Notes under the pieces: generated by a model | What the model was told of the DNA's origin: nothing | Database searches by the model: none | Seen by the model: only the letters and a program-made list of their open reading frames with translations | NCBI GenBank assembly: GCA_017535725.1 | Contig: JAFXTO010000055.1 | Coordinates: 1 to 63,251, forward strand | DNA: 63,251 bases | Source: Bacteroidaceae bacterium | Lineage (GTDB): Bacteria; Bacteroidota; Bacteroidia; Bacteroidales; Bacteroidaceae | Reading direction: 5' to 3' | Part shown: piece by piece, positions 1-63,251 of the stretch | Layout: each line of letters opens with the position of its first letter | Numbering within the stretch: position 1 is the first letter of the stretch | Position numbers and translations under genes: made by a program

Positions 1-2
1 CC

Positions 3-197
3 GATGAGAACGATGGCGCTGGCCTATGTGCGCCCATCCGGTGCTTGTGGTACGACACGGAGCAGAGTGAGCAATCCACCCAGGACATCCTCAAGAACCG
101 CATCCTGCGGATGATTAACCCACCCTCTACACTCTCCGCTCGAGCTTGCTCGCTTAACCCTTCAAGCGCTCGGCCCAAAGGGACGCTTCACACCTGA
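3..197 (+). pseudogene. 3' fragment of an AAA-type (RepA/AAA_25-like?) ATPase, cut off by the window and probably truncated
   Basis: An open frame enters from the left edge and stops at TGA 195-197. The first 40 or so codons show the codon use of real genes here (C/G-ending ATC, CTC, AAG, AAC, CGC) and encode a segment with LWYDTEQS followed by TQDILKNRILRMI. The strand ending in D-T-E-Q-S resembles the strand after the Walker A region in RepA/AAA_25 ATPases of Bacteroidetes mobile elements, but this is recall from pattern and not proven. From about base 120 the frame runs into CTCGAGCTTGCTCGCTT, intergenic repeat text that recurs near 1990-2010, so the natural C-terminus seems lost. Bases 198-281 hold no gene. 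Confidence 0.38.
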
Positions 198-281
198 AGA
201 ACTCTACACTCTAAACACTAAACTAATTCAGCGCCAGCCCTCTGCGTCTTCCGCAGCGCAGGAACCCAACATACCCCCCAA

Positions 282-692
282 TTATATATTCATCTTCTCC
301 TTGGCGAGATTCGTCACACAAATAATAAAGTCCTCTGTAGGTTGTACTTGTGGAGCAACATCTTCTTCTGTCAAATCAAAATGATCATCATAATCACCTG
401 TAAGACGCATCGTGAAGAGTTTACGGAACAACTTTCCCTTCTCTATAGGCAATATTCCTGTCTTAATAAAATGGAAGCCAAATTGACCTATGCAACCATC
501 ATGGCTTTTGGTTTGTATTCCATGAGCTATGAGCAATGCTGATGCAGCATAATAAGCAGCATAATATAACCGATTTGCCGTTACCTCAAGACAATGAATT
601 TGAAGATTCTTCTTCGCTTGATCAAGAGCAATGAAAGCACGTTCAATGCGATACTTCACCACGTCCACTCTATTTTCCTGACTTAGCCCCAT
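282..692 (-). CDS. HEPN domain protein (toxin partner of MNT/HEPN pair)
   Basis: This 136-residue protein has the HEPN fold signature of the UPF0332/PF05168 type: ANRLYYAAYYAASALLIAHG in the N-terminal half, then SHDGCIGQFGFHFIKTG, and a late RLTGDYDD segment matching the R..x..DY motif near the proposed RNase site. HEPN proteins of this class are usually RNases held in check by a minimal nucleotidyltransferase that modifies them near the R-x-DY motif. Its start overlaps the end of the nucleotidyltransferase gene by 10 bp, so the two are translationally coupled. Family assignment is firm; toxin activity is inference from related pairs. Confidence 0.85.
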   Translation of the reverse strand: MGLSQENRVDVVKYRIERAFIALDQAKKNLQIHCLEVTANRLYYAAYYAASALLIAHGIQTKSHDGCIGQFGFHFIKTGILPIEKGKLFRKLFTMRLTGDYDDHFDLTEEDVAPQVQPTEDFIICVTNLAKEKMNI

Positions 693-1012
693 AGTTTTAT
701 TCCATCTTCAGTTACGTTCTCTACAAAGGGAGTTGCAGAACGACGTTTCCAATCGTTCTTGGTATAGAGTATTGTATTAATATTCTCATTGAATTCCAAT
801 CCTCTTTCCCAAAGAGGATATCCGAAATCATCAATATCCTGGGACGTCACCCGATCCTTATCCAGGAGTATCAACACATCCCAATCGGAACCGTCGTGGG
901 CATCGCCACGGGCCTGCGATCCGAAAAGGATGACTTCTGAGCCCTCAGGTACTATGCTTCTGGCTGTATCTGTTATGGCTTGGAGAATCAGTTTACGCCT
1001 TGCTTTTGTCAT
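683..1012 (-). CDS. MNT-type nucleotidyltransferase (antitoxin of MNT/HEPN pair)
   Basis: A 109-residue minimal nucleotidyltransferase (PF01909). The diagnostic motif GSQARGDAHDGSDWDVLIL carries the GS and the D-x-D metal ligands, so the catalytic core looks intact. Partners of this type AMPylate or otherwise block a HEPN RNase. It is the first gene of a two-gene operon and overlaps the HEPN gene by 10 bp. A consensus Bacteroidetes promoter lies 20-50 bp upstream, which predicts a very short leader of about 15 nt. The pair sits alone between repeat-rich non-coding stretches, which fits horizontal movement. Confidence 0.88.
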   Translation of the reverse strand: MTKARRKLILQAITDTARSIVPEGSEVILFGSQARGDAHDGSDWDVLILLDKDRVTSQDIDDFGYPLWERGLEFNENINTILYTKNDWKRRSATPFVENVTEDGIKLWG

Positions 1013-1031
1013 TGTAGTATACGATTTCGCC

Positions 1032-1063
1032 GCAAAGGTATGCCTTTTCTTCTAAACCACCAA
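1032..1063 (-). promoter_or_regulatory. Bacteroidetes-type promoter of the MNT/HEPN operon
   Basis: On the minus strand TTTGG (TTG at 1063-1061) is followed after 20 nt by TACCTTTGC (1040-1032), an exact match to the -33/-7 consensus of the Bacteroidetes primary sigma factor. The start codon of the nucleotidyltransferase is 20 bp downstream. Confidence 0.8.
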
Positions 1064-1140
1064 ATTTTCAATGATTTTTCTTTGTGAGTTTGTGAGTTTT
1101 ACTAATTAACTTATAATCTCATAAACTCAAAAACTTATAT

Positions 1141-1232
1141 TTTCAACGCAGAATCGCAGAGGCGCGGATATTTTTCGAGACTTTTCTGGGTGTACTCAGA
1201 GCAATGCAGTTGACGCTGTCGCGTGAGGCCGC
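1141..1232. repeat. Dispersed intergenic repeat, copy 1 (CAACGCAGAATCGCAGAG family)
   Basis: A stretch of about 92 bp that runs from TTTCAACGCAGAATCGCAGA to GCGTGAGGCCGC and recurs nearly unchanged at 1543-1634. The opening text recurs again at the right edge of the window. There is no conserved reading frame between copies. Bases 1064-1140 are AT-rich text with GAGTTTGTGAGTTT tandem words and hold no gene. Confidence 0.75.
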
Positions 1233-1455
1233 GAATAATCACAGCGCTGCGCGGGCTGTGATTGGGGAGGTCGCAGAGAATCTCACAGGATATAATCTCA
1301 TTGCAATCAAAGGAATGAACAAAAACCGAAAAAACACCATCTGGAAGGCTTTAGGCTCTATGATCCTTGAGTCTCATCAGCCCCTCCATCACTGAAAGCG
1401 AGCTTTCTGATTGCGGCTCTAATGATTCTCTCACTACGTGCAAAACCCTTCCGAT

Positions 1456-1542
1456 GGAAAAAACAACGCTTCGCTCAAAAACAAGCCTGCGCGATGCAGT
1501 TGGCTGTGCAATGTATGTTGGCTGCGCGATGTGGGGATGGTT
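1456..1542. repeat. Module shared with 61320-61356 and 63165-63228
   Basis: It begins GGAAAAAACAACGCTTCGCT and continues CAAAAACAAGCCTGCG. The first 36 bases match 61321-61356 with one difference. The later part (GATGCAGTTGGCTG..TTGGCTGCGCG) matches the last 80 bases of the window in the same order and leads in both places into CAACGCAGAATCGCAGAGCC. Bases 1233-1455 show only weaker similarity to these families, including the GAAAGC-GA-GCTTTC hairpin near 1396, and no gene. Confidence 0.65.
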
Positions 1543-1871
1543 TTTCAACGCAGAATCGCAGAGCCGCGGATATTTTTCGAGACATTGCTGGGTGTACTCA
1601 GAGCATTGCAGTTGACGCTGTCGCGTGAGGCCGCTGAAGCAGTGGGAACGCTGCGCGGGTTCCCGCTGCGCGGAGGGCGCAGAGGCCTTCGGGGTGACAT
1701 AAAGCGAATACTGTCTTCAAAGAAAATCTCAGCGTGTTCTGCAGAGCACAAACCTTGGCGCTTGCGCCGTTTGTGCGCCTTCTGCGTACTCACGCGACAG
1801 CGTCAACGGACTTGCATTTCTGTGTACTCTCACTTGCAGAACCTCTGCGCCTTTGCGTCTCTGCGTTTAAG
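1543..1871. repeat. Intergenic element with terminal inverted repeats
   Basis: The left end TTTCAACGCAGAATCGCAGA is matched in inverted, imperfect form by the right end GCGTCTCTGCGTTTAA (about 1853-1871). Inside, an exact 18-bp inverted repeat, TTGACGCTGTCGCGTGAG (1612-1629) and its complement (1789-1806), spans 195 bp. Several shorter palindromes (GGCGCTTGCGCC) lie between the arms. No frame carries recognizable protein. The architecture resembles a MITE-like or structured-RNA element. Bases 1872-2062 hold CTCTAAACTC words and CTCGAGCTTGC repeats and no gene. Confidence 0.7.
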
Positions 1872-2062
1872 ATATACCGGCAAACCAGAAGTTAGTAAAA
1901 AGAACTGTGTTTTTACTGTTTTTGTCTTAATTAAACTCTAAACTCCTCCGCTCGACCTTTGGTCGCTCATTCGAGCTTGCGAGTCTTGAGCGCTCGAGCT
2001 TGCTCGCTTGATACTTCAAGAATTTTCAATATTTCAATATTTCAATTTTCAACTACCCAATC

Positions 2063-2347
2063 TCACGGCTCGCCGAGATAATCGATGATGTAGCGGACCT
2101 GGAGGCTGGTGAAAAGCTTCTGGGACTTGCGGTAGCCGCTGCGCAGCAGCATGTCGGTGAGTTCGGGGTTGTGATGGATCCAGTCCATCAGGCGGTTCAC
2201 AGCACCCTGCGGTGTCAGGTTGGGAGCGTAGGCCATCGCCAGCTCCATCTTACTCATCGGGCGCACCTTGAAAGAGCCACCCCCATCCCCTTCCGCCAGG
2301 GCGGGGTGATTGCTAGCGCGGTCTGAAGAATTTGTTTCTTTAATCAT
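2063..2347 (-). CDS. DUF4248 domain-containing protein
   Basis: A 94-residue protein. The conserved part is residues 27-94 (FKVRPMSKMELAMAYAPN, then a W-containing helix NRLMDWIHHNPEL and a C-terminal LTSLQVRYIIDYLGEP-like end), the pattern of DUF4248, a Bacteroidales family of about 75 residues. Its biochemical role is unknown; relatives often sit beside ATPase/primase-like genes of mobile elements, consistent with the broken ATPase fragment at the window edge. Residues 1-26 are low-complexity (GDGGG) and vary in the family. A consensus promoter lies about 70 bp upstream. Confidence 0.8.
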   Translation of the reverse strand: MIKETNSSDRASNHPALAEGDGGGSFKVRPMSKMELAMAYAPNLTPQGAVNRLMDWIHHNPELTDMLLRSGYRKSQKLFTSLQVRYIIDYLGEP

Positions 2348-2418
2348 TGCTTTGCAGAATCGTTAAACATGAAACGTTAAACATAAAGCTACGGCCAAAA
2401 TCCGTGCTCTAATTTTCT

Positions 2419-2450
2419 GCAAAGATACTCATTTTTATTGAATTATGCAA
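2419..2450 (-). promoter_or_regulatory. Promoter of the DUF4248 gene with a 5'-proximal stem-loop
   Basis: Minus strand TTG (2450-2448), 20 nt, TATCTTTGC (2427-2419). The transcript should start near 2413 and begins with AGCACGG-loop-CCGTAGCT, a short stem-loop at the very 5' end. Two direct GTTTAACG words follow before the start codon. Confidence 0.72.
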
Positions 2451-2545
2451 TTATTTCGGCGATTATTTTTTTTGCTAAAAAAGGAGTTTGGAGTGTAGAG
2501 CAGTGGAGAGTTTATAAGTTGTTGAGTTATTTAGTTGTTGAGAGT

Positions 2546-2758
2546 TTAAAGTGCAGAAATGGTAATTAGATCTCCTATACTCGGTTTATCCATCGGGAAA
2601 TGTTCCTTCTCATAATCTATGACAATGTCTGACATCATAGACAATTCCACAGCATTGGGATCCGTGGAAGGAGTCTCGTCCGTCACAAGAGGCAATAAAT
2701 CTTCTATGCGATTTAATGCAAACTCATATTGCTCCTTAGTTATTCTTAGCATACCCAC
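2546..2758 (-). pseudogene. HigA-like antitoxin N-terminal fragment lacking the HTH
   Basis: A 70-residue frame matches the N-terminal region of HigA/HTH-type antitoxins from Bacteroidetes: ITKEQYEFALNRIEDLLPLV, then DPNAVELSMMSDIVIDYEKE and HFPMDKPSIGDLI. In full-length relatives the Cro/C1-type helix-turn-helix follows directly after this point. Here the frame ends in ISAL-stop within five residues, and no HTH-coding sequence is seen downstream before 2348. No HigB toxin gene is adjacent. It may be a remnant or a naturally short protein that binds a partner but not DNA; I favour a remnant. Confidence 0.6.
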
Positions 2759-2810
2759 TTTGCTTTATTGTCTTTTTCAACTCTCATCTTTCATCTCTAA
2801 ACCAATCAAA

Positions 2811-2900
2811 AGGAAAAGAAGATACGGATCTTAGGGCGCTAAGAACCTAATCTTATCCCGGGAAGATACGTATCTTATCCCCATAAGATTAGTATCTGCG
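2811..2900. repeat. Palindrome cluster downstream of the AAA ATPase gene
   Basis: About 90 bp made of overlapping palindromes: TTAGGGCGCTAA (2831-2842), CCCGGG (2858-2863), the perfect AAGATACGTATCTT (2863-2876), and direct and inverted copies of CTTATCC and AAGATAC. It forms the 3' flank of the ATPase gene. It could act as a terminator-like or mRNA-stabilizing structure, but there is no T-run. Confidence 0.55.
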
Positions 2901-2904
2901 AAAA

Positions 2905-4224
2905 TTACATATCATCCATACATAGCCCGGCCTGACTCACTTCGTACTTCCCGTACTCGCCTGTGACCTCCATGAACCGCTGCACTTTCTCATTCAGCAT
3001 ATTCATGTCCAGTTCACTGCGCTGACGTTTCACCTCATAGAATGTTACACGCCTCTCCAGGTCATCAACTGCAATGATATCAACCTCATGTTCCCCCTTG
3101 CGATCCCACCAGCTATCAATATGCGTAAACTGTCCGCCCTCCTTCATCACGTCCTTGAACCAGCGTTCCAGTACTTTACCGCTATAGGTCTCGTAGTCAC
3201 GCCTCACAATCTCTGCCAACTTGCCATAGGCATTCGCCTCAATGAAATAATTGTACTTGTAGATGAAGCGGAACCAGAACTGCAGGAAGAGGTCGTTGAT
3301 GGCATATACAATATTCTTGTTGGCCGATTTCTGAAACATGGGTTTATTCTTGGCTATGAGACCATAGTCATTTTCCAACCTGGTCATGTAGCCCGACACC
3401 TCGGAATGCAGTATTCCCTCGATGTCCCCACGTGTGTTATGTCCCGTAGCTATCAGCTTCAAGATGTCGAAGTATCGTCCGTAGTCTCGACCGAACTCGC
3501 CTATCAGCATACTCTTCCCTTCGTAGAGGAAGTAAGAGTTCTTGGCAACGATGCGTTCCAGCATCTTTTGCGCTGTGGTAGCATCCGCATCCATCAACAG
3601 CTCCACGTATTTGGCCACGCCTCCTGTATAGGTATATAGTGCCAGCAAATCCTCCTTGCCGTACATCGGGTTGTGATATTCCAGGATCTCCTTTACCACT
3701 GAAGGAGTGAAGGGTTCTATCTTCAGGAATTCCGTCTGACGTCCATACAGGGGTTCCTTTTTGTCGCGGAACAGCTTGGTCATCATCGAATAGACTGATC
3801 CACAAACTATCAGGTTTATTTTCGACTCACCCTTCTTCTTGTCCCATATCTTCTGCATCTGCGAGAAGATGGCACTATTAACCCGACTGAAATCTTGGAA
3901 CTCATCTATCAGTAGTGTCAATGGCCTGCTTTTCGACAAATCCATCACATAGTCGAAGATGTCTGCAAACCGTTCCACCTTACCCAAAATAGGGATCTGC
4001 AATACAGAAGTCAGTTCTTCCATAAACTCTTCACACAGCACACTCTCTGTGCTCCTGGTCACAAAGAAATACAGCATCGCTTCGTCCTCGTAAGCTTTCA
4101 TCACGAGCGATGTCTTGCCGATGCGCCTACGTCCGGTCAGTACCGTAAACTGAGCGGACCTGTGCGAGAGTTTTCTTATCTCTTGCAACTTTCCTATTTC
4201 ATATTCCCTGTCTAAAAACCTCAT
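2905..4224 (-). CDS. AAA ATPase of the ATPase_2/DUF234 family
   Basis: About 439 residues when started at the ATG at 4224, which gives the usual N-terminus MRFLDREYEIGKL; an in-frame GTG at 4251 would add nine residues and begins inside a palindrome. Walker A is GRRRIGKTSLV (about residues 29-39) and the Walker B-like strand is LTLLIDEFQDF. The C-terminal third (from about WFRFIYKYN to YEVKRQRSELD) matches the DUF234/PD-(D/E)xK-like domain, with the E-V-D-I..YEVK nuclease-type residues present. Such proteins are abundant in Bacteroidetes and archaea; cellular role is unsettled, with STAND-like or defence functions suggested. It is transcribed alone. Confidence 0.85.
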   Translation of the reverse strand: MRFLDREYEIGKLQEIRKLSHRSAQFTVLTGRRRIGKTSLVMKAYEDEAMLYFFVTRSTESVLCEEFMEELTSVLQIPILGKVERFADIFDYVMDLSKSRPLTLLIDEFQDFSRVNSAIFSQMQKIWDKKKGESKINLIVCGSVYSMMTKLFRDKKEPLYGRQTEFLKIEPFTPSVVKEILEYHNPMYGKEDLLALYTYTGGVAKYVELLMDADATTAQKMLERIVAKNSYFLYEGKSMLIGEFGRDYGRYFDILKLIATGHNTRGDIEGILHSEVSGYMTRLENDYGLIAKNKPMFQKSANKNIVYAINDLFLQFWFRFIYKYNYFIEANAYGKLAEIVRRDYETYSGKVLERWFKDVMKEGGQFTHIDSWWDRKGEHEVDIIAVDDLERRVTFYEVKRQRSELDMNMLNEKVQRFMEVTGEYGKYEVSQAGLCMDDM

Positions 4225-4250
4225 ATTCTTTAGTTTACAATCGAACTCCA

Positions 4251-4306
4251 CAGTTCGGAACTGTCAATTTCGATGCAAAAGTACTGATATTCTTCTGAAT
4301 CGCCAA
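4251..4306 (-). promoter_or_regulatory. Promoter and palindromic operator candidate for the AAA ATPase
   Basis: Minus strand TTG (4306-4304), 20 nt, TACTTTTGC (4283-4275). Immediately downstream of the predicted start lies CAGTTCCGAACTG (4263-4251), a perfect 6+1+6 palindrome on DNA and a stem-loop in the mRNA. It could be a repressor site or a leader hairpin. Confidence 0.65.
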
Positions 4307-4364
4307 AAGAAAAATGTACTTTTTTTCAAGAAAGACAAATGAAAGAATGAAAAAAGGGGAAAAA

Positions 4365-4712
4365 ACACCGGACTTCGTCCTGAAAAACGAGCCTGCGGTC
4401 TGTATCCGATTATCCTATGATATACTCAATTCCATAGTTTGCAAGAGGACTTGTGTTTTTCAGTGTAGCGATAGCGGAACGATGTTCTCCAAGTGTGGAG
4501 CACGGGGTTAATCTTTCAGCGGAAGTTCGTTGCCGATGGCAATATCACCGGATCTAGTTTTAGACCAGAGACTGATGAGGTGGATGAAGTGGACGTGAAA
4601 GCTCGCTTTCAAACGGGCACAACATACAACTCATCAAATCAGATATTAAAAATATCGGATTTTGATATTGGCAGAGGGTTTTTTATTGTTTTTGTCTTAA
4701 ATACACTCTAAA
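4365..4712. repeat. Hairpin-dense dispersed intergenic element, copy 1
   Basis: This stretch aligns in order with 61321-61660: GCCTGCGG..TATCC, GCAAGAGGACTTGTGTTTTT, the core GTTCTCCAAGTGTGGAGCAC with GGAAGTTCGTTGCCGA (4484-4535), a GAAAGCTCGCTTTC hairpin, and a closing GTTTTTGTCTTAAA. Sequence between these anchors differs in the two copies, but short hairpins persist. No conserved reading frame links them. With 4713-4812 it fills the gap between the ATPase and the UpxY-like gene. Confidence 0.7.
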
Positions 4713-4812
4713 CTATTGAACTACTCTAAACTATTGAACTGCTCTAAACTCTCAACTCTACACTCTAAACTTCAAAACTGCTCTAAACACTAAACTCTAA
4801 ACTCTAAACTAA
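4713..4812. repeat. CTCTAAACTATTGAACTA-type short tandem repeats
   Basis: Degenerate tandem words CTCTAAACT and ATTGAACT fill the 100 bp just downstream of the UpxY-like gene. They hold no gene and resemble the other drifting repeats of the window. Confidence 0.7.
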
Positions 4813-4813
4813 T

Positions 4814-5419
4814 CTACAGCCGTACCTTGATAAGGCTGGTGATGGGGACTTTCATGTAGGCGCAGCCGAGGTTTTGGAAGCGGATGCCGACGTAGGTGGA
4901 GTCGTCACCGGGAATGCGGACGATTTGGGCGAGCTCGTTGTGGGCATCGAATCCCAGGACACGGACATGGTCACCGAGGGAGAAGCCGGAGGTGGCAAAG
5001 GCTACCTCGTAATCTTGTTGCCGCAGGATGGACTGCAGGAGCTGCATCTCGGCGTCCGTGACGATGGCGTAGGAGGGTTTATAGTCTTCGACTTTCTTGG
5101 CACGGTCTATCATGAATGCCGTCACGGGGAAGTTCTTAAGGATGTATATCAGTTCCCTCTTTTGGGCACGGATGAAGACCACATTGGTGATGAGCACCCG
5201 CTCCACCACTTTGCGTTCGTTGCGGCGCCAGATGTGTATCTCCGAATGGGTGGCAGCGTATGCCTCGATGCCTGCGGCGAGAAGCTGGTCACGCACCGCC
5301 TTCTCGGCTCGCGAAGCCACAAATCCGACATACCATTTGGGGGCGACGGGTACGCCTTCGGCGCCGTCAGTGGATAGCGCTGGCGTCACGTTCGTGGGTA
5401 TGTCTGATGGGTTTAACAT
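4814..5419 (-). CDS. NusG-like transcription antiterminator (UpxY-type)
   Basis: A 201-residue NusG paralogue. The NGN domain starts at about residue 28 (PKWYVGFVASRAEKAVRDQL) and runs to ILKNFPVTAFMIDRA; a KOW-like C-terminal domain follows (GDHVRVLGFDAHNELAQIV and RFQNLGCAYMKVPI). UpxY proteins act on the leader of their own capsule operon to let RNA polymerase read through. Here no capsule genes follow: the next features are repeats and an AAA ATPase. The first 50 bp overlap the end of an unknown upstream gene, so the two are co-translated. The ATG at 5419 is the only ATG upstream of the NGN core. Family sure, target operon unknown. Confidence 0.85.
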   Translation of the reverse strand: MLNPSDIPTNVTPALSTDGAEGVPVAPKWYVGFVASRAEKAVRDQLLAAGIEAYAATHSEIHIWRRNERKVVERVLITNVVFIRAQKRELIYILKNFPVTAFMIDRAKKVEDYKPSYAIVTDAEMQLLQSILRQQDYEVAFATSGFSLGDHVRVLGFDAHNELAQIVRIPGDDSTYVGIRFQNLGCAYMKVPITSLIKVRL

Positions 5420-6077
5420 TCTGGTTTACAATCTCGGAGGGGGTATGAATAGGAACTTTTCGATGTCCCAGTCCGACATCTGGTGGCGGAGCTGGGCGTG
5501 GCTTGATGACGGCGCGCGCATCCTTCAGAAATTCCGTCAACGGACAGAACCAGTTCTTACGTTGGATGCGGCTCGTCTCGCCCACAAAATCCAGGAGGAT
5601 TTCCTGCCGCTGGGCCAATGGCAGCGTGGTACCTTCGATGAGGATGTCCCGAAGGAGCTGCAACGCCTCGCCCGTGTGGTAGTCGGTATGTTCGGGCTGG
5701 GCCTTCTGCGAAGGATGATCGTCGCGGTACTCCTGATAGGTGACGAGGATGACATAACGGGCGATGGCCACGGCCTGGAGGTCATTGCCCTGTGACTGTT
5801 GCGCACGAGCGTAGGCCATCACCTCGCCGAGGTTACGGTCTATCTGCTCCCAGTCGAGGGCAGAGATATGGAAGCCGGGGTTCGTGAGGGGGCTAACGAA
5901 GCACTGCAGCACTCGGGAGCGGGCGTCGTTGGTCTCGAAACGGCCGAAACGGTCCATGATGACATAGCCCAGGAACGGGTTGGTCAGCGCATACGTATGG
6001 ATATACCGACATATCTCCTCGGGGCTATTTTCCCGGAAGATGCGTTCCAGACGTGATGTGAACTCGCGGGCGTTCAT
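5367..6077 (-). CDS. Hypothetical protein co-encoded with the UpxY-like regulator
   Basis: A 236-residue soluble protein that I do not recognize. It is rich in charged helices (MNAREFTSRLERIFRENSP at the start, later ILIEGTTLPLAQRQEILLDF) and ends in a Pro/His-rich tail (PRPAPPPDVGLGHRK) that lies in the 53-bp overlap with the NusG-like gene. It is not an UpxZ by eye. Position suggests a partner or modulator of the antiterminator. Its leader has a homopolymeric G10 tract and a strong 5' stem-loop. Confidence 0.7.
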   Translation of the reverse strand: MNAREFTSRLERIFRENSPEEICRYIHTYALTNPFLGYVIMDRFGRFETNDARSRVLQCFVSPLTNPGFHISALDWEQIDRNLGEVMAYARAQQSQGNDLQAVAIARYVILVTYQEYRDDHPSQKAQPEHTDYHTGEALQLLRDILIEGTTLPLAQRQEILLDFVGETSRIQRKNWFCPLTEFLKDARAVIKPRPAPPPDVGLGHRKVPIHTPSEIVNQNVKPIRHTHERDASAIH

Positions 6078-6111
6078 TTCGAGACGTATCCTTCTATTTA
6101 CCGTTATACAT

Positions 6112-6184
6112 TTTGTGCGCTTTAGACGGTTACCCCTCTAAAAGCGCACAAAAGTACATATAATTTAACGATTACCCCCCCCCC
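6112..6184 (-). promoter_or_regulatory. Leader hairpin, promoter and G10 tract of the UpxY-like operon
   Basis: On the minus strand TACTTTTG (6156-6149) is a good -7 element. The -33 position, 20 nt upstream, falls inside a run of ten G (6184-6175) and has no TTG. The arms TTGTGCGCTTTTAGA and TCTAAAGCGCACAA (6150-6112) form a 14-15-bp stem with a loop of about 10 nt; most of it lies in the predicted 5' end of the mRNA. Slippage in the G-run would change promoter spacing, so phase variation is possible. Confidence 0.55.
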
Positions 6185-6298
6185 ATTTATTAAACTTTGT
6201 TAAACACGCTTTTCGGAGTTCATTTTCTTGATAAAATCACGTGAAGTGGGGAAAAACAGGCACTCCAAAGCAAAATCATGTCCATTTCACTCAGAAGC

Positions 6299-6331
6299 AA
6301 AAAGAAGCCGCTCGCGGCGCGAGCGGCTTCT
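6299..6331 (-). terminator. Rho-independent terminator of fba
   Basis: A perfect 12-bp stem GAAGCCGCTCGC / GCGAGCGGCTTC (6305-6316 and 6320-6331) with a 3-nt loop, followed in the minus-strand transcript by a run of six U. It starts 31 bp after the fba stop codon. Confidence 0.9.
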
Positions 6332-6361
6332 TAATTAAGGACGATTTTTATGGCTGTCAGC

Positions 6362-7360
6362 TTAGAGCTTATCGTTGGAGCCGAGGACGTCCACAATCTT
6401 GTGGATGTACATCTTCTTCATGTTGTCACGAGCGGGCTTGAGGTACTGACGGGGATCGAAGTGGTCGGGGTGCTCAGCGAGGTGCTTGCGGATAGCGGCG
6501 GTCATTGCCAGGCGGCTGTCGCTGTCGATGTTGATCTTGCAGACAGCGCTCTTGGCGGCTTCGCGCAGCTGCTCCTCGGGGATGCCGACTGCATCGGGCA
6601 GCTTGCCGCCGTACTTGTTGATGGTGTCGACCTCATCCTGGGGCACGGAGCTGGAGCCGTGGAGCACGATGGGGAATCCGGGCAGCTTCTCCTCGATCTG
6701 GTGGAGGATGTCAAATGCGAGGGGAGGAGGCACGAGCTTGCCGGTCTTCGGGTCACGGGTGCACTGTTCGGGGGTGAACTTATAGGCGCCATGGCTGGTG
6801 CCGATGGAGATGGCGAGGCTGTCGCAACCGCTGCGGGTGCTGAAGTCGATGACCTCTTCGGGCTTGGTGTAGTGGCTCTCAGCAGCAGACACTTCGTCTT
6901 CTACGCCAGCGAGCACACCCAGCTCTGCCTCGACGGTGACGTCGTGAGCGTGAGCGTATTCTACCACCTGCTTGGTGATGCGGATGTTCTCCTCGTAGGG
7001 GAGAGCGGAACCGTCGAACATCACGCTGGAGAAACCATTGTCGATGCACTCCTTGCAGAGCTCGAAGCTATCGCCGTGGTCCAGGTGAAGCACGATCTGA
7101 GGATTGGGGCAGCCCAGTTCCTTGGCATATTCCACAGCACCCTGTGCCATGTAGCGGAGGATGGTGCCGTTGGCGTAGTTGCGAGCGCCCTTGCTGACCT
7201 GCATGATGACGGGAGACTTGGTCTCCACAGCGGCCTGTACGATGGCCTGCATCTGTTCCATGGTGTTGAAGTTAAAGGCGGGGATGGCATAGCCACCGGC
7301 AACAGCCTTCTTGAACATCTCGCGAGTGTTCACGAGACCCAGTTCTTTGTAACTTGTCAT
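6362..7360 (-). CDS. fba: Class II fructose-bisphosphate aldolase
   Basis: A 332-residue zinc aldolase that splits fructose 1,6-bisphosphate into dihydroxyacetone phosphate and glyceraldehyde 3-phosphate in cytosolic glycolysis and gluconeogenesis. Visible motifs are IPAFNFNTMEQMQAIVQAA near the start, the metal-binding HLDHGDSFELC (about residue 92), the glutamate in VEAELG, and the phosphate-binding SIGTSHGAYKF and VLHGSSSVP. Length and order fit the type B class II group common in Bacteroidetes. It is monocistronic, with a strong terminator downstream and a stretch of tandem repeats upstream. Confidence 0.97.
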   Translation of the reverse strand: MTSYKELGLVNTREMFKKAVAGGYAIPAFNFNTMEQMQAIVQAAVETKSPVIMQVSKGARNYANGTILRYMAQGAVEYAKELGCPNPQIVLHLDHGDSFELCKECIDNGFSSVMFDGSALPYEENIRITKQVVEYAHAHDVTVEAELGVLAGVEDEVSAAESHYTKPEEVIDFSTRSGCDSLAISIGTSHGAYKFTPEQCTRDPKTGKLVPPPLAFDILHQIEEKLPGFPIVLHGSSSVPQDEVDTINKYGGKLPDAVGIPEEQLREAAKSAVCKINIDSDSRLAMTAAIRKHLAEHPDHFDPRQYLKPARDNMKKMYIHKIVDVLGSNDKL

Positions 7361-7395
7361 TGTTGTTAAAAAATTTTTTAAGTTATTTAATTGGG

Positions 7396-7543
7396 GGTTA
7401 GGGGACTAGGATTAACTAGGATTAACTAGGGAGACTAGGATTAACTAGGATTAACTAGGATGGACTAGGATGGACTAGGGGGCTAGATGGACTAGATAGA
7501 CTAGATAGACTAGATAGACTAGGGGATACTAGGGGGGACTAGG
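7396..7543. repeat. GACTAGGATTAACTAG minisatellite
   Basis: About 150 bp of imperfect tandem words (GGATTAACTAG, GGATGGACTAG, ATAGACTAG) between fba and the divergent-cluster nuclease gene. There is no hairpin or reading frame. The 11-12-base period shifts to 9-10 in the middle, as expected from slippage. Confidence 0.85.
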
Positions 7544-7546
7544 GGG

Positions 7547-8599
7547 CTATTTTGCTTTGATAAAGTAGGTGACGACGGGGAGGTGGTCGCTGTAGCCATC
7601 GAGCCACACGCCCGCCGCGTGCGTGCGCTTGGGCGAACCTTTATATTTACCTTCGCTCTGGAGGAGGTAGGGGAAACTCTGGATCTTGGCCTCATAGAAG
7701 GTGAGGGTCTTGTACTCCTTCTTGCCCTGTACGTCGAGGCAGTTGGGTGTCATGACGATTTGGTCGAAGAGGTTCCATGCACCCTGGTAGCTGAGGGTGC
7801 CGTGTCCGTCGAGGAGGATCTGCCACCAGGGGTTGTACATCTGTCCTTCGGTGGCATCTGCCATCTTACGTCTGGCTCCGAGGTTCTTGGCCATGGACTC
7901 ATTGTGGGGGTCGTCGTTCATATCTCCCATGACAATCACCTTCATGGTGGGGTTGGCACGGAGGATGCTATCTTTCTCGGCACGTACCATGGTACCTGCG
8001 GCCTCGCGTGCAGGAGAGGTAGAGAAACGGCTGGGCCAGTGGCAGACGATGACCGTGATGCTGTCGTCAGCCAAGGTGCCCTGTACGGTGAGGAAGCCAC
8101 GGGTGGGACGGGTGATATGCTCATTGAGGATGTAGGGTTGCAGCCACCACTTGGCGGGCTTGAAGAAACGCGGGTTGTAGAGCAATCCGCAGTCCACGCC
8201 ACGGCGGTCAGGACCCTCGATGTGGACGAACTTCATGCCACGGTCAGCCAGCGGTTTCTGTGCACAGAGATCCTGAAGGCAGTGGGCGTTCTCCACCTCA
8301 CTGACACCGATGATGCAACATCCCACATCTTTCAGGCGTTCCGTACCCATATCAGCCACGGCGCGCGACATGTTCTTGAGCTTATGCTCATACTTCATAT
8401 TCGTCCAGTGGTTGTCACCATCCGGGAGATACTCGTAGTCGTTCTTGTCCTCGCCGGTAACCGGGTCATGGTCGTGCTCCGTGTCGAACAGGTTCTCGAG
8501 GTTGTAGAAACCGATGCCGTAGAGAGCCAGTTTCCGGTTCTGTGCCGAAGTAGCAGCGACCAGGAATATCAGACAAGAGAGGAAAAATGTCTTACGCAT
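7547..8599 (-). CDS. Secreted endonuclease/exonuclease/phosphatase (EEP) family protein
   Basis: A 350-residue protein with a Sec signal peptide (MRKTFFLSCLIFLVAATSAQ) that fits export to the periplasm or beyond. The EEP core is complete: YNLENLFD near residue 33, the catalytic glutamate in IGVSEVENA, the histidine in VIVCHWPSR, the pair in MGDMNDDP, and the terminal SDHLPVV. Family members cut DNA, RNA, phosphoinositides or sphingomyelin, so the substrate is not fixed by sequence. Its neighbours, a TonB receptor, OB-fold lipoproteins and a DNA/RNA endonuclease divergently transcribed across 180 bp, point to nucleic acid. Confidence 0.9.
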   Translation of the reverse strand: MRKTFFLSCLIFLVAATSAQNRKLALYGIGFYNLENLFDTEHDHDPVTGEDKNDYEYLPDGDNHWTNMKYEHKLKNMSRAVADMGTERLKDVGCCIIGVSEVENAHCLQDLCAQKPLADRGMKFVHIEGPDRRGVDCGLLYNPRFFKPAKWWLQPYILNEHITRPTRGFLTVQGTLADDSITVIVCHWPSRFSTSPAREAAGTMVRAEKDSILRANPTMKVIVMGDMNDDPHNESMAKNLGARRKMADATEGQMYNPWWQILLDGHGTLSYQGAWNLFDQIVMTPNCLDVQGKKEYKTLTFYEAKIQSFPYLLQSEGKYKGSPKRTHAAGVWLDGYSDHLPVVTYFIKAK

Positions 8600-8633
8600 A
8601 GGCTAAAAGTGATGAAACAACTGTTATTTCGGG

Positions 8634-8642
8634 GGCAAAGAT
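8634..8642 (-). promoter_or_regulatory. -7 element for the EEP gene
   Basis: TATCTTTGC on the minus strand lies 35 bp before the EEP start. No good TTG is seen 20 nt upstream, so the promoter may be weak or need an activator. Confidence 0.5.
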
Positions 8643-8714
8643 AGGCTTTTTTTATCGAAAGGAAAACAGAAAAGCGGAAAAATTTCATGCGAAGTGAAAA
8701 AAATTGTCATTACC

Positions 8715-8746
8715 TTGGTCAGTTAAGATTATTTTGCATATCTTTG
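8715..8746 (+). promoter_or_regulatory. Promoter of the TonB-dependent receptor operon
   Basis: TTGG at 8715, 21 nt, then TATCTTTG (8739-8746), 34 bp before the ATG at 8780. It is divergent from the EEP promoter in the same 180-bp gap, so one regulator could serve both. Confidence 0.65.
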
Positions 8747-8779
8747 TGGCGAAAATCATCCGTTTTCCAATTTTTACCA

Positions 8780-11347
8780 ATGAGAAAGAATCTTCTTTTC
8801 GCGATTGCCACGTTGATGCTTGCCATGTCCGTCAGGGCACAGCAGCCATCCACGGGCAACACTGTCCAGGCGGAGTCGGAGGACGAGTCCGAATTCGTCT
8901 TCACAGAATCCGAGTTGGACATGAACGAGGACTCCGATGTGTCGCAGGACGTCATCCAGATCAGTTCCAGCAGCAACATGTACACCAGCAACATCGGCTA
9001 CACCTTCAGTCCCCTGTGGTTCCGCTTCAGGGCCCTGGACCAGCGCTACAGCGACACCTATATGAACGGTGTGCTGGTGAACAGTGCAGAGAGCGGCAGT
9101 TTCGGGTTCTCGCCGAGCATCGGTGGCCTGAACGATGCCTATAACCGTTCCGGAGACTACAGCTCGCCCTTCGAGACGAACACCTACGGCATAGCAGCCT
9201 TGGGCGGTTCGAACAACTACAACTTCCGGGCCAACAACTACGCCGCCGGTCACAAGATCACCCTCTCCGGTACCAACCGCAACTACCGCGCACGTGCCAT
9301 TTATTCATTTGGTACGGGCGTGAAGCAGAACGGATGGGCTTTCTTCGGCACCGTGGGCTACCGTTGGGCCAACGAGGGTGTGGGAGAAGGCACCTTCTAC
9401 AACTCGCTGAGTTACTTCCTCACCCTGCAGAAGATGTTCAACCAGAAACACAGTCTCAGCCTGACCACCTGGGGAACGCCCACTGAACGTGGACAACAGG
9501 GTATCTCCACCGACGAGGCCTACTGGCTGGCCAACGACTACCAGTACAACCCCTATTGGGGATATCAGGACGGCAAGAAGCGTAACTCCCGCGTGGTCAA
9601 CACCTTCGAGCCATCGGCGTTGCTGACCTGGGACTTCAACATCAAGGACAACCTCAAGCTGGTTACCACCCTCTACGGCAAGTACGGCATGGATGCCCGT
9701 TCGCGCCTGCAATACAACAACTCGCTGAACCCCAAACCCGACTACTGGAAGAACTTCCCCAGCTACAACTACGACGTATGGGACCTCGTGGACGACACGT
9801 CCAACGACGACCTCGCAGCCTGGCAGGAGAGCTATGACTTCTGGAGGGCAGACAAGGCCAACCGTCAGATACAGTGGGACCGCATCTACTACGCCAACCA
9901 GCAGATGAATGCCGTGGGTGGCGAAGCTGCCTACTACATGCTCAAGCGCCACAGCAACCAGTTCGCACTACACCTGGGTTCCACCCTGAATTGGGACATC
10001 GACCGCAGCTCGAAGTTGCAAGTGGGCGTGCAGTTAGCCAGCAACACCGGCATGCACTACCAGACCCTCTCCGACATGCTGGGCGCAAACTACCTGCATA
10101 ACGTCAACAATTACGCCATCGGCACCTACGCTGGCAGCGACCCTCGCGTGCAGTATGACCTGAACGCCACGGCCAGTAACCTGAGCAAGGGTGACCGCTT
10201 TGGCTATGACTACAACATCGTGGTCCAGAAAGCTACGGCCTGGGCACAATATACGAAGGACCAGGGCATCAGCCACAGCTTCATCAGTGCCAAGATAGGC
10301 GGCACGCAGATGTGGCGCGATGGTAAGATGAGGAACGGTCTCTTCGCCGACAACAGCTACGGCAAAAGCGGCACAGCCCGCTTCCTCGACGGAGGATTCA
10401 AGATGGGCACGAACCTGAACTTCGGCAAGGGCCATGTCGTAGGTTTCGGCGTCAGCTACATGACCAATGCTCCCCAGGCCTCTGGATGGGGAACAGGTGC
10501 CTTCCAGGCTCCTGAGATGAACAACAACTTCATCGACGGGCTTAAGGTGGAGCATATCGCTTCGGCAGAAATCGGCTATGCCGTGAACCTCAGCTGGATG
10601 CGTGCCAACCTGACCGCCTACTACATGCACGGCACACGGCTCAACGAGTGGCAGAACTACTTCTACGACGATGTCAACAGCTTCACGTACGTCAGCATGA
10701 CGGGTGTCGAGAAGGACTACTACGGTGTGGAACTCGGCATCAAGTTCAAGGTCACCACCGCCTTCAGCATCGATGTGCTGGGCTCCATGGGCGATGCCAA
10801 GTACATGAAGGACACCGATGTCAGCTACCTCCTCTCCACGGAAGGCACCGTCACCAAGGAGACCGTATATAATAAAGGTATGCGCGAGGCAGGCACCCCG
10901 CTCACCGTGGGCAGCATCGCCCTAAACTACAACATCCGTGGATGGTGGCTGACCCTGAAGGGCAACTACTACGACCGCATCTACCTCAGCTATGCACCCT
11001 CGCTGCGTTACCAGAGCACGCTCATCCGCTCCGGTGCCGTGGATAACGACGGTTCGCTCATCGTGCCCGAACAGGCAAAGGGCAATGGCGGCTTCATGCT
11101 CGACGGCAGCATCGGACACCAGTTCCGCATCGCTGGTCATCCGCTCAGCGTGAATCTCATGGCTACCAATATACTGAATAACCGCAAGATGGTGAACCGC
11201 GGATGGGAACAGAGCCGAAGCAGCTACACCACCGACCAGACCACTGGCGAGAAATCGACTATCCGTACCTACAACTTCCAGATGAATCCCATGAAGGCAT
11301 ACGTGCAGGGATTTAACTTCATGCTGAACCTGAATTACAGATTCTGA
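8780..11347 (+). CDS. TonB-dependent outer membrane receptor
   Basis: 855 residues from the ATG at 8780, chosen because it gives a clean signal peptide (MRKNLLFAIATLMLAMSVRA, then QQPS). After an acidic N-terminal stretch comes a plug-like region (MNGVLVNSAESGSFGF, GLNDAYNR, YGIAALGGSNNYNFRA) and then alternating aromatic beta-strands to a terminal FMLNLNYRF, as in 22-strand barrels. There is no carboxypeptidase-like N-terminal extension and no SusD-type neighbour; instead two OB-fold lipoproteins and a nuclease follow in the same operon. Such receptors import large ligands with TonB energy. A nucleic-acid-derived ligand is inference from context. Confidence 0.88.
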   Translation: MRKNLLFAIATLMLAMSVRAQQPSTGNTVQAESEDESEFVFTESELDMNEDSDVSQDVIQISSSSNMYTSNIGYTFSPLWFRFRALDQRYSDTYMNGVLVNSAESGSFGFSPSIGGLNDAYNRSGDYSSPFETNTYGIAALGGSNNYNFRANNYAAGHKITLSGTNRNYRARAIYSFGTGVKQNGWAFFGTVGYRWANEGVGEGTFYNSLSYFLTLQKMFNQKHSLSLTTWGTPTERGQQGISTDEAYWLANDYQYNPYWGYQDGKKRNSRVVNTFEPSALLTWDFNIKDNLKLVTTLYGKYGMDARSRLQYNNSLNPKPDYWKNFPSYNYDVWDLVDDTSNDDLAAWQESYDFWRADKANRQIQWDRIYYANQQMNAVGGEAAYYMLKRHSNQFALHLGSTLNWDIDRSSKLQVGVQLASNTGMHYQTLSDMLGANYLHNVNNYAIGTYAGSDPRVQYDLNATASNLSKGDRFGYDYNIVVQKATAWAQYTKDQGISHSFISAKIGGTQMWRDGKMRNGLFADNSYGKSGTARFLDGGFKMGTNLNFGKGHVVGFGVSYMTNAPQASGWGTGAFQAPEMNNNFIDGLKVEHIASAEIGYAVNLSWMRANLTAYYMHGTRLNEWQNYFYDDVNSFTYVSMTGVEKDYYGVELGIKFKVTTAFSIDVLGSMGDAKYMKDTDVSYLLSTEGTVTKETVYNKGMREAGTPLTVGSIALNYNIRGWWLTLKGNYYDRIYLSYAPSLRYQSTLIRSGAVDNDGSLIVPEQAKGNGGFMLDGSIGHQFRIAGHPLSVNLMATNILNNRKMVNRGWEQSRSSYTTDQTTGEKSTIRTYNFQMNPMKAYVQGFNFMLNLNYRF

Positions 11348-11374
11348 GAAAGTTGAAAAATTGAAAATAAAAGG

Positions 11375-11440
11375 GGCGACCGGATTTTTCGTGATAACGA
11401 TATAACGTGATAACGGAATAAAGAAGGCCGGAAAAATTGA
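11375..11440. repeat. Composite GATAACGGAATAACG / ATTGAAAG repeat
   Basis: The 122-bp gap between the receptor and the DUF5689 gene carries GGGGCGACCGGATTTTTCG, repeats of GATAACG, and AATTGAAAG words. The same composite recurs at 12325-12540, 17747-18027 and, inverted, at 61738-61806. Confidence 0.7.
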
Positions 11441-11469
11441 CAATTGAAAGATTGATTAATAATAGAATT

Positions 11470-12327
11470 ATGAAAGCGAAATATATTTTTCTTACATTCG
11501 TCTCAGCAATGATGCTGACAGCCTGTATGGATGGCGAATGGGAAGCGCCCGATATGACGAATCCGGCCTACGGCAACAATGCCATCACGGTGGATGCGTC
11601 CAAACAGGTGACCATCGGTGAACTCAAGACGACCTACGCCAGCGTCATTGCAGGCAGTGGGTTCGAGCGTATCACAGATGAAAAACAGCTCCAATGTACC
11701 GTCATCGGCAACGACATCGGCGGCAATATCTACAAACAAATCATTGTCCAGGACGCCACGGGAGCGTTGGTCGTTGGCATCAATGGCACGGGTCTCTTCC
11801 CCTTCCTCAGCGTAGGGCAGCAGATCCTCATTGACCTCAAGGACCTCTGCATCGGTGGCTACGGTGAACAGCCACAGTTAGGCGACGAGTACAATGGTAG
11901 CATCGGACGCATGAGTACCGAGAAGTGGCAGCAGCATGTGAAGATACTGCCCACCCACGACATAAGTCAAATAGATACCATCGACTTCTTCAGCGTGGCT
12001 AAAAACGACATCGACCGCTACTGTGGACACCTCGTATGCCTAAAGGATGTACAAATCGGTGATGCCGACGGCACGACCACCCTTGCACCCGAGTACAAGA
12101 GCGGCACTACCCTCACCTACAACGGTAGCACCAACGGCTATGTCCACCACACACTCAACGGCGAATCAATGAACAGCCTGCTACTGCGCACCAGTACCTA
12201 CGCTGACTTCGCCGCACTCGTCATCCCCCAGAAGCCCGTGACGCTCTACGGCATCGCTACTCGCTACCGTAGCACATGGCAGATACTCATCCGTGCGGAG
12301 GAAGACATTGTGATTAGTGAAAATTGA
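11470..12327 (+). CDS. DUF5689 (OB-fold) lipoprotein
   Basis: 285 residues from the ATG at 11470; an upstream in-frame ATG at 11437 would bury the signal. The signal peptide ends in a lipobox LTAC, so the protein is lipidated. The next part has ITIGELKTTY-like sequence followed by OB-type strands (TVIGNDIGGNIYKQIIVQD, GQQILIDLKDLCIGGYGEQ) typical of DUF5689, a Bacteroidetes family with an OB fold. OB folds commonly bind nucleic acids or oligosaccharides. As second gene of the receptor operon it is a plausible surface ligand-binding partner. Precise ligand unknown. Confidence 0.82.
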   Translation: MKAKYIFLTFVSAMMLTACMDGEWEAPDMTNPAYGNNAITVDASKQVTIGELKTTYASVIAGSGFERITDEKQLQCTVIGNDIGGNIYKQIIVQDATGALVVGINGTGLFPFLSVGQQILIDLKDLCIGGYGEQPQLGDEYNGSIGRMSTEKWQQHVKILPTHDISQIDTIDFFSVAKNDIDRYCGHLVCLKDVQIGDADGTTTLAPEYKSGTTLTYNGSTNGYVHHTLNGESMNSLLLRTSTYADFAALVIPQKPVTLYGIATRYRSTWQILIRAEEDIVISEN

Positions 12328-12540
12328 AAAATTGAAAGATTGAAAATTGAAAGATTGAAGATTGAAAAATTGAAGATTGAAAAATTGAAGATTGAAAAAT
12401 TGAAGATTGAAAAATGGGGCGGCTGATTTTTTTCGGAATAACGGAATAACGTGATAACGGAATAACGAAGCCGAGAAAGGTAGAAAATTGAAAGATTGAA
12501 ATATTGAAATATTGAAATATTGAAAAATAAAAATATAAAA
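12325..12540. repeat. ATTGAAA tandem repeats with GGCGGC..GCCG composite
   Basis: The 225-bp gap is almost entirely AAATTGAAGATTG words around one composite unit (GGGCGGCTGATTTTTTTCGG, then GGAATAACGTGATAACGG, then CGAAGCCG). No gene. Despite this gap the next gene keeps the same orientation and is probably in the same operon. Confidence 0.75.
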
Positions 12541-12552
12541 TACTATAATATT

Positions 12553-15075
12553 ATGAAGAAGTATTTAAAACTGCTGCTCTGTGCAGCTGTGGGAATCAGC
12601 GCATTCACCGCTTGCGAGGATGTGCCCGAACCTTACAACATCCCAACCGAAAGCAACGGCGGCAACAATGGTGGCAGTACCACGGTCTTAGACTACGTTC
12701 TCAATCAGAACTTCTTGACTTCAAAGGGTGATTTTACCACCAACAGCTCCAGCGGTGACTTGAAGTGGACACACAGCTCCAAGTACGGCGCCATGATCAC
12801 CGGCTATGATGATTTCGATGGCGACGGTAAGAAGGAGAACAAACCAGGCGTGACAACCTTTGTCAGCCCTGAGATAGACCTCACCGACGTCGACAGCGCA
12901 TTTATCGTTATTGATCAGGCTATCAACTGGGCCAAAACGACGCTTGAATCCGACCACAAGCTCTTGATACGCATTGTTGACAGCAACGACCCAGCCACAG
13001 AGCTACCAATGAGCTATGAGGGTCTTGGCAACGACTTTAACTACGTGAAGCAATACATCCAGATACCACAGGAGTTTATGGGCAACAAGGTAAAGATTGG
13101 CTTGAAGCACACGGCTCACGACGACTACTCCTCCACGTGGGAGGTCAAGGAGCTCAGCGTGGCCAAAGGCACAGCGCCCAGCAACGAAAGTCCGATTATT
13201 GAGGACGGTGTGGGCAGCGGCACAGCCGACGACCCCTACGATGTTCCCACCACCATCAAGCTCATCGCCGCAGGTCCTCCGTCAAAGAAGATTTACACCA
13301 AGGGTATCATATCAAAGATTAATGAGATCGACCCGAGCTACGGCAACGCCACTTATTTCATTAGCAACGACGGTACAACCACCGACCAGTTGGAAGTCTA
13401 TCGTGGCTATGGACTTGGAGGTGCTAAGTTCAAGTCAGAGAATGACCTGAAGGTAGGTGACGAAGTGATTGTCTATGGCGTTGTTGTCTATTACAACAAC
13501 AAGACCATGGAGTTCACGCAGGGCAGCGAAATCTACAGCCTCAATGGTGAGACCGCTGGCGGCGGCAGTGGTGATGAGACAGGCATAGAAGTGACTTGTG
13601 CTCAAGCTGCGGAACTGACCAATGCTCTGGCTGATGGCGGTACTTCTGATGAAACTTATACCGTCACAGGTTACATCACCGAGGTCATAGGTTCTCCAAG
13701 TCGTAACCAGCAGACCTTCTGGATGGCCGACACAAAGGACGGCGGTAAAGTGTTCGAGGCTTACTATGCAAACCTTCCCGAGGGTGTCAGCGAGTTCAAA
13801 GTTGGCACGAAAGTGAAGATAACAGGTAAACTCATGAAGTTTGTCAAGGATAGTAAGGTGACTCCCGAAATCAAGAATGCCAACGTCGTAATTCTTGAGG
13901 ATGGTGGTGGAACCCCTGTCACTCCAACAGGCATAGAAGTGACTTGTGCTCAAGCTGCGGAACTGACCAATGCATTGGATGATGGCGGTACATCAGATGA
14001 AACTTATACTGTCACGGGTTACATCACAGAGGTCATTGGCTCTCCAAGTCGTAACCAGCAGACATTCTGGATGGCTGACACGAAGGACGGCGGTAAAGTG
14101 TTCGAGGCATACTATGCAAACCTTCCTGAGAGTGTCAGCGAGTTCAAGGTTGGCAGTAAGGTGAAGATAACGGGTAAACTCATGAAGTACGTCAAGGATG
14201 GTAAGGTGACTCCCGAAATCAAGAATGCGACCGTTGAAATTCTTGAGGACGGTGGTGGTGATACCCCTATTACTCCTACGGGCACTGACGTGACCTGCGC
14301 ACAGGCAGCAGCATTGACCAATGCACTGGCTGATGGTGGAACCTCCGAAGAGACCTATTCTGTCACGGGTTATATCACCGAGGTCGTTAGTAATGTTAGC
14401 CGTAACCAGCAGACCTTCTGGATGGCCGACACCAAGGATGGAGGCAAAGTGTTTGAAGCTTATTGGGCTAATCTGCCTGAAGGCGTCAGCGAGTTCCAGG
14501 TTGGCTCGAAGGTTAAGATAACGGGACAGCTTATGAAGTACGTCAAGGATGGTAATGTGACTCCCGAAATCAAGAACGCCACCGTCGAAATTCTCGAAGC
14601 AGGCGATGATCCCGGTGATAACCCTGGTGACAATCCCGGTGATGACAATAAGATAAGCCCGACCCGCAGTGGCGATCAGGTGGTGACCTTCAGTGGATTC
14701 AGCAGCACCACCTTGCAGATTGTGAATGATTACACTGGCACTTCAGGTGGCACCCAGCTCCGTATCCTCAACCTCGAAGTGACCTACGCCAATGGCACTA
14801 CCGAGCAGGCTGTGATGAGTCAACTTGGACTTAATAACGCCGATGCCCTGAGCACCTATACCTTAGGCGGTCTCACCCTCATATTCGATAAGGGTGAAGG
14901 TGGCACTCAGCCCGCTTACTACACTGGTGGCGGTGGCGCAGCCCGTATGTATGCCAAGAATAGCTTGACCATCACGGCGAATAATGCCATCACAAAGGTG
15001 GTGGTTAACTGCACAGCACCTGATGGCAGTAAGAGCTACAACGGCAATGAGCAGCTTTATGCAGTAGCTGAATAG
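12553..15075 (+). CDS. Large lipoprotein with four OB-fold domains, three in near-identical tandem
   Basis: 840 residues from the ATG at 12553, which gives a lipoprotein signal ending FTAC-E. Residues 20-215 form a beta-sandwich of the choice-of-anchor type (FVSPEIDLTDVDSAFIVIDQ). Residues 220-340 are a first OB-like domain (ADDPYDVPTTIKLI). Then three copies of about 115 residues follow (start EVTCAQAAELTNAL, middle QQTFWMADTKDGGKVFEAY, end KVTPEIKNA), joined by Gly/Pro linkers; the last linker is DDPGDNPGDNPGDDN. They match DUF6359-type OB folds annotated as nucleic-acid-binding. A C-terminal beta-domain ends the protein. It probably sits on the cell surface next to the receptor and captures ligand with high avidity. 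Confidence 0.82.
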   Translation: MKKYLKLLLCAAVGISAFTACEDVPEPYNIPTESNGGNNGGSTTVLDYVLNQNFLTSKGDFTTNSSSGDLKWTHSSKYGAMITGYDDFDGDGKKENKPGVTTFVSPEIDLTDVDSAFIVIDQAINWAKTTLESDHKLLIRIVDSNDPATELPMSYEGLGNDFNYVKQYIQIPQEFMGNKVKIGLKHTAHDDYSSTWEVKELSVAKGTAPSNESPIIEDGVGSGTADDPYDVPTTIKLIAAGPPSKKIYTKGIISKINEIDPSYGNATYFISNDGTTTDQLEVYRGYGLGGAKFKSENDLKVGDEVIVYGVVVYYNNKTMEFTQGSEIYSLNGETAGGGSGDETGIEVTCAQAAELTNALADGGTSDETYTVTGYITEVIGSPSRNQQTFWMADTKDGGKVFEAYYANLPEGVSEFKVGTKVKITGKLMKFVKDSKVTPEIKNANVVILEDGGGTPVTPTGIEVTCAQAAELTNALDDGGTSDETYTVTGYITEVIGSPSRNQQTFWMADTKDGGKVFEAYYANLPESVSEFKVGSKVKITGKLMKYVKDGKVTPEIKNATVEILEDGGGDTPITPTGTDVTCAQAAALTNALADGGTSEETYSVTGYITEVVSNVSRNQQTFWMADTKDGGKVFEAYWANLPEGVSEFQVGSKVKITGQLMKYVKDGNVTPEIKNATVEILEAGDDPGDNPGDNPGDDNKISPTRSGDQVVTFSGFSSTTLQIVNDYTGTSGGTQLRILNLEVTYANGTTEQAVMSQLGLNNADALSTYTLGGLTLIFDKGEGGTQPAYYTGGGGAARMYAKNSLTITANNAITKVVVNCTAPDGSKSYNGNEQLYAVAE

Positions 15076-15096
15076 CAGACGAAATCACAACACACA

Positions 15097-15981
15097 ATGA
15101 AGCGCGAAACACAACGTATCCTCCTGCTCCTGGTCACTCTCCTACCCTTCTTTCTCTGGAGCTGCTCCTCGAATGATGATGAGTTGGATAGTGCGACGGC
15201 CAACATCAACGCCAACCTGAAGGCTGATGGGCCCGAAGCTGCCCGATTAGAGATTCCCAAGCTGAAAGGAGGAGTCGTCAACAGATTCCTCGTCAAGAAA
15301 CTCAGCAGTGGGGAGGTCAACTTCTGCATCGAATGGGACATCGCCAAGAAAGCACAGCGATGGACCGCCTTCCGATGGGACAACACCAACAGCGGCGGCT
15401 ACATCAAGCGCGAGGATAACTTCATTGAGGATACTGATATTCCAGAGGAATACCGAACGACATACGAGAACTACCGGGGGTCGGGCTACACACGAGGACA
15501 TATCTGTGCCAGCGCCGACCGCTGGAACTCCCTCGAAGCCAATCGTCAGACGTTCCTCTACTCGAATATGCAGCCGCAGCTCTACAGTTTCAACGGTGGC
15601 ATCTGGGCGAATATGGAGATGAAAGTGCGCTCGTGGAACACGGCAGACTTCCGCGACACGCTCTATGTGGTTAAAGGAGGTACTATCGACCACAACTCCG
15701 ATATCATCGAGCATACCAGCACCGGACTGCTCGTACCCAAGTATTTCTTCATGGCTATCCTCTGCAAGAACAAGAGCACAGTCAATGAAGGCTACAAGGC
15801 TATTGGTTTCTACCTCGAGCACCGTTCGTTCTATGAAGATGAGAAGACGCTGTCGCCCTATATCGTGAGCATCGATAAACTCGAGAACCTCACGGGCATC
15901 GACTTCTTCTGCAACCTTCCCGACCGCATCGAAAATCAGGTGGAAAATAACGTGACGCCTGCGGCGTGGGGATTTCAGTAG
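15097..15981 (+). CDS. DNA/RNA non-specific endonuclease lipoprotein (NUC1/NucA family)
   Basis: 294 residues, 21 bp after the OB-fold lipoprotein. The signal ends in a lipobox FLWSC-S. The beta-beta-alpha-metal nuclease motif is TRGHICASADRW, with the catalytic histidine in the usual RGH context (the common D before RGH is T here). The metal-binding asparagine lies in LYSNMQPQ, and N-x-E appears in GGIWANMEMKVR. NUC1 enzymes cut single- and double-stranded DNA and RNA to oligonucleotides. As the last gene of the receptor operon it would degrade nucleic acid at the cell envelope. Confidence 0.92.
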   Translation: MKRETQRILLLLVTLLPFFLWSCSSNDDELDSATANINANLKADGPEAARLEIPKLKGGVVNRFLVKKLSSGEVNFCIEWDIAKKAQRWTAFRWDNTNSGGYIKREDNFIEDTDIPEEYRTTYENYRGSGYTRGHICASADRWNSLEANRQTFLYSNMQPQLYSFNGGIWANMEMKVRSWNTADFRDTLYVVKGGTIDHNSDIIEHTSTGLLVPKYFFMAILCKNKSTVNEGYKAIGFYLEHRSFYEDEKTLSPYIVSIDKLENLTGIDFFCNLPDRIENQVENNVTPAAWGFQ

Positions 15982-16031
15982 GGCGAAAAATCTCTTTTTT
16001 AGGGATTCGGATGCAGAAAGTTGAGGAAATG

Positions 16032-16064
16032 TTTGGTCAGGTCGCAGAAAAGCAGTAATTTTGC
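16032..16064 (+). promoter_or_regulatory. Promoter of rpmE
   Basis: TTTG (16032-16035), 20 nt, TAATTTTGC (16056-16064). The transcript should start near 16070, giving a leader of about 80 nt. Confidence 0.8.
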
Positions 16065-16082
16065 GCCGCAAATTCAATGAAC

Positions 16083-16132
16083 GTAGGTACACAAGCCCTA
16101 CAAAGTATTCACCGCCGGTACACAAGCCCGGC
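16083..16132 (+). promoter_or_regulatory. Twin-hairpin leader of rpmE (candidate L31 autoregulatory leader)
   Basis: Two hairpins stand in tandem: GTAGG-TACACAAGC-CCTAC (16083-16101) and GCCGG-TACACAAGC-CCGGC (16114-16132). The 9-nt loops are identical while the stems differ but still pair, as expected for selection on structure plus loop sequence. They sit between the promoter and the start codon of the ribosomal protein gene. A protein, possibly L31 itself, may bind the loops. Confidence 0.7.
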
Positions 16133-16151
16133 AACAATCTACTCCAAAACA

Positions 16152-16403
16152 ATGAAACAAGGTATTCATCCCGAGAACTATCGTCCTGTTGTCTTCAAGG
16201 ACATGAGTAATGGCGACATGTTTCTGAGCCGTTCCACCGCCAAGACCACGGAAACCGTGGAATTCGAAGGCGAGACCTATCCCGTCGTCAAGCTCGAAAT
16301 CTCCAGCAGCTCCCACCCCTTCTACACCGGTAAGAGCAAGCTCGTTGACACCGCTGGTCGCGTCGACAAGTTCATGAGCCGCTACGCTCGCAGCCGCAAG
16401 TAA
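16152..16403 (+). CDS. rpmE: 50S ribosomal protein L31 type B
   Basis: 83 residues from the ATG at 16152 ([19 protein letters not shown]). The protein lacks the zinc-binding CxxC pair of type A L31 and contains the conserved [10 protein letters not shown] and [10 protein letters not shown] segments, which identify the zinc-free type B form. L31 bridges the ribosomal subunits at the central protuberance. The gene is monocistronic, with its own promoter, structured leader and terminator. Confidence 0.96.
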
Positions 16404-16467
16404 ACCTTCGGCACTGCGCAGGAGTACAACAGGAACGTTACCGTTGTCGGTCTGCAAAACTTACAGA

Positions 16468-16505
16468 AGGCTTCTGATGTTCGCATCGGGAGTCTTTTTT
16501 TTTTG
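16468..16505 (+). terminator. Rho-independent terminator of rpmE
   Basis: An 11-bp stem GGCTTCTGATG / CATCGGGAGTC (with G-U pairs) closes a UUCG tetraloop and is followed by about ten T. It lies 65 bp after the rpmE stop. Confidence 0.9.
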
Positions 16506-16585
16506 CATTAAATAAATTAAAAACGTCTTTCAATATAATAAATGCGCGCGCGTTGCGTTATTATATTACAGAAAGAGTTGAAAGC

Positions 16586-17695
16586 ATGGCGCCATACAGC
16601 TTTTATATCTCGCTGGCATTTATGATAGGAGCCGTTTGTACGGCCATCATAATACCGCTGATTATAGCTTTCTGCCGTAAGTTTGGTTTCTACGACCAGC
16701 CTAACGAGCGGAAGGTGCATCATGCTGCTATACCCCGACTGGGCGGTTTGGCCTTTTTGCCCTCGCTGGGTATCAGTTTCCTGACCGTTCTGCTCATCTA
16801 TGCCACCTCCACCGACAGTCTTGGCAGCTTCCATATCTCCGCCGCAGTGATGGTGCTTGGTGCCTGCATCATCTACCTCATCGGTCTGTTGGACGACCTG
16901 CTTGACCTTCATGCCACCACCAAGTTCATCATCATGTTTGTGGCCTCTGCCTTCATCCCCTTATGCAATCTTGTTATTGGGAATCTCCACGGTCTTTTTG
17001 GCATCTATGAACTTCCTCTGTGGGTGGGCTATGGGCTGACGGTGTTGGTTATCATGACCTTGGTCAATGCGCTCAACCTGATTGACGGTATCGATGGTCT
17101 CTCCTCTGGTATCTCCATCATCGCCTTGTGTATCTATACCTATTGTTTTATCGACCTGCGCAACATCGTCTTCTCGGTGGCATCGGCGGGTCTTCTGGGT
17201 GCCGTGGTGATGTTTTTCTTCTACAATGTCTTCGGCCGGGTGGGTCGTTTGAAGATTTTCATGGGCGATGCCGGCAGCCTTATTCTGGGCTACGTCCTAT
17301 CCTACCTGAGCATCAAGTACACGTTGGTTTGTGAGCACGACATCTACACCGAGGTCAATCCCCTCTTGCTTCCCATGTCCATCTTCCTGGTTCCCGTGCT
17401 GGATCTGATACGTGTGGCATTGACCCGACTGATGGCTGGTGAACCGATGTTCAAGGCTGACCGCCGACATATTCACCATGTCCTGATGTCTGCCGGCCTG
17501 TCCATGCACCAGACCCTCTGCATCATCCTTGGTCTGGTCGCCGGTTTCATCGTGCTCAATCTGTGGTTGGAACAGGCTATGGTTCCCCTGACCGTCATCT
17601 TCCTCCTCGACCTGTCGCTATTCATTATCTTCTTCGTGGTCGTTTACAGCGTGGTTCATCGCCGCGAATCCATGACGGAAATGATAACAGAGTGA
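16586..17695 (+). CDS. Undecaprenyl-phosphate sugar-1-phosphate transferase (WecA/MraY family, GT4-type)
   Basis: 369 residues from the ATG at 16586; an earlier TTG at 16553 is less likely. The protein has about ten membrane segments. Family motifs are DQPNERKVHHAAIPRLGG near residue 33, the DDLLDLH aspartates, NALNLIDGIDGLSSG (D-x-D-G loop), GDAGSLILGY, and the late DRRHIHHVLM, the histidine motif of WecA. These enzymes start O-antigen, capsule or teichoic-type glycan synthesis by moving GlcNAc-1-P or a similar sugar to the lipid carrier. H-I-H-H favours WecA-like over MraY. It is followed by repeats and converges with rny. Confidence 0.92.
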   Translation: MAPYSFYISLAFMIGAVCTAIIIPLIIAFCRKFGFYDQPNERKVHHAAIPRLGGLAFLPSLGISFLTVLLIYATSTDSLGSFHISAAVMVLGACIIYLIGLLDDLLDLHATTKFIIMFVASAFIPLCNLVIGNLHGLFGIYELPLWVGYGLTVLVIMTLVNALNLIDGIDGLSSGISIIALCIYTYCFIDLRNIVFSVASAGLLGAVVMFFFYNVFGRVGRLKIFMGDAGSLILGYVLSYLSIKYTLVCEHDIYTEVNPLLLPMSIFLVPVLDLIRVALTRLMAGEPMFKADRRHIHHVLMSAGLSMHQTLCIILGLVAGFIVLNLWLEQAMVPLTVIFLLDLSLFIIFFVVVYSVVHRRESMTEMITE

Positions 17696-18130
17696 AAGGT
17701 TGAAAGGTTGAAAATTGAAATATTGAAAATTGAAAAATTGAAAAATTGGGCGGCCGATTATGCGTGATAACGGAATAACGAAGCCGCAGAAATTGAAAGA
17801 TTGAAAGATTGAAAATTGAAAGATTGAGAAATTGAAAAATTGAAAAATTGAAGATTGAAAAATTGGGCTGCCGATTATTCGTGATAACGGAATAACGTGA
17901 TAACGGAATAACGAAGCCGCAGAAATTGAAAGATTGAAAGATTGAAAAATTGAAGATTGAAAAATTGGGCGGCCGATTATGCGTAAAAACGTTATAACGG
18001 AATAACGGAATAACGAAGCCGCAGAAATTGAAAGATTGAAAGATTGAAGATTGAAAGATTGAAAATTGAAAGATTGAAAATTGAAAGATTGAAAATTGAA
18101 ATATTGAAATATTGAAAAATTGAGAAATTA
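17696..18130. repeat. Three-copy composite repeat array (ATTGAAA and TAACGGAATAACG)
   Basis: This gap of about 435 bp has no gene. It holds three units, at 17747-17795, 17866-17930 and 17967-18027, each running GGGCGGCCGATTATGCG (or GGGCTGCCGATTATTCG), GATAACGGAATAACG repeats, GAAGCCGCAG, and each embedded in AAATTGAAAGATTG words. The GGCGGC and GCCGC ends can pair, so each unit can fold as a hairpin with a repeat-made loop. Confidence 0.85.
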
Positions 18131-18192
18131 AAAGGTTTAAAGTTTAAGAGGTGTTCCGGCGGAATGCAGACCTCATTAAACTTTAAACCTTT
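18131..18192. terminator. Long inverted repeat between convergent genes, likely bidirectional terminator
   Basis: Arms of 22-23 bp, AAAGGTTTAAAGTTTAA-GAGGT and its complement (18131-18152 and 18170-18192), differ by one inserted base. The loop itself carries TTCCG-G-CGGAA. It lies between the convergent transferase gene and rny. Dense A/T flanks fit termination on both strands, though no pure T-run is present. Confidence 0.6.
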
Positions 18193-18212
18193 AACTTTGG
18201 GTGGTGAGTCCT

Positions 18213-18246
18213 ATTAAGTAGGTATTCAAATGAACACCTACTTAAT
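18213..18246 (-). terminator. Hairpin downstream of rny
   Basis: A perfect 11-bp inverted repeat, ATTAAGTAGGT / ACCTACTTAAT, with a 12-nt loop, 17 bp after the rny stop codon. There is no clear T-run, so it may be a processing or stability element. Confidence 0.5.
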
Positions 18247-18262
18247 TCTTGTTTAGGACAAA

Positions 18263-19822
18263 TTATTTTGCATAGCTGACAGCACGTGTCTCGCGAATGA
18301 CGGTAATCTTCACCTGACCGGGATAGGTCATTTCGTTTTGTATCTTCAGTGCGATGTCGTTGCTGAGTGTCTCTATCTGTTTGTCGTCAATCTTATCAGC
18401 CCCGACGATGACACGCAGTTCGCGTCCAGCCTGGATGGCATACGTCTTGGTGACTCCTGTATAGCTCATGGCGATGTTCTCGAGATCCTTCAGACGCTTG
18501 ATGTAAGCTTCAGCTATCTCACGGCGGGCGCCCGGTCGTGCTCCACTGATGGCATCACAGATCTGCACGATGGGGGCAATCAGCGATGTCATCTCCATCT
18601 CTTCGTGGTGAGCACCGATGGCGTTGCAGATATCCGGTTTCTCCTTGTATTTCTCAGCCAGCTTGGCACCGTAGAGTGCGTGTGGCAGTTCGGGTTCCTC
18701 GTCGGGCACCTTACCTATGTCATGCAGCAGTCCGGCACGTTTTGCCTTCTTGGCGTTCAGTCCCAGCTCGCTGGCCATCACTGCGCAGAGATTAGCTGTC
18801 TCGCGGGCATGCATCAGCAGGTTCTGTCCATAACTGGAACGGTATTTCATCTTTCCGACAATACGGATGAGTTCCGGATGGAGACCATGAATACCCAGGT
18901 CGATGGCCGTGCGCTTGCCCACTTCCATGATTTCCTCGTCCACCTGTTTCTTCACCTTGGCCACCACCTCTTCAATACGTGCGGGGTGGATACGTCCGTC
19001 GGCCACCAGCTGGTGGAGTGCGAGGCGTGCAATCTCACGACGTACTGGGTCGAATCCGCTGATGACAATCGCCTCGGGCGTGTCGTCCACCACGATTTCT
19101 ACCCCAGCAGCAGCTTCCAAAGCACGGATGTTACGGCCTTCGCGCCCGATGATGCGTCCCTTCACATCATCGTTCTCGATGTGGAATACGGTGACGCTGT
19201 TCTCCACGGCGGCCTCGGTGGCCACACGCTGTATGGTCTGGATGACGATGCGCTTGGCCTCCTTGTTGGCGGTCATCTTGGCATCATCCATGATTTCGTT
19301 GATGTAGCTGGCAGCATTGGTCTTGGCCTCGTCCTTCAGCGTCTCGATGAGTCGTTCCTTGGCTTCTTCCGCTGTCAGGCCGCTGATTTTCTCCAGCTGG
19401 GTGCGCTCCTGGTTGATGAGGTTTTCCAAGCGTTGTCCCAGTTCCTCTTCGCGTTTCTGGAGGATAGCCTGTTGTTGTTCCAGGCGTTTGCGTTCTGCCT
19501 CCTGCTCGCTCTTACGACGATTGAGCTCGTCTTGACGCTGGTTCAGGCTTATCTCGCGTTGCTTGATGCGGTTCTCGCCCTGTTGAATCTGTTGGTTGCG
19601 CTGTTGCACTTCCTTCTCCAGTTCAGCTTTCTTGTTGAGGAATTTCTCCTTGACTTCGAGCAGTTTCTTCTGTTTAATGACTTCGGCCTCTTTCTTGGCC
19701 TCTTCATGCAGCTCCTTGACTTTTGCGGGCTTGATGCGGTTGTACCAGATTAGCTGGTAGATACACACAGCCACTGCTACGAGAGCGGATGCGATGGTGA
19801 TTATCAATCCTGTTAGTGACAT
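18263..19822 (-). CDS. rny: Ribonuclease Y
   Basis: 519 residues with the full RNase Y order: an N-terminal membrane anchor ([20 protein letters not shown]), a long coiled coil to about residue 190 ([10 protein letters not shown].., [16 protein letters not shown]), a KH domain with the GxxG loop in [15 protein letters not shown], and an HD domain ([12 protein letters not shown], later IGAHHEE). It is a membrane-bound endoribonuclease that starts mRNA decay. Length is usual for the family. It lies downstream of zapA and a candidate small RNA and has no obvious promoter of its own. Confidence 0.97.
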
Positions 19823-19844
19823 GGTTGTTTTGAATGTTGTATTT

Positions 19845-19935
19845 AAATAAATGAAAACGCACCGACCCGTGCCTGCTTAGTCCCCACGTCTGATGGGGAG
19901 CAGTCAAAGGTAGGTGCGCGAGTAGATGTCTCTAC
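19845..19935 (-). ncRNA. ssrS: Candidate 6S-like RNA between zapA and rny
   Basis: On the minus strand the 119-bp gap folds into an outer stem CGCACC/GGTGCG (19858-19863 with 19913-19918), an internal bubble, and an apical rod CTGCT-tagt-CCCCA-loop-TGGGG-AGCAG (19873-19903), with a U-rich 3' flank. A closing stem, bubble and long apical rod is the 6S layout, and in many bacteria ssrS lies next to zapA. A part of the outer flank could also pair further. Homology to the Rfam 6S families could not be tested here; a generic leader structure for rny is the alternative. Confidence 0.5.
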
Positions 19936-19941
19936 AAGTTA

Positions 19942-20232
19942 TTACTTCAGGGCCTCGTTGACCTCATTGATAAGGCCATTGAGCTGTGCCATGATAGGCT
20001 CGAGGTTTCCGCTGGCTTTGCTTTTCTCGTACCTCACGGCAATATCTATGAGCGTCATCAGCAGGTAGACATTACTTTGCTGGCCCGCATAGGTGTTCGC
20101 ATAATGCGTGTGCTGCTTGTTGATGAACTTCTCGGCGTTGCGGTAGAAAATCTCCTCATCACGCTTGGCATCGATGCTGAAATTCTGACCGCATAACTTG
20201 AGTGTTATCTTTAGGGTATCGCTGACTTCCAT
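19942..20232 (-). CDS. zapA: Cell division protein ZapA
   Basis: 96 residues with the ZapA pattern: LKITLKLCGQNFSIDAKRDEE (the family's I-x-G-x-x-Y/F segment), EKFINKQ, a helix QQSNVYLLMTLIDIAVRYEK and a C-terminal coiled coil. ZapA tetramers bundle FtsZ at the Z-ring. The gene follows a small coiled-coil gene and precedes the 6S-like candidate and rny. Confidence 0.92.
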   Translation of the reverse strand: MEVSDTLKITLKLCGQNFSIDAKRDEEIFYRNAEKFINKQHTHYANTYAGQQSNVYLLMTLIDIAVRYEKSKASGNLEPIMAQLNGLINEVNEALK

Positions 20233-20282
20233 TTATTGTTTTCTTCTGTTGTTGTTGCGTATGCTCGGAGGTGCTCAGTTAT

Positions 20283-20600
20283 CTAACTTTCCGGATTCTC
20301 GAGCCCCATGCCTTTGAGCAGGGCGATACACTTGTCTACGTCTCGCACCAGTCTGGCAATTCGCTGTTTTGCTTCGGCGACGTCCTGATCGCCTATTTCC
20401 AGCATCCTTGCCAATTTCAGGTTTGCATAGTTGGCTTCGAGCTGCTTGTTCTGCTGCTTGACTTCCTGAAGTTCGCTGTCTTTCTTCACAAGCTCATTGA
20501 GCAACTCTTCATTATCCTCTTTCAATTGCATGAACTTTAGGATGAGTTGCCTGATTCGTGTTTCCAACAGTCGTATGGTTTTCTCTTCTTCGGAGGTCAT
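20283..20600 (-). CDS. Small coiled-coil protein upstream of zapA
   Basis: About 105 residues from the ATG at 20600 (MTSEEEKTIRLLETRIRQL); a GTG at 20621 would add seven. Nearly all of residues 5-70 is predicted heptad coiled coil (LKEDNEELLNELVKKDSELQ). The position directly before zapA, the size and the coiled coil recall ZapB, but sequence similarity is not evident. A cell-division role is inference. A consensus promoter precedes it, and it probably drives this gene, zapA, the RNA candidate and rny. Confidence 0.8.
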   Translation of the reverse strand: MTSEEEKTIRLLETRIRQLILKFMQLKEDNEELLNELVKKDSELQEVKQQNKQLEANYANLKLARMLEIGDQDVAEAKQRIARLVRDVDKCIALLKGMGLENPES

Positions 20601-20640
20601 TTCTAAGCCAATTTGAGCCACGGAGGTGGCTTTTTCGGCA

Positions 20641-20671
20641 CAAAGGTAATATTAAGTTTCCGTTTGTGCAA
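20641..20671 (-). promoter_or_regulatory. Promoter of the coiled-coil/zapA/rny cluster
   Basis: Minus strand TTG (20671-20669), 20 nt, TACCTTTG (20648-20641), about 40 bp before the ATG. Confidence 0.75.
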
Positions 20672-20680
20672 GTTTGTGAG

Positions 20681-21319
20681 CTATTTTTTATTCTCTTCTT
20701 CGATATTTGGCCTCTTTTCCTTCTTTGCGAGCATCACAGTGGTGAATACATACTCGCTAATCCAGTTTTCAGAGAATCCTAATTTCTGCTGGTATAGCCG
20801 GATTTGTGCAACAGCACGTCTGACGTTCTCGTCCTTCCACTCATCCTTCGTGAGCAAGTCGTGAACGGTCTTCTCTGTCATGGTCTTCAACATCCCACGC
20901 ATGAATGCCGGCAGGCGGAATTTCCATTGCATGAGGTTGCCCATGACCATCATCAGTTCCTGGGAGAAAGCCTGGAACTGCAACATGTAGGTCTGCACGT
21001 CCTGCAGTTTCTTACAGCGTTTCTTCACGCTGTTGTCAATTTCCGCGGGGAAGGTTTCGCTGACGTGGTAAACTTCCTGAAGCATGGCGCCACAACGTTT
21101 CTTCTCACCAACGCCGAGTTTATTGTTGACAGTGGGCACCTTCAGGGTCTGCTTGAATACCCTCAGGTCAGGTAATGCAGCGAGATTACTAATGCCCACT
21201 TGAGCAGCGATACTTGCCTGGAGATATACTCTGATGAGTGTCATGAAATCTTCCATGCCACCCACTTTGGTTTCTGGTTCTGCCGACTTGCGGCCAAAGA
21301 GTCTTGTGAAAAAGGACAT
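20681..21319 (-). CDS. Conserved hypothetical protein
   Basis: 212 residues, mostly helical, no signal peptide or membrane segment. It starts MSFFTRLFGRKSAEPETK and has repeated basic helices (VKKRCKKLQDVQTYMLQFQ, MQWKFRLPAFMRGMLKTM). I recognize no catalytic motif. The MSxFxxLFGRK start is common in soluble Bacteroidetes proteins of unknown role. Codon use matches its neighbours, so it is very likely a real gene. It lies between rfbA and the zapA cluster, in the same direction. Confidence 0.75.
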   Translation of the reverse strand: MSFFTRLFGRKSAEPETKVGGMEDFMTLIRVYLQASIAAQVGISNLAALPDLRVFKQTLKVPTVNNKLGVGEKKRCGAMLQEVYHVSETFPAEIDNSVKKRCKKLQDVQTYMLQFQAFSQELMMVMGNLMQWKFRLPAFMRGMLKTMTEKTVHDLLTKDEWKDENVRRAVAQIRLYQQKLGFSENWISEYVFTTVMLAKKEKRPNIEEENKK

Positions 21320-21324
21320 TATAG

Positions 21325-21416
21325 TTTAGGGGATTTGGGGTTATTGGGGGGATTGGGTTATTGGGGGTGATGGGGTTAATGGGGATAATGGGCAATGGGG
21401 ATAATGGGCAATGGGC
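21325..21416. repeat. GGGGATAATGGGCAATG tandem repeats
   Basis: The gap between rfbA and the hypothetical gene is built of GGGGTTATTGGGG and GGGGATAATGGGCAAT words, with no gene. Confidence 0.8.
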
Positions 21417-21417
21417 C

Positions 21418-22305
21418 TCATTGATCTTTAAGTTCATCGATGACTTTAAGGAGGTATTGGCCGTACTGGTTCTTAATCATGGGCTGGGCCAACTGTCGCA
21501 TTTTTTCTTCGGTAATCCATCCCTTGCGGTATGCGATACCTTCGAGGCATGCGATTTTGAGTCCTTGACGTTTCTCAATGACCTCGATGAAGGTGGAGGC
21601 TTCGCTGAGACTGTCGTGTGTACCGGTGTCCAACCATGCGAAACCACGACCGAGGGTCAGCACCTTCAGCTCCCCGTCTTCGAGGAATTGCTGGTTCACG
21701 GTGGTGATTTCCAACTCACCGCGTGCGGAGGGCTTGATTTCATGAGCCACGCGCACCACCTTATTTGGATAGAAATACAGCCCAACGACTGCATAGTTCG
21801 ACTTCGGCTGCGCTGGTTTCTCCTCAATGCTCAGGCAGTTACCCTCCTGATCGAACTCGGCCACGCCATAGCGTTCCGGGTCGTTGACCCAATAGCCGAA
21901 GACGGTAGCCTTCTGTTCCTGTTCCGCTGTGCGAACGGCTTCCTTCAACAATCCACTGAGGCCTGCACCGTGGAAGATGTTGTCACCCAGCACCAGACAA
22001 GCACTGTCATCACCGATGAAATTCTCACCGATGAGGAAGGCCTGTGCCAGTCCATCGGGCGAGGGCTGTTCGGCATATTCAAAACGAACCCCGAAATCCG
22101 AGCCATCGCCCAGCAACCGGCGGAAAGCCGGCAGGTCGTGGGGAGTGGAGATAATCAGTATCTCACGGATGCCCGCCAACATCAGGACCGAGATAGGATA
22201 GTAAATCATCGGCTTGTCGAAAATGGGAAGCAACTGCTTCGAGACCCCTTTCGTAATGGGGTACAAACGGGTGCCGGAACCACCGGCAAGAACTATTCCT
22301 TTCAT
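21418..22305 (-). CDS. rfbA: Glucose-1-phosphate thymidylyltransferase
   Basis: 295 residues; joins dTTP and glucose-1-phosphate to dTDP-glucose, the first step of dTDP-rhamnose and related sugars. The signature [18 protein letters not shown] opens the nucleotidyltransferase fold; [27 protein letters not shown], the sugar-binding [19 protein letters not shown] and [10 protein letters not shown] follow. Length is that of RmlA. No rfbB, C or D genes are adjacent. A consensus promoter lies directly upstream, so it is expressed on its own. Confidence 0.97.
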
Positions 22306-22325
22306 GTATTATCGCATTTTGTGGC

Positions 22326-22357
22326 GCAAAAGTACGCTAAAAAGGTATTAAATCCAA
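22326..22357 (-). promoter_or_regulatory. Promoter of rfbA
   Basis: Minus strand TTGG (TTG 22357-22355), 20 nt, TACTTTTGC (22334-22326), 21 bp before the rfbA start codon. Confidence 0.78.
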
Positions 22358-22419
22358 AAAAGTGAGCCTCTTTTTTCGTTTTTCTGTCAGAAATAGCACG
22401 ATTATTGAAAAAGTATATC

Positions 22420-22428
22420 TATCTTTGC
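22420..22428 (+). promoter_or_regulatory. -7 element for the BY-kinase gene
   Basis: TATCTTTGC lies 72 bp before the ATG at 22501. No clear TTG is found 20 nt upstream. Confidence 0.6.
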
Positions 22429-22500
22429 ACCCGCTAAGCATGTTTTCGGACACGCTCTCGTGTATTCACAAGTTACAAATAACTACACCTTAATTATATT

Positions 22501-24945
22501 ATGGCAGAAATCATCGACAATGAAAGATTAGAAGCCGAGGAATCGGCAGGCTTTGACTTTCGGAAACTTTGGTCCATCGTGGTGCTGAACTGGTATTGGA
22601 TTGTTCTCTCCACTGTTCTCTTCGTTTCTGCGGCGTTTATTTATCTTCGCTATCAGCAACCCGTTTATCAGGTCTTCACAAAGATCCTCATCAAGGATGA
22701 GCGAGGCAAGAAGACAGGTGGTCAGGAGCTGGCATTGGACCAGCTGGGTCTGATTACCAACTCCAACGGTTTCGACAACGAGCTCGAAATCCTCAGCTCC
22801 ACAGCCGTGGCTACCCGTGCCGTGAAGGAGCTGAAGCTCTATGTCACCTATACCATGCAAGGGCGCATTCGCGAGGCAGACCTCTACAAGACCTCTCCTT
22901 ATATTGTAGACCTCGAGGAATCGCGGCTGGACTTGCTTGAGATGCCTATCCCCATTGAGATCACCAAGATTGCCAACGGTATTCACGTCCAGGTACAAAT
23001 GCCTTCCAAGGGCGAAGAACCTGAATTCATCGAACGTGACCTGACGTCCTTCCCCAACGTGATCAACACCAAGCTGGGTAAGATTATGTTCTCCCAGAAC
23101 CCTGGCTTCGAGATGCCTGATCGCAAGCTATCGGTCGTTATCGTCCCGCCCGTAGCCATGGGACGTAGCTACGCCAAGGCTATCGGTGTCTCACCCTCCA
23201 GCAAGACCACTACGGTGGCCGTGATGGAACTGCGTGACACGAATGTAGAGCGTGCACGTGAATACCTCCTCCAGCTCGTGGAATCCTACAACGACGATGC
23301 CAACGAGGACAAGAACGAGGTGGCCAAGAAGACAGAGGAATTCATCAACGAACGTATAGAGGTCATCCGTGATGAGCTGGATCTGACCGAGAGTCAGATT
23401 GAAGGCTACAAGCGCGACAACTCCCTCATCAACCTACCCACCGACGCATCTACTGCGCTGACCCAGACCACTGAGTTCCAGAAGAAGCAGGTAGATATTC
23501 AGACACAGATGGGTCTGGTGAAGTCCCTCATCGACTTCGTCATGAATCCCACCAACTGCAACTCGCTGATTCCTGCCAACATCGGTGTGACGAACCAGGC
23601 TATCAACAAGATGATTTCTGACTACAACGAAATGGTTCTGAATCGTGACCGTCTCATCCGCAGTTCTTCTGAGAACTCGCCCGTCGTCATTCAGAAGACA
23701 GAAGAAATCGCTGTCATGTGGTCTGCCGTAGGCAAGCAATTGCGCAGCCTCTACAGCGACTTGCAGACCCAGAAGAGCAGCGCCGACAGTCAGTATGCCC
23801 TCTTCTCCGGCAAGGTAAGCAGTACTCCTACCCAAGAACGCACCATGAACAATATGGGTCGTCAGCAGGAAATCAAGGCTGGTCTTTACTTGATGCTCTT
23901 GCAGAAGCGTGAGGAGAACTCCATCTCACTGGCTTCCACCGCCAATAAGGCACGTATCATCGACATGCCGCAAAGAGGTGCCATGGTTAGTCCACGCACA
24001 ACCATCACCCTGCTGATCTCCTTCTTCTTCGGTATCTGTCTCCCGCTGGCTTGGTTCTATCTGCGTGACATGCTCCGCTTCCGTATCGAAGGACGTGACG
24101 ACGTGGAGAAAGCCACCAAGATTAACGTCCTGGCCGACATCCCCCTCACCCGCGAACTGGGCGAAGGCGAGCGTGCCATTGTTGTGCGAGAGAACAAGAA
24201 CAATATGATGGAAGAAGCTTTCCGCGGCCTGCGTACGAACCTGCGTTTCGTCCTTGGACCGGGCGAGAAGGTTATCTGCACCACATCCTGTGTGCCTGGC
24301 GAAGGTAAGACATTTGTGGCAACGAACCTCGCCATGTCTCTGGCCCTGCTTGGAAAGAAGGTCATCATCATCGGTCTGGATATCCGAAAACCTCGTTTGG
24401 TGAAGCTCTTCGGCCTGCCTTCCAACAAACAAGGTATCACCAACTTCCTCATTGGCGAGAAGCCAGATTACGAACTTTTAGAGAAACAGATTTTCCACGG
24501 CGTGGTCAACGAGAACCTGGATGTACTCCCCGCTGGTATAATCCCGCCGAACCCCGGCGAGCTTATCACCCGTGAGTTGCTGGATCAGGCCATCGAATAC
24601 TTCAAGACCAAGTACGACTACATTCTCATCGATACTCCACCTGTGGGTCTCGTCAGCGATACCTTCGAAGTTGGACGTCTGGTCAATGTCACCTTCTTCG
24701 TCATCCGCAGCGAAGTCACCACCAAGTCCGACATCGAGTTGATTAACCGCATCGAATCCGAAGGCAAGCTACCGAAGATAAACATTGTCTTCAATGGTAT
24801 CGACCTCAAGAAGAAGAAGTACGGCTTCTACTACGGCTACGGACGCTATGGCGGCTACAGCAAATATGGAACCTACTACGGACGCTATGGTCACTATGGT
24901 ACCTACGGACACTACGGAGACAAGTCACAACATGCAGAAAAATAA
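22501..24945 (+). CDS. Polysaccharide co-polymerase/tyrosine autokinase (Wzc-like BY-kinase)
   Basis: 814 residues. A Wzz-type periplasmic domain lies between two membrane segments (near residues 29-47 and 503-521), with coiled-coil helices between. The cytosolic kinase has Walker A in CVPGEGKTFVATNLA (about residue 600), Walker A' in KVIIIGLDIRKPRL and Walker B in YDYILIDTPPVG. The tail is a tyrosine cluster (YGFYYGYGRYGGYSKYGTYY and on), the autophosphorylation target. Such proteins control chain length and export of capsule or exopolysaccharide. No Wza-type export gene is adjacent, so its partner locus is elsewhere. Confidence 0.95.
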   Translation: MAEIIDNERLEAEESAGFDFRKLWSIVVLNWYWIVLSTVLFVSAAFIYLRYQQPVYQVFTKILIKDERGKKTGGQELALDQLGLITNSNGFDNELEILSSTAVATRAVKELKLYVTYTMQGRIREADLYKTSPYIVDLEESRLDLLEMPIPIEITKIANGIHVQVQMPSKGEEPEFIERDLTSFPNVINTKLGKIMFSQNPGFEMPDRKLSVVIVPPVAMGRSYAKAIGVSPSSKTTTVAVMELRDTNVERAREYLLQLVESYNDDANEDKNEVAKKTEEFINERIEVIRDELDLTESQIEGYKRDNSLINLPTDASTALTQTTEFQKKQVDIQTQMGLVKSLIDFVMNPTNCNSLIPANIGVTNQAINKMISDYNEMVLNRDRLIRSSSENSPVVIQKTEEIAVMWSAVGKQLRSLYSDLQTQKSSADSQYALFSGKVSSTPTQERTMNNMGRQQEIKAGLYLMLLQKREENSISLASTANKARIIDMPQRGAMVSPRTTITLLISFFFGICLPLAWFYLRDMLRFRIEGRDDVEKATKINVLADIPLTRELGEGERAIVVRENKNNMMEEAFRGLRTNLRFVLGPGEKVICTTSCVPGEGKTFVATNLAMSLALLGKKVIIIGLDIRKPRLVKLFGLPSNKQGITNFLIGEKPDYELLEKQIFHGVVNENLDVLPAGIIPPNPGELITRELLDQAIEYFKTKYDYILIDTPPVGLVSDTFEVGRLVNVTFFVIRSEVTTKSDIELINRIESEGKLPKINIVFNGIDLKKKKYGFYYGYGRYGGYSKYGTYYGRYGHYGTYGHYGDKSQHAEK

Positions 24946-24970
24946 ACATTAAACATTTAGACATACATAC

Positions 24971-26014
24971 ATGGCAAAAATGAATTTTGGCGGTGTCATC
25001 GAAGAAGTGATGACCCGTGAAGAGTTCCCCTTGGAAAAAGCACGTGAGGTGCTTAAGAACGAAACAATCGCCGTACTGGGTTACGGTGTTCAGGGTCCTG
25101 GCCAGGCTTGTAACCTGCGCGACAACGGTTTCAACGTCATTGTAGGCCAGCGCCAAGGCAAGACTTACGAGAAGGCAGTTGCCGACGGTTGGGTACCTGG
25201 TGAAACCCTGTTCTCCCTTGAGGAGGCTGCTGAGCGCGGCACCATTGTCTGCCTCCTGCTCTCCGATGCAGCTCAGATGCAGCTCTGGCCCACCATCAAG
25301 CCCCACCTCACCCCCGGCAAGACTCTTTACTTCAGCCACGGATTCGCCATCACATGGAACGACCGCACGGGTGTCATTCCTCCCAAGGACATCGATGTCA
25401 TCATGGTAGCCCCCAAGGGCAGCGGCACCAGCCTGCGCACCATGTTCCTCGAAGGCCGTGGACTCAACAGCAGCTACGCCATCTATCAGGATGCCAGCGG
25501 CAAGGCCCTGGAGAAAGTGCTGGCCTTTGGTATCGGCATTGGCTCCGGTTACCTCTTCGAGACCACCTTCCAGCGCGAAGCCACCTCTGACCTCACCGGT
25601 GAGCGCGGTTCCCTCATGGGTGCTATCCAGGGTCTGCTCCTGGCTCAGTACGAAGTACTGCGCGAGAACGGCCATACACCCTCCGAGGCTTTCAACGAGA
25701 CCGTAGAAGAACTGACACAGAGCCTCATGCCGCTTTTCGCCCAGAAGGGTATGGACTGGATGTACGCCAACTGCAGTACTACCGCCCAGCGCGGTGCCCT
25801 CGACTGGATGGGTCCCTTCCACGATGCCATCAAGCCCGTGGTCGAGAAACTCTACGCCAGCGTGAAAGCTGGTCACGAAGCTCAGATCAGCATCGACAGC
25901 AACAGCAAGCCTGGCTACCGCGAAGGTCTGGAGCAGGAACTCAAAGCCCTGCGCGAGAGCGAGATGTGGCGCACCGCCGCTGTCGTTCGTCAGCTTCGCC
26001 CTGAGAACAACTGA
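24971..26014 (+). CDS. ilvC: Ketol-acid reductoisomerase
   Basis: 347 residues; second enzyme of valine, leucine and isoleucine synthesis, converting acetolactate to dihydroxyisovalerate with NAD(P)H and Mg. The Rossmann motif is VLGYGVQGPGQACNLRD; the adjacent loop VGQRQGKTYEKA sets cofactor choice. YFSHGFAITW, VAPKGSGTSLR, LTGERGSLMGA and SEAFNETVEE (metal-binding carboxylates) are intact. It starts 25 bp after the kinase gene and its stop overlaps the next start by one base. No other ilv or leu genes are near. Confidence 0.97.
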   Translation: MAKMNFGGVIEEVMTREEFPLEKAREVLKNETIAVLGYGVQGPGQACNLRDNGFNVIVGQRQGKTYEKAVADGWVPGETLFSLEEAAERGTIVCLLLSDAAQMQLWPTIKPHLTPGKTLYFSHGFAITWNDRTGVIPPKDIDVIMVAPKGSGTSLRTMFLEGRGLNSSYAIYQDASGKALEKVLAFGIGIGSGYLFETTFQREATSDLTGERGSLMGAIQGLLLAQYEVLRENGHTPSEAFNETVEELTQSLMPLFAQKGMDWMYANCSTTAQRGALDWMGPFHDAIKPVVEKLYASVKAGHEAQISIDSNSKPGYREGLEQELKALRESEMWRTAAVVRQLRPENN

Positions 26015-27630
26015 TGATTCCCACCTTTTTACATCTTTTGGAACGCGGTACGGAAGCATTTCCGGCCGCGTTCACATTTCCGTTCCGCTACACACCACAT
26101 CCGCTGTGTCGGCGCGCGGCTCTCATCGTGCAAGAAAAGCTGCAGGAGATGGGCGTTGAGGAGGGGAAGATGTATGGGGTGCTTATTGTTAGGCGGGGAG
26201 AGGGCCTTTTCTTCCTTGCCGCTTATTCCGGACAGCTGAACGGGAGCTATAACCACCCGTGGTTCGTACCGCCTGTGGTGGACTACCTCTCCCCCGACAG
26301 CTATTTCCAGCAGGAACAGCGTGCAATTATGGCAATCGGCAATCGGATGAACAAGCTGAAGGACAGAGAGGAACGGAAAGAGTGTCAACGACAAGTCATG
26401 CTATTGAGAGGTGAACGCGAAGCAGCTGTCAACGAGGCCAAGCACATCTATTCGGAAGGAAAGGTCAGGCGCGAGCAACTGCGCCCAACGGCTACCGCAG
26501 ATATGAAAGCAGCGCTCATTCACGAGAGTCAACAGCAGAAAGCTGACATCCAGCGTGCCAAGCAACTCCATAAGGAGGAGATTGCCGACCTCGAAGAACG
26601 CCTCGCCACACACAACGCCACCATCCATGCCCTCAACGAAGAACGCAAGGAACGAAGCGAAGCCTTACAGCAATGGCTGTTCAGTCAGTTCAATTTCCTC
26701 AATGCGCATGGCGAACAGCAGAACCTGACCTCCCTCTTCCAGGGGCGCTTTATCCCCTCTGGAGCAGGTGAATGCTGTGCGCCCAAGCTTCTGCAAACAG
26801 CTTATCTGCTTGGATTACAACCCTTGGCAATGGCCGAGTTCTGGTGGGGTTCCTCCAGTCCCACTCACTATCGCGCACCCGGTGCCTTCTTCCCAGCCTG
26901 CCGAAGCAAGTGTCATCCCATTCTGGGACACATGCTGCAAGGGTTGAACGTGGAACCCGACCCCGCCCTGCACTATGAGAACCGCGAGCTGCCGCCCGTC
27001 AGCATCATCTGGGAGGACGAACACTTAGCCGTGATTGCGAAGCCCGAAGGATGGGTGAGCATTCCCGGCCGCAGCGACCAGCCCTGCATCATAGACGAGT
27101 GCTACCGGCTTTGGCCACATATCAAGGGCAGTGTGGTTGTCCACCGCCTCGATCAAGATACCTCTGGGCTGATGGTCATCGCCAAGAACGCCCGTATGCA
27201 CCACATCCTTAGCCAACAGTTTGAGCGTCGAGAAGTTCATAAACGCTATGTCGCCCTGCTTGACACGCCCCAACTCGACCGTCCTCCTCGCTTCACACTC
27301 TCCCTGCCCCTCGCTCCCGACCTGGACAACATGCCCCGACGTCGGGTGGATTTCCTATGCGGCAAGGAGGCCATCACTGATTGCGAAGTAGTTGGCAAAG
27401 AACAACATGGCATCCGGGACGTCACCCGTATCATCTTCTATCCCCATACGGGACGCACCCACCAGCTGCGCGTACATGCTTCTTCGCCCATCGGTCTGAA
27501 TGCTCCCATTCTTGGCGACCGTCTCTACGGACTGCCCGACGAACGCCTCTTCCTACATGCCGAGATGCTGGAATTCGAGCATCCCGCCACCCACGAGCAT
27601 CTGCTTTTCGAACTCCCTGCACCCTTCTGA
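26014..27630 (+). CDS. RluA-family pseudouridine synthase with long N-terminal extension
   Basis: 538 residues, far longer than ordinary RluA enzymes (about 220-330). The catalytic half begins near residue 330: IIWEDEHLAVIAKPEGWVSI, then HRLDQDTSGLMVIAKN with the catalytic aspartate (about residue 379), and PHTGRTHQLRVHA and PILGDRLYG. The first 320 residues form a separate region with a globular part and a charged coiled coil (about 115-225, QQQKADIQRAKQLHKEEIAD). This layout recurs in Bacteroidales. It makes pseudouridine in rRNA or tRNA; target unknown. The start codon shares one base with the ilvC stop. Confidence 0.93.
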   Translation: MIPTFLHLLERGTEAFPAAFTFPFRYTPHPLCRRAALIVQEKLQEMGVEEGKMYGVLIVRRGEGLFFLAAYSGQLNGSYNHPWFVPPVVDYLSPDSYFQQEQRAIMAIGNRMNKLKDREERKECQRQVMLLRGEREAAVNEAKHIYSEGKVRREQLRPTATADMKAALIHESQQQKADIQRAKQLHKEEIADLEERLATHNATIHALNEERKERSEALQQWLFSQFNFLNAHGEQQNLTSLFQGRFIPSGAGECCAPKLLQTAYLLGLQPLAMAEFWWGSSSPTHYRAPGAFFPACRSKCHPILGHMLQGLNVEPDPALHYENRELPPVSIIWEDEHLAVIAKPEGWVSIPGRSDQPCIIDECYRLWPHIKGSVVVHRLDQDTSGLMVIAKNARMHHILSQQFERREVHKRYVALLDTPQLDRPPRFTLSLPLAPDLDNMPRRRVDFLCGKEAITDCEVVGKEQHGIRDVTRIIFYPHTGRTHQLRVHASSPIGLNAPILGDRLYGLPDERLFLHAEMLEFEHPATHEHLLFELPAPF

Positions 27631-27645
27631 TTCCTGTCACCTATT

Positions 27646-27689
27646 ATCCCTAATCGGTCATTAATCAATCCTAATGGCCGATTTGGGAT
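27646..27689. terminator. Bidirectional terminator-like palindrome
   Basis: Arms ATCCCTAATCGGTCATTA and TAATGGCCGATTTGGGAT pair over 18 bp with two mismatches around an 8-nt loop. It lies 15 bp after the RluA-like gene and beyond the rpsP terminator on the other strand. A related text (CCTATCGGTCATTAGGCCGAT) recurs at 56117-56137. Confidence 0.65.
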
Positions 27690-27701
27690 TATATATATGC
27701 A

Positions 27702-27731
27702 AGAAGGCGCGGCTTCACAGCCACGCCTCTT
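27702..27731 (-). terminator. Terminator of rpsP
   Basis: A 10-bp GC-rich stem AGGCGCGGCT / AGCCACGCCT (27705-27714 and 27719-27728) with a TCAC loop, extended by an A-T base step, lies 46 bp after the rpsP stop. The U-tract is weak. Confidence 0.75.
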
Positions 27732-27774
27732 GTATGTTTGTTTGGAAAGAAGTATTTTGTTTGAAAGTTGGGGT

Positions 27775-28323
27775 TTAAGCTTCTGCGGGTGCCTCCTCTG
27801 TTTGGGTTTCAGCAGCAGCTTCAGCCTTAGCGGCAGCCTCGGCCTCTGCCTTTGCAGCAGCCTCAGCAGCCCGTTTATCGGCTACTTTCTTAGCGATCTC
27901 TTCGTTGGTCTTCTTTTCTGCTTCGAGTGCTGCAGCGGCAGCAGCCTTCTTCTCGGCAGCGACCTGTTCTTCAATAGCCATCAGGCCCTTCTGCTTGTCG
28001 GCCTTCCATGCATTGAACTTGATTTGTGCGGTAGCTTCGTCGAAAGCGCCCTTCTTGACTCCACCACGGAGGTGCTTCATGAGGAACACGCCTTCATCGG
28101 AAAGGATGTTACGCACGGTGTCTGTGGGCTGTGCGCCTGTCTCTACCCAGTAAAGGGCACGGTCAAATTTCAAATCTACAGTGGCAGGATTGGTGTTGGG
28201 ATTGTAGGTACCAATCTTCTCTGTAAACTTACCGTCGCGCGGAGCTCTTACATCAGCAACGACAATGCTGTAAAAAGCATAGCCCTTACGGCCGTGGCGT
28301 TGCAATCTGATTTTAGTTGCCAT
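27775..28323 (-). CDS. rpsP: 30S ribosomal protein S16 with alanine-rich C-terminal extension
   Basis: 182 residues from the ATG at 28323 ([20 protein letters not shown]). The S16 core ends near residue 85 ([19 protein letters not shown]). Typical S16 is 80-90 residues; here about 95 more follow, ending in an Ala/Glu/Lys-rich helix ([20 protein letters not shown]). Bacteroidetes S16 proteins often carry such tails. The core helps assemble the 30S body. Promoter, leader hairpin and terminator show a single-gene unit; usual neighbours rimM and trmD are absent. Confidence 0.96.
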
Positions 28324-28358
28324 AAATGTTAATAAAGAGTTAATAGGTTTGAAATTAT

Positions 28359-28413
28359 GCTGCCAACTCGTGACAGCGGGCGCAAAGGTACTACATTTCC
28401 ATGAAATGGCCAA
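28359..28413 (-). promoter_or_regulatory. rpsP promoter and 5'-terminal leader hairpin
   Basis: Minus strand TTTGG (TTG 28413-28411), 20 nt, TACCTTTGC (28390-28382). The mRNA should begin within a few bases of GCTGTCA-CGAGT-TGGCAGC (28377-28359), a 7-bp stem-loop. Ribosomal-protein leaders for S16 are known in related bacteria; whether this belongs to one needs covariance testing. Confidence 0.72.
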
Positions 28414-28474
28414 ATTTTCAACTAATTATTTTCTTTCAACAGCTTATAAGATGTCCTAATTATCAGAAGTTGCC

Positions 28475-30205
28475 TTATTTTTTTGGAAAAAGGATAGCGC
28501 GGTCTCGTGCAAGGGCAGCGGGAGCCCATTCGTCGGGGATGAACCGCCAGTTGTTGCGGGTATGTGGACTCACACGTTGTTGCTGGCGAATGTGCTCGAT
28601 GATATGGTATCGAAGGTCATGGCTCGTGCTGGCGACGATGCGTTTCGGAAGTTCCTCCAGCGGGATGCCAGCCCCTTTTGTGAGGAGTTCGCCACCTCCA
28701 TAACCCCGATAGCTGTTCATGGCCACAAGATATTCCTGCTGCAAGTCGAAGGGTGTGCCGTCTTCCATAGACAGGATAGTGACCTTCTGGCCATTGGGCT
28801 TGGAAACATCGACGAGATAGCGTATGCCAGCTGCCGAATCGAAGTTAAAGGCCATATTCTTAAGTCCCAGCCGTCTGCCACCATCGAGTACGCTGTCTAA
28901 GAGCAGGATATGGTCGTCTGGCCCCTGCATGGTGTTGGCCCAGAGGTCATAGCTCATCTCGAGGAAGTCCCTCACCTCCCGACCGCTGAGGCGCATGGTG
29001 TAGAGCAGGTTCTCGTACTTATAGAGGGCAAACATATCCGACACATGGGTCATGCCTGCCTGAATGGTGGCATCGAAGGAGAGTGGTGCAGCGAAAGAAA
29101 TCTGTGCGCCACTACTGAGCTGGAACTGGAGGTCGTGGATGAGGTCGATGAAGGCCGAGGATCCGAAGAAAGCCTCACGTTCGTGGACAGCCGACGTGAA
29201 GACGCCCACTTCCTCCTGCATGTATGCTTGCACGGCAGCGACAGCCTCGGGATACCAGACCTGACTGCTGTCTGCTTCGATGGCTGAGGTATCAAGCAGA
29301 TGACCCTGAATGGTGCGTCCCACTACCCTACCCTTTCTATCGCGCTGAATATCAATATCCACCTCACATAGGCAAGCACCAGTACTGGTGGGGCCGATGC
29401 AGAGGATGCTGTCACCATCGGGTGTGGGAACGTACTCCAGATGACGACGGTGGTCGTGGCCGTAGAGGATGAGGTCCAGACCAGACACCTGCTGTGCCAC
29501 CTGTCGCACCTCGTTCTCGCAGTAGTCAGCAGTCTGAATGCCCATCTCGGCATCGATTCCAGAATGGAAGAGTCCAATGATGAGATCAGGCTGCTCGCGC
29601 TGCTGGATGATGGGAATCCACTTGCGGGCAGCACTGACCATATCCTCGAAATACAAGCCACTCCACTGAGCCTGAGGAACCCAGTTAGGAATGGCTGGAG
29701 TAATCAGTCCGAGTATTGCCATACGCACGCCCGCGCGCTCGATTATTATATAAGGTGTAAGGTAGGGGTCGCCTGTCAGACTATCGACGACATTTGCACC
29801 AATAACAGGAAAGCGGCACTCGCGAATCCAACGGTCAAAGACCGCATGTCCCGCCTCGATATCATGGTTGCCGATGGTAGCCACGTCGTAGCCCATGCGG
29901 TTCATGACCTCGGCCACGATATGTGTGGAAGTGGTGTCCACAAAGTTGTAATAGTAGGCTGCGGGGTGGCCCTGGAGGTCATCGCCACCATCGGTTAGAA
30001 TCACGGCATCGGGCATCTCCCGCCGCACCGCCTCCACGTAGGCGGCAATACGAGGCAAAGCGTCCAGAACGTGACCATGTACATCACTCGTGTGGATGAT
30101 GCGCAGATGCAGGTTTTCGCTCTTGGGATGGTTTGTACAGGAAATCATGTTCAGGATGAAGGCGAGGGTCGTGCCCATCGCAATAAGTAGTTTCTTATGT
30201 TTCAT
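28475..30205 (-). CDS. 5'-nucleotidase / 2',3'-cyclic phosphodiesterase family lipoprotein
   Basis: 576 residues from the ATG at 30205, which yields a lipoprotein signal ending NMISC-T. The calcineurin-like metallophosphatase domain shows HTSDVHGHV, ILTDGGDDLQG, TIGNHDIEAGH, LFHSGID and the C-terminal metal motif YGHDHRRH. The 5'-nucleotidase C-terminal domain follows (about residues 340-530, with RLSGREVRDFLEMSYD). These envelope enzymes strip phosphate from nucleotides so that the nucleoside and phosphate can be taken up. It lies 20 bp downstream of a LytTR regulator and is likely co-transcribed with it. Confidence 0.93.
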   Translation of the reverse strand: MKHKKLLIAMGTTLAFILNMISCTNHPKSENLHLRIIHTSDVHGHVLDALPRIAAYVEAVRREMPDAVILTDGGDDLQGHPAAYYYNFVDTTSTHIVAEVMNRMGYDVATIGNHDIEAGHAVFDRWIRECRFPVIGANVVDSLTGDPYLTPYIIIERAGVRMAILGLITPAIPNWVPQAQWSGLYFEDMVSAARKWIPIIQQREQPDLIIGLFHSGIDAEMGIQTADYCENEVRQVAQQVSGLDLILYGHDHRRHLEYVPTPDGDSILCIGPTSTGACLCEVDIDIQRDRKGRVVGRTIQGHLLDTSAIEADSSQVWYPEAVAAVQAYMQEEVGVFTSAVHEREAFFGSSAFIDLIHDLQFQLSSGAQISFAAPLSFDATIQAGMTHVSDMFALYKYENLLYTMRLSGREVRDFLEMSYDLWANTMQGPDDHILLLDSVLDGGRRLGLKNMAFNFDSAAGIRYLVDVSKPNGQKVTILSMEDGTPFDLQQEYLVAMNSYRGYGGGELLTKGAGIPLEELPKRIVASTSHDLRYHIIEHIRQQQRVSPHTRNNWRFIPDEWAPAALARDRAILFPKK

Positions 30206-30225
30206 TCTTCTCTGTTCTGAGCAGG

Positions 30226-30966
30226 TTATGTATGCGGTCTGTTCATCCCTCTTTCCGCCAACCATTTATCCAGTCTGGCGCGGTAGTTGTCGCCTACGGA
30301 GAGTTCGGTGCCATCGGTGAGCATGACAGATCCACGGGCAACCTCGCGAATATGTGACAGCGCCACGATACTGGAGCGGTGAATGCGGAGGAAACGGTCG
30401 ACAGGCAGGCGCTCTTCCATGGACCGCATGGTTCCCAAGGTGACGATGGGGCGTGGGCGGTCGGAGGTGTAGATACGGAGGTATTCCCCCATGCTCTGTA
30501 CATAGTGCAGGGTGGACAGGGGGACAGCGAGGTCGGTACGGTCGGCACGGACAAAGAGGACATCGGAGGAATCATCCGCGTTCGTGGCCTGAGAGGCGCG
30601 CAGCAACAACTCCTGACGGGCACGCAAACGTTCGGCGGTCTGTGAGAACTCCTTCAGCGTGAATGGTTTCAGGAGGTAGTCCACCGCCTCGACTTTGAAA
30701 CCCTCGATGGCGTACTCGCTGTAGGCCGTGGTGAACACCACCATGGGCTGCGGTTGCAGCATCCTCACGAATTCCAGCCCATTGAGGTCAGGCATATTGA
30801 TATCGCAGAAGAGGGCATCCACCTCTTCGTTGTCCAGCACATGCAGCGCTTCGATGGCACTCTGGCACTGAGCTACCAGCTGGAGAAAGGGCACCTTGGA
30901 GATGTATGCTACAATCTGGCGCAAGGCCAGCGGTTCATCGTCTATGGCTATGACTCGAAGCAGCAT
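30226..30966 (-). CDS. LytTR-family response regulator
   Basis: 246 residues from the ATG at 30966 (MLLRVIAIDDEPLALRQI). The receiver domain has the phosphorylated aspartate in ALFCDINMPDLNGLEF, the T in VFTTAYSEYA and the lysine in DYLLKPF. The C-terminal LytTR DNA-binding domain covers about residues 145-240 (VRADRTDLAVPLSTLHYVQS, RFLRIHRSSIVALSHI). The cognate LytS-type kinase gene lies upstream, across 175 bp of tandem repeats. LytTR regulators bind direct repeats; candidate sites were not resolved here. Confidence 0.94.
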   Translation of the reverse strand: MLLRVIAIDDEPLALRQIVAYISKVPFLQLVAQCQSAIEALHVLDNEEVDALFCDINMPDLNGLEFVRMLQPQPMVVFTTAYSEYAIEGFKVEAVDYLLKPFTLKEFSQTAERLRARQELLLRASQATNADDSSDVLFVRADRTDLAVPLSTLHYVQSMGEYLRIYTSDRPRPIVTLGTMRSMEERLPVDRFLRIHRSSIVALSHIREVARGSVMLTDGTELSVGDNYRARLDKWLAERGMNRPHT

Positions 30967-31135
30967 CGGAGTAATGGATTGTGTTGAAAAATTGAAATAT
31001 TGAAATATTGAAATATTGAAAAATTGAATATTGGAAATTGAAATGTCGTAATAACGGAATAACGGGATATCGAAATAACGAAATAACGGAATGTCGAAAT
31101 AACGAGGATAACGGAATATCGGGATGTCGAAACAT
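30967..31135. repeat. ATTGAAATATTG and AATAACGGAAT tandem repeats between kinase and regulator
   Basis: The whole gap is AAATATTGAAATATTG words followed by ATAACGGAATAACGGG, GATATCGAAATAACG and similar words. There is no gene, and it separates two genes that are usually adjacent. Confidence 0.8.
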
Positions 31136-31141
31136 CCCCTC

Positions 31142-32275
31142 TTAACTGCCAACAGGAATATTGAGTTGGACGGCGTAGGTGTCGGCGCTTTCCAGGAGGT
31201 CAAGTGTGTAGTTTCCTGGGAACAGCAGTTCCAGTCGCTGACGGACGTTGCGCAATCCCATGCCACCTTCTGTTTCAGGAGTGGAGGGCGTACTCGTCTT
31301 GCGGCTATTGAGGCAACTGAAGAGGAGCCGGCCATTTTCCACCTGTAAGGAGATATGCACAAAGGAATGCTGCTGGTAGCTAATACCGTGCTTGAAGGCG
31401 TTCTCCACGAAGCAGGCATAGATCAGCGGAGGAAGGTCACAGGCAGGCAGAGGGGTGGGCACCTCTAACTGGATATCTACTTGATCGTTGTAGCGGATAC
31501 GCATGAGTGCGAGGTAGTTGCGCAGGAACTCTACCTCCTTGGTCAGGGGTACGCGCTCGCGCTCGGCATCGTAGAGGGAGTATCGCAGCAAGCGCGACAG
31601 TTCCACGATGGAGTTCTGGGCACTCTCGACATCGATATCGATGAGGGCATGGATGTTATTCAGGGTGTTCATCAGGAAGTGGGGATTCACCTGATAGCGC
31701 AGATAAGCCAGCTGGTGAGCCAGGTTCTCGCGCTCCAACTCACGCATCCGCCGCTCGCCCTCACGCTGACGGAAGTAGAATTTGACGCCGATGTTCATAC
31801 CGAGCATGAGTATCAGGATGATAACGGCCATCAAATCATGTTGTCCAAAGAGGAGTGGAGGACGCTGTTTTTTACCCGGACGGATGTGATGTGGGGGACC
31901 CGAAGGCCGTGGTCCTTTATGTACGGGAAGTTCCATCCGCTCCGGTTTTCCGGGAGGATGCCGTGGTTCGGGCGGACGATTGGAGCATTCATAAACTGCA
32001 AACAGAGCCACCACGAGCATGACACCTATTAAATAATAAGCGCGCTTGTGCCTGTAAACCAACAGGGGTGCCAAGAACCAGTTGTGAATCACGAAGACGA
32101 AGAAGAAAGGAAGCAGATACAGCCAGACGTTGCAGATGCGCGACCACTCGAAGGACGAATCGGGCACCGTGTGCAACAACATCCACTCCGATATCAGCGG
32201 AGCCAGCAAGAGCAGGATCCAGAGAAAGAGATAGGTCAGCGATTCTGGAGATAGCGAGAAGCGGTATTTCTTCAT
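31142..32275 (-). CDS. LytS/YehU-type sensor histidine kinase
   Basis: 377 residues from the ATG at 32275 (MKKYRFSLSPESLTYLFLWI). Four membrane segments occupy residues 12-165, with a basic Pro-rich loop (RPPEPRHPPGKPERM) between. The His_kinase domain has LRYQVNPHFLMNTLNNIHAL with the phosphorylated histidine; the ATPase C-terminal part shows YACFVENAFKHGISY and GMGLRNVRQRLELLF. It phosphorylates the LytTR regulator downstream. The signal is unknown. A promoter sits 20 bp upstream. Confidence 0.93.
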   Translation of the reverse strand: MKKYRFSLSPESLTYLFLWILLLLAPLISEWMLLHTVPDSSFEWSRICNVWLYLLPFFFVFVIHNWFLAPLLVYRHKRAYYLIGVMLVVALFAVYECSNRPPEPRHPPGKPERMELPVHKGPRPSGPPHHIRPGKKQRPPLLFGQHDLMAVIILILMLGMNIGVKFYFRQREGERRMRELERENLAHQLAYLRYQVNPHFLMNTLNNIHALIDIDVESAQNSIVELSRLLRYSLYDAERERVPLTKEVEFLRNYLALMRIRYNDQVDIQLEVPTPLPACDLPPLIYACFVENAFKHGISYQQHSFVHISLQVENGRLLFSCLNSRKTSTPSTPETEGGMGLRNVRQRLELLFPGNYTLDLLESADTYAVQLNIPVGS

Positions 32276-32295
32276 ATCGAGCGTTGAATTTTGAT

Positions 32296-32328
32296 GCAAA
32301 AATAACAAGAAAAAGTCATACGGGGCAA
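32296..32328 (-). promoter_or_regulatory. Promoter of the kinase-regulator-nucleotidase unit
   Basis: Minus strand TTG (32328-32326), 21 nt, TTATTTTTGC (TA at 32304-32303, C at 32296). Confidence 0.65.
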
Positions 32329-32368
32329 CTTTTTTCTATAAAAAGGCTTTTTTCTTATGTAAAAGCCG

Positions 32369-32377
32369 TAACTTTGC
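32369..32377 (+). promoter_or_regulatory. -7 element for the DUF4494 gene
   Basis: TAACTTTGC, 39 bp before the ATG at 32416. The spacing region upstream is T-rich without a TTG. It lies back to back with the kinase promoter. Confidence 0.6.
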
Positions 32378-32415
32378 GCCCACAAAAACGGAAAGCTCAC
32401 AAAAAACATACACTA

Positions 32416-32877
32416 ATGAACAACGACTGGTTTGAATGCAAAGTCCGTTACGACAAAACCATGGAAACGGGCTTGCTCAAGAAAACAACAGAAACGTACA
32501 TCGTCGAAGCCCTCAGCTTCACCGAGGCTGAGCGCCGCTTCATCGAGGAAATGACGCCCTTCATCAGCGGCGAATTCACCGTCACCGATATCAAGCGCGC
32601 CCACCTCGCAGAACTGTTCGAGAGCGTGGACTCGACTGCCGACCGCTGGTTCAAAGCCAAGGTGGCCTTTATCACCCTCGACGAGAAGACGGGTGCCGAG
32701 AAGCGCACCACCCAACTGGTGCTCGTGCAGGCCATCGACTTCCGCGATGCCGTCCATAACCTCGACAAGAGCATGGAAGGAACGCTTGGTGACTGGGTCA
32801 TCGTCAGCATCACCGAAACGCCTATCATGGACGTCTACCGCTACAAGCAGGCTGAAGGAGAAGCCGTTAACCAATAA
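32416..32877 (+). CDS. DUF4494 domain-containing protein
   Basis: 153 residues beginning MNNDWFECKVRYDKTMETG, the usual start of DUF4494. It goes on with EALSFTEAERRFIEEM and, near the end, LGDWVIVSITETPIMDV. This Bacteroidetes family is small, cytosolic and of unknown function. It is followed within 31 bp by the YggS gene, so a two-gene operon is likely. Confidence 0.9.
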   Translation: MNNDWFECKVRYDKTMETGLLKKTTETYIVEALSFTEAERRFIEEMTPFISGEFTVTDIKRAHLAELFESVDSTADRWFKAKVAFITLDEKTGAEKRTTQLVLVQAIDFRDAVHNLDKSMEGTLGDWVIVSITETPIMDVYRYKQAEGEAVNQ

Positions 32878-32908
32878 TATATTATTTGTTAATACGTTAA
32901 TCCCTAAC

Positions 32909-33571
32909 ATGTTTATCGCCGAAGAAATCCATCGCATCACTCAGGCACTGCCCGCCGGTGTGCGCCTCGTGGCCGTCTCCAAGTACCATCCTGCCGACGC
33001 CATCCGCGAGGCCCATGCCGCCGGGCAGCGTCTTTTCGGCGAGAGCCATGCCCAAGAACTCCAGCGCAAAACCCAGGAACTGGCGGACCTCAACGTGGAA
33101 TGGCACTTCATCGGGCATCTGCAAACCAATAAGGTGAAGTACATCGCGCCCTACGTCCACCTCATCCATTCCATGGATTCCCCCCGCCTGCTCGCTGAAA
33201 TCAACAAGCAGGCGCTGAAGGCCGGTCGCGTCATCCCCTGCCTCCTCCAGCTCCATGTAGCCCAGGAAGAAACCAAGTTCGGCTTCACTCCCGATGAAGC
33301 ACGTGCCTTCCTCGACAGCGGAGAGTGGCAGCAGTTCGAGGGCGTGAGCATCGCAGGCATTATGGCGATGGCCACCAATACAGATGACGTCCATCGCATC
33401 CGCGAGGACTTCCACCGCGCCCGCCTCTTCGCAGAAGAACTGCGCCGCAACTACATCCCCACGGCAACGGAACTGTCGATGGGCATGAGTGGCGACTGGC
33501 ACATAGCCATCGATGAGGGTTCCACCCTCATCCGCATCGGCACCCAGATTTTCGGCGAAAGGCAATATTAA
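32909..33571 (+). CDS. YggS-family PLP homeostasis protein
   Basis: 220 residues from the ATG at 32909. The fold-type III barrel motifs are LVAVSKYHPADAIREA with the PLP lysine (residue 25), FGESHAQELQRK, WHFIGHLQTNKVK, HSMDSPRLL, VNV-like LLQLHVAQEETKFGF, and the closing ELSMGMSGDWHIAIDEGSTLIRIG. Members bind pyridoxal phosphate and regulate its free pool without known catalysis. It starts 31 bp after the DUF4494 gene. Confidence 0.96.
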   Translation: MFIAEEIHRITQALPAGVRLVAVSKYHPADAIREAHAAGQRLFGESHAQELQRKTQELADLNVEWHFIGHLQTNKVKYIAPYVHLIHSMDSPRLLAEINKQALKAGRVIPCLLQLHVAQEETKFGFTPDEARAFLDSGEWQQFEGVSIAGIMAMATNTDDVHRIREDFHRARLFAEELRRNYIPTATELSMGMSGDWHIAIDEGSTLIRIGTQIFGERQY

Positions 33572-33616
33572 TGGAAATTAAGAAGTTCTACTTTAGTAGA
33601 AGTTAATTAAAGACAG

Positions 33617-34234
33617 ATGAAAGTACTACTTATCAATGGAAGCCCGAGGGCAAACGGGAACACACGTCAGGCACTGGAAGAGGTGGCTGGAGCATTGAAT
33701 GCCGAGGGCATAGAAACCGTGATTATCAACCTTGGGAAGCAGGCGGTACAAGGGTGTATAGCCTGCGGATGGTGTGGGCGCGAAGGACGCTGCACCTTCC
33801 GCGACGACCTCTACTATCAGGTCATGAGCACGGTTAAGGACGGCATCGATGGCCTCGTTGTTGGTTCACCTGTCTATTATGGCGGTCCCAACGGCTCGCT
33901 CTGCGCCCTACTCGACCGCGTATTCTACTCCTTAGGTGCTGACCTAAAGTATAAGCCAGGAGCCAGCGTTGTTGTCTGCCGTCGCGGTGGAGCCTCGGCC
34001 GCCTTCGACCGTCTCAATAAGTATTTCACAATGATGAACATGCCGCTCGTCAGCTCGCAGTACTGGAACATGGCCTACGGACAAACACCCGGTCAGGCAG
34101 CTGAGGACGAAGAAGGAATGCAGACCATGAGAACCCTGGGTCGCAACATGGCATGGATCATCAAGAAACTGAACATCAGCCAGGAAGGGCACCCCAGCCC
34201 AGAGCCTCACGTCTGGACAAACTTCATCCGATAA
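33617..34234 (+). CDS. Flavodoxin-family NAD(P)H-dependent oxidoreductase
   Basis: 205 residues. The FMN-binding opening LLINGSPRANGNTRQALEEV is clear, followed by CIACGWCGREGRCTFRDD, a Cys-rich loop typical of iron-sulfur-flavoprotein-like reductases, and VGSPVYYGGPNGSLCALLDR. Only four cysteines in a C-x2-C-x2-C-x6-C type pattern are seen. It likely reduces quinones, nitro compounds or azo dyes using a flavin; physiological substrate unknown. It stands between yggS and a GH2 gene. Confidence 0.92.
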   Translation: MKVLLINGSPRANGNTRQALEEVAGALNAEGIETVIINLGKQAVQGCIACGWCGREGRCTFRDDLYYQVMSTVKDGIDGLVVGSPVYYGGPNGSLCALLDRVFYSLGADLKYKPGASVVVCRRGGASAAFDRLNKYFTMMNMPLVSSQYWNMAYGQTPGQAAEDEEGMQTMRTLGRNMAWIIKKLNISQEGHPSPEPHVWTNFIR

Positions 34235-34325
34235 AAGCCCAACCACCAAAGACCTATCACCACACACAATCATTACCTCAACAAACACATCCCAAAATCA
34301 TTTCCTCACAAACACTCCTCCTCTT

Positions 34326-37136
34326 ATGAAACCACGATTCCTCCTCTCACTCCTTCTTTGTGTGGGCTGTAGCTTGGTCGCAGCCCAGTCCCCCTCTCCT
34401 GCAGGCTTCGGCAATGCCCACCTGCTGAACGACGGTTGGCTTTTTCTGCTGGCAGATGACTCCACCGCAGTCAGCACTACCTTCAACGACAGCCGTTGGC
34501 AGCATATCCTGTTGCCTCACGACTGGGGCGTGACTCAACCCATGTCGCCCGACTGCGGCTCGTGTCAAGGCTACTTGCCGGGAGGCATCGGATGGTATCG
34601 CCGTCACCTCCGAGTGAGCAGCAGCGACCTCGCCGACGGTCGCCGTATCTATGTCTATTTCGAGGGTGTTTACAACCGCTCCAGCGTGTATCTCAACGGC
34701 AACCTCCTCGGCTACCGTCCCAGCGGCTTCGCGTCCTTCCTCTATGACCTCACCCCCTACCTCCGTGCTGGCGAGGACAACGTACTGGCCGTGCGTGTGG
34801 ATCACTCCCGTCAGAACGACTCCCGCTGGTATACCGGCTCCGGCATCTATCGTCCTGTATGGCTCATAGAGGCACCTGCCACACACTTCGCCCTCTGGGG
34901 CACTTCCTGGAAAATCAAAAGCTTGAACAACAAGAAAGCGGTGGTGGAAATAAAGGTGGAAGTTGCAGACCCAGCCCTCCGCCTCCCTCAGAAGGAGGGA
35001 GTGGTCGCCTCCAAAGAAAAGACATCCTCCAAATCCATACAAATCGAGATTCTCAATGCCTCTGGCAAAGTGGTCGCCACCAAGCGTAGCTCCCTCACCT
35101 CCCTCACAGAAGGGAGCGGGTCTCTCACCATTTCCCAACCTCACCTATGGACCCTCGCCGACCCCTATTTATATAAGGTACGCGCGTGCCTGATGGTCAA
35201 TGGTCAGGAAACCGACCGCTCCGAAGTGCCGCTTGGACTGCGTACTCTGGAATTCTCACCCGACCGCGGCTTTGCCCTCAACGGCGAGTGGACGAAAGTC
35301 AAGGGCGTATGTCTCCACGACGATGCAGGCACCCTCGGTACTGCCGTTCCTGCCGACGTGTGGAAGCGGCGACTGTTGAACCTAAAATCCCTCGGCACCA
35401 ACGCCATACGCATGAGCCACAACCCACATGCTTCTGCCCTCTATGCACTCTGCGACTCACTCGGACTGCTCGTCATGGACGAAGCCAGCGACGAATGGGA
35501 GTTCCCCAAGCGCAAGTGGCTGAAGGGATGGAACCAAGGGACACCCGGCTTCGAAGGTACCTACGACTACTTCGAGGAATGGATAGACCGCGATGTGGCC
35601 GATATGGTACGGCGTGACCGCTGCCATCCCAGCATCTTCCTCTGGAGCATCGGCAACGAGGTGGATTATCCCAATGACCCCTACTCCCACCCCGTCCTCG
35701 ACCGTGGAGGTGACGACTTCACCCAACCCATGTACGGCGGCTATAAACCTGAACAGCCCAATGCCGAACGCATCGGTATCATAGCCCAGCGACTCTCGAA
35801 GATTGTGCGCGAGATAGATGATTCGCGAGCTGTCACAGGTGCCCTCGCTGGCGTGGTGATGAGCAACGAGACCGCCTATCCCGAAGCCGTGGATGTTGTG
35901 GGCTACAACTACACAGAGAGCCGTTACAAGGAAGACCACCAGCGTTATCCCCGTCGCGTCATCTACGGTAGTGAGAACCGCCACGACCTCGCCGCATGGA
36001 AGGCTGTGCGCGATAACGAACACATTTTCGGGCAGTTCCTCTGGACGGGCATAGACTATTTGGGCGAGAGTGGAGCCTGGCCCGCCCGTGGCTCCGAAGC
36101 AGGACTGCTGGATCTCGCAGGTAACATAAAGCCCAACGGGTACTACCGCGCAGCACTATGGAGCGAGCAACCCGTATGCTACATCGGCACTACCCCTAAT
36201 AACTTTGGTGGACGCGGTGGTCGTCGTGGTGGTAGACAGCAGCGCCAATGGGTATCGCCCTACGCTCCCTCTCTCTGGAACTACGACGAAGGACAGTCCG
36301 TGCGCGTCGTATGCTACACCAATGCCGCCAGCGCCAAACTATTCCTGAATGACCAGCCCGTAGGCGGCGAGGCCAAGCGCGACGAGGCCACCGACATCCT
36401 CTACTGGGACATCGAATACCAGCCAGGTACCCTGCGTTGTGAAGCCGCCAACGGAGCCACCAGTTCCATAAACACCTGTGGCCGCCCCTACGCCCTCCGT
36501 GCCACCATCGAAAAAGCTGCCATCGATAATGCCGCCATTAACAAGGATATCATCGATAATACCACAATGGACAATGGCGTCATCGATAAACCCACGGCTG
36601 ACAAAGGCGTCATCGATAATGCCACTGTTGACAAGAGCATCCTCTCGCGTCCTAACGAAGTGGTTCACGTCACCATTGAGGTCATTGACGAGGCCGGCAA
36701 CCTCGTCCCTTTGGCCGACAACCTCATCACCTGCATCGTTCAAGGTCCCGCCCGCATCCTCGGCCTCGAAAACGGCAATGCCCGTGACACCAGCCTCCGC
36801 TCCACCCGCCAGCTACGCGCCCACAACGGCCGCCTCCTCGCCTACGTCACCTCCAATCCGCAATCCTCCCCCAACCAGTTCTCCCCCTCCAACCAATTCT
36901 CCCCCTCTAATCCGCAATCCCCCTCCAACCAGTTCTCCCCCTCCAACCAATTCTCCCCCTCTAATCCGCAATCCCCCTCCAACCAGTTGTCCCCCTCCAA
37001 CCAGGTATCCTCTTCCTCCCCCTCCAGCGTTGGTGCCGAGCGGTTTTCCCGCGAGGACATCCCCTCTACCATCCGCCTCCTCTTCACTTCCCCCCTCCTC
37101 CAGCCCGCGGAAATACAACTATCGACAGCAAAATAA
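34326..37136 (+). CDS. Secreted GH2 glycosidase (beta-galactosidase-like) with repeat insertions
   Basis: 936 residues with a Sec signal (MKPRFLLSLLLCVGCSLVAA). The GH2 sandwich starts near residue 35 (LNDGWLFLLADDS, LPHDWGV), the Ig-like domain follows, and the TIM barrel carries the acid/base glutamate in WSIGNEVDYP (about residue 443) and the probable nucleophile in YGSENRHDL (about residue 549). A DUF4982-like region starts near WSEQPVCYIG. Two odd inserts lie near the end: pentads of the xxIDN/xxVDK type (about residues 727-775) and S-N-Q-F-S-P repeats (about 842-893). It cuts beta-galactosides or related glycans in the periplasm or outside. Confidence 0.9.
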   Translation: MKPRFLLSLLLCVGCSLVAAQSPSPAGFGNAHLLNDGWLFLLADDSTAVSTTFNDSRWQHILLPHDWGVTQPMSPDCGSCQGYLPGGIGWYRRHLRVSSSDLADGRRIYVYFEGVYNRSSVYLNGNLLGYRPSGFASFLYDLTPYLRAGEDNVLAVRVDHSRQNDSRWYTGSGIYRPVWLIEAPATHFALWGTSWKIKSLNNKKAVVEIKVEVADPALRLPQKEGVVASKEKTSSKSIQIEILNASGKVVATKRSSLTSLTEGSGSLTISQPHLWTLADPYLYKVRACLMVNGQETDRSEVPLGLRTLEFSPDRGFALNGEWTKVKGVCLHDDAGTLGTAVPADVWKRRLLNLKSLGTNAIRMSHNPHASALYALCDSLGLLVMDEASDEWEFPKRKWLKGWNQGTPGFEGTYDYFEEWIDRDVADMVRRDRCHPSIFLWSIGNEVDYPNDPYSHPVLDRGGDDFTQPMYGGYKPEQPNAERIGIIAQRLSKIVREIDDSRAVTGALAGVVMSNETAYPEAVDVVGYNYTESRYKEDHQRYPRRVIYGSENRHDLAAWKAVRDNEHIFGQFLWTGIDYLGESGAWPARGSEAGLLDLAGNIKPNGYYRAALWSEQPVCYIGTTPNNFGGRGGRRGGRQQRQWVSPYAPSLWNYDEGQSVRVVCYTNAASAKLFLNDQPVGGEAKRDEATDILYWDIEYQPGTLRCEAANGATSSINTCGRPYALRATIEKAAIDNAAINKDIIDNTTMDNGVIDKPTADKGVIDNATVDKSILSRPNEVVHVTIEVIDEAGNLVPLADNLITCIVQGPARILGLENGNARDTSLRSTRQLRAHNGRLLAYVTSNPQSSPNQFSPSNQFSPSNPQSPSNQFSPSNQFSPSNPQSPSNQLSPSNQVSSSSPSSVGAERFSREDIPSTIRLLFTSPLLQPAEIQLSTAK
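34968..35122. repeat. Palindromic element embedded in the GH2 coding sequence
   Basis: It starts GACCCAGCCCTCCG, has a hairpin CTCCCTCAGAAGGAGGGAG, and ends with CTCCCTCACAGAAGGGAG and CGGGTC, 155 bp in all. Shape and end sequence match the GACCC..GGGTC elements of the rnf operon, including a GTGGTCGCCACC near the right arm. It is in frame and encodes the Ig-like domain stretch from LRLPQKEG to LTEGSGS. Confidence 0.45.
36853..37005 (+). repeat. In-frame tandem repeat coding S-N-Q-F-S-P / S-N-P-Q-S-P
   Basis: Eighteen-base units (TCCCCCTCCAACCAATTC and TCCCCCTCTAATCCGCAA) alternate at least eight times inside the GH2 gene and keep the frame. They encode a Ser/Pro/Asn/Gln linker just before the last 40 residues. 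Copy number is likely unstable. Confidence 0.85.
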
Positions 37137-37202
37137 ACTCGTCCATACGAAATCGCCAACTCGTCCATACGAAATCGCCAACTCGTCCGTACGATATTCC
37201 AT
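37137..37202. repeat. Three 22-bp direct repeats after the GH2 gene
   Basis: CTCGTCCATACGAAATCGCC occurs twice exactly and a third time as CTCGTCCGTACGATATTCC, with a fourth trace TTCGTCCTTACG. They lie between the GH2 stop and the patatin gene. Function unknown; direct-repeat binding sites or slippage products are possible. Confidence 0.75.
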
Positions 37203-37267
37203 TTTCGTCCTTACGTGATTTCAACTATACATTTACATAACAAATAAACTCTTATCAACTATATGAG

Positions 37268-38116
37268 ATGAAAACAGGCCTAGTATTGGAAGGGGGAGCG
37301 ATGCGAGGGCTCTTCACAGCAGGAGTGCTTGATGTGCTCCTCAAGCATGATGTGCCCTTCGACGGTCTTGTGGGAGTATCTGCTGGTGCCTGCTTCGGCT
37401 GTAATTACAAGAGCCGACAAGCGGGACGAGTACTGCGATATAACCTACGTTATGCCCACGACCTCCGTTATTGCAGCCTCTGGTCGTTGCTGACCACAGG
37501 CGGCATCTTTGGTCCCCGCTTTGCCTATTACACCCTCCCCAAACGTCTTGATCCTTTTGATGTTGAAGCTTTTGACAGCAGTCCCATGGAGTTTCACCTC
37601 GTCTGCACAAACGTACAGACAGGTCAAGCTGTCTATCAGCGGTTCGATCGGTTCAGGGAGGAACTATACGACTGGATTCTGGCTTCTTCGTCCATGCCCA
37701 TCGTCTCGAAGGTGGTGCAAATTGGCAACCAGCAGCTCATTGATGGCGGCATCGCCGACTCCATCCCCCTGCGTTACTTCCAGCAGCAAGGCTTCAAGAG
37801 AAATCTCGTCATCCTCACACAACCCGCCGATTACCAGAAACGACCCATCAGCTACCGATGGTTCATTCGGCGCAACCTACGCCGTTACCCTGCACTCATC
37901 GCTGCATGGGAACGGCGTCACGAGATGTACAATGCTGAACTGCAGTATATCGCCCAGCAGCAGGACGAAGGAAACACCCTTGTCCTCTGTCCTGACCGCA
38001 CACTGCCCATTGGCCGTATCTCCCACAATCGTAGCCTTATGCGTGAGACCTACGACCTCGGCCGCAACCTCGCCACCGCACAACTACCCCGAATCCTCCA
38101 ATTCCTCAAATTATAA
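37268..38116 (+). CDS. Patatin-like phospholipase (RssA/YjjU type)
   Basis: 282 residues. The oxyanion loop LEGGAMRGLFTAGVLDVL, nucleophile motif VGVSAGACFG with Ser near residue 42, and the catalytic aspartate in LIDGGIADSIP (about residue 161) form the Ser-Asp dyad. There is no signal peptide. Family members hydrolyze acyl esters of lipids; YjjU-type proteins are cytosolic with unknown substrate. Convergent with the rnf operon. Confidence 0.93.
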   Translation: MKTGLVLEGGAMRGLFTAGVLDVLLKHDVPFDGLVGVSAGACFGCNYKSRQAGRVLRYNLRYAHDLRYCSLWSLLTTGGIFGPRFAYYTLPKRLDPFDVEAFDSSPMEFHLVCTNVQTGQAVYQRFDRFREELYDWILASSSMPIVSKVVQIGNQQLIDGGIADSIPLRYFQQQGFKRNLVILTQPADYQKRPISYRWFIRRNLRRYPALIAAWERRHEMYNAELQYIAQQQDEGNTLVLCPDRTLPIGRISHNRSLMRETYDLGRNLATAQLPRILQFLKL

Positions 38117-38164
38117 AAAGAAGTGCAGACTCAGCAAACCTATTTGGAAGAGAGATGTGCTGAC

Positions 38165-38770
38165 TCAGAAAGGTACTTTGGAGGAGGGAAGGACGAATCG
38201 ATAGAGGTTACAGCCAATGAAGTTACCAAGAACAATGGCAAGATAGAAGAGGAGGATGTCCCAGAGGTGGGCTGCCCAGAAGTCCAATGGGACGCAGAGA
38301 TAATAGAAAGCATCGGCCACACAGTGAGGGAAGCCGCACATGATGAAGAGAGGTACGCCAAAGAGCAAGGGGAGGTTTTTGCCCTGACGGCCGAAGGTTA
38401 CGGCGGTCGTCATGATGAATCCACAACCAATAGCGAGCACACCACCGCGTAGAGGACCTATAGCGAGACGACCTTCAAGCACACCTTGTGCTGTATCCTG
38501 TAAGGGCATGGGCGAACAGCGGGCGATGAGAGCCACGGCCAGACAGCCAACGATGTTTCCAACGAGGATATACAACAACTGACCGACTTCACCCTTGTTG
38601 ATGAATCCTGCCGTACCCGTATAGAGCTTCAAGCCATAATGCACAACGGTAAGGAGACCAAAAGCGAAGAGCACCGCACCAACGATGCTCTTCTCTGCGA
38701 GATATCCAAAGCCGGCGATACCAATACAGACGCCAGCTAAAAAGGAAGAACGAAATAACTGGAGCATCAC
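38165..38770 (-). CDS. Formate/nitrite transporter (FNT) family channel
   Basis: 201 residues, about six membrane helices. FNT hallmarks are LKLYTGTAGF (the first helix break) and CGFPHCVADAFYY, matching the G-F-x-H-x-x-A-N/D motif with the central histidine, then LGNFIGCNLYRFV. It is shorter than FocA (about 285) mainly through missing termini. FNT channels pass formate, nitrite or similar small anions with protons. Its start overlaps the end of rnfA by 4 bp, so it is the last gene of the rnf operon, which hints that the anion matters to anaerobic energy metabolism. Confidence 0.8.
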   Translation of the reverse strand: MMLQLFRSSFLAGVCIGIAGFGYLAEKSIVGAVLFAFGLLTVVHYGLKLYTGTAGFINKGEVGQLLYILVGNIVGCLAVALIARCSPMPLQDTAQGVLEGRLAIGPLRGGVLAIGCGFIMTTAVTFGRQGKNLPLLFGVPLFIMCGFPHCVADAFYYLCVPLDFWAAHLWDILLFYLAIVLGNFIGCNLYRFVLPSSKVPF

Positions 38771-39384
38771 AACCCAAAGACTTTGGCGAGGCCATTGTCA
38801 ACACCACCGAAGCCCATGAAGGCCATGGCGAGGAGACCTGCCACGACGAGGGCAATGGGCATTCCCTGCATCCCCTTGGGGATATCCATCATGGCCAGCT
38901 GTTCGCGGATAGCGGCAAAGATGGTAAGGGCAAGACCGAAGCCGAGGGCGGTGGAAACAGCAAAGACGACACCGGTGAGCAGGTTGGGTTCCAGACCTTG
39001 GGCGTTGTAGGTGTTCTGAGCCACGAGAATAGCAACGCCAAGGATGGCGCAGTTCGTGGTAATCAGAGGCAAGAACACACCGAGTGCCTGGTACAGAGCG
39101 GGCGACACCTTCTTCAAGATAATCTCCACCATCTGCACAAGGGCAGCAATGACAAGGATGAAAGCGATGGTCTGTAAGTACTCCAGGTTGTAGCTCACCA
39201 AGAGACCTTGGATGAGATAAGTCACGATGGTGGCAATCGTGAGCACGAAGGCCACGGCGGCACTCATTCCGAGGGCCGTATCAACCTTCTTCGACACACC
39301 GAGGAACGGGCAGATTCCGAGGAACTGCGAGAACACGATGTTGTTGACGAAGATGGCTGAGAAAAAAATGAGTAAGTATGCCAT
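38767..39384 (-). CDS. rnfA: Ion-translocating Rnf complex subunit A
   Basis: 205 residues with six helices. It opens MAYLLIFFSAIFVNNIVFSQ, with the family motif FLGICPFLGVSKKVDTALGM, then LITTNCAILGVAIL and GMQGMPIALVVAGLLAMAF. RnfA pairs with RnfE in the membrane core that couples ferredoxin:NAD oxidoreduction to Na+ or H+ export. It is separated from rnfE by a 150-bp palindromic element and overlaps the FNT gene. Confidence 0.97.
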   Translation of the reverse strand: MAYLLIFFSAIFVNNIVFSQFLGICPFLGVSKKVDTALGMSAAVAFVLTIATIVTYLIQGLLVSYNLEYLQTIAFILVIAALVQMVEIILKKVSPALYQALGVFLPLITTNCAILGVAILVAQNTYNAQGLEPNLLTGVVFAVSTALGFGLALTIFAAIREQLAMMDIPKGMQGMPIALVVAGLLAMAFMGFGGVDNGLAKVFGL

Positions 39385-39391
39385 AATTGAA

Positions 39392-39541
39392 GACCCCCTC
39401 CCCGCTCCCCCTCAAGGGGGAGAGTTGAATGTATTTGAGCGGATGAGGTGATTAGGGTCATTCTTTTAATCGTTTATAAAATAAATTCAATTCTTGAAAG
39501 GTGACCACCCTCCCCCTCAAAGGGGGAGTGAGGAGGGGGTC
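39392..39541. repeat. Palindromic element A between rnfE and rnfA
   Basis: Bounded by GACCCCCTCCCCG and GAGGAGGGGGTC, each followed inward by a hairpin (CTCCCCCTCAAGGGGGAG; CTCCCCCTCAAAGGGGGAG). The right end supplies the last two bases of the rnfE stop codon (TGA read on the minus strand). The 85-bp middle shares GTATTTGAGCGGATGAGGT and ATTAGGGTCATTCTTT with elements B and C. Confidence 0.85.
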
Positions 39542-40124
39542 AGATTTTCGCAGTCTTCTTGACTACTGCAATCAGATAGCCCAATGCGATGAAGGCACCA
39601 GGTGCGAGGACGAAAAGGAGCATGCCGTAGTTCTCGCTGTAGAGCTCAGCACCAAAGATCTTTCCTGTACCAAGGAGTTCGCGAATGCCACCAAGGAGAG
39701 TCAGAGCGATGGTGAAACCGAGACCGATACCAATACCGTCGAAGAGACTCTCGATTGGACCGTTCTTGGCCGCAAAGGCTTCTGCACGGCCGAGGATGAT
39801 GCAGTTGACAACGATGAGCGGGATGAACAGACCGAGGGTCTTGTATACCTCGGGGGTGAAGGCCTGCATAATCATCTGCAAGGCCGTAACGAGGCTGGCA
39901 ATCACCACGATATATGAGGGGATGCGCACCTGGTCGGGCACGAGATTCTTGATGCAGGAAATAATCAGGTTGGAAAAGATGAGCACAGCCATCGTAGCCA
40001 GACCCATTGACATTCCATTGATGGCGCTGGAAGTGGTTCCCAACGTCGGGCACATACCAAGGAGCAGAACGAAGGTGGGGTTCTCCTTGAGGATGCCGTT
40101 CCATAAAATCTTGAAATATTTCAT
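39540..40124 (-). CDS. rnfE: Rnf complex subunit E
   Basis: 194 residues, six helices. Typical segments are ILKENPTFVLLLGMCPTLGT, FSNLIISCIKNLVPDQVRIP, YIVVIASLVTALQMIMQAF and LFIPLIVVNCIILGRAEAFA. It forms the membrane pair with RnfA. The stop codon is completed by the neighbouring palindromic element. It starts 12 bp after rnfG. Confidence 0.97.
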   Translation of the reverse strand: MKYFKILWNGILKENPTFVLLLGMCPTLGTTSSAINGMSMGLATMAVLIFSNLIISCIKNLVPDQVRIPSYIVVIASLVTALQMIMQAFTPEVYKTLGLFIPLIVVNCIILGRAEAFAAKNGPIESLFDGIGIGLGFTIALTLLGGIRELLGTGKIFGAELYSENYGMLLFVLAPGAFIALGYLIAVVKKTAKI

Positions 40125-40136
40125 AGTCGTTTCTCC

Positions 40137-40745
40137 TTAGTTTTTGGGTTGTTGCTGTTGACTTGCACCTGTCTGGCCATCCGTTGCACTGGCACCAGCG
40201 TAGGCGTGGAAGGCCACGTTAACGGCACGGAGGAAGGCACGGGAAGTGATGGTGGAAGCGGTGATGGCATCCACGTCGCCGCCGTCCTTACTGACGGTCA
40301 GTTCTTTCTCGCCGGGGTTCTTGCCGATGATGTCACCCTTCTCGCCTTTCTGGAACCAAAGACCTGCCTTGGCTCCCAAGCCAGGGGTCTCGGCATGTTC
40401 GAGGACGGTGTAGCCTTTGATGGAGCCCTCATCGGCAAAGCCGACAAGTACGCTGAGTTTTCCGCCAAAGCCATTGGGGTCGATGGCCTGAACAGCAACG
40501 CCCTTATCGGTGGTATAGATGACGACATCATTACCGTTGGCATCCTGTACGGTCTTGGTATCTTGCACCATAGCGTCAGAAACGCCAAGCACGCTGTTGA
40601 TACCTTCGGCCAAAGTACGCGCCTTGTTCTCTTCAATGGGGCCTGCGGTGATTTCGTTCACGTAGGCCAATGCTCCAGCTGCCACAACTGAGATGAGCGT
40701 CAGCACGATGAGCATATTGGGAAGTGTTGATGGTAATTTCTTCAT
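40137..40745 (-). CDS. rnfG: Rnf complex subunit G (FMN-binding)
   Basis: 202 residues: one N-terminal membrane helix (NMLIVLTLISVVAAGALAYV) and a periplasmic FMN-binding domain. The covalent flavinylation site is in VDAITASTITSRAFLRAV, where T precedes I-T-S as in D-A-I-x-x-A/S-T-x-T/S. GKLSVLVGFADEGSIKGY and HAETPGLGAKA are other family marks. A Q/P-rich tail (SQQQQPKN) ends it. It passes electrons between RnfC/D and the membrane core. Confidence 0.95.
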   Translation of the reverse strand: MKKLPSTLPNMLIVLTLISVVAAGALAYVNEITAGPIEENKARTLAEGINSVLGVSDAMVQDTKTVQDANGNDVVIYTTDKGVAVQAIDPNGFGGKLSVLVGFADEGSIKGYTVLEHAETPGLGAKAGLWFQKGEKGDIIGKNPGEKELTVSKDGGDVDAITASTITSRAFLRAVNVAFHAYAGASATDGQTGASQQQQPKN

Positions 40746-40752
40746 AATAACA

Positions 40753-40895
40753 GACCCCCTCTCCGCTCCCCCTCAAGGGGGAGAACAGAATGTATTTGAG
40801 CGGATGAGGTTATTAGGGTCATTCTTTAATTATTATAGTTTACAATTCTTAAATGGTGACCACTCTCCCCCTTGAGGGGGAGTGAGGAGGGGGTC
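40753..40895. repeat. Palindromic element B between rnfD and rnfG
   Basis: 143 bp, ends GACCCCCTCTCCG / GAGGAGGGGGTC with CTCCCCCTCAAGGGGGAG and CTCCCCCTTGAGGGGGAG hairpins. It differs from element C at about four positions. Flanking bases are shared too: CATAATAACA on one side and TTCTATTTCTT on the other. Confidence 0.9.
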
Positions 40896-40897
40896 TT

Positions 40898-41875
40898 CTA
40901 TTTCTTTACCTCCCCGAAACGTTTAGGTTTGACGTAAGTGTTGATAAGTGGAGTGAAGCCGTTCATGATGAGGATGGCGAAGCTCATGCCCTCGGGATAG
41001 GAACCGAAGTCACGGATGAGCACCGTCAGTACACCGATGGCCACACCATAGATGAGCTGGCCCTTACCCGTCATGGGCGAGGTCACATAATCCGTTGCCA
41101 TGAAGCAGGCACCGAGCATGAGACCACCAGAGAGGATGACCTGGAAAGGATCTGCATAGCTGGGATTGATGAGGTGGAAGAGTCCTGCGAGCACGAAGAC
41201 CGTGCCGAGAATGCTGATAGGAATGTGCCAGGTGATAATCTTGCGGACGAGCATGAAGATGCAACCGATGAGCAAGCAGAGGGCACTAACCTCACCGAGT
41301 GAACCACCCGTCTGTCCCATGAGCATGTCGAGGGAGGAAGGCAGGTTACTGAGCAGGCTGGCATCACCCGTCTTGATGGCTTCCTTCATGATGGCCAGTG
41401 GCGTGGCTGCAGTCTCCACATCGACATAGCCCATCTGACCGCTAACGGGCCAAGTGGTCATCTGAACGGGGAAGGAGATCAACAGGAAAACACGCCCCAC
41501 GAGAGCGGGGTTGAAGGGGTTCGTGCCCAGACCACCAAAGGTCATCTTACCGATGCCGATGGCAACGAGAGCACCAATGATGATAATCCAGATGGGAAGA
41601 TTCGAGGGCAGGTTGAAGCCGAGGAGCAGACCCGTCAGCACGGCAGAGCCGTCGCAGATGGTCAGCTTCTCGCGACCGAGGATGAAGCGTGTGATGGCCC
41701 ACTCAAAGAACACGCAAGCAGCCACCGACGTTGCAAGGACGATGGCAGACCCCAGTCCGAAGAAGTAGAGCGAAGCTATCAGGGCAGGCACGAGCGCAAT
41801 GCACACGCCGTACATATTCTTCTGCACCGAGTCGCCGCCATGGACGTGGGGTGAAAGGGAAATGATGGGTTTCAT
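40898..41875 (-). CDS. rnfD: Rnf complex subunit D
   Basis: 325 residues. The start MKPIISLSPHVHGGDSVQKN and helices such as GVCIALVPALIASLYFFGLG are typical. GFNLPSNLPIWIIIIGALVA, GLGTNPFNPALVGRVFLL and VDVETAATPLAIMKE follow; the threonine in the last is the expected FMN ester site. RnfD spans the membrane and carries flavin in the electron path. It is flanked on both sides by nearly identical palindromic elements. Confidence 0.97.
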   Translation of the reverse strand: MKPIISLSPHVHGGDSVQKNMYGVCIALVPALIASLYFFGLGSAIVLATSVAACVFFEWAITRFILGREKLTICDGSAVLTGLLLGFNLPSNLPIWIIIIGALVAIGIGKMTFGGLGTNPFNPALVGRVFLLISFPVQMTTWPVSGQMGYVDVETAATPLAIMKEAIKTGDASLLSNLPSSLDMLMGQTGGSLGEVSALCLLIGCIFMLVRKIITWHIPISILGTVFVLAGLFHLINPSYADPFQVILSGGLMLGACFMATDYVTSPMTGKGQLIYGVAIGVLTVLIRDFGSYPEGMSFAILIMNGFTPLINTYVKPKRFGEVKK

Positions 41876-41882
41876 AATAACA

Positions 41883-42025
41883 GACCCCCTCTCCGCTCCC
41901 CCTCAAGGGGGAGGACAGAATGTATTTGAGCGGATGAGGTTATTAGGGTCATTCTTTAATTATTATAGTTTACAATTCTTGAAAGGTGACCACTCTCCCC
42001 CTTGAGGGGGAGTGAGGAGGGGATC
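41883..42025. repeat. Palindromic element C between rnfC and rnfD
   Basis: 143 bp and about 97 percent identical to element B, including about 10 bp of flank on each side. One end reads GAGGAGGGGATC, with one base changed. It begins 7 bp beyond the rnfD start codon and ends just before the rnfC stop. Confidence 0.9.
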
Positions 42026-42027
42026 TT

Positions 42028-43398
42028 CTATTTCTTACTAATGCTCTCCATGTGCCTTGCCTTGATGATGCCCATCACGGTCTGCTTGGCCACGCGGATA
42101 TTGTCGAGCAGAGGACGGTTGCTGGGGCAGGTGAAGGCGCAGGAGCCACATTCGATGCAGGAGGTGACGTCGTTCTTCTCGCAGCCGTCCCAGTCTTTCA
42201 GGCGGGTGTAGGAAGCAAGGAGATAGGGTTCAAGGCCCATCGGGCAGGCGCTAACGCACTTAGCACAACGGATGCAGGGTGAAACCTCACCACGACGGCT
42301 TTCCTTCTCCGTCATCAGCAACAGGCCGCTGGAACCTTTCGTCACAGGCACTTCTAACGACATCAGGGCACGTCCCATCATAGGACCTCCACCGATGATC
42401 TTACCCGTATCTTCGGGCAGACCACCAGCCTCGTCAATGAGCTGTTGCATGGGCGTACCGATGCGGGCGAGGAAGTTCGAAGGTTGCTTCACGCTCTTGC
42501 CCGTCACAGTGATGATGCGCTCAATAAGGGGCTTGTTCTTCGTCACGGCCTCATAGATGGCATACACCGTACCTACGTTTTGCACGATGGCACCCACGTT
42601 GATGGGCAAGGCAGGTGGTGCAGGCACCTGACGGCCAATGACGGCATCGATGAGCTGTTTCTCACCGCCCTGCGGGTACTTGACCTTCAGGGGAACGACC
42701 TCGATGCCGGGGTACTGGGCAGCCTTCTCTTTCAGGAGGTCTGTGAGCAGCTTGATGGCATCGGGTTTGTTCATCTCAATACCGATGTACGCCTTGGGAC
42801 AGTTCACGGCATGTTTGATGAGCTGGATGCCAACGAGGATCTGTTCGGGCTTCTCGAGCATCAGACGATGGTCTGCCGTAAGGTAGGGCTCACACTCTAC
42901 GGCATTGACGATAATGGCCTCGGCCTTCGTTCCGGGAGGAGGCATCAGCTTGATGCCTGTAGGGAAGGTGGCGCCGCCCATACCTACAATGCCGGCTGCC
43001 TTAATGCGATTGACGACCTCAGCGGCTGTGATGCCGCCCAGTTCCTTGAAGGTCACGAGTTTGTCCGAACGGTCGATAGTCTCCAGCCATTCATCGCCTT
43101 CGACATCAACGACGACAGCCATGCGGCGAGTGCCACTGCTATCAAGCACAGCATCAACTTTCGACACCTTGCCGCTGACGCTGGAGAAGACAGGGACAGA
43201 GAGACCTTTGCCAGCCTCGCCAAGCAGGGTTCCGACCTTCACCTCGTCGCCTTTCTTCACAACGGGCACAGCGGGAGCACCGATATGCTGGAACATCGAG
43301 AAGACAGCCTGCTTGGGAATAGCAGCAACCTTAATAGGGCTGGCAGCAGAGAGTTTGTTTTCGGCGGGATGTACACCGCCAATATGGAATGTCTTCAT
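42028..43398 (-). CDS. rnfC: Rnf complex subunit C
   Basis: 456 residues. The N-terminal RnfC domain opens FHIGGVHPAENKLSAASPIK. The NADH/FMN-binding region shows GIVGMGGATFPTGIKLMPP and VNAVECEPYLTADHRLML. Two 4Fe-4S sets, CIRCAKCVSACPMGLEPYL and CIECGSCAFTCPSNRPLLD, close the protein. RnfC is the peripheral NADH-side subunit. Length is typical of the short form without the C-terminal Ala-rich extension. Confidence 0.97.
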   Translation of the reverse strand: MKTFHIGGVHPAENKLSAASPIKVAAIPKQAVFSMFQHIGAPAVPVVKKGDEVKVGTLLGEAGKGLSVPVFSSVSGKVSKVDAVLDSSGTRRMAVVVDVEGDEWLETIDRSDKLVTFKELGGITAAEVVNRIKAAGIVGMGGATFPTGIKLMPPPGTKAEAIIVNAVECEPYLTADHRLMLEKPEQILVGIQLIKHAVNCPKAYIGIEMNKPDAIKLLTDLLKEKAAQYPGIEVVPLKVKYPQGGEKQLIDAVIGRQVPAPPALPINVGAIVQNVGTVYAIYEAVTKNKPLIERIITVTGKSVKQPSNFLARIGTPMQQLIDEAGGLPEDTGKIIGGGPMMGRALMSLEVPVTKGSSGLLLMTEKESRRGEVSPCIRCAKCVSACPMGLEPYLLASYTRLKDWDGCEKNDVTSCIECGSCAFTCPSNRPLLDNIRVAKQTVMGIIKARHMESISKK

Positions 43399-43424
43399 AT
43401 TAACTAAACGAAGCGAACCCAGCG

Positions 43425-43581
43425 GACTCTCCCCCCTCCCTCCCTGCTAGGGAGGGAGCAGAATGTTTTGCGATTGGAAAGGAATATGTCATGAGAACGC
43501 TATTTTACAATTGATTACAGATAATGTTTATTCTTGAATGGTATTCGCTCCCTCCCTAACAGGGAGGGCGGGGGGAGAGTC
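43425..43581. repeat. Palindromic element D between rnfB and rnfC, entering rnfB
   Basis: The ends GACTCTCCCCCCTCCC and GGGCGGGGGGAGAGTC pair, each with an inner hairpin (CTCCCTCCCTGCTAGGGAGG and CTCCCTCCCTAACAGGGAGG). It is a diverged member of the rnf element family. The right arm lies inside rnfB: positions 43528-43581 are its last codons. Confidence 0.8.
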
Positions 43582-44439
43582 TGGGGAGGGGTCTGCTGCC
43601 GGCTTCTCTTTCCTCGGCGGGAAATTAAATGCGTGGATAGCCTTCTGCGGACATTCGTCCTCACACTTACGGCAAAGCTTGCACTTCTCGGCATCGATGT
43701 GGGCGAGGTTGGCGTCCACGGTGATGGCCTCGAACTTGCAGACCTTCACGCATTTCTGGCATCCGATACAACCAACAGAGCAAGCCTTGCGCGTCTGGGC
43801 GCCCTTGTCCTTGTTGTTACACAGCACTACCACACGGCGGTTCTTCAGCCCTTTCAGGCGAATCTCAATGATGCCGCGCGGACAAGCCTTGGAGCAGGCA
43901 CCGCAGGCGGTACATTTCTCTTCGTCCACCTCTGGCAGACCCGTTTCGGGATTCATGCGAATGGCATCGAACTGACAGGCTGCCACGCAGTCGCCACAAC
44001 CAAGGCAACCAAAGGCACAAGCCGTTTCACCGCTGCCCAGCATCTGCTGCACACGGCAACTCTGGGCACCGTCGAACTCTGCAATACGCGGACGGCTCTC
44101 GCACGTACCGTTACATCGCACCACGGCGACTTTAGGAGCACTGGCCTCGGCCTTCATGCCAAGGATGTCAGCTACCTGCTCCATCACGGGCTGTCCACCT
44201 ACGGGGCAGAGCAGTCCTTCGAGCGAGCCCTTGTCGGCAGCCTTCACGCAGGCTCCGGCGAAGCCAGAACAGCCAGGGAAACCACAACCGCCACAGTTCG
44301 CCTGCGGCAGCACAGCAGCAACCTGCCCAATGCGCTCGTCTTCATGCACAGCGAATTTCTTGGCAGCAAGGAACAGGATGAGCGCACTCACCAGTCCAAT
44401 GGTTCCAAGAACAATCACTGCAATCAGGATTACATTCAT
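43528..44439 (-). CDS. rnfB: Rnf complex subunit B
   Basis: 303 residues. An N-terminal membrane helix (LIAVIVLGTIGLVSALILFL) precedes the special cluster ANCGGCGFPGCSGFAGACV with a later C. Four ferredoxin-type sets follow: CLGCGDCVAACQFDA, CTACGACSKACPRGI, CIGCQKCVKVCKFEA, CKLCRKCEDECPQKA. RnfB receives electrons from ferredoxin. The last 18 or so residues (SPDSPPALPVREGANTIQE) are translated from the arm of palindromic element D and are not part of the family core. Confidence 0.97.
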   Translation of the reverse strand: MNVILIAVIVLGTIGLVSALILFLAAKKFAVHEDERIGQVAAVLPQANCGGCGFPGCSGFAGACVKAADKGSLEGLLCPVGGQPVMEQVADILGMKAEASAPKVAVVRCNGTCESRPRIAEFDGAQSCRVQQMLGSGETACAFGCLGCGDCVAACQFDAIRMNPETGLPEVDEEKCTACGACSKACPRGIIEIRLKGLKNRRVVVLCNNKDKGAQTRKACSVGCIGCQKCVKVCKFEAITVDANLAHIDAEKCKLCRKCEDECPQKAIHAFNFPPRKEKPAADPSPDSPPALPVREGANTIQE

Positions 44440-44469
44440 GTGTTTTTGTTTTTAGTTATTTATTGAGTT

Positions 44470-44580
44470 TTGTAATTTTAAGTTTTTGAGTTTGTAAGTT
44501 TGTAAGTTTATGAGTTGTTGAGTTTTTAAGTTTTTGAGTTATTTCGGCATATCGGCATAACGGAATTTCGGGATTAAGGG
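44470..44580. repeat. AAGTTTTTGAGTTTGTAAG repeats before rnfB
   Basis: The 142-bp gap between rseC and rnfB is made of GAGTTTTTAAG, GTAAGTTTATGAG words and then CGGCATAACGGAATTTCGGG. No gene or clear promoter is seen. Confidence 0.7.
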
Positions 44581-44581
44581 A

Positions 44582-45007
44582 TTAACTTTTTTCTCGAATG
44601 CGAAACGAGAAGCGACGTTGCAAATGGTTGCGAAAAAAAAGAAAGATGACAATGTAATAAACAGCCACCGTCCCTAAAGCCCATAAAGCCCCCTGAATAT
44701 CGCTTCCAGTGAGCTGAATGACCACAAAAAGAACAGGAATAAGCAGCGCCAGCGGCAGTCCGTAGGCAATCATGGCGGCATATCGACCATCGGAGAGATG
44801 CCCATCAAGCACTACTTCCTGCCCTACCTTAAAGCGCGGAGCATCGTGTGTCAGGACATCCACTTCTTTCTCCTTGGCCTCGGCACTGGAGCACATTTGC
44901 TTAGCAGCGCAACCCGAACATGCAGAGGATTGAAGGATTCGCACCCGAACATGCTCACCCTCAACCGATTGCACCACTCCATTGTGGCTAATAATCTGAT
45001 CTATCAT
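44582..45007 (-). CDS. rseC: RseC/MucC-family protein (SoxR-reducing system)
   Basis: 141 residues. It starts MIDQIISHNGVVQSVEGEHV, has the cysteine cluster CSGCAAKQMCSS, a beta-domain (FKVGQEVVLDGHLSDG) and two membrane helices. RseC proteins help Rnf-type systems reduce the SoxR cluster in enterobacteria; in Bacteroidetes the gene regularly heads the rnf operon and its role is unclear. A -7 promoter element lies 35 bp upstream. Confidence 0.9.
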   Translation of the reverse strand: MIDQIISHNGVVQSVEGEHVRVRILQSSACSGCAAKQMCSSAEAKEKEVDVLTHDAPRFKVGQEVVLDGHLSDGRYAAMIAYGLPLALLIPVLFVVIQLTGSDIQGALWALGTVAVYYIVIFLFFRNHLQRRFSFRIREKS

Positions 45008-45041
45008 ATCGTTTTGTCACCTTTGCTTTGCAAAATCGGCA

Positions 45042-45049
45042 CAAAGGTA
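45042..45049 (-). promoter_or_regulatory. -7 element of the rseC-rnf operon promoter
   Basis: TACCTTTG on the minus strand. The -33 position holds alternating CGCGCGCG text and no TTG. Confidence 0.6.
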
Positions 45050-45131
45050 GCATATTTTAATGAGGAACGCGCGCGCGAGGGCAGAAAAAGCAGATTCTTT
45101 CACTAACTTTAACACTTCTCTCTGCCCAAGT

Positions 45132-46814
45132 TTACCGTTTAACCTTCTTTCCATTCACTATGACGATGCCATGATTGGCATTTGTCTCTTGCAAACGACG
45201 TCCACCGAGGTCATAAATACCTTTGACAACGGGAGCAGATGAAGTAGCATGCAGCTCCTTGACACCCGTTGAAGAATCCTCTGAAAACTGCCAGGCATCG
45301 AACTGAACATTGTCATTGGTAGATTCCGTAAAGACGAAGTACACCGTCTTGACTCCCTTGAACTTGGTTTCGTCAAGATCTATCGTGTGGTCGGCAAAGG
45401 AGGTGGACGAAAACTCCACAGAGGCAGATGCAGCACCGGAATTTTTGTTCAGACGAATCTCCAGCTTACCCGTACCCTTGGCTCTCACCGTGAAAGACTT
45501 GGCACCTGATCCGAAATCTACCTTGCGAACCGATGTCCATGAGCCGGCTGGCATCTTGATGTAAAGATTCTCCGAGGCATCATTGCCCAACGTATTCTTT
45601 GAAGTAACGGCCTTGATGTTCTTGAAGTTCTCGTAAGTGATGCCGCCTGAAGAAGCCATCGTCTCCGCCTGCTGTAATTCAAACGGATTCAGATTCTTGA
45701 TGGCAGTAACGCCCGTCTTGGTCAGGGTCATCTTACTGATTTTCTGTGTATTCTCGTTGACTGTCACCTTGTCCACGCCAATGGAACGGAAACCTGATGC
45801 ACCGGTGTTCATGCTGCTTTCCAACAGGGTGGAATGGTAGAACAAGTAATAAGTATCATTGAATTTATGCAGATGGGTGTGATTATTGCCCCACCCCATT
45901 CCAAAATTGCCTTCATTAGGGACATATTCGCCACGATATTCCCAAGAATCAGGATCCAGCGGGTTGTCGCTCACCATATAGCACATGCTGCATGACGAGG
46001 GGGCGGACTGTCCATTGCGCTTCTCAAAGGAGGTCCAGTCATTCCTATCGCTCCACGATGTATTATAGGTATAGACGAAACGACCGTTAATGATATTAAG
46101 TTCGCTGGCCTCAAACAGATAGGGTGCAGGCATGTTGACCGCAGCTCCGTCGAGATCTATCATCGATGATTTCAGTTTGGCGATGCGTGAGTTACCAGGC
46201 CATAGCTTGGAGCCAGACGACTGAGGGTCACCGCCACCAAAAGCAATCCAGCCCACACCGTTTTCGTCTATCACAGCACCTGGGTCAAACACCCAATTAC
46301 AGGGATCCACGCCCGCCATGCCATGACGAATCATGGACTGACTGAGGGGGGAGTTGAAAGGTCCCACAGGTGACTTCGTGCTCTTGATGACACCCACGCT
46401 GCCACCACCATTGGCAAAATAGATGAAAAACTCCTTAGTGCCTCTGGAGGTGGTGCGCCAGACAGCAGAAGGAGCCCACGACTGGCCACACCACGAGCCG
46501 CACACCTTACCGACATCGATGGTTCCATGAAAAGTCCAGTTCACCATGTCATCCGTGGAGAAAACGACCAGCGATTTGATGTTGCCATAGCCGTTACTAC
46601 CAGACTTTTTATTCTGGATAAATTGTTGGTGGTCGTTGGTGCCATAGACATACAGGCGTCCGTCATATTCAAGGGCTGTAGGGTCAGCGCAGAAGACGCA
46701 TGCACTAATAGGATTGCCATTCGATGCTCCTTTGTAGTCGGAAGCAACGGTCTGTGCCTTCGCGTGCAAACTTGCCATCATGATGGCCGTTGCGAAAACC
46801 AATTTTTTTCTCAC
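45132..46814 (-). CDS. Secreted GH43 glycosidase with CBM6
   Basis: 560 residues with a signal peptide (MRKKLVFATAIMMASLHAKA). The five-bladed propeller has the base aspartate in FCADPTALEYDGRLYVYG (about residue 45), the middle aspartate in VFDPGAVIDENG (about 177) and the acid glutamate in LFEASELNII. NNHTHLHKFNDTYYLFY follows. A CBM6-like sandwich covers about residues 380-520 (QQAETMASSGGITYENF, DNVQFDAWQF). The end IYDLGGRRLQETN..IVNGKKVKR is a Prevotella-type C-terminal tail seen on secreted proteins, possibly a type IX sorting signal. Likely an arabinofuranosidase or xylosidase on plant xylan. Confidence 0.94.
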   Translation of the reverse strand: MRKKLVFATAIMMASLHAKAQTVASDYKGASNGNPISACVFCADPTALEYDGRLYVYGTNDHQQFIQNKKSGSNGYGNIKSLVVFSTDDMVNWTFHGTIDVGKVCGSWCGQSWAPSAVWRTTSRGTKEFFIYFANGGGSVGVIKSTKSPVGPFNSPLSQSMIRHGMAGVDPCNWVFDPGAVIDENGVGWIAFGGGDPQSSGSKLWPGNSRIAKLKSSMIDLDGAAVNMPAPYLFEASELNIINGRFVYTYNTSWSDRNDWTSFEKRNGQSAPSSCSMCYMVSDNPLDPDSWEYRGEYVPNEGNFGMGWGNNHTHLHKFNDTYYLFYHSTLLESSMNTGASGFRSIGVDKVTVNENTQKISKMTLTKTGVTAIKNLNPFELQQAETMASSGGITYENFKNIKAVTSKNTLGNDASENLYIKMPAGSWTSVRKVDFGSGAKSFTVRAKGTGKLEIRLNKNSGAASASVEFSSTSFADHTIDLDETKFKGVKTVYFVFTESTNDNVQFDAWQFSEDSSTGVKELHATSSAPVVKGIYDLGGRRLQETNANHGIVIVNGKKVKR

Positions 46815-46853
46815 TATATCTGATTGTTATTACGTTTATTTCGTTTGTTTGCC

Positions 46854-46883
46854 GCAAAATTAGCTAAAATTTCTTAGAAACAA
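46854..46883 (-). promoter_or_regulatory. Promoter of the GH43 gene
   Basis: Minus strand TTG (46883-46881), 18 nt, TAATTTTGC (46862-46854), 40 bp before the start codon. Confidence 0.65.
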
Positions 46884-46984
46884 GCCTGTGAAGATAAAAA
46901 CTTGCACAAACAGCCCCGAAAAGACAGTTTTTTAGATGAATTTCCAGAAAACATCGGTTTCGGACGTAAAAACATACAAGAAAA

Positions 46985-47016
46985 TTGGTTAAAAGAAAGA
47001 AAAGGTGTACCTTTGC
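46985..47016 (+). promoter_or_regulatory. Promoter of udk-mltF-dna2 operon
   Basis: TTGG (TTG 46985-46987), 20 nt, TACCTTTGC (47008-47016): an exact consensus. The start codon of udk is at 47045. Confidence 0.82.
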
Positions 47017-47044
47017 ACCAAATTCATACTCTAAGCAGGACATT

Positions 47045-47656
47045 ATGTATATCATTGGCATCGCAGGCGGCACGGGTTCTGGAAAGACCACCGTGGTACG
47101 CAAAATTGTGGAGACACTGCCAGGCGAAAAGGTGGCAGTGATTCCCCAAGACTCGTATTACAACGACAATACAGACATTCCCATGGAGGAACGCCGGAAG
47201 ATCAACTTCGACCATCCCAATGCGTTCGACTGGAAGCTGCTGATTCATCAGATCAATGAATTGCGTCAGGGTCGTGCCATCGAGCAGCCTACCTACTCCT
47301 ATCTTGAATGCAACCGAATGCCCGAAACGGTACACATCGAGCCGTGCGAAGTCATCATCATCGAAGGCATCATGGCACTCTGCCGCAAAGAGCTGCGCGA
47401 CCTCATGGACCTGAAGATTTTCGTGGATGCAGATCCGGACGACCGCCTCATGCGCGTCATCACCAGGGATATTGTGGAACGAGGACGCACAACACAGATG
47501 GTTATGGATAGATACGTGGACGTCCTTAAGCCCATGCATCTGGAATTTATCGAACCGACCAAACGCTATGCAGACCTCATTATCCCGCAGGGAGGCGAGA
47601 ACCAGAAGGCCATAGAAATCATGCGGACATACATCATTCATAGGTTAAAGCCTTGA
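47045..47656 (+). CDS. udk: Uridine kinase
   Basis: 203 residues from the ATG at 47045. Walker A is GIAGGTGSGKTTVVRKI; QDSYYNDNTDIPMEERRKIN, NFDHPNAFDWKLL, IIIEGIMALC and DPDDRLMRVITRDIVERGR match Udk. It phosphorylates uridine and cytidine in pyrimidine salvage. Its TGA stop overlaps the next start codon, so the following envelope gene is translationally coupled. Confidence 0.97.
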   Translation: MYIIGIAGGTGSGKTTVVRKIVETLPGEKVAVIPQDSYYNDNTDIPMEERRKINFDHPNAFDWKLLIHQINELRQGRAIEQPTYSYLECNRMPETVHIEPCEVIIIEGIMALCRKELRDLMDLKIFVDADPDDRLMRVITRDIVERGRTTQMVMDRYVDVLKPMHLEFIEPTKRYADLIIPQGGENQKAIEIMRTYIIHRLKP

Positions 47657-48786
47657 TGTCACGAACATTCCTTATCATACTGGTTTCCACGATACTATTC
47701 TTATCATGTAAAGAAGAAAGTCATAAGCCTTCTGTGATGTTCGGCCAAGCTGACACACAGAAGGAGGCTACGGCTTATGACCTCGAGGATATCCAGGCTT
47801 CAGGTGAACTGATTGCTGCAACATTGTCCAGTCCAGAGACCTACTACGAATACCGTGGCGAAGGATTCGGAGTGGAATATGAGATGGCCAAATCCTTCGC
47901 CAGCCATATTGGAACACGCCTGCGCGTAGAGGTCGTGCAGGACTCAGCAGAACTCATGCACAAGCTGACAAGCGGGGAAGCCGACTTGGTGCTCACGGTT
48001 CCGAAATGGCAGATTCGCCCCAGCTCACCTCAACTCACGTCCGCGCTCTCCGCCTGGTGGCAAGACGACCTGCGTGAGCGCACCCAACTCGCAGAACAAC
48101 AGCGGCTGGCACCCCGCAACCGCATCCGTCGCCTTTCACGGCCACCCATGCTTTCGCGCGAAAAAGGAATTATATGTAGCTACGATGGGCTGTTCCAGCG
48201 CTATGCTTCCGTGGCCGGCATGGATTGGCGACTGATGGCCGCCCAGTGTTATCAGGAGTCTGCCTTCGACCCCAAAGCTGTTTCGTGGGCTGGAGCACAA
48301 GGTCTGATGCAAATCATGCCAGGCACCGCTGCACACTTAGGACTGGCTGCATCTGCTGTCTATGAACCGGCACAAAACATCGCTGCCGCAGCACGCTATC
48401 TGGCAGAACTGCAAGTCACCTTCAGCGATATCCACGAGCGGACAGAAAGGCTATGTTTTGTACTGGCAGCCTACAACGGCGGAGCATCACATGTGCGCGA
48501 TGCCATGGCTTTGGCTCAGCAATACGGAGGCAACCCGCACCGTTGGAACGATGTGGACAAGTATATCCTGCTATTGTCTCAACCTCGGTACTATCGCGAC
48601 CCGGTAGTACGGGCGGGCTATCTGCGAGGTAGCGAGACATCGGATTATGTCCGGCAGATTATGGCCCGATGGTCGCAATACCGAGGAGTGGCACATCCAG
48701 CACCACTCGTTCCACAGAAAGAGAATTATAAGAGGAACACGCGCATCCGCTCACGCGAGGAATTCCTGAACGACAGCATTCCATGA
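47656..48786 (+). CDS. MltF-like membrane-bound lytic transglycosylase (lipoprotein)
   Basis: 376 residues from the ATG at 47656. The signal peptide MSRTFLIILVSTILFLSC ends in a lipobox. The N-terminal part resembles half of a family 3 solute-binding domain (ASGELIAATLSSPETYYEYR, GFGVEYEMAKSFA, KLTSGEADLVLT), only about 80 residues of the usual 220. The SLT domain has the catalytic glutamate in CYQESAFDPKAVSWAGAQGL (about residue 203), MQIMPGT, and CFVLAAYNGGASHV. It cuts the glycan strand of peptidoglycan. It overlaps both neighbours by a few bases. Confidence 0.9.
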   Translation: MSRTFLIILVSTILFLSCKEESHKPSVMFGQADTQKEATAYDLEDIQASGELIAATLSSPETYYEYRGEGFGVEYEMAKSFASHIGTRLRVEVVQDSAELMHKLTSGEADLVLTVPKWQIRPSSPQLTSALSAWWQDDLRERTQLAEQQRLAPRNRIRRLSRPPMLSREKGIICSYDGLFQRYASVAGMDWRLMAAQCYQESAFDPKAVSWAGAQGLMQIMPGTAAHLGLAASAVYEPAQNIAAAARYLAELQVTFSDIHERTERLCFVLAAYNGGASHVRDAMALAQQYGGNPHRWNDVDKYILLLSQPRYYRDPVVRAGYLRGSETSDYVRQIMARWSQYRGVAHPAPLVPQKENYKRNTRIRSREEFLNDSIP

Positions 48787-51740
48787 CAACACCACACAAA
48801 CGAATCCAGCTCGTCGTCAAAGACTGGACAGAGCAGGTAATCCGTGGTCACGACGCTGGAAACGAAGACGAATGCCGCGTCGTGTTAGACCAAGAGATGC
48901 CGCGCGAGTGGCTGTTTGAAGGAGCACGGCTGAATTTGCTGTTAGTGGAAGTCACTACCGAGGGTCATCTGCTGCCACAACATATCGTGCTCGAACCAGA
49001 CTACCTGATAGATGTGACTGTCATCTGTCGCTGCGCTACCGAGCTGGGCGATGCTCCCGTCCATCACCTCCTACAGAAATTCCTTCCTCACACCGCCACG
49101 GCTGCCATCCAGTTGGGTATGGTAGCCAACCAGTTCCTGGACGACGTGGTGAATGCGACATCCGACACCACTTCCGAGGCACTCTACCGGCAGTCGCTCT
49201 GCAAGAGTTTTGCTGCAGACCCCTTGCGTTTTGCCACCGTGGAAGGCATCGATGCCACTTTCTCCGAGAAATGCCGCCAACAATTCGAACACATCCTCTC
49301 AACCATGCAGAAGCTTCCCATCGAAGGTGCCCGTCTGGAGACTGCATTCATCTGCGAACCACTGGGCATTCAAGGACGTATGGACCTCATGAGCGGCGAC
49401 GCCCGCACCATCATTGAACTCAAGTCCGGCAAAGGGGGCTACACAAGTAATCCTGAGAACATTGCATACCGATACGAACACGCCCTGCAGATGGCCCTCT
49501 ACAAGGAGTCGCTCTACTACAATGTCGGACTGCCATACGCCCAAGTACAGACCCTGCTTTTCTACTCCCTCTACCCTGCCCTGATGGATATCCATCTGGG
49601 CAAGAACGACATTCATCGTGCCCTGTGGCTGCGCAATGCCATTGTGGACCTGGAGCGCCGTCTGCGCACCCAGCCCGAAGATGTCTTCACGGTGCTGACC
49701 GTGGGTGACTTCAATCCTCGTGGCCGTAACGACCGTTTCTTCCAGAACTACCAACTGCCACCCATCCAGCGTTTGTTGGGAGTCATTGGGCGAGCGGACG
49801 CCCTTTCCCGCAAGTATTTCATGACCCAACTCGCTTTCGTTCAGCGAGAACAAGCACTGGCTAAAACGGGCGTCGAAGGAAAGGACATCCCACTGGGCAA
49901 GCACGGATTCGCCGACGTATGGCGAACACCCGTGGAAGCCCGAATCGAAGCCGGAAACCTCATCACCCATCTACGACTGACACCTGAATCGCTTGAGACC
50001 AATGCGGAAGGGGCGCTCGTTCGACTGCACATATCTCTTGATAATAAGGATAATACACGTGAGGAGGACGGACTGACACAATCGAACTTCCGACCCGGCG
50101 ACATGGTGATGCTACATCCCGAAGGGCAAGCCTCGTTCTACAACCCTTGTATCATCGAGACGATAGGTGCCGACGAGATGGTGCTTCGCCTGCGCTACCC
50201 CCAGCGCGATGCCTCTGCCCTGGAACTCACCCGCCTATTCTCCATCGAGCCTGCCCATGCAGACTCTACCTACAGCACCATCTACCAAGGACTCTTCGCC
50301 TTCCTCGAAGCTCCTTTGGAGCGTCGCAACCTACTCCTCGGCCTCCGTACACCGCGCACCAACAGTACCCGGCAACTGTCCGTACCTGTCTCAGACCCCG
50401 TGCTGCGCGACATCATCTTGCGTGCCAAGCAGGCTGAAGATTATTTTCTGCTCGTGGGACCTCCGGGAACGGGTAAGACCAGCGTGGCGCTGAGACAGAT
50501 GGTCATTGAGTTCCTGGCTTCAGACGGCAACACGGCTTCCGACCAGCACTCCTCCCTCCTGCTCATGGCCTTCACGAACCGTGCCGTAGATGAGATCTGC
50601 CAGATGCTGACAACCATTACCCCGGAACCGAACTACGTTCGCATCGGGCCAGAGTTGTCCTCCGATCCTGCCTATCGAGACCACACGCTGGCACTATTGT
50701 CCCGACAATACCCCACACGCCGCGGCATTCGTCAGGTGCTGGCGTCATCGCCAATCATCGTCGGTACCATCGCATCCATAGCTGCCTCCCAGGAACTCTT
50801 CCTACTGAAACAGTTCTCTACGGCCATCGTGGACGAAGCGTCTCAGGTGTTGGAACCACAAATGCTGCCGCTGCTCTGCGCACAGAGCCACGGTCAACTG
50901 GCCATACGCAAATTCATCTTCATCGGTGACCACAAACAGTTGCCTGCCGTCGTAGCACAGTCGCCACAGGTCTCGCGGGTCGCGGACGAATCGCTGTGCG
51001 CGATAGGTCTGACGGACTGTCGCCATTCGCTCTTCGAAAGGCTGCATCGTATGGCACAGCTCCAAGGGAACAAGGCTGTCCTCGGACTTCTGCACCGCCA
51101 GGGTCGCATGCATCAGGACATCGCTACATTCGTCAGCCGCAGCTACTACGGTGGGTTGCTCGACATCATCCCCCTACCCCATCAGACAGGAACTTTAGAC
51201 TGGCAACACTTTGACAAACAGGACCAACTCCAATCCCAGTTGGCCACGCACCGCCTGCTCACCTTCGATGTCACCTGCCCGGAGGCGGCTGGACAGAAGA
51301 GCAACAGCAAGGAGGCTGCCGTGGCAGCACGAATTGTCAGTTCCTTCGTACAACTCTGCCTGTTGAACGGAGAAGAACCGAACTGGACACGCCGGTTGGG
51401 AATCATCGTGCCCTTCCGAAGCCAAATACAACAGCTGCGCACCGCCCTGGCCACATTAGGAGTGCCGGAAGCAGAGGATATCACGATCGATACCGTGGAA
51501 CGCTACCAAGGGTCACAGCGTGACATCATCCTCTTTTCCACGGTCGTGGGGACCACCTGGCAACTGCCCATTCTCTCGGCACCGGTAGAAACCGACGGGC
51601 TGCTTATTGACCGAAAACTTAATGTTGCTCTCTCCCGTGCACGCAAGCAATTCATCCTAATCGGAGACACGGCCCTCCTGAGCACTTGTGAGCCCTACAG
51701 GGAAGTCATTGATTACATAAAAACTTGTTCAAAAGCATAA
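48783..51740 (+). CDS. Dna2-like PD-(D/E)xK nuclease fused to SF1B helicase
   Basis: 985 residues, start overlapping the previous stop as ATGA. The nuclease part has ETAFICEPLGIQGRMDLM (about residue 195) and TIIELKSGKGG, the D..E-x-K triad of the Cas4/Dna2/RecB group, then HALQMALYKESLYYN with the Q-x-x-x-Y element. Cysteines for a Cas4-type iron-sulfur cluster are not apparent. After an OB-like linker the helicase shows Walker A VGPPGTGKTSVALRQM (about 558), AFTNRAVDEICQML, DEASQVLEPQML, GDHKQLPAVV, VPFRSQIQQLR, DTVERYQGSQRDIIL and NVALSRARKQFILIGD. Likely DNA end or flap processing. Confidence 0.92.
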   Translation: MTTPHKRIQLVVKDWTEQVIRGHDAGNEDECRVVLDQEMPREWLFEGARLNLLLVEVTTEGHLLPQHIVLEPDYLIDVTVICRCATELGDAPVHHLLQKFLPHTATAAIQLGMVANQFLDDVVNATSDTTSEALYRQSLCKSFAADPLRFATVEGIDATFSEKCRQQFEHILSTMQKLPIEGARLETAFICEPLGIQGRMDLMSGDARTIIELKSGKGGYTSNPENIAYRYEHALQMALYKESLYYNVGLPYAQVQTLLFYSLYPALMDIHLGKNDIHRALWLRNAIVDLERRLRTQPEDVFTVLTVGDFNPRGRNDRFFQNYQLPPIQRLLGVIGRADALSRKYFMTQLAFVQREQALAKTGVEGKDIPLGKHGFADVWRTPVEARIEAGNLITHLRLTPESLETNAEGALVRLHISLDNKDNTREEDGLTQSNFRPGDMVMLHPEGQASFYNPCIIETIGADEMVLRLRYPQRDASALELTRLFSIEPAHADSTYSTIYQGLFAFLEAPLERRNLLLGLRTPRTNSTRQLSVPVSDPVLRDIILRAKQAEDYFLLVGPPGTGKTSVALRQMVIEFLASDGNTASDQHSSLLLMAFTNRAVDEICQMLTTITPEPNYVRIGPELSSDPAYRDHTLALLSRQYPTRRGIRQVLASSPIIVGTIASIAASQELFLLKQFSTAIVDEASQVLEPQMLPLLCAQSHGQLAIRKFIFIGDHKQLPAVVAQSPQVSRVADESLCAIGLTDCRHSLFERLHRMAQLQGNKAVLGLLHRQGRMHQDIATFVSRSYYGGLLDIIPLPHQTGTLDWQHFDKQDQLQSQLATHRLLTFDVTCPEAAGQKSNSKEAAVAARIVSSFVQLCLLNGEEPNWTRRLGIIVPFRSQIQQLRTALATLGVPEAEDITIDTVERYQGSQRDIILFSTVVGTTWQLPILSAPVETDGLLIDRKLNVALSRARKQFILIGDTALLSTCEPYREVIDYIKTCSKA

Positions 51741-51829
51741 ATCAGACTTCTAAAACGCAAATCAGACCTCTTTTCGTCTGAAAACAGAAAATTCTACAAA
51801 CTCTAACCCCTAAACTCTAAACTTTTTAC

Positions 51830-51838
51830 TACCTTTGC
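51830..51838 (+). promoter_or_regulatory. -7 element of recR, nearly leaderless
   Basis: TACCTTTGC ends 8 bp before the recR ATG (51846), so the transcript should begin at or within a few bases of the start codon. No clear TTG is seen at -33. A CAGAC-loop-GTCTG hairpin lies upstream at 51766-51783, the likely end of the preceding gene's transcript. Confidence 0.6.
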
Positions 51839-51845
51839 GCCCGCA

Positions 51846-52451
51846 ATGGAGATTCCATCGGTCTATCTCGAGCGTGCCGTCGTTCAATTTAGCCAGCTAC
51901 CTGGCATAGGACGGAAGACGGCGATGCGACTTGTGCTGCACCTGCTGAAGCGCGAGCCGCAGGATATTCAAATGTTCGCACAGAGCCTTAATGAACTGGC
52001 GGAAAACGTGCGATACTGCCGGGTATGCCATAACCTTTCCGACGAGGAGGAATGCTCCATCTGCCAGAATCCCAAGCGCGACCATGCCACCATCTGCGTC
52101 GTCGAGAGCATTCAGGATGTGATGGCCATCGAGGCCACCCAACAGTATGTAGGTGTTTACCATGTCCTCGGAGGCATCATCTCACCCATGGACGGCATCG
52201 GGCCACAGGATCTGGAAATACAAAGCCTGGTGGAACGCGTGGAAGCAGGAGGCATCAAGGAGGTCATCCTCGCGCTGTCTCCAACCATGGAAGGTGACAC
52301 CACCTGCTTCTATATCTTCCGAAAACTCGCCAACTGCCATGTTGACATCACCACCCTGGCACGCGGCGTGGCCCAGAACGACCAGCTCCACTACACCGAC
52401 GAGGTCACCCTCGGACGTAGCATCGTGGACAGACGTCCCTTCTCGGCCTGA
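51846..52451 (+). CDS. recR: Recombination mediator RecR
   Basis: 201 residues: helix-hairpin-helix [20 protein letters not shown], zinc finger C-x2-C..C-x2-C ([16 protein letters not shown]), and Toprim domain ([44 protein letters not shown]). A Walker-like C-terminus with [17 protein letters not shown] follows. RecR works with RecO and RecF to load RecA at gaps. Its neighbour upstream is the Dna2-like enzyme, so DNA repair genes cluster here. Confidence 0.97.
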
Positions 52452-52481
52452 CAGAACCATTATGTATCAACCTCTCTTTTC

Positions 52482-52931
52482 ATGAATAAAAAAAATCTAA
52501 GCCTACTGCGCGCGCTGTACTGCATCTTCCTCCTGCAAGCTGCACTCCTGGTGCTCATCTATGAGACCGAGATGCTGCCCGTGGGCACGCTGGTCTATGA
52601 CTCCAAGTCCAATTATATGGTGGAGATGTCAGGCCTATTGATGACCATCATTTGCATTCCACTGGCACTGAAACTGATGAATTTCTCATGGGTCAAGAAG
52701 ATGCTTCGCCAGCAACCTCAGAAATATCTACTATTGTGTATCATCCGCCTCGGACTCCTGGGTGTACCCTTGCTGTTCGATGTCCTGGCATACTACCTCC
52801 TCGGACTCGATGCCACCTTGGGCTATCTGGCACTGATGACGGTTGTCGCCTTCCTCTTCATCTGGCCTTCGCAGGAAAAGATGGAATATGAATGCAACAG
52901 CACTACAAACCAAAGCAGTACCCAGGAATGA
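52482..52931 (+). CDS. Small integral membrane protein of unknown function
   Basis: 149 residues with four hydrophobic helices (ALYCIFLLQAALLVLIYETE, MSGLLMTIICIPLALKLM, LLLCIIRLGLLGVPLLFDVL, LGYLALMTVVAFLFIWP). No signature residues. A polar tail ends the protein. It follows recR by 30 bp and overlaps the glycosyltransferase gene by 4 bp (ATGA), so the three are likely one operon. Confidence 0.82.
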   Translation: MNKKNLSLLRALYCIFLLQAALLVLIYETEMLPVGTLVYDSKSNYMVEMSGLLMTIICIPLALKLMNFSWVKKMLRQQPQKYLLLCIIRLGLLGVPLLFDVLAYYLLGLDATLGYLALMTVVAFLFIWPSQEKMEYECNSTTNQSSTQE

Positions 52932-54103
52932 AGCTAAGTGTCATCATCATCAGTTACAACGTACGCCACTACCTCGAGCAATGCCTCGACAGTGTGCTGC
53001 GTGCCACACAGAGCATGGATTCTGACGTGTGGGTGGTCGACAATTGCAGTTCCGATGGTTCGGTAGACTATCTGCGCGAACGTTTTCCGCATGTTCATTT
53101 CATCGCGAACAAGGACAACGTGGGCTTCGCGCGAGCCAACAACCAAGCCATACACCTCTCTGCTGGAGAATATGTCTTGCTGTTGAACCCCGACACGATT
53201 GTTGGCGAGGATGTCCTGCAGGGCTGTGTGACCTTCCTCGACAATCATCCTGAAGCAGGAGCCACGGGAACCATGATGCTGAACCGCAATGGCTCTTTCG
53301 CCTTCGAGTCCCGACGCGGAGTGCCTTCACCAGCCACAGCGTTCTACAAGATTTGCGGCCTCTGTTCCCTGTACCCCTACAGCCGCCGATTCGGGAAATA
53401 CTACATGCGTTACCTGGACCAGCACCAGCCATCGGAAATAGAAGTCATTTCCGGAGCATTCTGCATGGTTCGCCGCGAGGCTCTGGAACAGGTGGGACTG
53501 CTCAGCGAGGATTATTTCATGTATGGCGAGGACATAGACCTCAGCTACTGTATCCTCCAACACGGTTGGCGCAACTACTACCAGCCACTCCCCATCCTCC
53601 ACTACAAAGGCGAGAGCACGCAGAAGACCAGCTTCCGCTATGTCCATAGCTTCTACAATGCCATGCTCATCTTCTTCGACCGCCATTTCCGCCACCGCTA
53701 CCGCCTGCTTTCGGGTGCCGTGCGCCTCGCTGTTGTCATGAGGGGAGCCTGGGAGATGGTCAGGCAGCAAGCCATGCATCTCTTCCATCAGCGTCCATGC
53801 CGCCCAGACTGTCAACGCCAGATCCTCTTCATCGGTTCAGACGAGGCGCTCAGGGCACTCATCCCCGTGTGTGACAGAGCGAATATCCTCGTGGAACGAG
53901 TACACTCTTTAGAAGAGGTTCGCGAGTGCGCACGCGCGCATACCTATAATTATATAACATTCCAGACGGGCGACGGCGGCACGCCGTATTCTGATGTACT
54001 CCGCCAACTGCAGACGCTCTTTGACAGCGGCATCGACTTGCACCTCGGCACGTTCAACCTGCAAACCAAAATCCTGTTATTGCCCGATGACGTCTGTCTC
54101 TGA
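52928..54103 (+). CDS. Family 2 glycosyltransferase (rhamnosyltransferase-like)
   Basis: 391 residues from the ATG at 52928. GT-A motifs: LSVIIISYNVRHYLEQCLDS, VVDNCSSDGSVDYLRE, VGFARANNQAIH, LLNPDTIVGEDVLQG with the D-x-D-like metal site, and SGAFCMVRREALEQVG with YGEDIDLSYCIL (catalytic base). The last 130 residues form an extra cytosolic part (CQRQILFIGSDEALRALIP) of unknown role. It likely adds sugars to a lipid-linked or surface glycan. Confidence 0.93.
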   Translation: MKLSVIIISYNVRHYLEQCLDSVLRATQSMDSDVWVVDNCSSDGSVDYLRERFPHVHFIANKDNVGFARANNQAIHLSAGEYVLLLNPDTIVGEDVLQGCVTFLDNHPEAGATGTMMLNRNGSFAFESRRGVPSPATAFYKICGLCSLYPYSRRFGKYYMRYLDQHQPSEIEVISGAFCMVRREALEQVGLLSEDYFMYGEDIDLSYCILQHGWRNYYQPLPILHYKGESTQKTSFRYVHSFYNAMLIFFDRHFRHRYRLLSGAVRLAVVMRGAWEMVRQQAMHLFHQRPCRPDCQRQILFIGSDEALRALIPVCDRANILVERVHSLEEVRECARAHTYNYITFQTGDGGTPYSDVLRQLQTLFDSGIDLHLGTFNLQTKILLLPDDVCL

Positions 54104-54614
54104 TATCACCCTGCGTGCCATGGAGCCCGAAGATCTCGAGCTCATCTATCGCATTGAGAATGACCCCACATTCTGGAAATATGGCTCCAGCACGGTGCCC
54201 TATTCCCACTGGACGCTGCGTCGCTACATCGAATCATCGGCCAATGACCTCTTTGCCGACGAACAGGTGAGGCTGGTGGTGCAAGGAAAGAATACACAGG
54301 GAGAACGGACATCCATAGGGCTGTCAGACCTCGTGAACTTCTGTCCGAGACATCATCGGGCGGAGATATCCCTGGCAATCCTGCCAGAATACCAGGGGAT
54401 GCATGTCGGTGAACAGGTTGTACACCATCTCATCGACTATGCCCGCAGCCTCGGACTGCACCAGCTCTATGCCATCATCGCAGAAACCAATGAACCTGCC
54501 TGGAAGCTCTTCAGACGACTGAACTTCCAACCTTCCGCATTGTTGAAGGATTGGTTATATGAGGACGAAGGATATGCTGACGCCCGCGTATGGCAAAAAC
54601 TAATCAACTATTAA
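54087..54614 (+). CDS. GNAT-family N-acetyltransferase
   Basis: 175 residues; the ATG at 54087 lies inside the end of the glycosyltransferase gene (17-bp overlap). The RimJ/RimL-like pattern is visible: TLRAMEPEDLELIYRIENDP, EISLAILPEYQGMHVGEQVV (acetyl-CoA loop, Q/R-x-x-G-x-G/A region modified as YQGMHVGE) and NEPAWKLFRRLNFQPSA. Related enzymes acetylate amino sugars or protein N-termini; context with a glycosyltransferase makes sugar acetylation possible. Confidence 0.9.
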   Translation: MTSVSDITLRAMEPEDLELIYRIENDPTFWKYGSSTVPYSHWTLRRYIESSANDLFADEQVRLVVQGKNTQGERTSIGLSDLVNFCPRHHRAEISLAILPEYQGMHVGEQVVHHLIDYARSLGLHQLYAIIAETNEPAWKLFRRLNFQPSALLKDWLYEDEGYADARVWQKLINY

Positions 54615-54619
54615 CCAAC

Positions 54620-54880
54620 AACTCACCGACTCAACCAACTAACAACTTGTCAACTTAACCAACTAACAACTTGTCAACTTAACCAACTAACAACTTGTCA
54701 ACTTAACCAACCATCAACTTGTCAACTTAATCAACCATCAACTTGTCAACTCAACCAACTAACAACTTGTCAACTTAACCAACCATCAACTTGTCAACTT
54801 AACCAACCATCAACTTGTCAACTTGTCAACTTGTCAACTCGTCAACCTTTCAACTTAACAAACTATTAACCAACAACTTA
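54620..54880. repeat. CAACTTGTCAACTTAACCAA minisatellite
   Basis: About 11 tandem copies of a 24-25-bp unit (AACTTGTCAACTTAACCAAC with ATC or TAA variants) lie between the GNAT gene and the secreted protein gene. Later copies shorten to CAACTTGTCAACTTGTCAAC. No gene is present in 54615-55040. Confidence 0.9.
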
Positions 54881-54958
54881 CCAACTCAACCAATGTACTT
54901 TTTATGACTTTCAAAAGCAGGGATAGGGAAAATCCCCGCATGGTTTAGGTGTTTCCTC

Positions 54959-54990
54959 TTGCATACCTCAGAAAAAAGCCCGACCTTTGC
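54959..54990 (+). promoter_or_regulatory. Promoter of the secreted Gly/Ser-rich protein gene
   Basis: TTG (54959-54961), 20 nt, GACCTTTGC (54982-54990): one base off the -7 consensus. The ATG at 55041 is 50 bp downstream. Confidence 0.65.
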
Positions 54991-55040
54991 ACCATCAAAA
55001 CAAAAAACAAGATGTTTAACACCCTAAAAAGTATACAACT

Positions 55041-56021
55041 ATGAAAAAGATTATCCTCTCCCTCATCATCGCCTGCAGCGCATTCGCCGCAAACGCCATG
55101 AGTTACGAACGCGCTCGCGAAGAAGCCCGTTTCATCACAGACAAGATGGCATACGAGCTTAACCTGAACGATGAGCAGTACAATGACTGCTACGAAATCA
55201 ACCTCGACTACCTGCTCAGTCTCTCCACAGAGGATGACCTCATTTATGGCAACTACCTGGCATATCGCAATGCCGACCTTCGCCACATCCTCTTCGACTG
55301 GCAATGGACCATCTTTGCCGCAGCAGATTACTTCCTGAATCCTGTATCATGGTATCGTGGTGCATGGCATTTCCCCATCTATCGTCACTACCGCGTAGGT
55401 TACTTCTACTACGACCATCCTCGCGTGTTTTGGAGCTATCGCGGTGGCCACGGACGCTTCCACTACCACACAGGCTACTATGTCTCTCGTCGTCCTCACC
55501 ACTGGGGTGGTGGCTTCAGGGGAAACGATCGTGGCCCTATCGGACACCATAGTGCAGGTCGTTCCGGTCACGGCATCAACTACCGCGACTCTCGCGGAGG
55601 AGGCAACCATCATTCCACATATCAAGGTGGCGGTCGTGCTGGCAACGCTGGACGCAGCCAGGGTTATTCCATCGGAGGCTCCTCCCACCACGACAGTGGC
55701 AGTCGCAGTGGAAACACCCCCAGCGGACGCTCTTCCTACCAGCACGAGAGTTCCACCCGCACCACCGTACACAACAATGGATTCAGCAGCGGTTCGGGAC
55801 GCGCCAGCAGCTCTGGGCGCAGTGCAGGCTCCTTCAGCGGTTCCTCTCGCAGTGCAGGCAGCTTCAGCGGATCCTCTCGCAGCGCAGGCAGTTTCAGCGG
55901 CGGAGCATCTCGTGGTGGTGGCAGCTTCAGCGGTGGAGCATCTCGTGGTGGCGGCAGTTTCAGCGGCGGCGGTTCATCTCGCGGAGGAAGTTCCCATGGT
56001 GGTGGTCGCGGAGGACGATAA
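55041..56021 (+). CDS. Secreted Gly/Ser/His-rich protein
   Basis: 326 residues with a signal peptide (MKKIILSLIIACSAFAANA). Residues 20-110 form a helical domain (YERAREEARFITDKMAYELN, LNDEQYNDCYEINLDYLLSL), recalling Spy/CpxP-like helical sensors in pattern only. Then comes an aromatic/basic linker (YRHYRVGYFYYDHPRVFWSY) and a low-complexity half, with repeats RSAGSFSGSS (three) and ASRGGGSFSGG (two) and a terminal GGGRGGR. The composition suggests a disordered, surface or extracellular scaffold. Not a named family to me, though similar proteins occur in Bacteroidales. Confidence 0.8.
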   Translation: MKKIILSLIIACSAFAANAMSYERAREEARFITDKMAYELNLNDEQYNDCYEINLDYLLSLSTEDDLIYGNYLAYRNADLRHILFDWQWTIFAAADYFLNPVSWYRGAWHFPIYRHYRVGYFYYDHPRVFWSYRGGHGRFHYHTGYYVSRRPHHWGGGFRGNDRGPIGHHSAGRSGHGINYRDSRGGGNHHSTYQGGGRAGNAGRSQGYSIGGSSHHDSGSRSGNTPSGRSSYQHESSTRTTVHNNGFSSGSGRASSSGRSAGSFSGSSRSAGSFSGSSRSAGSFSGGASRGGGSFSGGASRGGGSFSGGGSSRGGSSHGGGRGGR

Positions 56022-56066
56022 CCAAAATAATTCCTTGTCATACTGCCTGAATGAATGGCCATTGAT

Positions 56067-56103
56067 ACAGATAGCCCAGGACCATCGGCCCTGGGCTATC
56101 TGT
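56067..56103. terminator. Strong terminator hairpin between convergent genes
   Basis: A perfect 14-bp stem ACAGATAGCCCAGG / CCTGGGCTATCTGT (56067-56080 and 56090-56103) with a 9-nt loop, 45 bp after the secreted protein gene. It can serve both strands, as clpC ends on the other side. A small hairpin ATCGGTCATTAGGCCGAT follows at 56120-56137. Confidence 0.75.
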
Positions 56104-56208
56104 GTTCTGGTAGATTTTAACCCCTATCGGTCATTAGGCCGATGTTATTATATTGAAGGGTACTATTGACATCGTTATTGTATAGAAGGACACAAATCCT
56201 AATGCCGA

Positions 56209-58731
56209 TCAGACTGTCTGTGGCGTGAGCGTCAACTCCTTCTCATCCTCGGACGCGGCGTCCACACACACGGTCTGTCCTTCCTGTAGCTTTTCGTCAA
56301 GGATGAGCTGGCAGAAGGGATCCTCCACTGCTGTCTGCAACAACCGCTTCAGGGGACGTGCGCCGAACTGGACGTCGTAGCCCTTGGCACCGAGCCATGC
56401 CCGTGCGCCATCGGTGAGCTGGATTTCGTAGCCCATCTCGCGGATTCGCTTCTGGAGCGGACGCATCTCGATGTCCACGATCCGATGGAGACTCTCGCGA
56501 GTCAGCTGGTCGAAGAAGATGATGTCGTCCAGACGGTTAAGGAATTCGGGAGAGAATTGCTTCTGGAGTGTCTTGCGGATGATGCCACGGGCAAATTCGG
56601 GGTCGGCAGTGTCGGCCGAACGACTGAATCCTATACCCTGACCGAACTCCTTCAACTGGCGTGTACCCGTATTGGAGGTCATGATGAGGACGGTATTGCG
56701 GAAGTCTACGGTAGTTCCGTTGCCGTCTGTCAGACGTCCTTCGTCCATGACCTGAAGCAGGATATTGAAGATGTCGGGGTGTGCCTTTTCGATTTCGTCC
56801 AGCAGCACGATGCTATAGGGTTTGCGGCGCACGCGGTCGGTGAGTTGTCCGCCCTCCTCGTAGCCCACGTAGCCCGGAGGTGCACCCACCATGCGGCTTA
56901 CGGTGTGCTTCTCCATGTACTCCGACATGTCCACTCGTATGAGTGCATCTTCCGAACCGAAGAGTTCCACCGCTAATCGTTTCGTCAGGTAGGTTTTTCC
57001 AACTCCTGTAGGTCCAAGGAACATGAACGTCCCGATGGGCTTGTTCGGGTCTTTCAGGCCCACGCGCGAGCGTTGGATAGCACGGACGAGTTTGTCCACG
57101 GCATCGTCTTGTCCTATGACGCTTCCCTTCAGAGCCGTTCCGAGATGGCGCAGGCGCAGGTTCTCGCTCTGCCCCACCCTCTGGACGGGTATGCCCGTCA
57201 TCATGGCCACGACCTCTGCCACGTCCTGTTCGGTGATTTCCTCTCGGACGTCCTTGAGCTGGTGTTCCCAGTCCTTCTTCATCTGCTCCAGCCGCACCTG
57301 CTCGTTGGCCAGCTGGTCGCGGTAGTCGGCGGCGAGCTCATAGTTCTGCCGTGCGGCAGCTTCCTTCTTGAGCTCTGCCAGGTGGCGGCAGAGTTCTTCC
57401 TTGCGGAGGATGTCCTCGCTGACAGGAATATTGATAAGGTGCGAACGGGAACCTGCTTCATCCAAGGCATCAATAGCCTTGTCGGGCAAGCTGCGGTCGG
57501 TCATGTAGCGGTCCGTGAGCTTCACACAGGCCACCAGCGCCTCGTCCGAATAGCGCACGTTGTGGTGTGCCTCATAGCGTTCGCGGATGTTGCGCAGGAT
57601 TTCTATGGTCTCGTCCACCGTGGTCGGCTCTACCAACACCTTCTGGAATCGGCGTTCGAGCGCGCCGTCTTTCTCAATGCTCTTCTTGTACTCGTCAATG
57701 GTCGTGGCGCCTATACACTGGACCTCGCCACGAGCCAGCGCTGGCTTGAGCATGTTGGCGGCATCCATGGTGCCGGCAGCAGAACCGGCTCCGATAATGG
57801 TGTGTATCTCGTCGATGAAGAGGATGATTTCACGATGCTCGTGGAGTTCGTTGATGATTGCCTTCAGACGCTCCTCGAACTGTCCACGGTACTTCGTGCC
57901 GGCCACCACGGCCGCCATGTCGAGCACGATGACGCGCTTGTCAAACAGCAGTCGGGCAACCTTGCGCTGGGTGATACGCAGTGCCAGTCCTTCGACGATG
58001 GCACTCTTACCCACTCCGGGTAATCCGATGAGTATCGGGTTGTTCTTCTTGCGACGGCATAGAATCTGTGCCACGCGCTCTATCTCCTTCTCACGTCCTA
58101 CGATGGGATCCAGCAGTCCTTCCTCAGCGGCCTTGGTGAGGTCTGTCCCGAAGGTGTCCAAGGCGGGCGTACCGCTGCCTTTGCCCTTACGGGTTCCCGT
58201 GGCCTGTCGGGCTCCCTGCTGTGCGGGTCTTCCGCTTTCGTGTGGGTCTTCTTCCTCATCGTCCTCGTCATCTTCCTCATCCTCATCCGTATATCCGAAT
58301 CCGGACTGCGGGTCTTTCTGGGTGAGTGCGCTCTTGACGGCCTGATAGTCCACCCCCAGTTCGCGGAACTGTTGGCAGAGCTTGTCATCGTCGTTGCGCA
58401 GGATGGCCAGTAGGAGGTGTTCCGTGTCGGCCCATTCGGCCTGCATGGCACGGGCTTCCAGCATCATCAACTTGATAATCCTACTGGCAGAGGAGCTGAG
58501 CAGGGGATCGTTCTGCAAGGAACCTTTGGCCACGGCATTCTCCAACAGCTGCTTCAGGGCTGCGAAGTCCACATCCAAGCTGTGGAGGATGGCGGTGCCA
58601 GTACAGTCCTCCTCGCGCATCATAGCCAACAGGAGGTGCTCAGGTTCCACAACTGGGCTGTGGAGCCTCACGGCCTCTTGCTTACCATAATTCAGTATCT
58701 CTGTTATTTTGGGCGACAGTTTGTTCTCCAT
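56209..58731 (-). CDS. clpC: ATP-dependent Clp protease ATP-binding subunit ClpC
   Basis: 840 residues. The N domain (ILNYGKQEAVRLHSPVVEPE, twice repeated) is followed by a very acidic linker (DEDEEDDEDDEEEDPHES), first AAA module with Walker A GLPGVGKSAIVEGL and DEIHTIIGAGS, a short coiled middle region with a UVR-like segment (NYELAADYRDQL), and second AAA module with GPTGVGKTYLTKRL and VDMSEYMEKHTVSRM, GAPPGYVGYEEGG. Lacks the long M-domain of ClpB. It unfolds proteins for ClpP. The poly-acid stretch (about residues 140-160) is unusually dense. Confidence 0.95.
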   Translation of the reverse strand: MENKLSPKITEILNYGKQEAVRLHSPVVEPEHLLLAMMREEDCTGTAILHSLDVDFAALKQLLENAVAKGSLQNDPLLSSSASRIIKLMMLEARAMQAEWADTEHLLLAILRNDDDKLCQQFRELGVDYQAVKSALTQKDPQSGFGYTDEDEEDDEDDEEEDPHESGRPAQQGARQATGTRKGKGSGTPALDTFGTDLTKAAEEGLLDPIVGREKEIERVAQILCRRKKNNPILIGLPGVGKSAIVEGLALRITQRKVARLLFDKRVIVLDMAAVVAGTKYRGQFEERLKAIINELHEHREIILFIDEIHTIIGAGSAAGTMDAANMLKPALARGEVQCIGATTIDEYKKSIEKDGALERRFQKVLVEPTTVDETIEILRNIRERYEAHHNVRYSDEALVACVKLTDRYMTDRSLPDKAIDALDEAGSRSHLINIPVSEDILRKEELCRHLAELKKEAAARQNYELAADYRDQLANEQVRLEQMKKDWEHQLKDVREEITEQDVAEVVAMMTGIPVQRVGQSENLRLRHLGTALKGSVIGQDDAVDKLVRAIQRSRVGLKDPNKPIGTFMFLGPTGVGKTYLTKRLAVELFGSEDALIRVDMSEYMEKHTVSRMVGAPPGYVGYEEGGQLTDRVRRKPYSIVLLDEIEKAHPDIFNILLQVMDEGRLTDGNGTTVDFRNTVLIMTSNTGTRQLKEFGQGIGFSRSADTADPEFARGIIRKTLQKQFSPEFLNRLDDIIFFDQLTRESLHRIVDIEMRPLQKRIREMGYEIQLTDGARAWLGAKGYDVQFGARPLKRLLQTAVEDPFCQLILDEKLQEGQTVCVDAASEDEKELTLTPQTV

Positions 58732-58808
58732 ATAAGCTCTCTTTTACCTAATAATGTTTTTGTTGACAAGAGGCAACCTCGCAGTTTCAAGCCCGATTGC
58801 CTCTTTCG

Positions 58809-58882
58809 TGACTCCTATAGGATTCAAACCTATAACCTTCTGATCCGTAGTCAGATGCTCTATTCAGTTGAGCTAAGGAGCC
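58809..58882 (-). tRNA. tRNA-Arg (anticodon ACG)
   Basis: The minus strand folds as a cloverleaf: acceptor GGCTCCT/AGGAGTC, D arm GCTC..GAGC, anticodon arm TCTGA-CTACGGA-TCAGA with anticodon ACG, and T arm with loop TTTGAAT between ATAGG and CCTAT. Discriminator base A; CCA is not encoded. It lies upstream of clpC. Confidence 0.95.
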
Positions 58883-59006
58883 ATCATATACCCTCAAAAA
58901 CGTTGCAAAGGTAGTGGTTTTCCGCGAACCGCGCAAATTTTTAGGGTATATTCTTTGAAAAAAGTGACCTGTGTCAGTCTGTTCTCGTGTTAATCCAAGG
59001 TCTTGC

Positions 59007-61058
59007 TCATTTCAGCAAGTCCACACTGCGCTTGACGAATCGGGTCAGGGCCTCACCTTTCAGGAGTCCGTTCTGCAGCAGAGCCAGATCGATGAGCTGA
59101 TGCACGAGTTCGTTGCCTGCTGCGTATGCAGCGAGTACTTCGCGGCGCTTGCCTTCCTCGGACTCGATACTGTCATTACATTGCTTCATGTCCTCACGCT
59201 CGGCATTGGTGATTTCGTCGTACTTCTTCTTGTCCTGCTCAGCCTGGAGTACTGCCTTGCGGGCACGCAGTCCGCGCAGTTCTGCCTCGATGGGCTTCAG
59301 CGATTCGGCGGTCTGCGCTTCGCTGTCTGTCAGCACATTGCGCACAAGTTCGGAGTCCGTGTTCAGCACAAGGCTGTACATATCCGGCATCTCGCCGTAG
59401 AATCCCATGCCGGGCTGGATGCGTGCCATGTCCTTCATGCGGCGCATGTACTCGCTCTGAGTGATGACGATAGGCATAGCTTCTGCGCCCATGGCACGTG
59501 TCTCCACGTGGTACGTCGTTTTGTCAGCCGTTGGCACCTGGCTCTCGAAGACAGCTGACAGATTGGCAGCACGCTCGGCCTCCAGTTCCTCGCCGGTCTC
59601 TTCTTCCTTGGTGATAAGACGGTCAATGACATCGGCATCAACACGCGTGAAGGTCGTCTTCTCCAGCTTGCGCTCCAGCATCTGAACCAGCGGGGTATCT
59701 AACTGACCATTCAAGAGAAGGACGTTGTAACCCTTCGCGTGCGCGGCATCAATATAGGTGTAGTGCTCATCGCGGTCGGCAGCATAGAGGTACACGAGTT
59801 GTCCGTCCTTGTTTGTCTGCTGGTCCTTGATGAGTGCCTGATACTCCTCGAGGGTGTAATACTTACCTTCGGTGTCCTTCAGGAGGAAGAAAGCCTTGGC
59901 CTTCTCGTAGAAGTCATCCTCGGTCAGCATACCGTAGGAGATGAAAATCTTCAGGTCGTCCCATTTCTCCTCGAACTCCTTGCGGTCGTTCTTGAAGAGC
60001 GAGCTCAGACGGTCGGCCACCTTCTTGGTGATATAACCGCTGATTTTCTTCACGTTGCTATCACTCTGGAGGTACGAGCGCGAGACATTCAGCGGGATGT
60101 CAGGAGAGTCGATGGTGCCGTGCAGCAGGGTCAGGAAGTCGGGCACGATGCCTTCCACCTGGTCGGTCACAAAGACCTGGTTGCAGTACAGCTGAATCTT
60201 GTTGCGCTGCAGGTCGAGGTTATTCTTGATTTTCGGGAAGTAGAGGATACCCGTCAGGTTGAACGGATAGTCCACATTCAGGTGAATCCAGAACAGAGGC
60301 TCGTCGGCCATGGGATAGAGCTGACGGTAGAAAGCCTTGTAGTCCTCGTCCTTCAGCTCGCTGGGCTTGCGAGTCCAGAGGGGTGTCGTGTCATTGACCT
60401 GATTGTCCTCCTCGGTGTCCTGCATCTTACCATCTTTCCACTCCTGTTTCTTACCAAAGACCACGGGCACGGGCAGGAAGTGACAGTATTTCTTCAGCAA
60501 TCCTTCCAGTTTGTCCTTCTCAAGGAACTCCTTGCAGTCTTCCGAGAGGTGCATGACAATATCCGTTCCGCGGTCTTCCTTGTCCGTTTCCTCAAGGGTG
60601 AATTCGGGCGAACCGTCACAGCTCCACTTCACGGCAGGAGCATCCTGATAGCTGCGGGTGATGATGTCCACGCGGTCGCTGACCATGAAGCTGGAATAGA
60701 AGCCCAGACCAAAATGGCCGATGATGGCGTTGGCATCCTCCTTGTATTTATCTAAGAAGTCGTTAGCACCGGAGAAAGCTATCTGATTGATATACTTATC
60801 GATTTCCTCTGCCGTCATACCGATACCGCGATCGCTGACGGTGATGGTACCAGCCTCTGCGTCCACGCTCACCGTGACCTTCAGCTCACCCAGCTCGCCT
60901 TGGATATCGCCCTTGCCAGCCAGCGTCTTGAGCTTCTGCGTGGCATCCACGGCGTTGCTGATAATCTCACGAATGAAAATCTCGTGGTCAGAATAGAGGA
61001 ATTTCTTGATGACCGGAAATATATTCTCGGTCGTTACACCAATATTACCTTTTTGCAT
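59007..61058 (-). CDS. htpG: Molecular chaperone HtpG (Hsp90)
   Basis: 683 residues. The N-terminal ATPase has EIFIREIISNAVDATQKLK, VSDRGIGMTAEEIDKYI, GHFGLGFYSSFMVSDRV and the G-T-D motif in DRGTDIVMHLSED. The middle domain carries NLTGILYFPKIK and DIPLNVSRSYLQSD with the catalytic-loop arginine. The C-terminal dimer domain ends LLKGEALTRFVKRSVDLL. Length and gaps fit the Bacteroidetes group. A tRNA and clpC follow on the same strand. No heat-shock operator was recognized. Confidence 0.96.
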   Translation of the reverse strand: MQKGNIGVTTENIFPVIKKFLYSDHEIFIREIISNAVDATQKLKTLAGKGDIQGELGELKVTVSVDAEAGTITVSDRGIGMTAEEIDKYINQIAFSGANDFLDKYKEDANAIIGHFGLGFYSSFMVSDRVDIITRSYQDAPAVKWSCDGSPEFTLEETDKEDRGTDIVMHLSEDCKEFLEKDKLEGLLKKYCHFLPVPVVFGKKQEWKDGKMQDTEEDNQVNDTTPLWTRKPSELKDEDYKAFYRQLYPMADEPLFWIHLNVDYPFNLTGILYFPKIKNNLDLQRNKIQLYCNQVFVTDQVEGIVPDFLTLLHGTIDSPDIPLNVSRSYLQSDSNVKKISGYITKKVADRLSSLFKNDRKEFEEKWDDLKIFISYGMLTEDDFYEKAKAFFLLKDTEGKYYTLEEYQALIKDQQTNKDGQLVYLYAADRDEHYTYIDAAHAKGYNVLLLNGQLDTPLVQMLERKLEKTTFTRVDADVIDRLITKEEETGEELEAERAANLSAVFESQVPTADKTTYHVETRAMGAEAMPIVITQSEYMRRMKDMARIQPGMGFYGEMPDMYSLVLNTDSELVRNVLTDSEAQTAESLKPIEAELRGLRARKAVLQAEQDKKKYDEITNAEREDMKQCNDSIESEEGKRREVLAAYAAGNELVHQLIDLALLQNGLLKGEALTRFVKRSVDLLK

Positions 61059-61139
61059 GATGTGATGGTTTTATTGAACGATTAAACTTAATACTAAATT
61101 TCACCATCAACCATGCAAAAAGCGTGCCAGATAACCCAC

Positions 61140-61660
61140 ATGGCATAAAATAATCCAAAATGTATTGGATGTTATTGATGACAAAAACAGAAAAAACACC
61201 ACTACGATGGTCTGAGGTCTATGACCTCTTCGCGAAGAGCATGTCTGATGCTATCTGAGAGCGAGCTCTCACAGCACAGCCCCACTCTTCACAGATTTGT
61301 TCCAAATCACTGACCACCTCGTGGAAAAAACAACGCTTCGCTCAAAAATAAGCCTGCGGACGGTACCCGCTTATCCGAACACATAATGAGTTCTTGAGTT
61401 AGCAAGAGGATTTGTGTTTTTAAGGGCGAAGCCCGGTGTTCTCCAAGTGTGGAGCACGGGGTCAATCTTTAAGCGGAAGTTCGTTGCCGAAGGTTATGTC
61501 TAAGTTACAGGAAGAAGGACTGGAACTGTGTCGTCAAAAGGAGTTGAGCGGAAGCTTGCTTTCAAGTGAAAACTCATTATGACGGCGCATCATCTCTAGC
61601 CATAGGCGTGAGATTCAGACATCGCCTGAGGTGTTTTTTCTTGTTTTTGTCTTAAAAACT
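61140..61660. repeat. Hairpin-dense dispersed intergenic element, copy 2
   Basis: It aligns with 4365-4712 through several anchors (GCAAGAGGATTTGTGTTTTT, GTTCTCCAAGTGTGGAGCAC, GGAAGTTCGTTGCCGA, GTTTTTGTCTTAAA). In addition it carries a chain of perfect short hairpins: ATCCAA/TTGGAT (61153-61170), GAGGTC-TAT-GACCTC (61214-61228), CTCTTCGCGAAGAG (61226-61239), TGAGAGC-GA-GCTCTCA (61256-61271), GATTTG-TTC-CAAATC (61294-61308), CTCCA-AGTG-TGGAG. The ATAATGAGTT/AACTCATTAT pair (61383-61392, 61571-61580) could close a larger fold. No gene is present in 61059-61959. Confidence 0.75.
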
Positions 61661-61664
61661 CTAC

Positions 61665-61870
61665 ACTAATTTTCAATTTTTCAATTTTCAATATTTCAAT
61701 TTTTCAATATTTCAACCTTTCAACGTTTCAACCTTTCAATTTTAGCGGCCTTCGTTATTCCGTTATCACGTTATTCCGTTATTCCGAAAAATAATCGGCC
61801 GCCCCATTATAATTTTTCAATATTTCAATTTTTCAACGTTTCAATATTTCAATTTTTCAATTTTTCACCC
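61665..61870. repeat. TTTTCAATATTTCAA and GTTATTCCGTTATCACG repeats
   Basis: Inverted-orientation copy of the composite found at 17747-18027: CAATTTTTCAATATTTC words around GCGGCCTTCGTTATTCCG..AAAATAATCGGCCGCCC (61742-61806). It sits directly upstream of the decarboxylase gene. Confidence 0.8.
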
Positions 61871-61959
61871 CCATAACAACATTTTTTTCCCATTTATTCC
61901 CTCCATCTCAGAAATTATCCATAATTTTACGCCCCAAAACGAATGATTACACAAAAAAT

Positions 61960-63141
61960 ATGAAACAATTTGAAGAAAAAAGGAAAGACACCAGCTCTGG
62001 CTTTGCCAAGCTGGACGAATGGGTGACGATCTGGCGCGAGACACTCCCCAAGTATTTCGGCTACCCCTTTAACGAGGTCTCGCCACTGAGCGATTTCTAC
62101 GAGTGGTACTATGCCGCCGGCATCAACCTGATGAACCTGAATAATGCTGGAGACCCATTTACCGACACGCCCTGGGAGGTGTCGTCGCAAGTGTTCGAAC
62201 GCGAGGTCATCGAGTTTTTCGCACCGCTTTACGACTTTGATGACGACAACAGATGGGGACTGGTCACCCATAGCGGCTCCGACGGTAACAACCACGGCAT
62301 CTACTTCGGCGCCAACTACCTGAAGCAAAAGACGGGACAGGCCCCCATCCTCTATGTGAGCGACGAGGCTCATTACTCGAACATGCGACTGGCACACCTG
62401 CAGAACCTGGAGACGCGATTAGTGAAGAGCGACACCATGGGACGCATGATACCTGAGGAGCTGGAACAGCAGCTCGACACATCGCGGCCGGCACTCGTCG
62501 TCTATGCCATGGGATCAACCTTCAAGGGTGCCATCGATGACATGCCAGCCCTGAACGCCGTGCTCCGCCGTCACCCTGAGCTGCCTGCCTTGTACCGCCA
62601 TGTCGATGCAGCACTCTTTGGCGGTTACCTGCCGTTTACGGAGCACCGCCATCTGGTGAGCAGTAAGAAGATGGGCTTTGAGTCGATAGCTGTCAGTGGC
62701 CACAAGTTCTTCGGCATCGATTCGCCGTGCGGACTCTTCATCTGCACTCGTGAGGTGTACGACAATCAGGCCAACTTCGACATCCCCTATCTTAATAAGA
62801 ACATGCGCATGATCAACTGTTCGCGCGACCCCATCCAGCCTCTCAAATACTGGTGGGTCGTCCAGAAAGTAGGTGCCGAAGGGTGGTCGCGTCAGGCCCG
62901 TCGTATCATGGAGCTGACGGCCTATCTGAAACAGCGACTCGACAACGCGGGCTATCCCTCGTGGGTGAACGAATACAGCAACACCATCTTCATGCGCAGT
63001 CCGTCGCCAGAACTGGCCCACAAGTACCAGTTGGCGCAGAACGAGGACCCCCGCTTCGGTGGTAAGCTGGCCCACGTCGTAGTGATGCAGCACTTCACCG
63101 AAGAATCCATCGATGCCTTCATCGCCGAACTCTGCCCATAA
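61960..63141 (+). CDS. PLP-dependent group II decarboxylase (histidine-decarboxylase-like)
   Basis: 393 residues. The PLP lysine is in AVSGHKFFGIDSPCGLFI (about residue 246), the ring-stacking histidine in DEAHYSNMRLA, and the aspartate in HVDAALFGGYLP. THSGSDGNNHGIYFGA and GSTFKGAIDDMPALN match the bacterial PLP histidine decarboxylase group, but T-E-G-N is S-D-G-N and G-T-T is G-S-T here. If it decarboxylates histidine, the product is histamine; other amino acids or an altered reaction remain possible. A weak -7 element TAATTTTAC lies at 61922-61930. It stands alone without an antiporter gene next to it. Confidence 0.85.
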   Translation: MKQFEEKRKDTSSGFAKLDEWVTIWRETLPKYFGYPFNEVSPLSDFYEWYYAAGINLMNLNNAGDPFTDTPWEVSSQVFEREVIEFFAPLYDFDDDNRWGLVTHSGSDGNNHGIYFGANYLKQKTGQAPILYVSDEAHYSNMRLAHLQNLETRLVKSDTMGRMIPEELEQQLDTSRPALVVYAMGSTFKGAIDDMPALNAVLRRHPELPALYRHVDAALFGGYLPFTEHRHLVSSKKMGFESIAVSGHKFFGIDSPCGLFICTREVYDNQANFDIPYLNKNMRMINCSRDPIQPLKYWWVVQKVGAEGWSRQARRIMELTAYLKQRLDNAGYPSWVNEYSNTIFMRSPSPELAHKYQLAQNEDPRFGGKLAHVVVMQHFTEESIDAFIAELCP

Positions 63142-63164
63142 TCCCCTCCCCCATCATTGTTTGG

Positions 63165-63251
63165 AACAAAAACAATGCTTCAAAAACAGGTTGCACGATG
63201 CTGTTGGCTGCGCGGTGTAAGAATGATTCTTCAACGCAGAATCGCAGAGCC
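63165..63251. repeat. Copy of the 1456-1563 intergenic module at the window edge
   Basis: It reads GGAACAAAAACAATGCTTC, CGATGCTGTTGGCTGCGCG and then TCAACGCAGAATCGCAGAGC, in the same order as 1456-1563 but about 20 bp shorter. It runs past the window end. Bases 63142-63164 hold nothing else. Confidence 0.7.

Follow-up and report, generated by a model that had tools for sequence, protein, structure and literature searches.

A two-hairpin leader at the L31 gene in a genus of Bacteroidaceae: a candidate autogenous ribosomal protein leader

Why should the gene for a ribosomal protein be preceded by two adjacent hairpins that carry the same loop on different stems? The question is raised by a contig of 63,251 nucleotides from a Bacteroidaceae bacterium (the window), in which a preliminary description placed such twin hairpins at 16083-16132 between a promoter and the start codon of rpmE. 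The coordinates proved exact and the placement is supported by the sequence. We have followed this element through the genus and order of its host, and another leader of rpmE through the family and taxonomic class, and ask here whether it is a leader through which L31 controls its own synthesis.

The rpmE leader in the window

On the + strand, hairpin 1 (16083-16101) consists of the arm GTAGG (16083-16087), the loop TACACAAGC (16088-16096) and the arm CCTAC (16097-16101). Hairpin 2 (16114-16132), the constant one of the two, has the arms GCCGG (16114-16118) and CCGGC (16128-16132) around the same loop, TACACAAGC (16119-16127). Both are supported by the sequence, the predicted fold and the alignment pairing described below. 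The linker between them occupies 16102-16113, and the loop-to-loop distance is 30-32 nt in all 25 leaders with twin loops. Upstream lie a -33 promoter element, TTTG (16032-16035, + strand), and, spaced 20 nt from it, a -7 element, TAATTTTG (16056-16063, + strand), of the form TAnnTTTG; the consensus quoted for Bacteroidota promoters is TTTG / TAnnTTTG (PMC7366714). The position of the -7 box makes 16064-16082 the probable transcript start region, and were transcription to begin just past this box the leader would be about 80 nt long; the median 5' UTR reported for Bacteroides thetaiotaomicron is 32 nt (PMC7366714). An A-rich spacer (16133-16151, + strand) separates hairpin 2 from the ATG by 19 nt in the window and by 16-21 nt across 33 distinct leaders of this design. 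The open reading frame that follows (16152-16403, + strand) is rpmE, the presumed regulated gene; its 83-residue product is a type B L31 by profile match (NF002462, 129.2 bits against a cut-off of 86). A terminator scan found an intrinsic-terminator-like hairpin with a T run 3' of rpmE (16465-16498, + strand), which suggests that the rpmE transcript probably holds rpmE alone. It is the sole site of its kind in 15980-16530 (0.7 expected in shuffles), and since the leader itself has no terminator, transcription attenuation is unlikely.

Two copies of the 13-mer GGTACACAAGCCC lie in the window, against 0.00 expected, and none of 100 shuffles has two. The predicted fold of 16080-16136 is exactly the two hairpins (-13.5 kcal/mol, z -2.43; 4 of 200 shuffles are equally stable). 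Energies for the leader alone are modest (z -2.2 to -2.4), and with 39 nt of coding sequence added (16070-16190) the fold, which keeps both hairpins, has a stability no greater than that of shuffled sequences (z -0.18). Since folding energy by itself carries little weight, the case for structure rests on comparison with relatives.

Several neighbours of rpmE in the window may be recorded. A tandem domain repeat, with three nearly identical copies of a segment that starts EVTCAQAAELTNAL (or DVTCAQAAALTNAL), lies in a large open reading frame at 12520-15075, and a lipoprotein-like frame at 15097-15981 contains TRGHICASADR, which we take to resemble DNA/RNA non-specific endonucleases. The genes at 16553-17695, 18263-19822 and 19942-20232 presumably encode an undecaprenyl-phosphate sugar-phosphate transferase, ribonuclease Y and ZapA.

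Distribution and covariation of the class A leader

L31 was detected in 57 of 61 and 69 of 78 genomes of the genus, together 126 of 139, and the leaders of 121 of these 126 were examined (G039, G188, G196, G203 and G204 were left out). Motif words sort these leaders into class A, the twin-hairpin design of the window (34), and classes B (48), C (22) and C2 (14); the remainder comprise one with another UUACCA form, one with no motif and one too short to judge. The class A carriers form a clade of gut and rumen bacteria. The exact 13-mer has 61 matches in 34 of the 139 genomes, against 8 for a reversed control, and L31 adjoins it in all 30 of the matching loci examined. A covariance model of class A (R1), which can tolerate loop changes and whose strict filters may lose weak matches, gave 35 matches in the same 34 genomes, none further having an altered loop. 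Each match lies directly 5' of L31, on the same strand and 12-17 nt upstream of the L31 match. There is one R1 match per genome except in G191, where both precede an L31, and we have discarded the idea of a dispersed regulon; across the 139 genomes the class A element is seen at rpmE only. The two L31 matches in G191 (C22:2956-3204 and C31:102580-102828) have equal scores, as do their R1 matches, and reflect either a true duplication or assembly redundancy.

The element is more narrowly distributed than the Bacteroidia form that had been supposed: among 295 genomes sampled from the order, R1 matches the window's own genome and 0 of the 294 others, and within the genus it matches 34 of 139 genomes. 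Conservation in related genera had been set beforehand as a test, and the twin design fails it; another structured leader stands there at rpmE.

The 66 class A loci with the word GGTACACAAGCC reduce to 34 distinct leaders, or 33 once L068, which contains Ns, is dropped. Two hairpins are predicted in all 33, and TAnnTTTG lies upstream of hairpin 2 in every one. The two loops are identical in 25 leaders (the twins), in which TTTG precedes hairpin 1 by 13-23 nt; hairpin 1 is divergent in the other 8. The divergent regions are predicted hairpins with z from -1.5 to -3.1 (2-27 of 300 shuffles as low), individually weak, with a mean of -1.90 against -2.03 for hairpin 1 of the 25 twins.

We aligned 27 of these leaders (alignment A1), namely the 25 twins and two (L075, L085) in which a stem of the same type bears an altered loop, leaving out six with another hairpin 1 (L018, L023, L031, L077, L078, L081). 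Pairing is kept in 99.6% of 270 cells, and 5 of 10 pairs are changed on both sides. There are 30 double-change cells against 7.2 in shuffles, and the covariation score is 0.314 against 0.107 (reached by none of 500 shuffles; slid-partner controls give at most 0.026), figures that are not probabilities since the sequences are related. Further pair types number 7, not above the 7.4 of shuffles. In hairpin 1, 99.3% of cells are paired across the 27 leaders and two pairs are double-changed, in 8 and 16 sequences; in hairpin 2 all cells (100%) are paired and three pairs have double changes. RNAalifold recovers both stems unaided. The most direct evidence is the set of stems found around one loop: GTAGG, GCTGG, GCAGG, GTCGG and GCCGG. 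Because rows were picked by the loop word, it is in part a matter of definition that the hairpin 2 loop and the two inner GG/CC pairs do not vary; the changes, however, fall in the outer three pairs, which are independent of that selection.

As the stems covary in A1, we conclude from these comparisons that selection has acted on the RNA structure of the class A leader, in line with the preliminary description, which had argued as much from the two stems of the window. The element appears to act as RNA and not as DNA, its pairing being kept while the arms vary and its loop being asymmetric. The expectation of covarying stems with fixed loops holds for the stems and for the loop of hairpin 2, which would be the constant core of the leader, but not for hairpin 1, which has another loop in 8 of 33 leaders.

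Other leader designs at rpmE

In class B an internal loop that starts UUAUC separates an inner stem from the outer one, which reads GCCCC/GGGGC or, alternatively, GTCCC/GGGAC or GCTCC/GGAGC. In an alignment of 40 of its 43 distinct leaders (L185, L196 and L205 were left out) 97.8% of 359 cells are paired, with 26 double-change cells against 5.2 in shuffles and a covariation score of 0.277 against 0.151 (slid controls up to 0.164). The corresponding model, R3, has 50 matches in 50 of the 139 genus genomes, none of them a class A genome; no genome among the 139 has both classes. All but one of the R3 matches lie 13-22 nt before an L31 match, the last (G238) being near a contig end in a genome where L31 was not found, and one leader that the motif words place in class B (L156, in G020) gave no R3 match. 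Some class B leaders (L157, L158, L033, L204) have a GGAG word about 10-15 nt upstream of the rpmE start, although Bacteroidia ribosomes are reported not to recognise Shine-Dalgarno sequences (PMC9976891).

Class C combines CCAUUACAC with a hairpin that has a UUACCA loop; CCAUUAC lies near the presumed 5' end and is followed by the stem that closes the loop. Of its 58 distinct leaders 50 have a stem of at least 4 pairs, whereas shuffling the flanks gives such a stem in 12.2%, and there are 32 different 5' arms. Its model, R2, has 59 matches in 59 of 151 family genomes and in 18 of 30 genera. Of these, 58 lie 13-31 nt from an L31 match and the remaining one (G288) is followed by an L31 start, read by eye, that is cut by the contig end. 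Named carriers include Bacteroides clarus, B. caecigallinarum, a Phocaeicola MAG and Paraprevotella clara. Across the taxonomic class R2 matches 2 of 198 genomes, one in the window's family and one not at L31, and we have therefore dropped class C as a Bacteroidia-wide design. The latter match (G461 C11:650701-650739, L342), which has no L31 match in the stretch examined, is probably due to chance. Looser CATTA..UACCA forms occur in loci of other Bacteroidales families, and the motif words are absent from the leaders of Prevotella vespertina, Segatella maculosa, Hoylesella timonensis and H. oralis. In C2 leaders (L034, L035, L038, L144, L150, L153, L178) UUACCA sits beside a small hairpin, inside an outer stem resembling GAATAG/CTATTC; C2 is perhaps a rearranged form of class C. 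A UAC core common to classes A and C is a further idea.

The published L31 leader motifs are, we presume, included in Rfam 15. Only a tRNA in the window (58809-58882) reached the gathering cut-off, and 20 loci covering the leader classes gave 0 matches. Six hits below threshold around rpmE (E 0.0086 to 9.5) are put down to chance or to the rpmE terminator; they include a Twister-P5 match over 16043-16100 (12.7 bits against a cut-off of 37.6, E 6.1) and one to the terminator-like hairpin at 16465-16498. That the form is undescribed, as had been surmised, agrees with this result and with the literature searched: neither that literature nor Rfam 15 yielded a Bacteroidota L31 leader. The five L31 leader motifs described by Eckert and Weinberg (2020, PMC7247131), from Actinobacteria, Coriobacteria, Corynebacteriaceae, Firmicutes and Gammaproteobacteria, look structurally unrelated there. 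They are given as single hairpins, none from Bacteroidota, whereas class A has two hairpins that usually share one loop. The present classes suggest that the structural unrelatedness of L31 leaders extends inside a single genus. The same source lists L13 and S4 leaders in Bacteroidia, autogenous candidates from the same class of bacteria that serve other genes (PMC7247131).

How the class A leader may act

The reading we favour, with a probability of about two in three, is that class A is a cis-acting leader that binds L31 and represses rpmE translation, hairpin 2 being the main site and the copy in hairpin 1 a second one. We infer autoregulation, and the binding of L31, from the gene specificity of the element, from the five published L31 motifs (PMC7247131) and from E. 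coli, where L31 and L31p are reported to repress rpmE translation through its 5' UTR (PMC9825181). The E. coli rpmE leader is alike in having a stem-loop before the start codon that is needed for regulation by L31-type proteins; its reported determinant is a long stem interrupted by an asymmetric internal loop, whereas the constant part of class A is a terminal loop (PMC9825181). In the mechanism that we propose, L31 that remains free once its ribosomal place is filled would recognise, in hairpin 2, the fixed loop GG-UACACAAGC-CC, and also hairpin 1 where that has the loop copy. Bound hairpin 2, ending 16-21 nt before the AUG, would lie within the area of the 30S footprint and so block initiation. 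A second identical site one linker away could give higher affinity or a steeper response. With no ligand, the A-rich start region would be open and the default state thus ON. Two identical sites are not essential, given the other hairpin 1 loop in 8 of 33 leaders. Classes B, C and C2 would be other RNA structures that control rpmE in sister lineages, and the use of different RNAs at one gene fits with a constant ligand.

The E. coli L20 leader likewise has two sites, for L20, in one mRNA leader, and these mimic 23S rRNA; the two class A sites are putative, and a likeness to rRNA was not found for them: the class A, B and C words are at chance level in two rRNA operons from other genera of the family (L308, L309), a third (L310) being mostly masked. 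Mimicry of rRNA is common among ribosomal protein leaders but is not required.

Might the hairpins instead serve without any ligand, protecting the 5' end of the mRNA from degradation or fixing its translation level? Hairpin 1 stays a hairpin without its loop in 8 of 33 leaders, as if structure alone counted. Yet stability needs no fixed loop, and in 34 genomes hairpin 2 has one and the same 13-nt loop region though its stem changes, R1 having found no additional genome in which it is altered; together with the presence of the element at one gene only, this leaves passive hairpins quite unlikely. Another trans-acting factor that senses the state of ribosomes and has rpmE as its target, be it an RNA-binding protein, a small RNA or some other ribosomal or assembly factor, might well suit a fixed single-stranded loop. 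Global factors, however, usually have several targets, whereas in 34 genomes the element is at rpmE only, and classes A, B and C would each require a factor of their own; we think this explanation unlikely.

Readings in which the element acts as DNA or as coding sequence fare far worse. Inverted repeats that adjoin a promoter could be an operator for a repressor such as Zur, and both Zur and zinc are reported to affect L31 expression in E. coli (PMC9825181). But here the arms vary between copies and species while a non-palindromic loop is constant, the reverse of a palindromic operator, and in all 33 distinct leaders the -7 box precedes the element. Moreover, the L31 of the window is type B and the class A consensus has no cysteine. 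With no fixed palindromic arms, the covariation speaks against an operator for Zur or any other repressor, which we reject as very improbable. It is no more credible that the leader encodes an N-terminal extension of L31 or a leader peptide. The L31 frame is open from an ATG at 16077 to 16403, as it is over the last 75 nt before L31 in 24 of 33 class A leaders, but the other 9 have an in-frame stop, the frame is not kept across loop spacings of 30, 31 and 32 nt, substitutions track base pairing, and the L31 family profile begins at the residue encoded from 16152. We reject a coding extension on the stops and the frame.

The L31-binding leader accords with what is expected of its class: the element lies in the 5' UTR after a promoter, its structure covaries (in 27 of 33 leaders of one genus) and it is associated with L31. 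We regard the finding as real, a candidate autogenous ribosomal protein leader of new architecture with unusual exchange among close relatives.

Possible exchange of leaders among close relatives

A tree of 130 rpmE coding sequences (117 from the genus, with L068, L075, L146 and L210 left out, and 13 from outside it) rests on 249 columns and its bootstrap is not settled. It places the class A rows in one group (99/96), apart from a class C row of another genus on a long branch (L104) that falls inside it, C2 in one clade (96/89) and 42 of 48 class B rows in one clade (98/95), the other 6 lying elsewhere. Class C is scattered (10 changes), as expected of an ancestral state. Early class A branches have the divergent hairpin 1 (L018, L132, L031, L023, L128, L137) and also the twin form (L141, L135), and L134, deeper inside, is without the twin form. 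This distribution suggests that hairpin 2 may be older and that the second loop copy was a later acquisition, perhaps a repeated one.

Classes A, B, C and C2 have nearly the same L31 consensus. It differs most clearly at residue 30, which is Ala in all 31 class A proteins and in 41 of 48 of class B but Cys in all 22 of class C and all 14 of C2; this may reflect common descent only. It is possible, at somewhat less than even odds, that one genus saw at least three leader exchanges at the L31 gene, from an ancestral class C to A, B and C2, with nearly the same L31 reading all of them, and that in class A the second loop copy arose on a pre-existing hairpin to give a two-site, possibly cooperative sensor.

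Bacteroidota are common in the gut, yet Rfam 15 and the literature searched held no L31 leader from them. The designs described here are short, testable RNAs (about 37-65 nt) for a single 83-residue protein. Their evolutionary closeness lets one ask how the regulation of a protein survives the replacement of its RNA partner, a question that the occurrence of class C in Bacteroides and Phocaeicola makes testable in laboratory Bacteroides strains. If the proposed history is true, the RNA ligands of one protein turn over faster than the protein itself.

Follow-up and report, generated by a model that had tools for sequence, protein, structure and literature searches.

The window analysed here, a 63,251-nucleotide stretch of DNA from a Bacteroidaceae bacterium that belongs to a group of uncultured gut bacteria, contains rpmE, the gene for ribosomal protein bL31, flanked by genes of the DNA/RNA non-specific endonuclease family and of glycosyl transferase family 4. 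The deduced product is an 83-aa type B bL31 without cysteine, which matched NCBIfam NF002462 at 129 bits (cut-off, 86) and has relatives in solved bacterial ribosomes. Of the zinc and zinc-less L31 paralogues on which a Zur-type zinc switch relies, this single gene (type B, cysteine-free) was found in the assembly, which is approximately 76% complete. Elsewhere in the window, an 851-aa ORF (12520–15075) has a lipoprotein-like start and three near-identical repeats of approximately 100 residues (TCAAELTNAL..). The features of the rpmE region are as follows.

16032..16035, + strand: TTTG, the -33 element of a Bacteroidota sigma-AB promoter, read from the sequence
16056..16063, + strand: TAATTTTG, the -7 element, read from the sequence
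16064..16069, + strand: CGCCGC, the probable transcript start, with columns invariant in the 26 two-loop leaders described below
16083..16101, + strand: hairpin 1 (HP1), GTAGG-TACACAAGC-CCTAC, with a 5-bp stem, identified from sequence and covariation
16106..16112, + strand: UAHUMAY motif (here TATTCAC), single-stranded, in the spacer between HP1 and HP2
16114..16132, + strand: hairpin 2 (HP2), GCCGG-TACACAAGC-CCGGC, with a 5-bp stem whose outer pairs covary
16152..16403, + strand: rpmE, type B bL31, 83 aa, no cysteine (NCBIfam NF002462, Pfam PF01197)
16465..16498, + strand: hairpin resembling an intrinsic terminator, with a T run after it, 3′ of rpmE

The Bacteroidota promoter consensus is given as TTTG / TAnnTTTG (PMC7366714), and TAnnTTTG was found in all 34 leaders of the twin type. 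An extra C at CGCCGC was observed in 2 of the 26 two-loop leaders. The initial annotation of this DNA had placed the hairpins between a promoter and the L31 start, and this arrangement was borne out by the Bacteroidota-type promoter upstream and the rpmE ATG at 16152. Two terminator-like sites were found in the region 15980–16600, where 0.8 were expected, and none was found in the rpmE leader of the window. Because a terminator-like hairpin directly follows the gene, rpmE is probably transcribed alone, as a one-gene transcript with L31 as the sole ribosomal protein encoded on the mRNA.

HP1 and HP2 are separated by a 12-nt spacer, and HP2 ends 19 nt before the rpmE ATG. A scan of the window for pairs of perfect 5-bp stems that enclose the same 9-nt loop and start 19–60 nt apart detected a single pair, the twin in the rpmE leader, and none of 100 dinucleotide-preserving shuffles yielded any, indicating that the twin hairpins with identical loops described in the initial annotation are real and beyond chance. 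Recurrence of the 9-mer TACACAAGC was a weaker measure, since its two occurrences in the window were reached in 5 of 100 shuffles. The 12-mer GGTACACAAGCC has two copies in the 2.9-Mb assembly, both in the rpmE leader. The folding energy of the leader was unremarkable (z = -1.12; 29 of 200 shuffles folded equally well) and by itself would have missed the twin element; the strong evidence for the element is comparative, not single-sequence. Within the loop, a C–G pair may close an ACAA tetraloop, as it may in the C-GGAA-G of locus L085.

A recognisable rpmE was present in 126 of 139 genomes of the genus, and 125 of the leaders were read; the remaining one, in genome G158, was omitted because its contig starts too near the gene. 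The comparison also covered 80 loci of named records and loci from other families. Simple sequence patterns were used to assign types within a set of 192 leaders that differ in their last 100 nt; 27 loci lacking a recognised L31 start, 12 of them fetched for the 12-mer rather than for rpmE, are not part of this set. Among the 125 genus leaders, 123 could be typed: 50 as T4, 34 as T1 (the twin type), 25 as T2 and 14 as T3, leaving two with no type.

Both loops read TACACAAGC in 26 of the 34 T1 leaders, an invariance that is by choice, because twin leaders were selected by an exact 12-mer; the other eight have a canonical HP2 and another predicted hairpin replacing HP1. The HP2 loop and its closing GG/CC were identical in 34 of 34 leaders, and no variant HP2 loop was found among the covariance-model matches in the 139 genus genomes or among the 125 genus leaders. 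Stem pairing across the two-loop set (n = 26) held in 259 of 260 cells (99.6%), double changes were present in 5 of 10 pairs, and the covariation score was 0.297, compared with 0.097 ± 0.016 for shuffled alignments, none of 500 shuffles being as high. Extending the alignment to all 34 leaders gave 96.5% pairing over 340 cells and a covariation score of 0.302 (shuffled, 0.110). Pairing fell to 15–53% when partners were slid by 1–3 columns, and RNAalifold, unprompted, gave the same 10 pairs. The number of further pair types was not above that of shuffles (6 vs 7.1 with 26 leaders; 12 vs 10.8 with 34).

The outer three pairs of the HP1 stem in the 26 leaders were GCT/AGC (10), GCC/GGC (7), GTA/TAC (4), GCA/TGC (2), GTC/GAC (2) and an imperfect ACC/GGA (1). 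Those of HP2 in the 34 leaders were GCC/GGC (26), GTC/GAC (3), GCA/TGC (2), GCT/AGC (1), ACC/GGT (1) and GCC/GGT (1). Mapped on a weakly resolved L31 gene tree of 32 rows, the stems changed state at least 12 times in HP1 and 6 times in HP2. The distance from the end of HP2 to the AUG was 16–21 nt in every one of the 34 leaders, and the repeat period was 30, 31 and 32 nt in 8, 8 and 10 of the 26 leaders, respectively. The L31 gene trees excluded rpmE stretches shorter than 240 nt; on one of 129 rows, the 32 twin-type rows formed one clade (bootstrap 100, SH-aLRT 93). L31 residues special to this clade were considered as a clue and found not informative: S53 occurs in 31 of 31 clade members and also in 10 of 85 others, and D8 occurs in 25 of 31, the window having E at this position. 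As expected of a ribosomal-protein leader, compensatory change keeps the 5′ leader structure. The proposal in the initial annotation that the RNA structure is selected was thus supported by the compensatory stem changes, and comparison of the sequences shows an RNA structure under selection, restricted to rpmE, with a fixed HP2 loop and a near-fixed distance to the AUG.

A covariance model was built from the 26 two-loop leaders, and its stems covary. Searched in the 139 genus genomes, it gave 35 matches in 34 genomes, all of which (35/35; coordinates compared by eye) adjoin rpmE, which is the consistent association with a ribosomal-protein gene by which such leaders are recognised. Searches of more than 40 genomes ran with stricter filters, under which weak matches are lost. 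Genome G113 had two equally scoring rpmE matches, each with a twin-type leader (L191 and L249, on contigs C22 and C31), which may represent an assembly duplicate or a mixture. The 12-mer GGTACACAAGCC was present in 48 of the 139 genomes, 14 of which carry it elsewhere only; at the 12 sites examined, of 17 counted away from rpmE, no 5-bp hairpin was formed. Across the family, the model matched 5 of 301 sampled genomes, every one of them from this genus, 1 of 30 genera. Conservation of loops and stems upstream of rpmE in related genera, which the initial annotation had set as a test, was therefore not observed, no twin being seen there in this sample.

The other leaders of the genus are likewise conserved and differ in shape. 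In T2, CCAUUACAC precedes a hairpin built on UUACCA; this type was found in 40 distinct leaders inside and outside the genus, including Bacteroides, Phocaeicola, Paraprevotella and Prevotellamassilia records (loci including L110, L140, L146, L149 and L158). The T2 motif was flanked by a stem of at least 5 pairs in 33 of the 40 leaders, compared with 2.4% when the flanks were shuffled; the T2 alignment (A4) holds 33 of the 40 leaders, and no pair counts were taken from it. Within the group, T2 may be the older form of L31 leader. A T2-like CCAUUAC...YUACCA was also observed outside the genus, at loci L059, L063, L066 and L165. T3, GAAUAG...GUGUUACCAAC...CUAUUC, was found in 14 leaders (including L028, L029 and L032), which grouped as a single clade in the L31 gene tree (100/88) and, in another tree, lay near Prevotellamassilia. 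In the alignment of the 14 leaders, 126 of 126 cells paired and 2 of 9 pairs were doubly changed, a number reached by 86 of 500 shuffles; the covariation score was 0.166 vs 0.095 for shuffled alignments.

T4 (loci L014, L023, L024, L037, L038 and 45 more) is an undescribed, covarying leader element, a GYYCC-UUAUC ... UUCC/GGAA ... CGGRRC hairpin whose internal loop is large, asymmetric and conserved (CCUUAUC / CUCGGG), located 0–125 nt before rpmE. The T4 alignment (A3) comprised 42 of the 50 leaders, omitting three with long apical inserts and five near-duplicates. Pairing held in 97.6% of 377 cells, 5 of 9 pairs were doubly changed (reached by 32 of 500 shuffles), and the covariation score was 0.282 vs 0.156 shuffled, with 0 of 500 shuffles as high. 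A search of 251 family genomes with the T4 model gave strong matches in five; each of the five belongs to this genus, and the matches lie at rpmE. Weak matches outside the genus were obtained in 14 of the 251 genomes (E, 7.6e-4 to 0.1), and a weak second match occurred in genome G127; none of these 14 loci, nor the G127 locus, has a recognisable rpmE, and the weak matches were therefore taken as chance. The motif UAHUMAY lies at most 14 nt before the hairpin in 28 of 34 T1 leaders (before HP2) and 39 of 50 T4 leaders, the background being 8 of 955 windows; the sequences are related and these counts are not independent. T1 and T4 did not group together in the gene tree; the AU test gave p = 0.027 for a single clade of L31 genes comprising both and p = 0.064 for T4 alone as one clade, values that neither establish a common descent of the T1 and T4 leaders nor firmly rule it out. 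The untyped leaders (54 of 192) include the shorter ones of Prevotella, Hoylesella and Segatella, and in other genera and families many leaders are short and without visible structure (54/192 untyped; 33/34 in a further set).

Five L31 leaders have been described by Eckert and Weinberg (2020), from Actinobacteria, Coriobacteria, Corynebacteriaceae, Firmicutes and Gammaproteobacteria, and none of those set out in that text is from Bacteroidota (PMC7247131). Like these, the twin element is a covarying 5′ structure at rpmE, confined to one lineage, with rpmE as mostly the sole regulated ribosomal-protein gene; however, each published leader is a single hairpin, with differing bulges, as presented there, whereas the twin comprises two unbulged hairpins with identical 9-nt loops and belongs to another phylum (PMC7247131). 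The main text of a survey of structured RNAs in the human microbiome does not mention L31 or rpmE (PMC8040213), and no Bacteroidota L31 leader was found in searches of openly licensed literature. When the window was compared with Rfam 15, only a tRNA reached the gathering score, positions 15990–16240 gave nothing up to E = 1, and 20 related loci gave no match. To our knowledge, Rfam 15 contains all five published L31 motifs. Considered as an undescribed Bacteroidia form, as initially suggested, the element does appear undescribed in Rfam 15 and the literature searched, but it accounts for only 34 of 125 genus leaders and is not Bacteroidia-wide. The twin leader probably works like an L31 leader, and it belongs to no described L31 motif that we found.

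In Escherichia coli, bL31 is reported to repress rpmE via a hairpin in the 5′ UTR (PMC10931766, PMC9825181). The location before the start region is shared with the twin element, and translational repression, the mode described in E. coli, is proposed here; unlike the twin regular hairpins, the E. coli operator is a lone irregular hairpin interrupted by two internal bulges, and repression there is also exerted by a second L31 that is zinc-less (PMC10931766, PMC9825181), whereas a single type B L31 was found here. A precedent for two sites on one mRNA for one ribosomal protein, as proposed here, is the E. coli rpmI-rplT (bL20) system, although of its sites one is described as a long-range pseudoknot and the other as an irregular hairpin, the two jointly resembling 23S rRNA (PMC10931766), in contrast to the two near-copies of the twin leader. 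No such resemblance was found for the twin hairpins: the loop and other leader motifs were compared with the 16S, 23S and 5S rRNAs on one contig of G180, a related genome of the family and the only one in which 23S was found among eight genomes searched, all other than that of the window, and the best 12-mer had 4 mismatches, compared with 2–4 in shuffled rRNA. Mimicry of rRNA was accordingly set aside at the level of primary sequence in G180.

We propose that the twin leader is an autogenous translational repression operator for bL31, a reading to which we assign a probability of roughly 0.6 and in which the ligand, the repression and the translational step are all inferred. Since L31 is probably the sole ribosomal protein on the transcript, autogenous repression is favoured, and the lack of a terminator-like site in the leader, together with the position of HP2 16–21 nt before the AUG, points to translation. 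When in excess over free ribosomes, bL31 would bind the TACACAAGC hairpins, the main contact most likely being HP2 and the UAHUMAY strand upstream of it. HP1, in which the loop differs in 8 of 34 leaders, looks like a helper to HP2 as the main site; as a looser duplicate of HP2, it would contribute affinity or grading. The bound protein would keep the 30S subunit from the start region, which begins approximately 20 nt downstream. In Flavobacterium, the region from -20 to +20 around the start is reported to tend to be unpaired (PMC6847099). Because HP2 sits at the edge of this region, the hairpins alone should permit initiation, and bound protein would extend into the initiation region. The L31 proteins of the genus, where whole, are 84–100% identical to that of the window. 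The presence of unrelated leader shapes before such near-identical proteins counts against autogenous control, since L31 would then need to recognise several different RNAs. Also against it are the missing resemblance between the loop and the rRNAs of G180, the many short leaders of other genera and families in which no structure was visible, and the number of further pair types, which did not stand out from shuffles.

The same observation, that leader shape differs between close relatives while L31 hardly does, would suit a different ligand, and another RNA-binding protein or a partner RNA might bind the hairpins and tune the translation or decay of rpmE. Tandem copies of short fixed loops are typical of the sites of small dimeric or repeated-domain RNA-binding proteins, which also speaks for such a binder. 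A general regulator, however, would be expected at several genes, and the element was found at no gene other than rpmE among the 35 model matches, nor do the 12 other GGTACACAAGCC sites examined form hairpins. Pairing of the loop to the rRNA of one related genome was tried as a candidate and rejected, because at -7.5 kcal/mol it was weaker than that of 29 of 30 shuffled loops. We therefore consider another binder unlikely. It is less likely still that the hairpins have no ligand and only shield an abundant mRNA from decay at its 5′ end or hold its start region open: they do lie near the presumed 5′ end and finish 16–21 nt before the AUG, at the edge of the -20 to +20 region, but a hairpin that serves stability needs no fixed 9-nt loop, and the HP2 loop is the same in all 34 leaders while its stem varies.

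Two further explanations do without a structured RNA. The inverted repeats are 30–32 bp, or approximately three helical turns, apart, as might suit a transcription-factor operator in the DNA just 3′ of the start site; such an operator would be expected to have fixed arms and a free centre, whereas here the arms vary in a complementary manner around a fixed, asymmetric centre, which makes this explanation very improbable. The repeats might instead encode an N-terminal extension of L31 from an in-frame ATG at 16077, since the ORF 16077–16403 is open. We give this almost no credence, because L31 family profiles start at the ATG at 16152 and the repeat period of 30, 31 or 32 nt, with which the reading frame is not kept, contradicts a coding role.

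We suggest tentatively, at slightly less than even odds, that the genus swapped the operator of a near-unchanged L31 several times, through a series of twin TACACAAGC hairpins, UUACCA hairpins, GAAUAG/GUUACCAAC elements and CCCUUAUC internal-loop hairpins, two of which are linked by the UAHUMAY strand, and that the twin arose as a two-site operator by copying of the loop. If true, a single protein would have been served by a rapidly turning-over series of RNAs that look unrelated. Ribosomes of the class are reported to fail to recognise Shine-Dalgarno sequences (PMC9976891), so that repression may differ from the textbook case. Within one genus, an L31 that hardly varies is thus preceded by four conserved types of leader, a natural experiment on the rebuilding of an RNA operator under a constant protein and on what L31 actually recognises.
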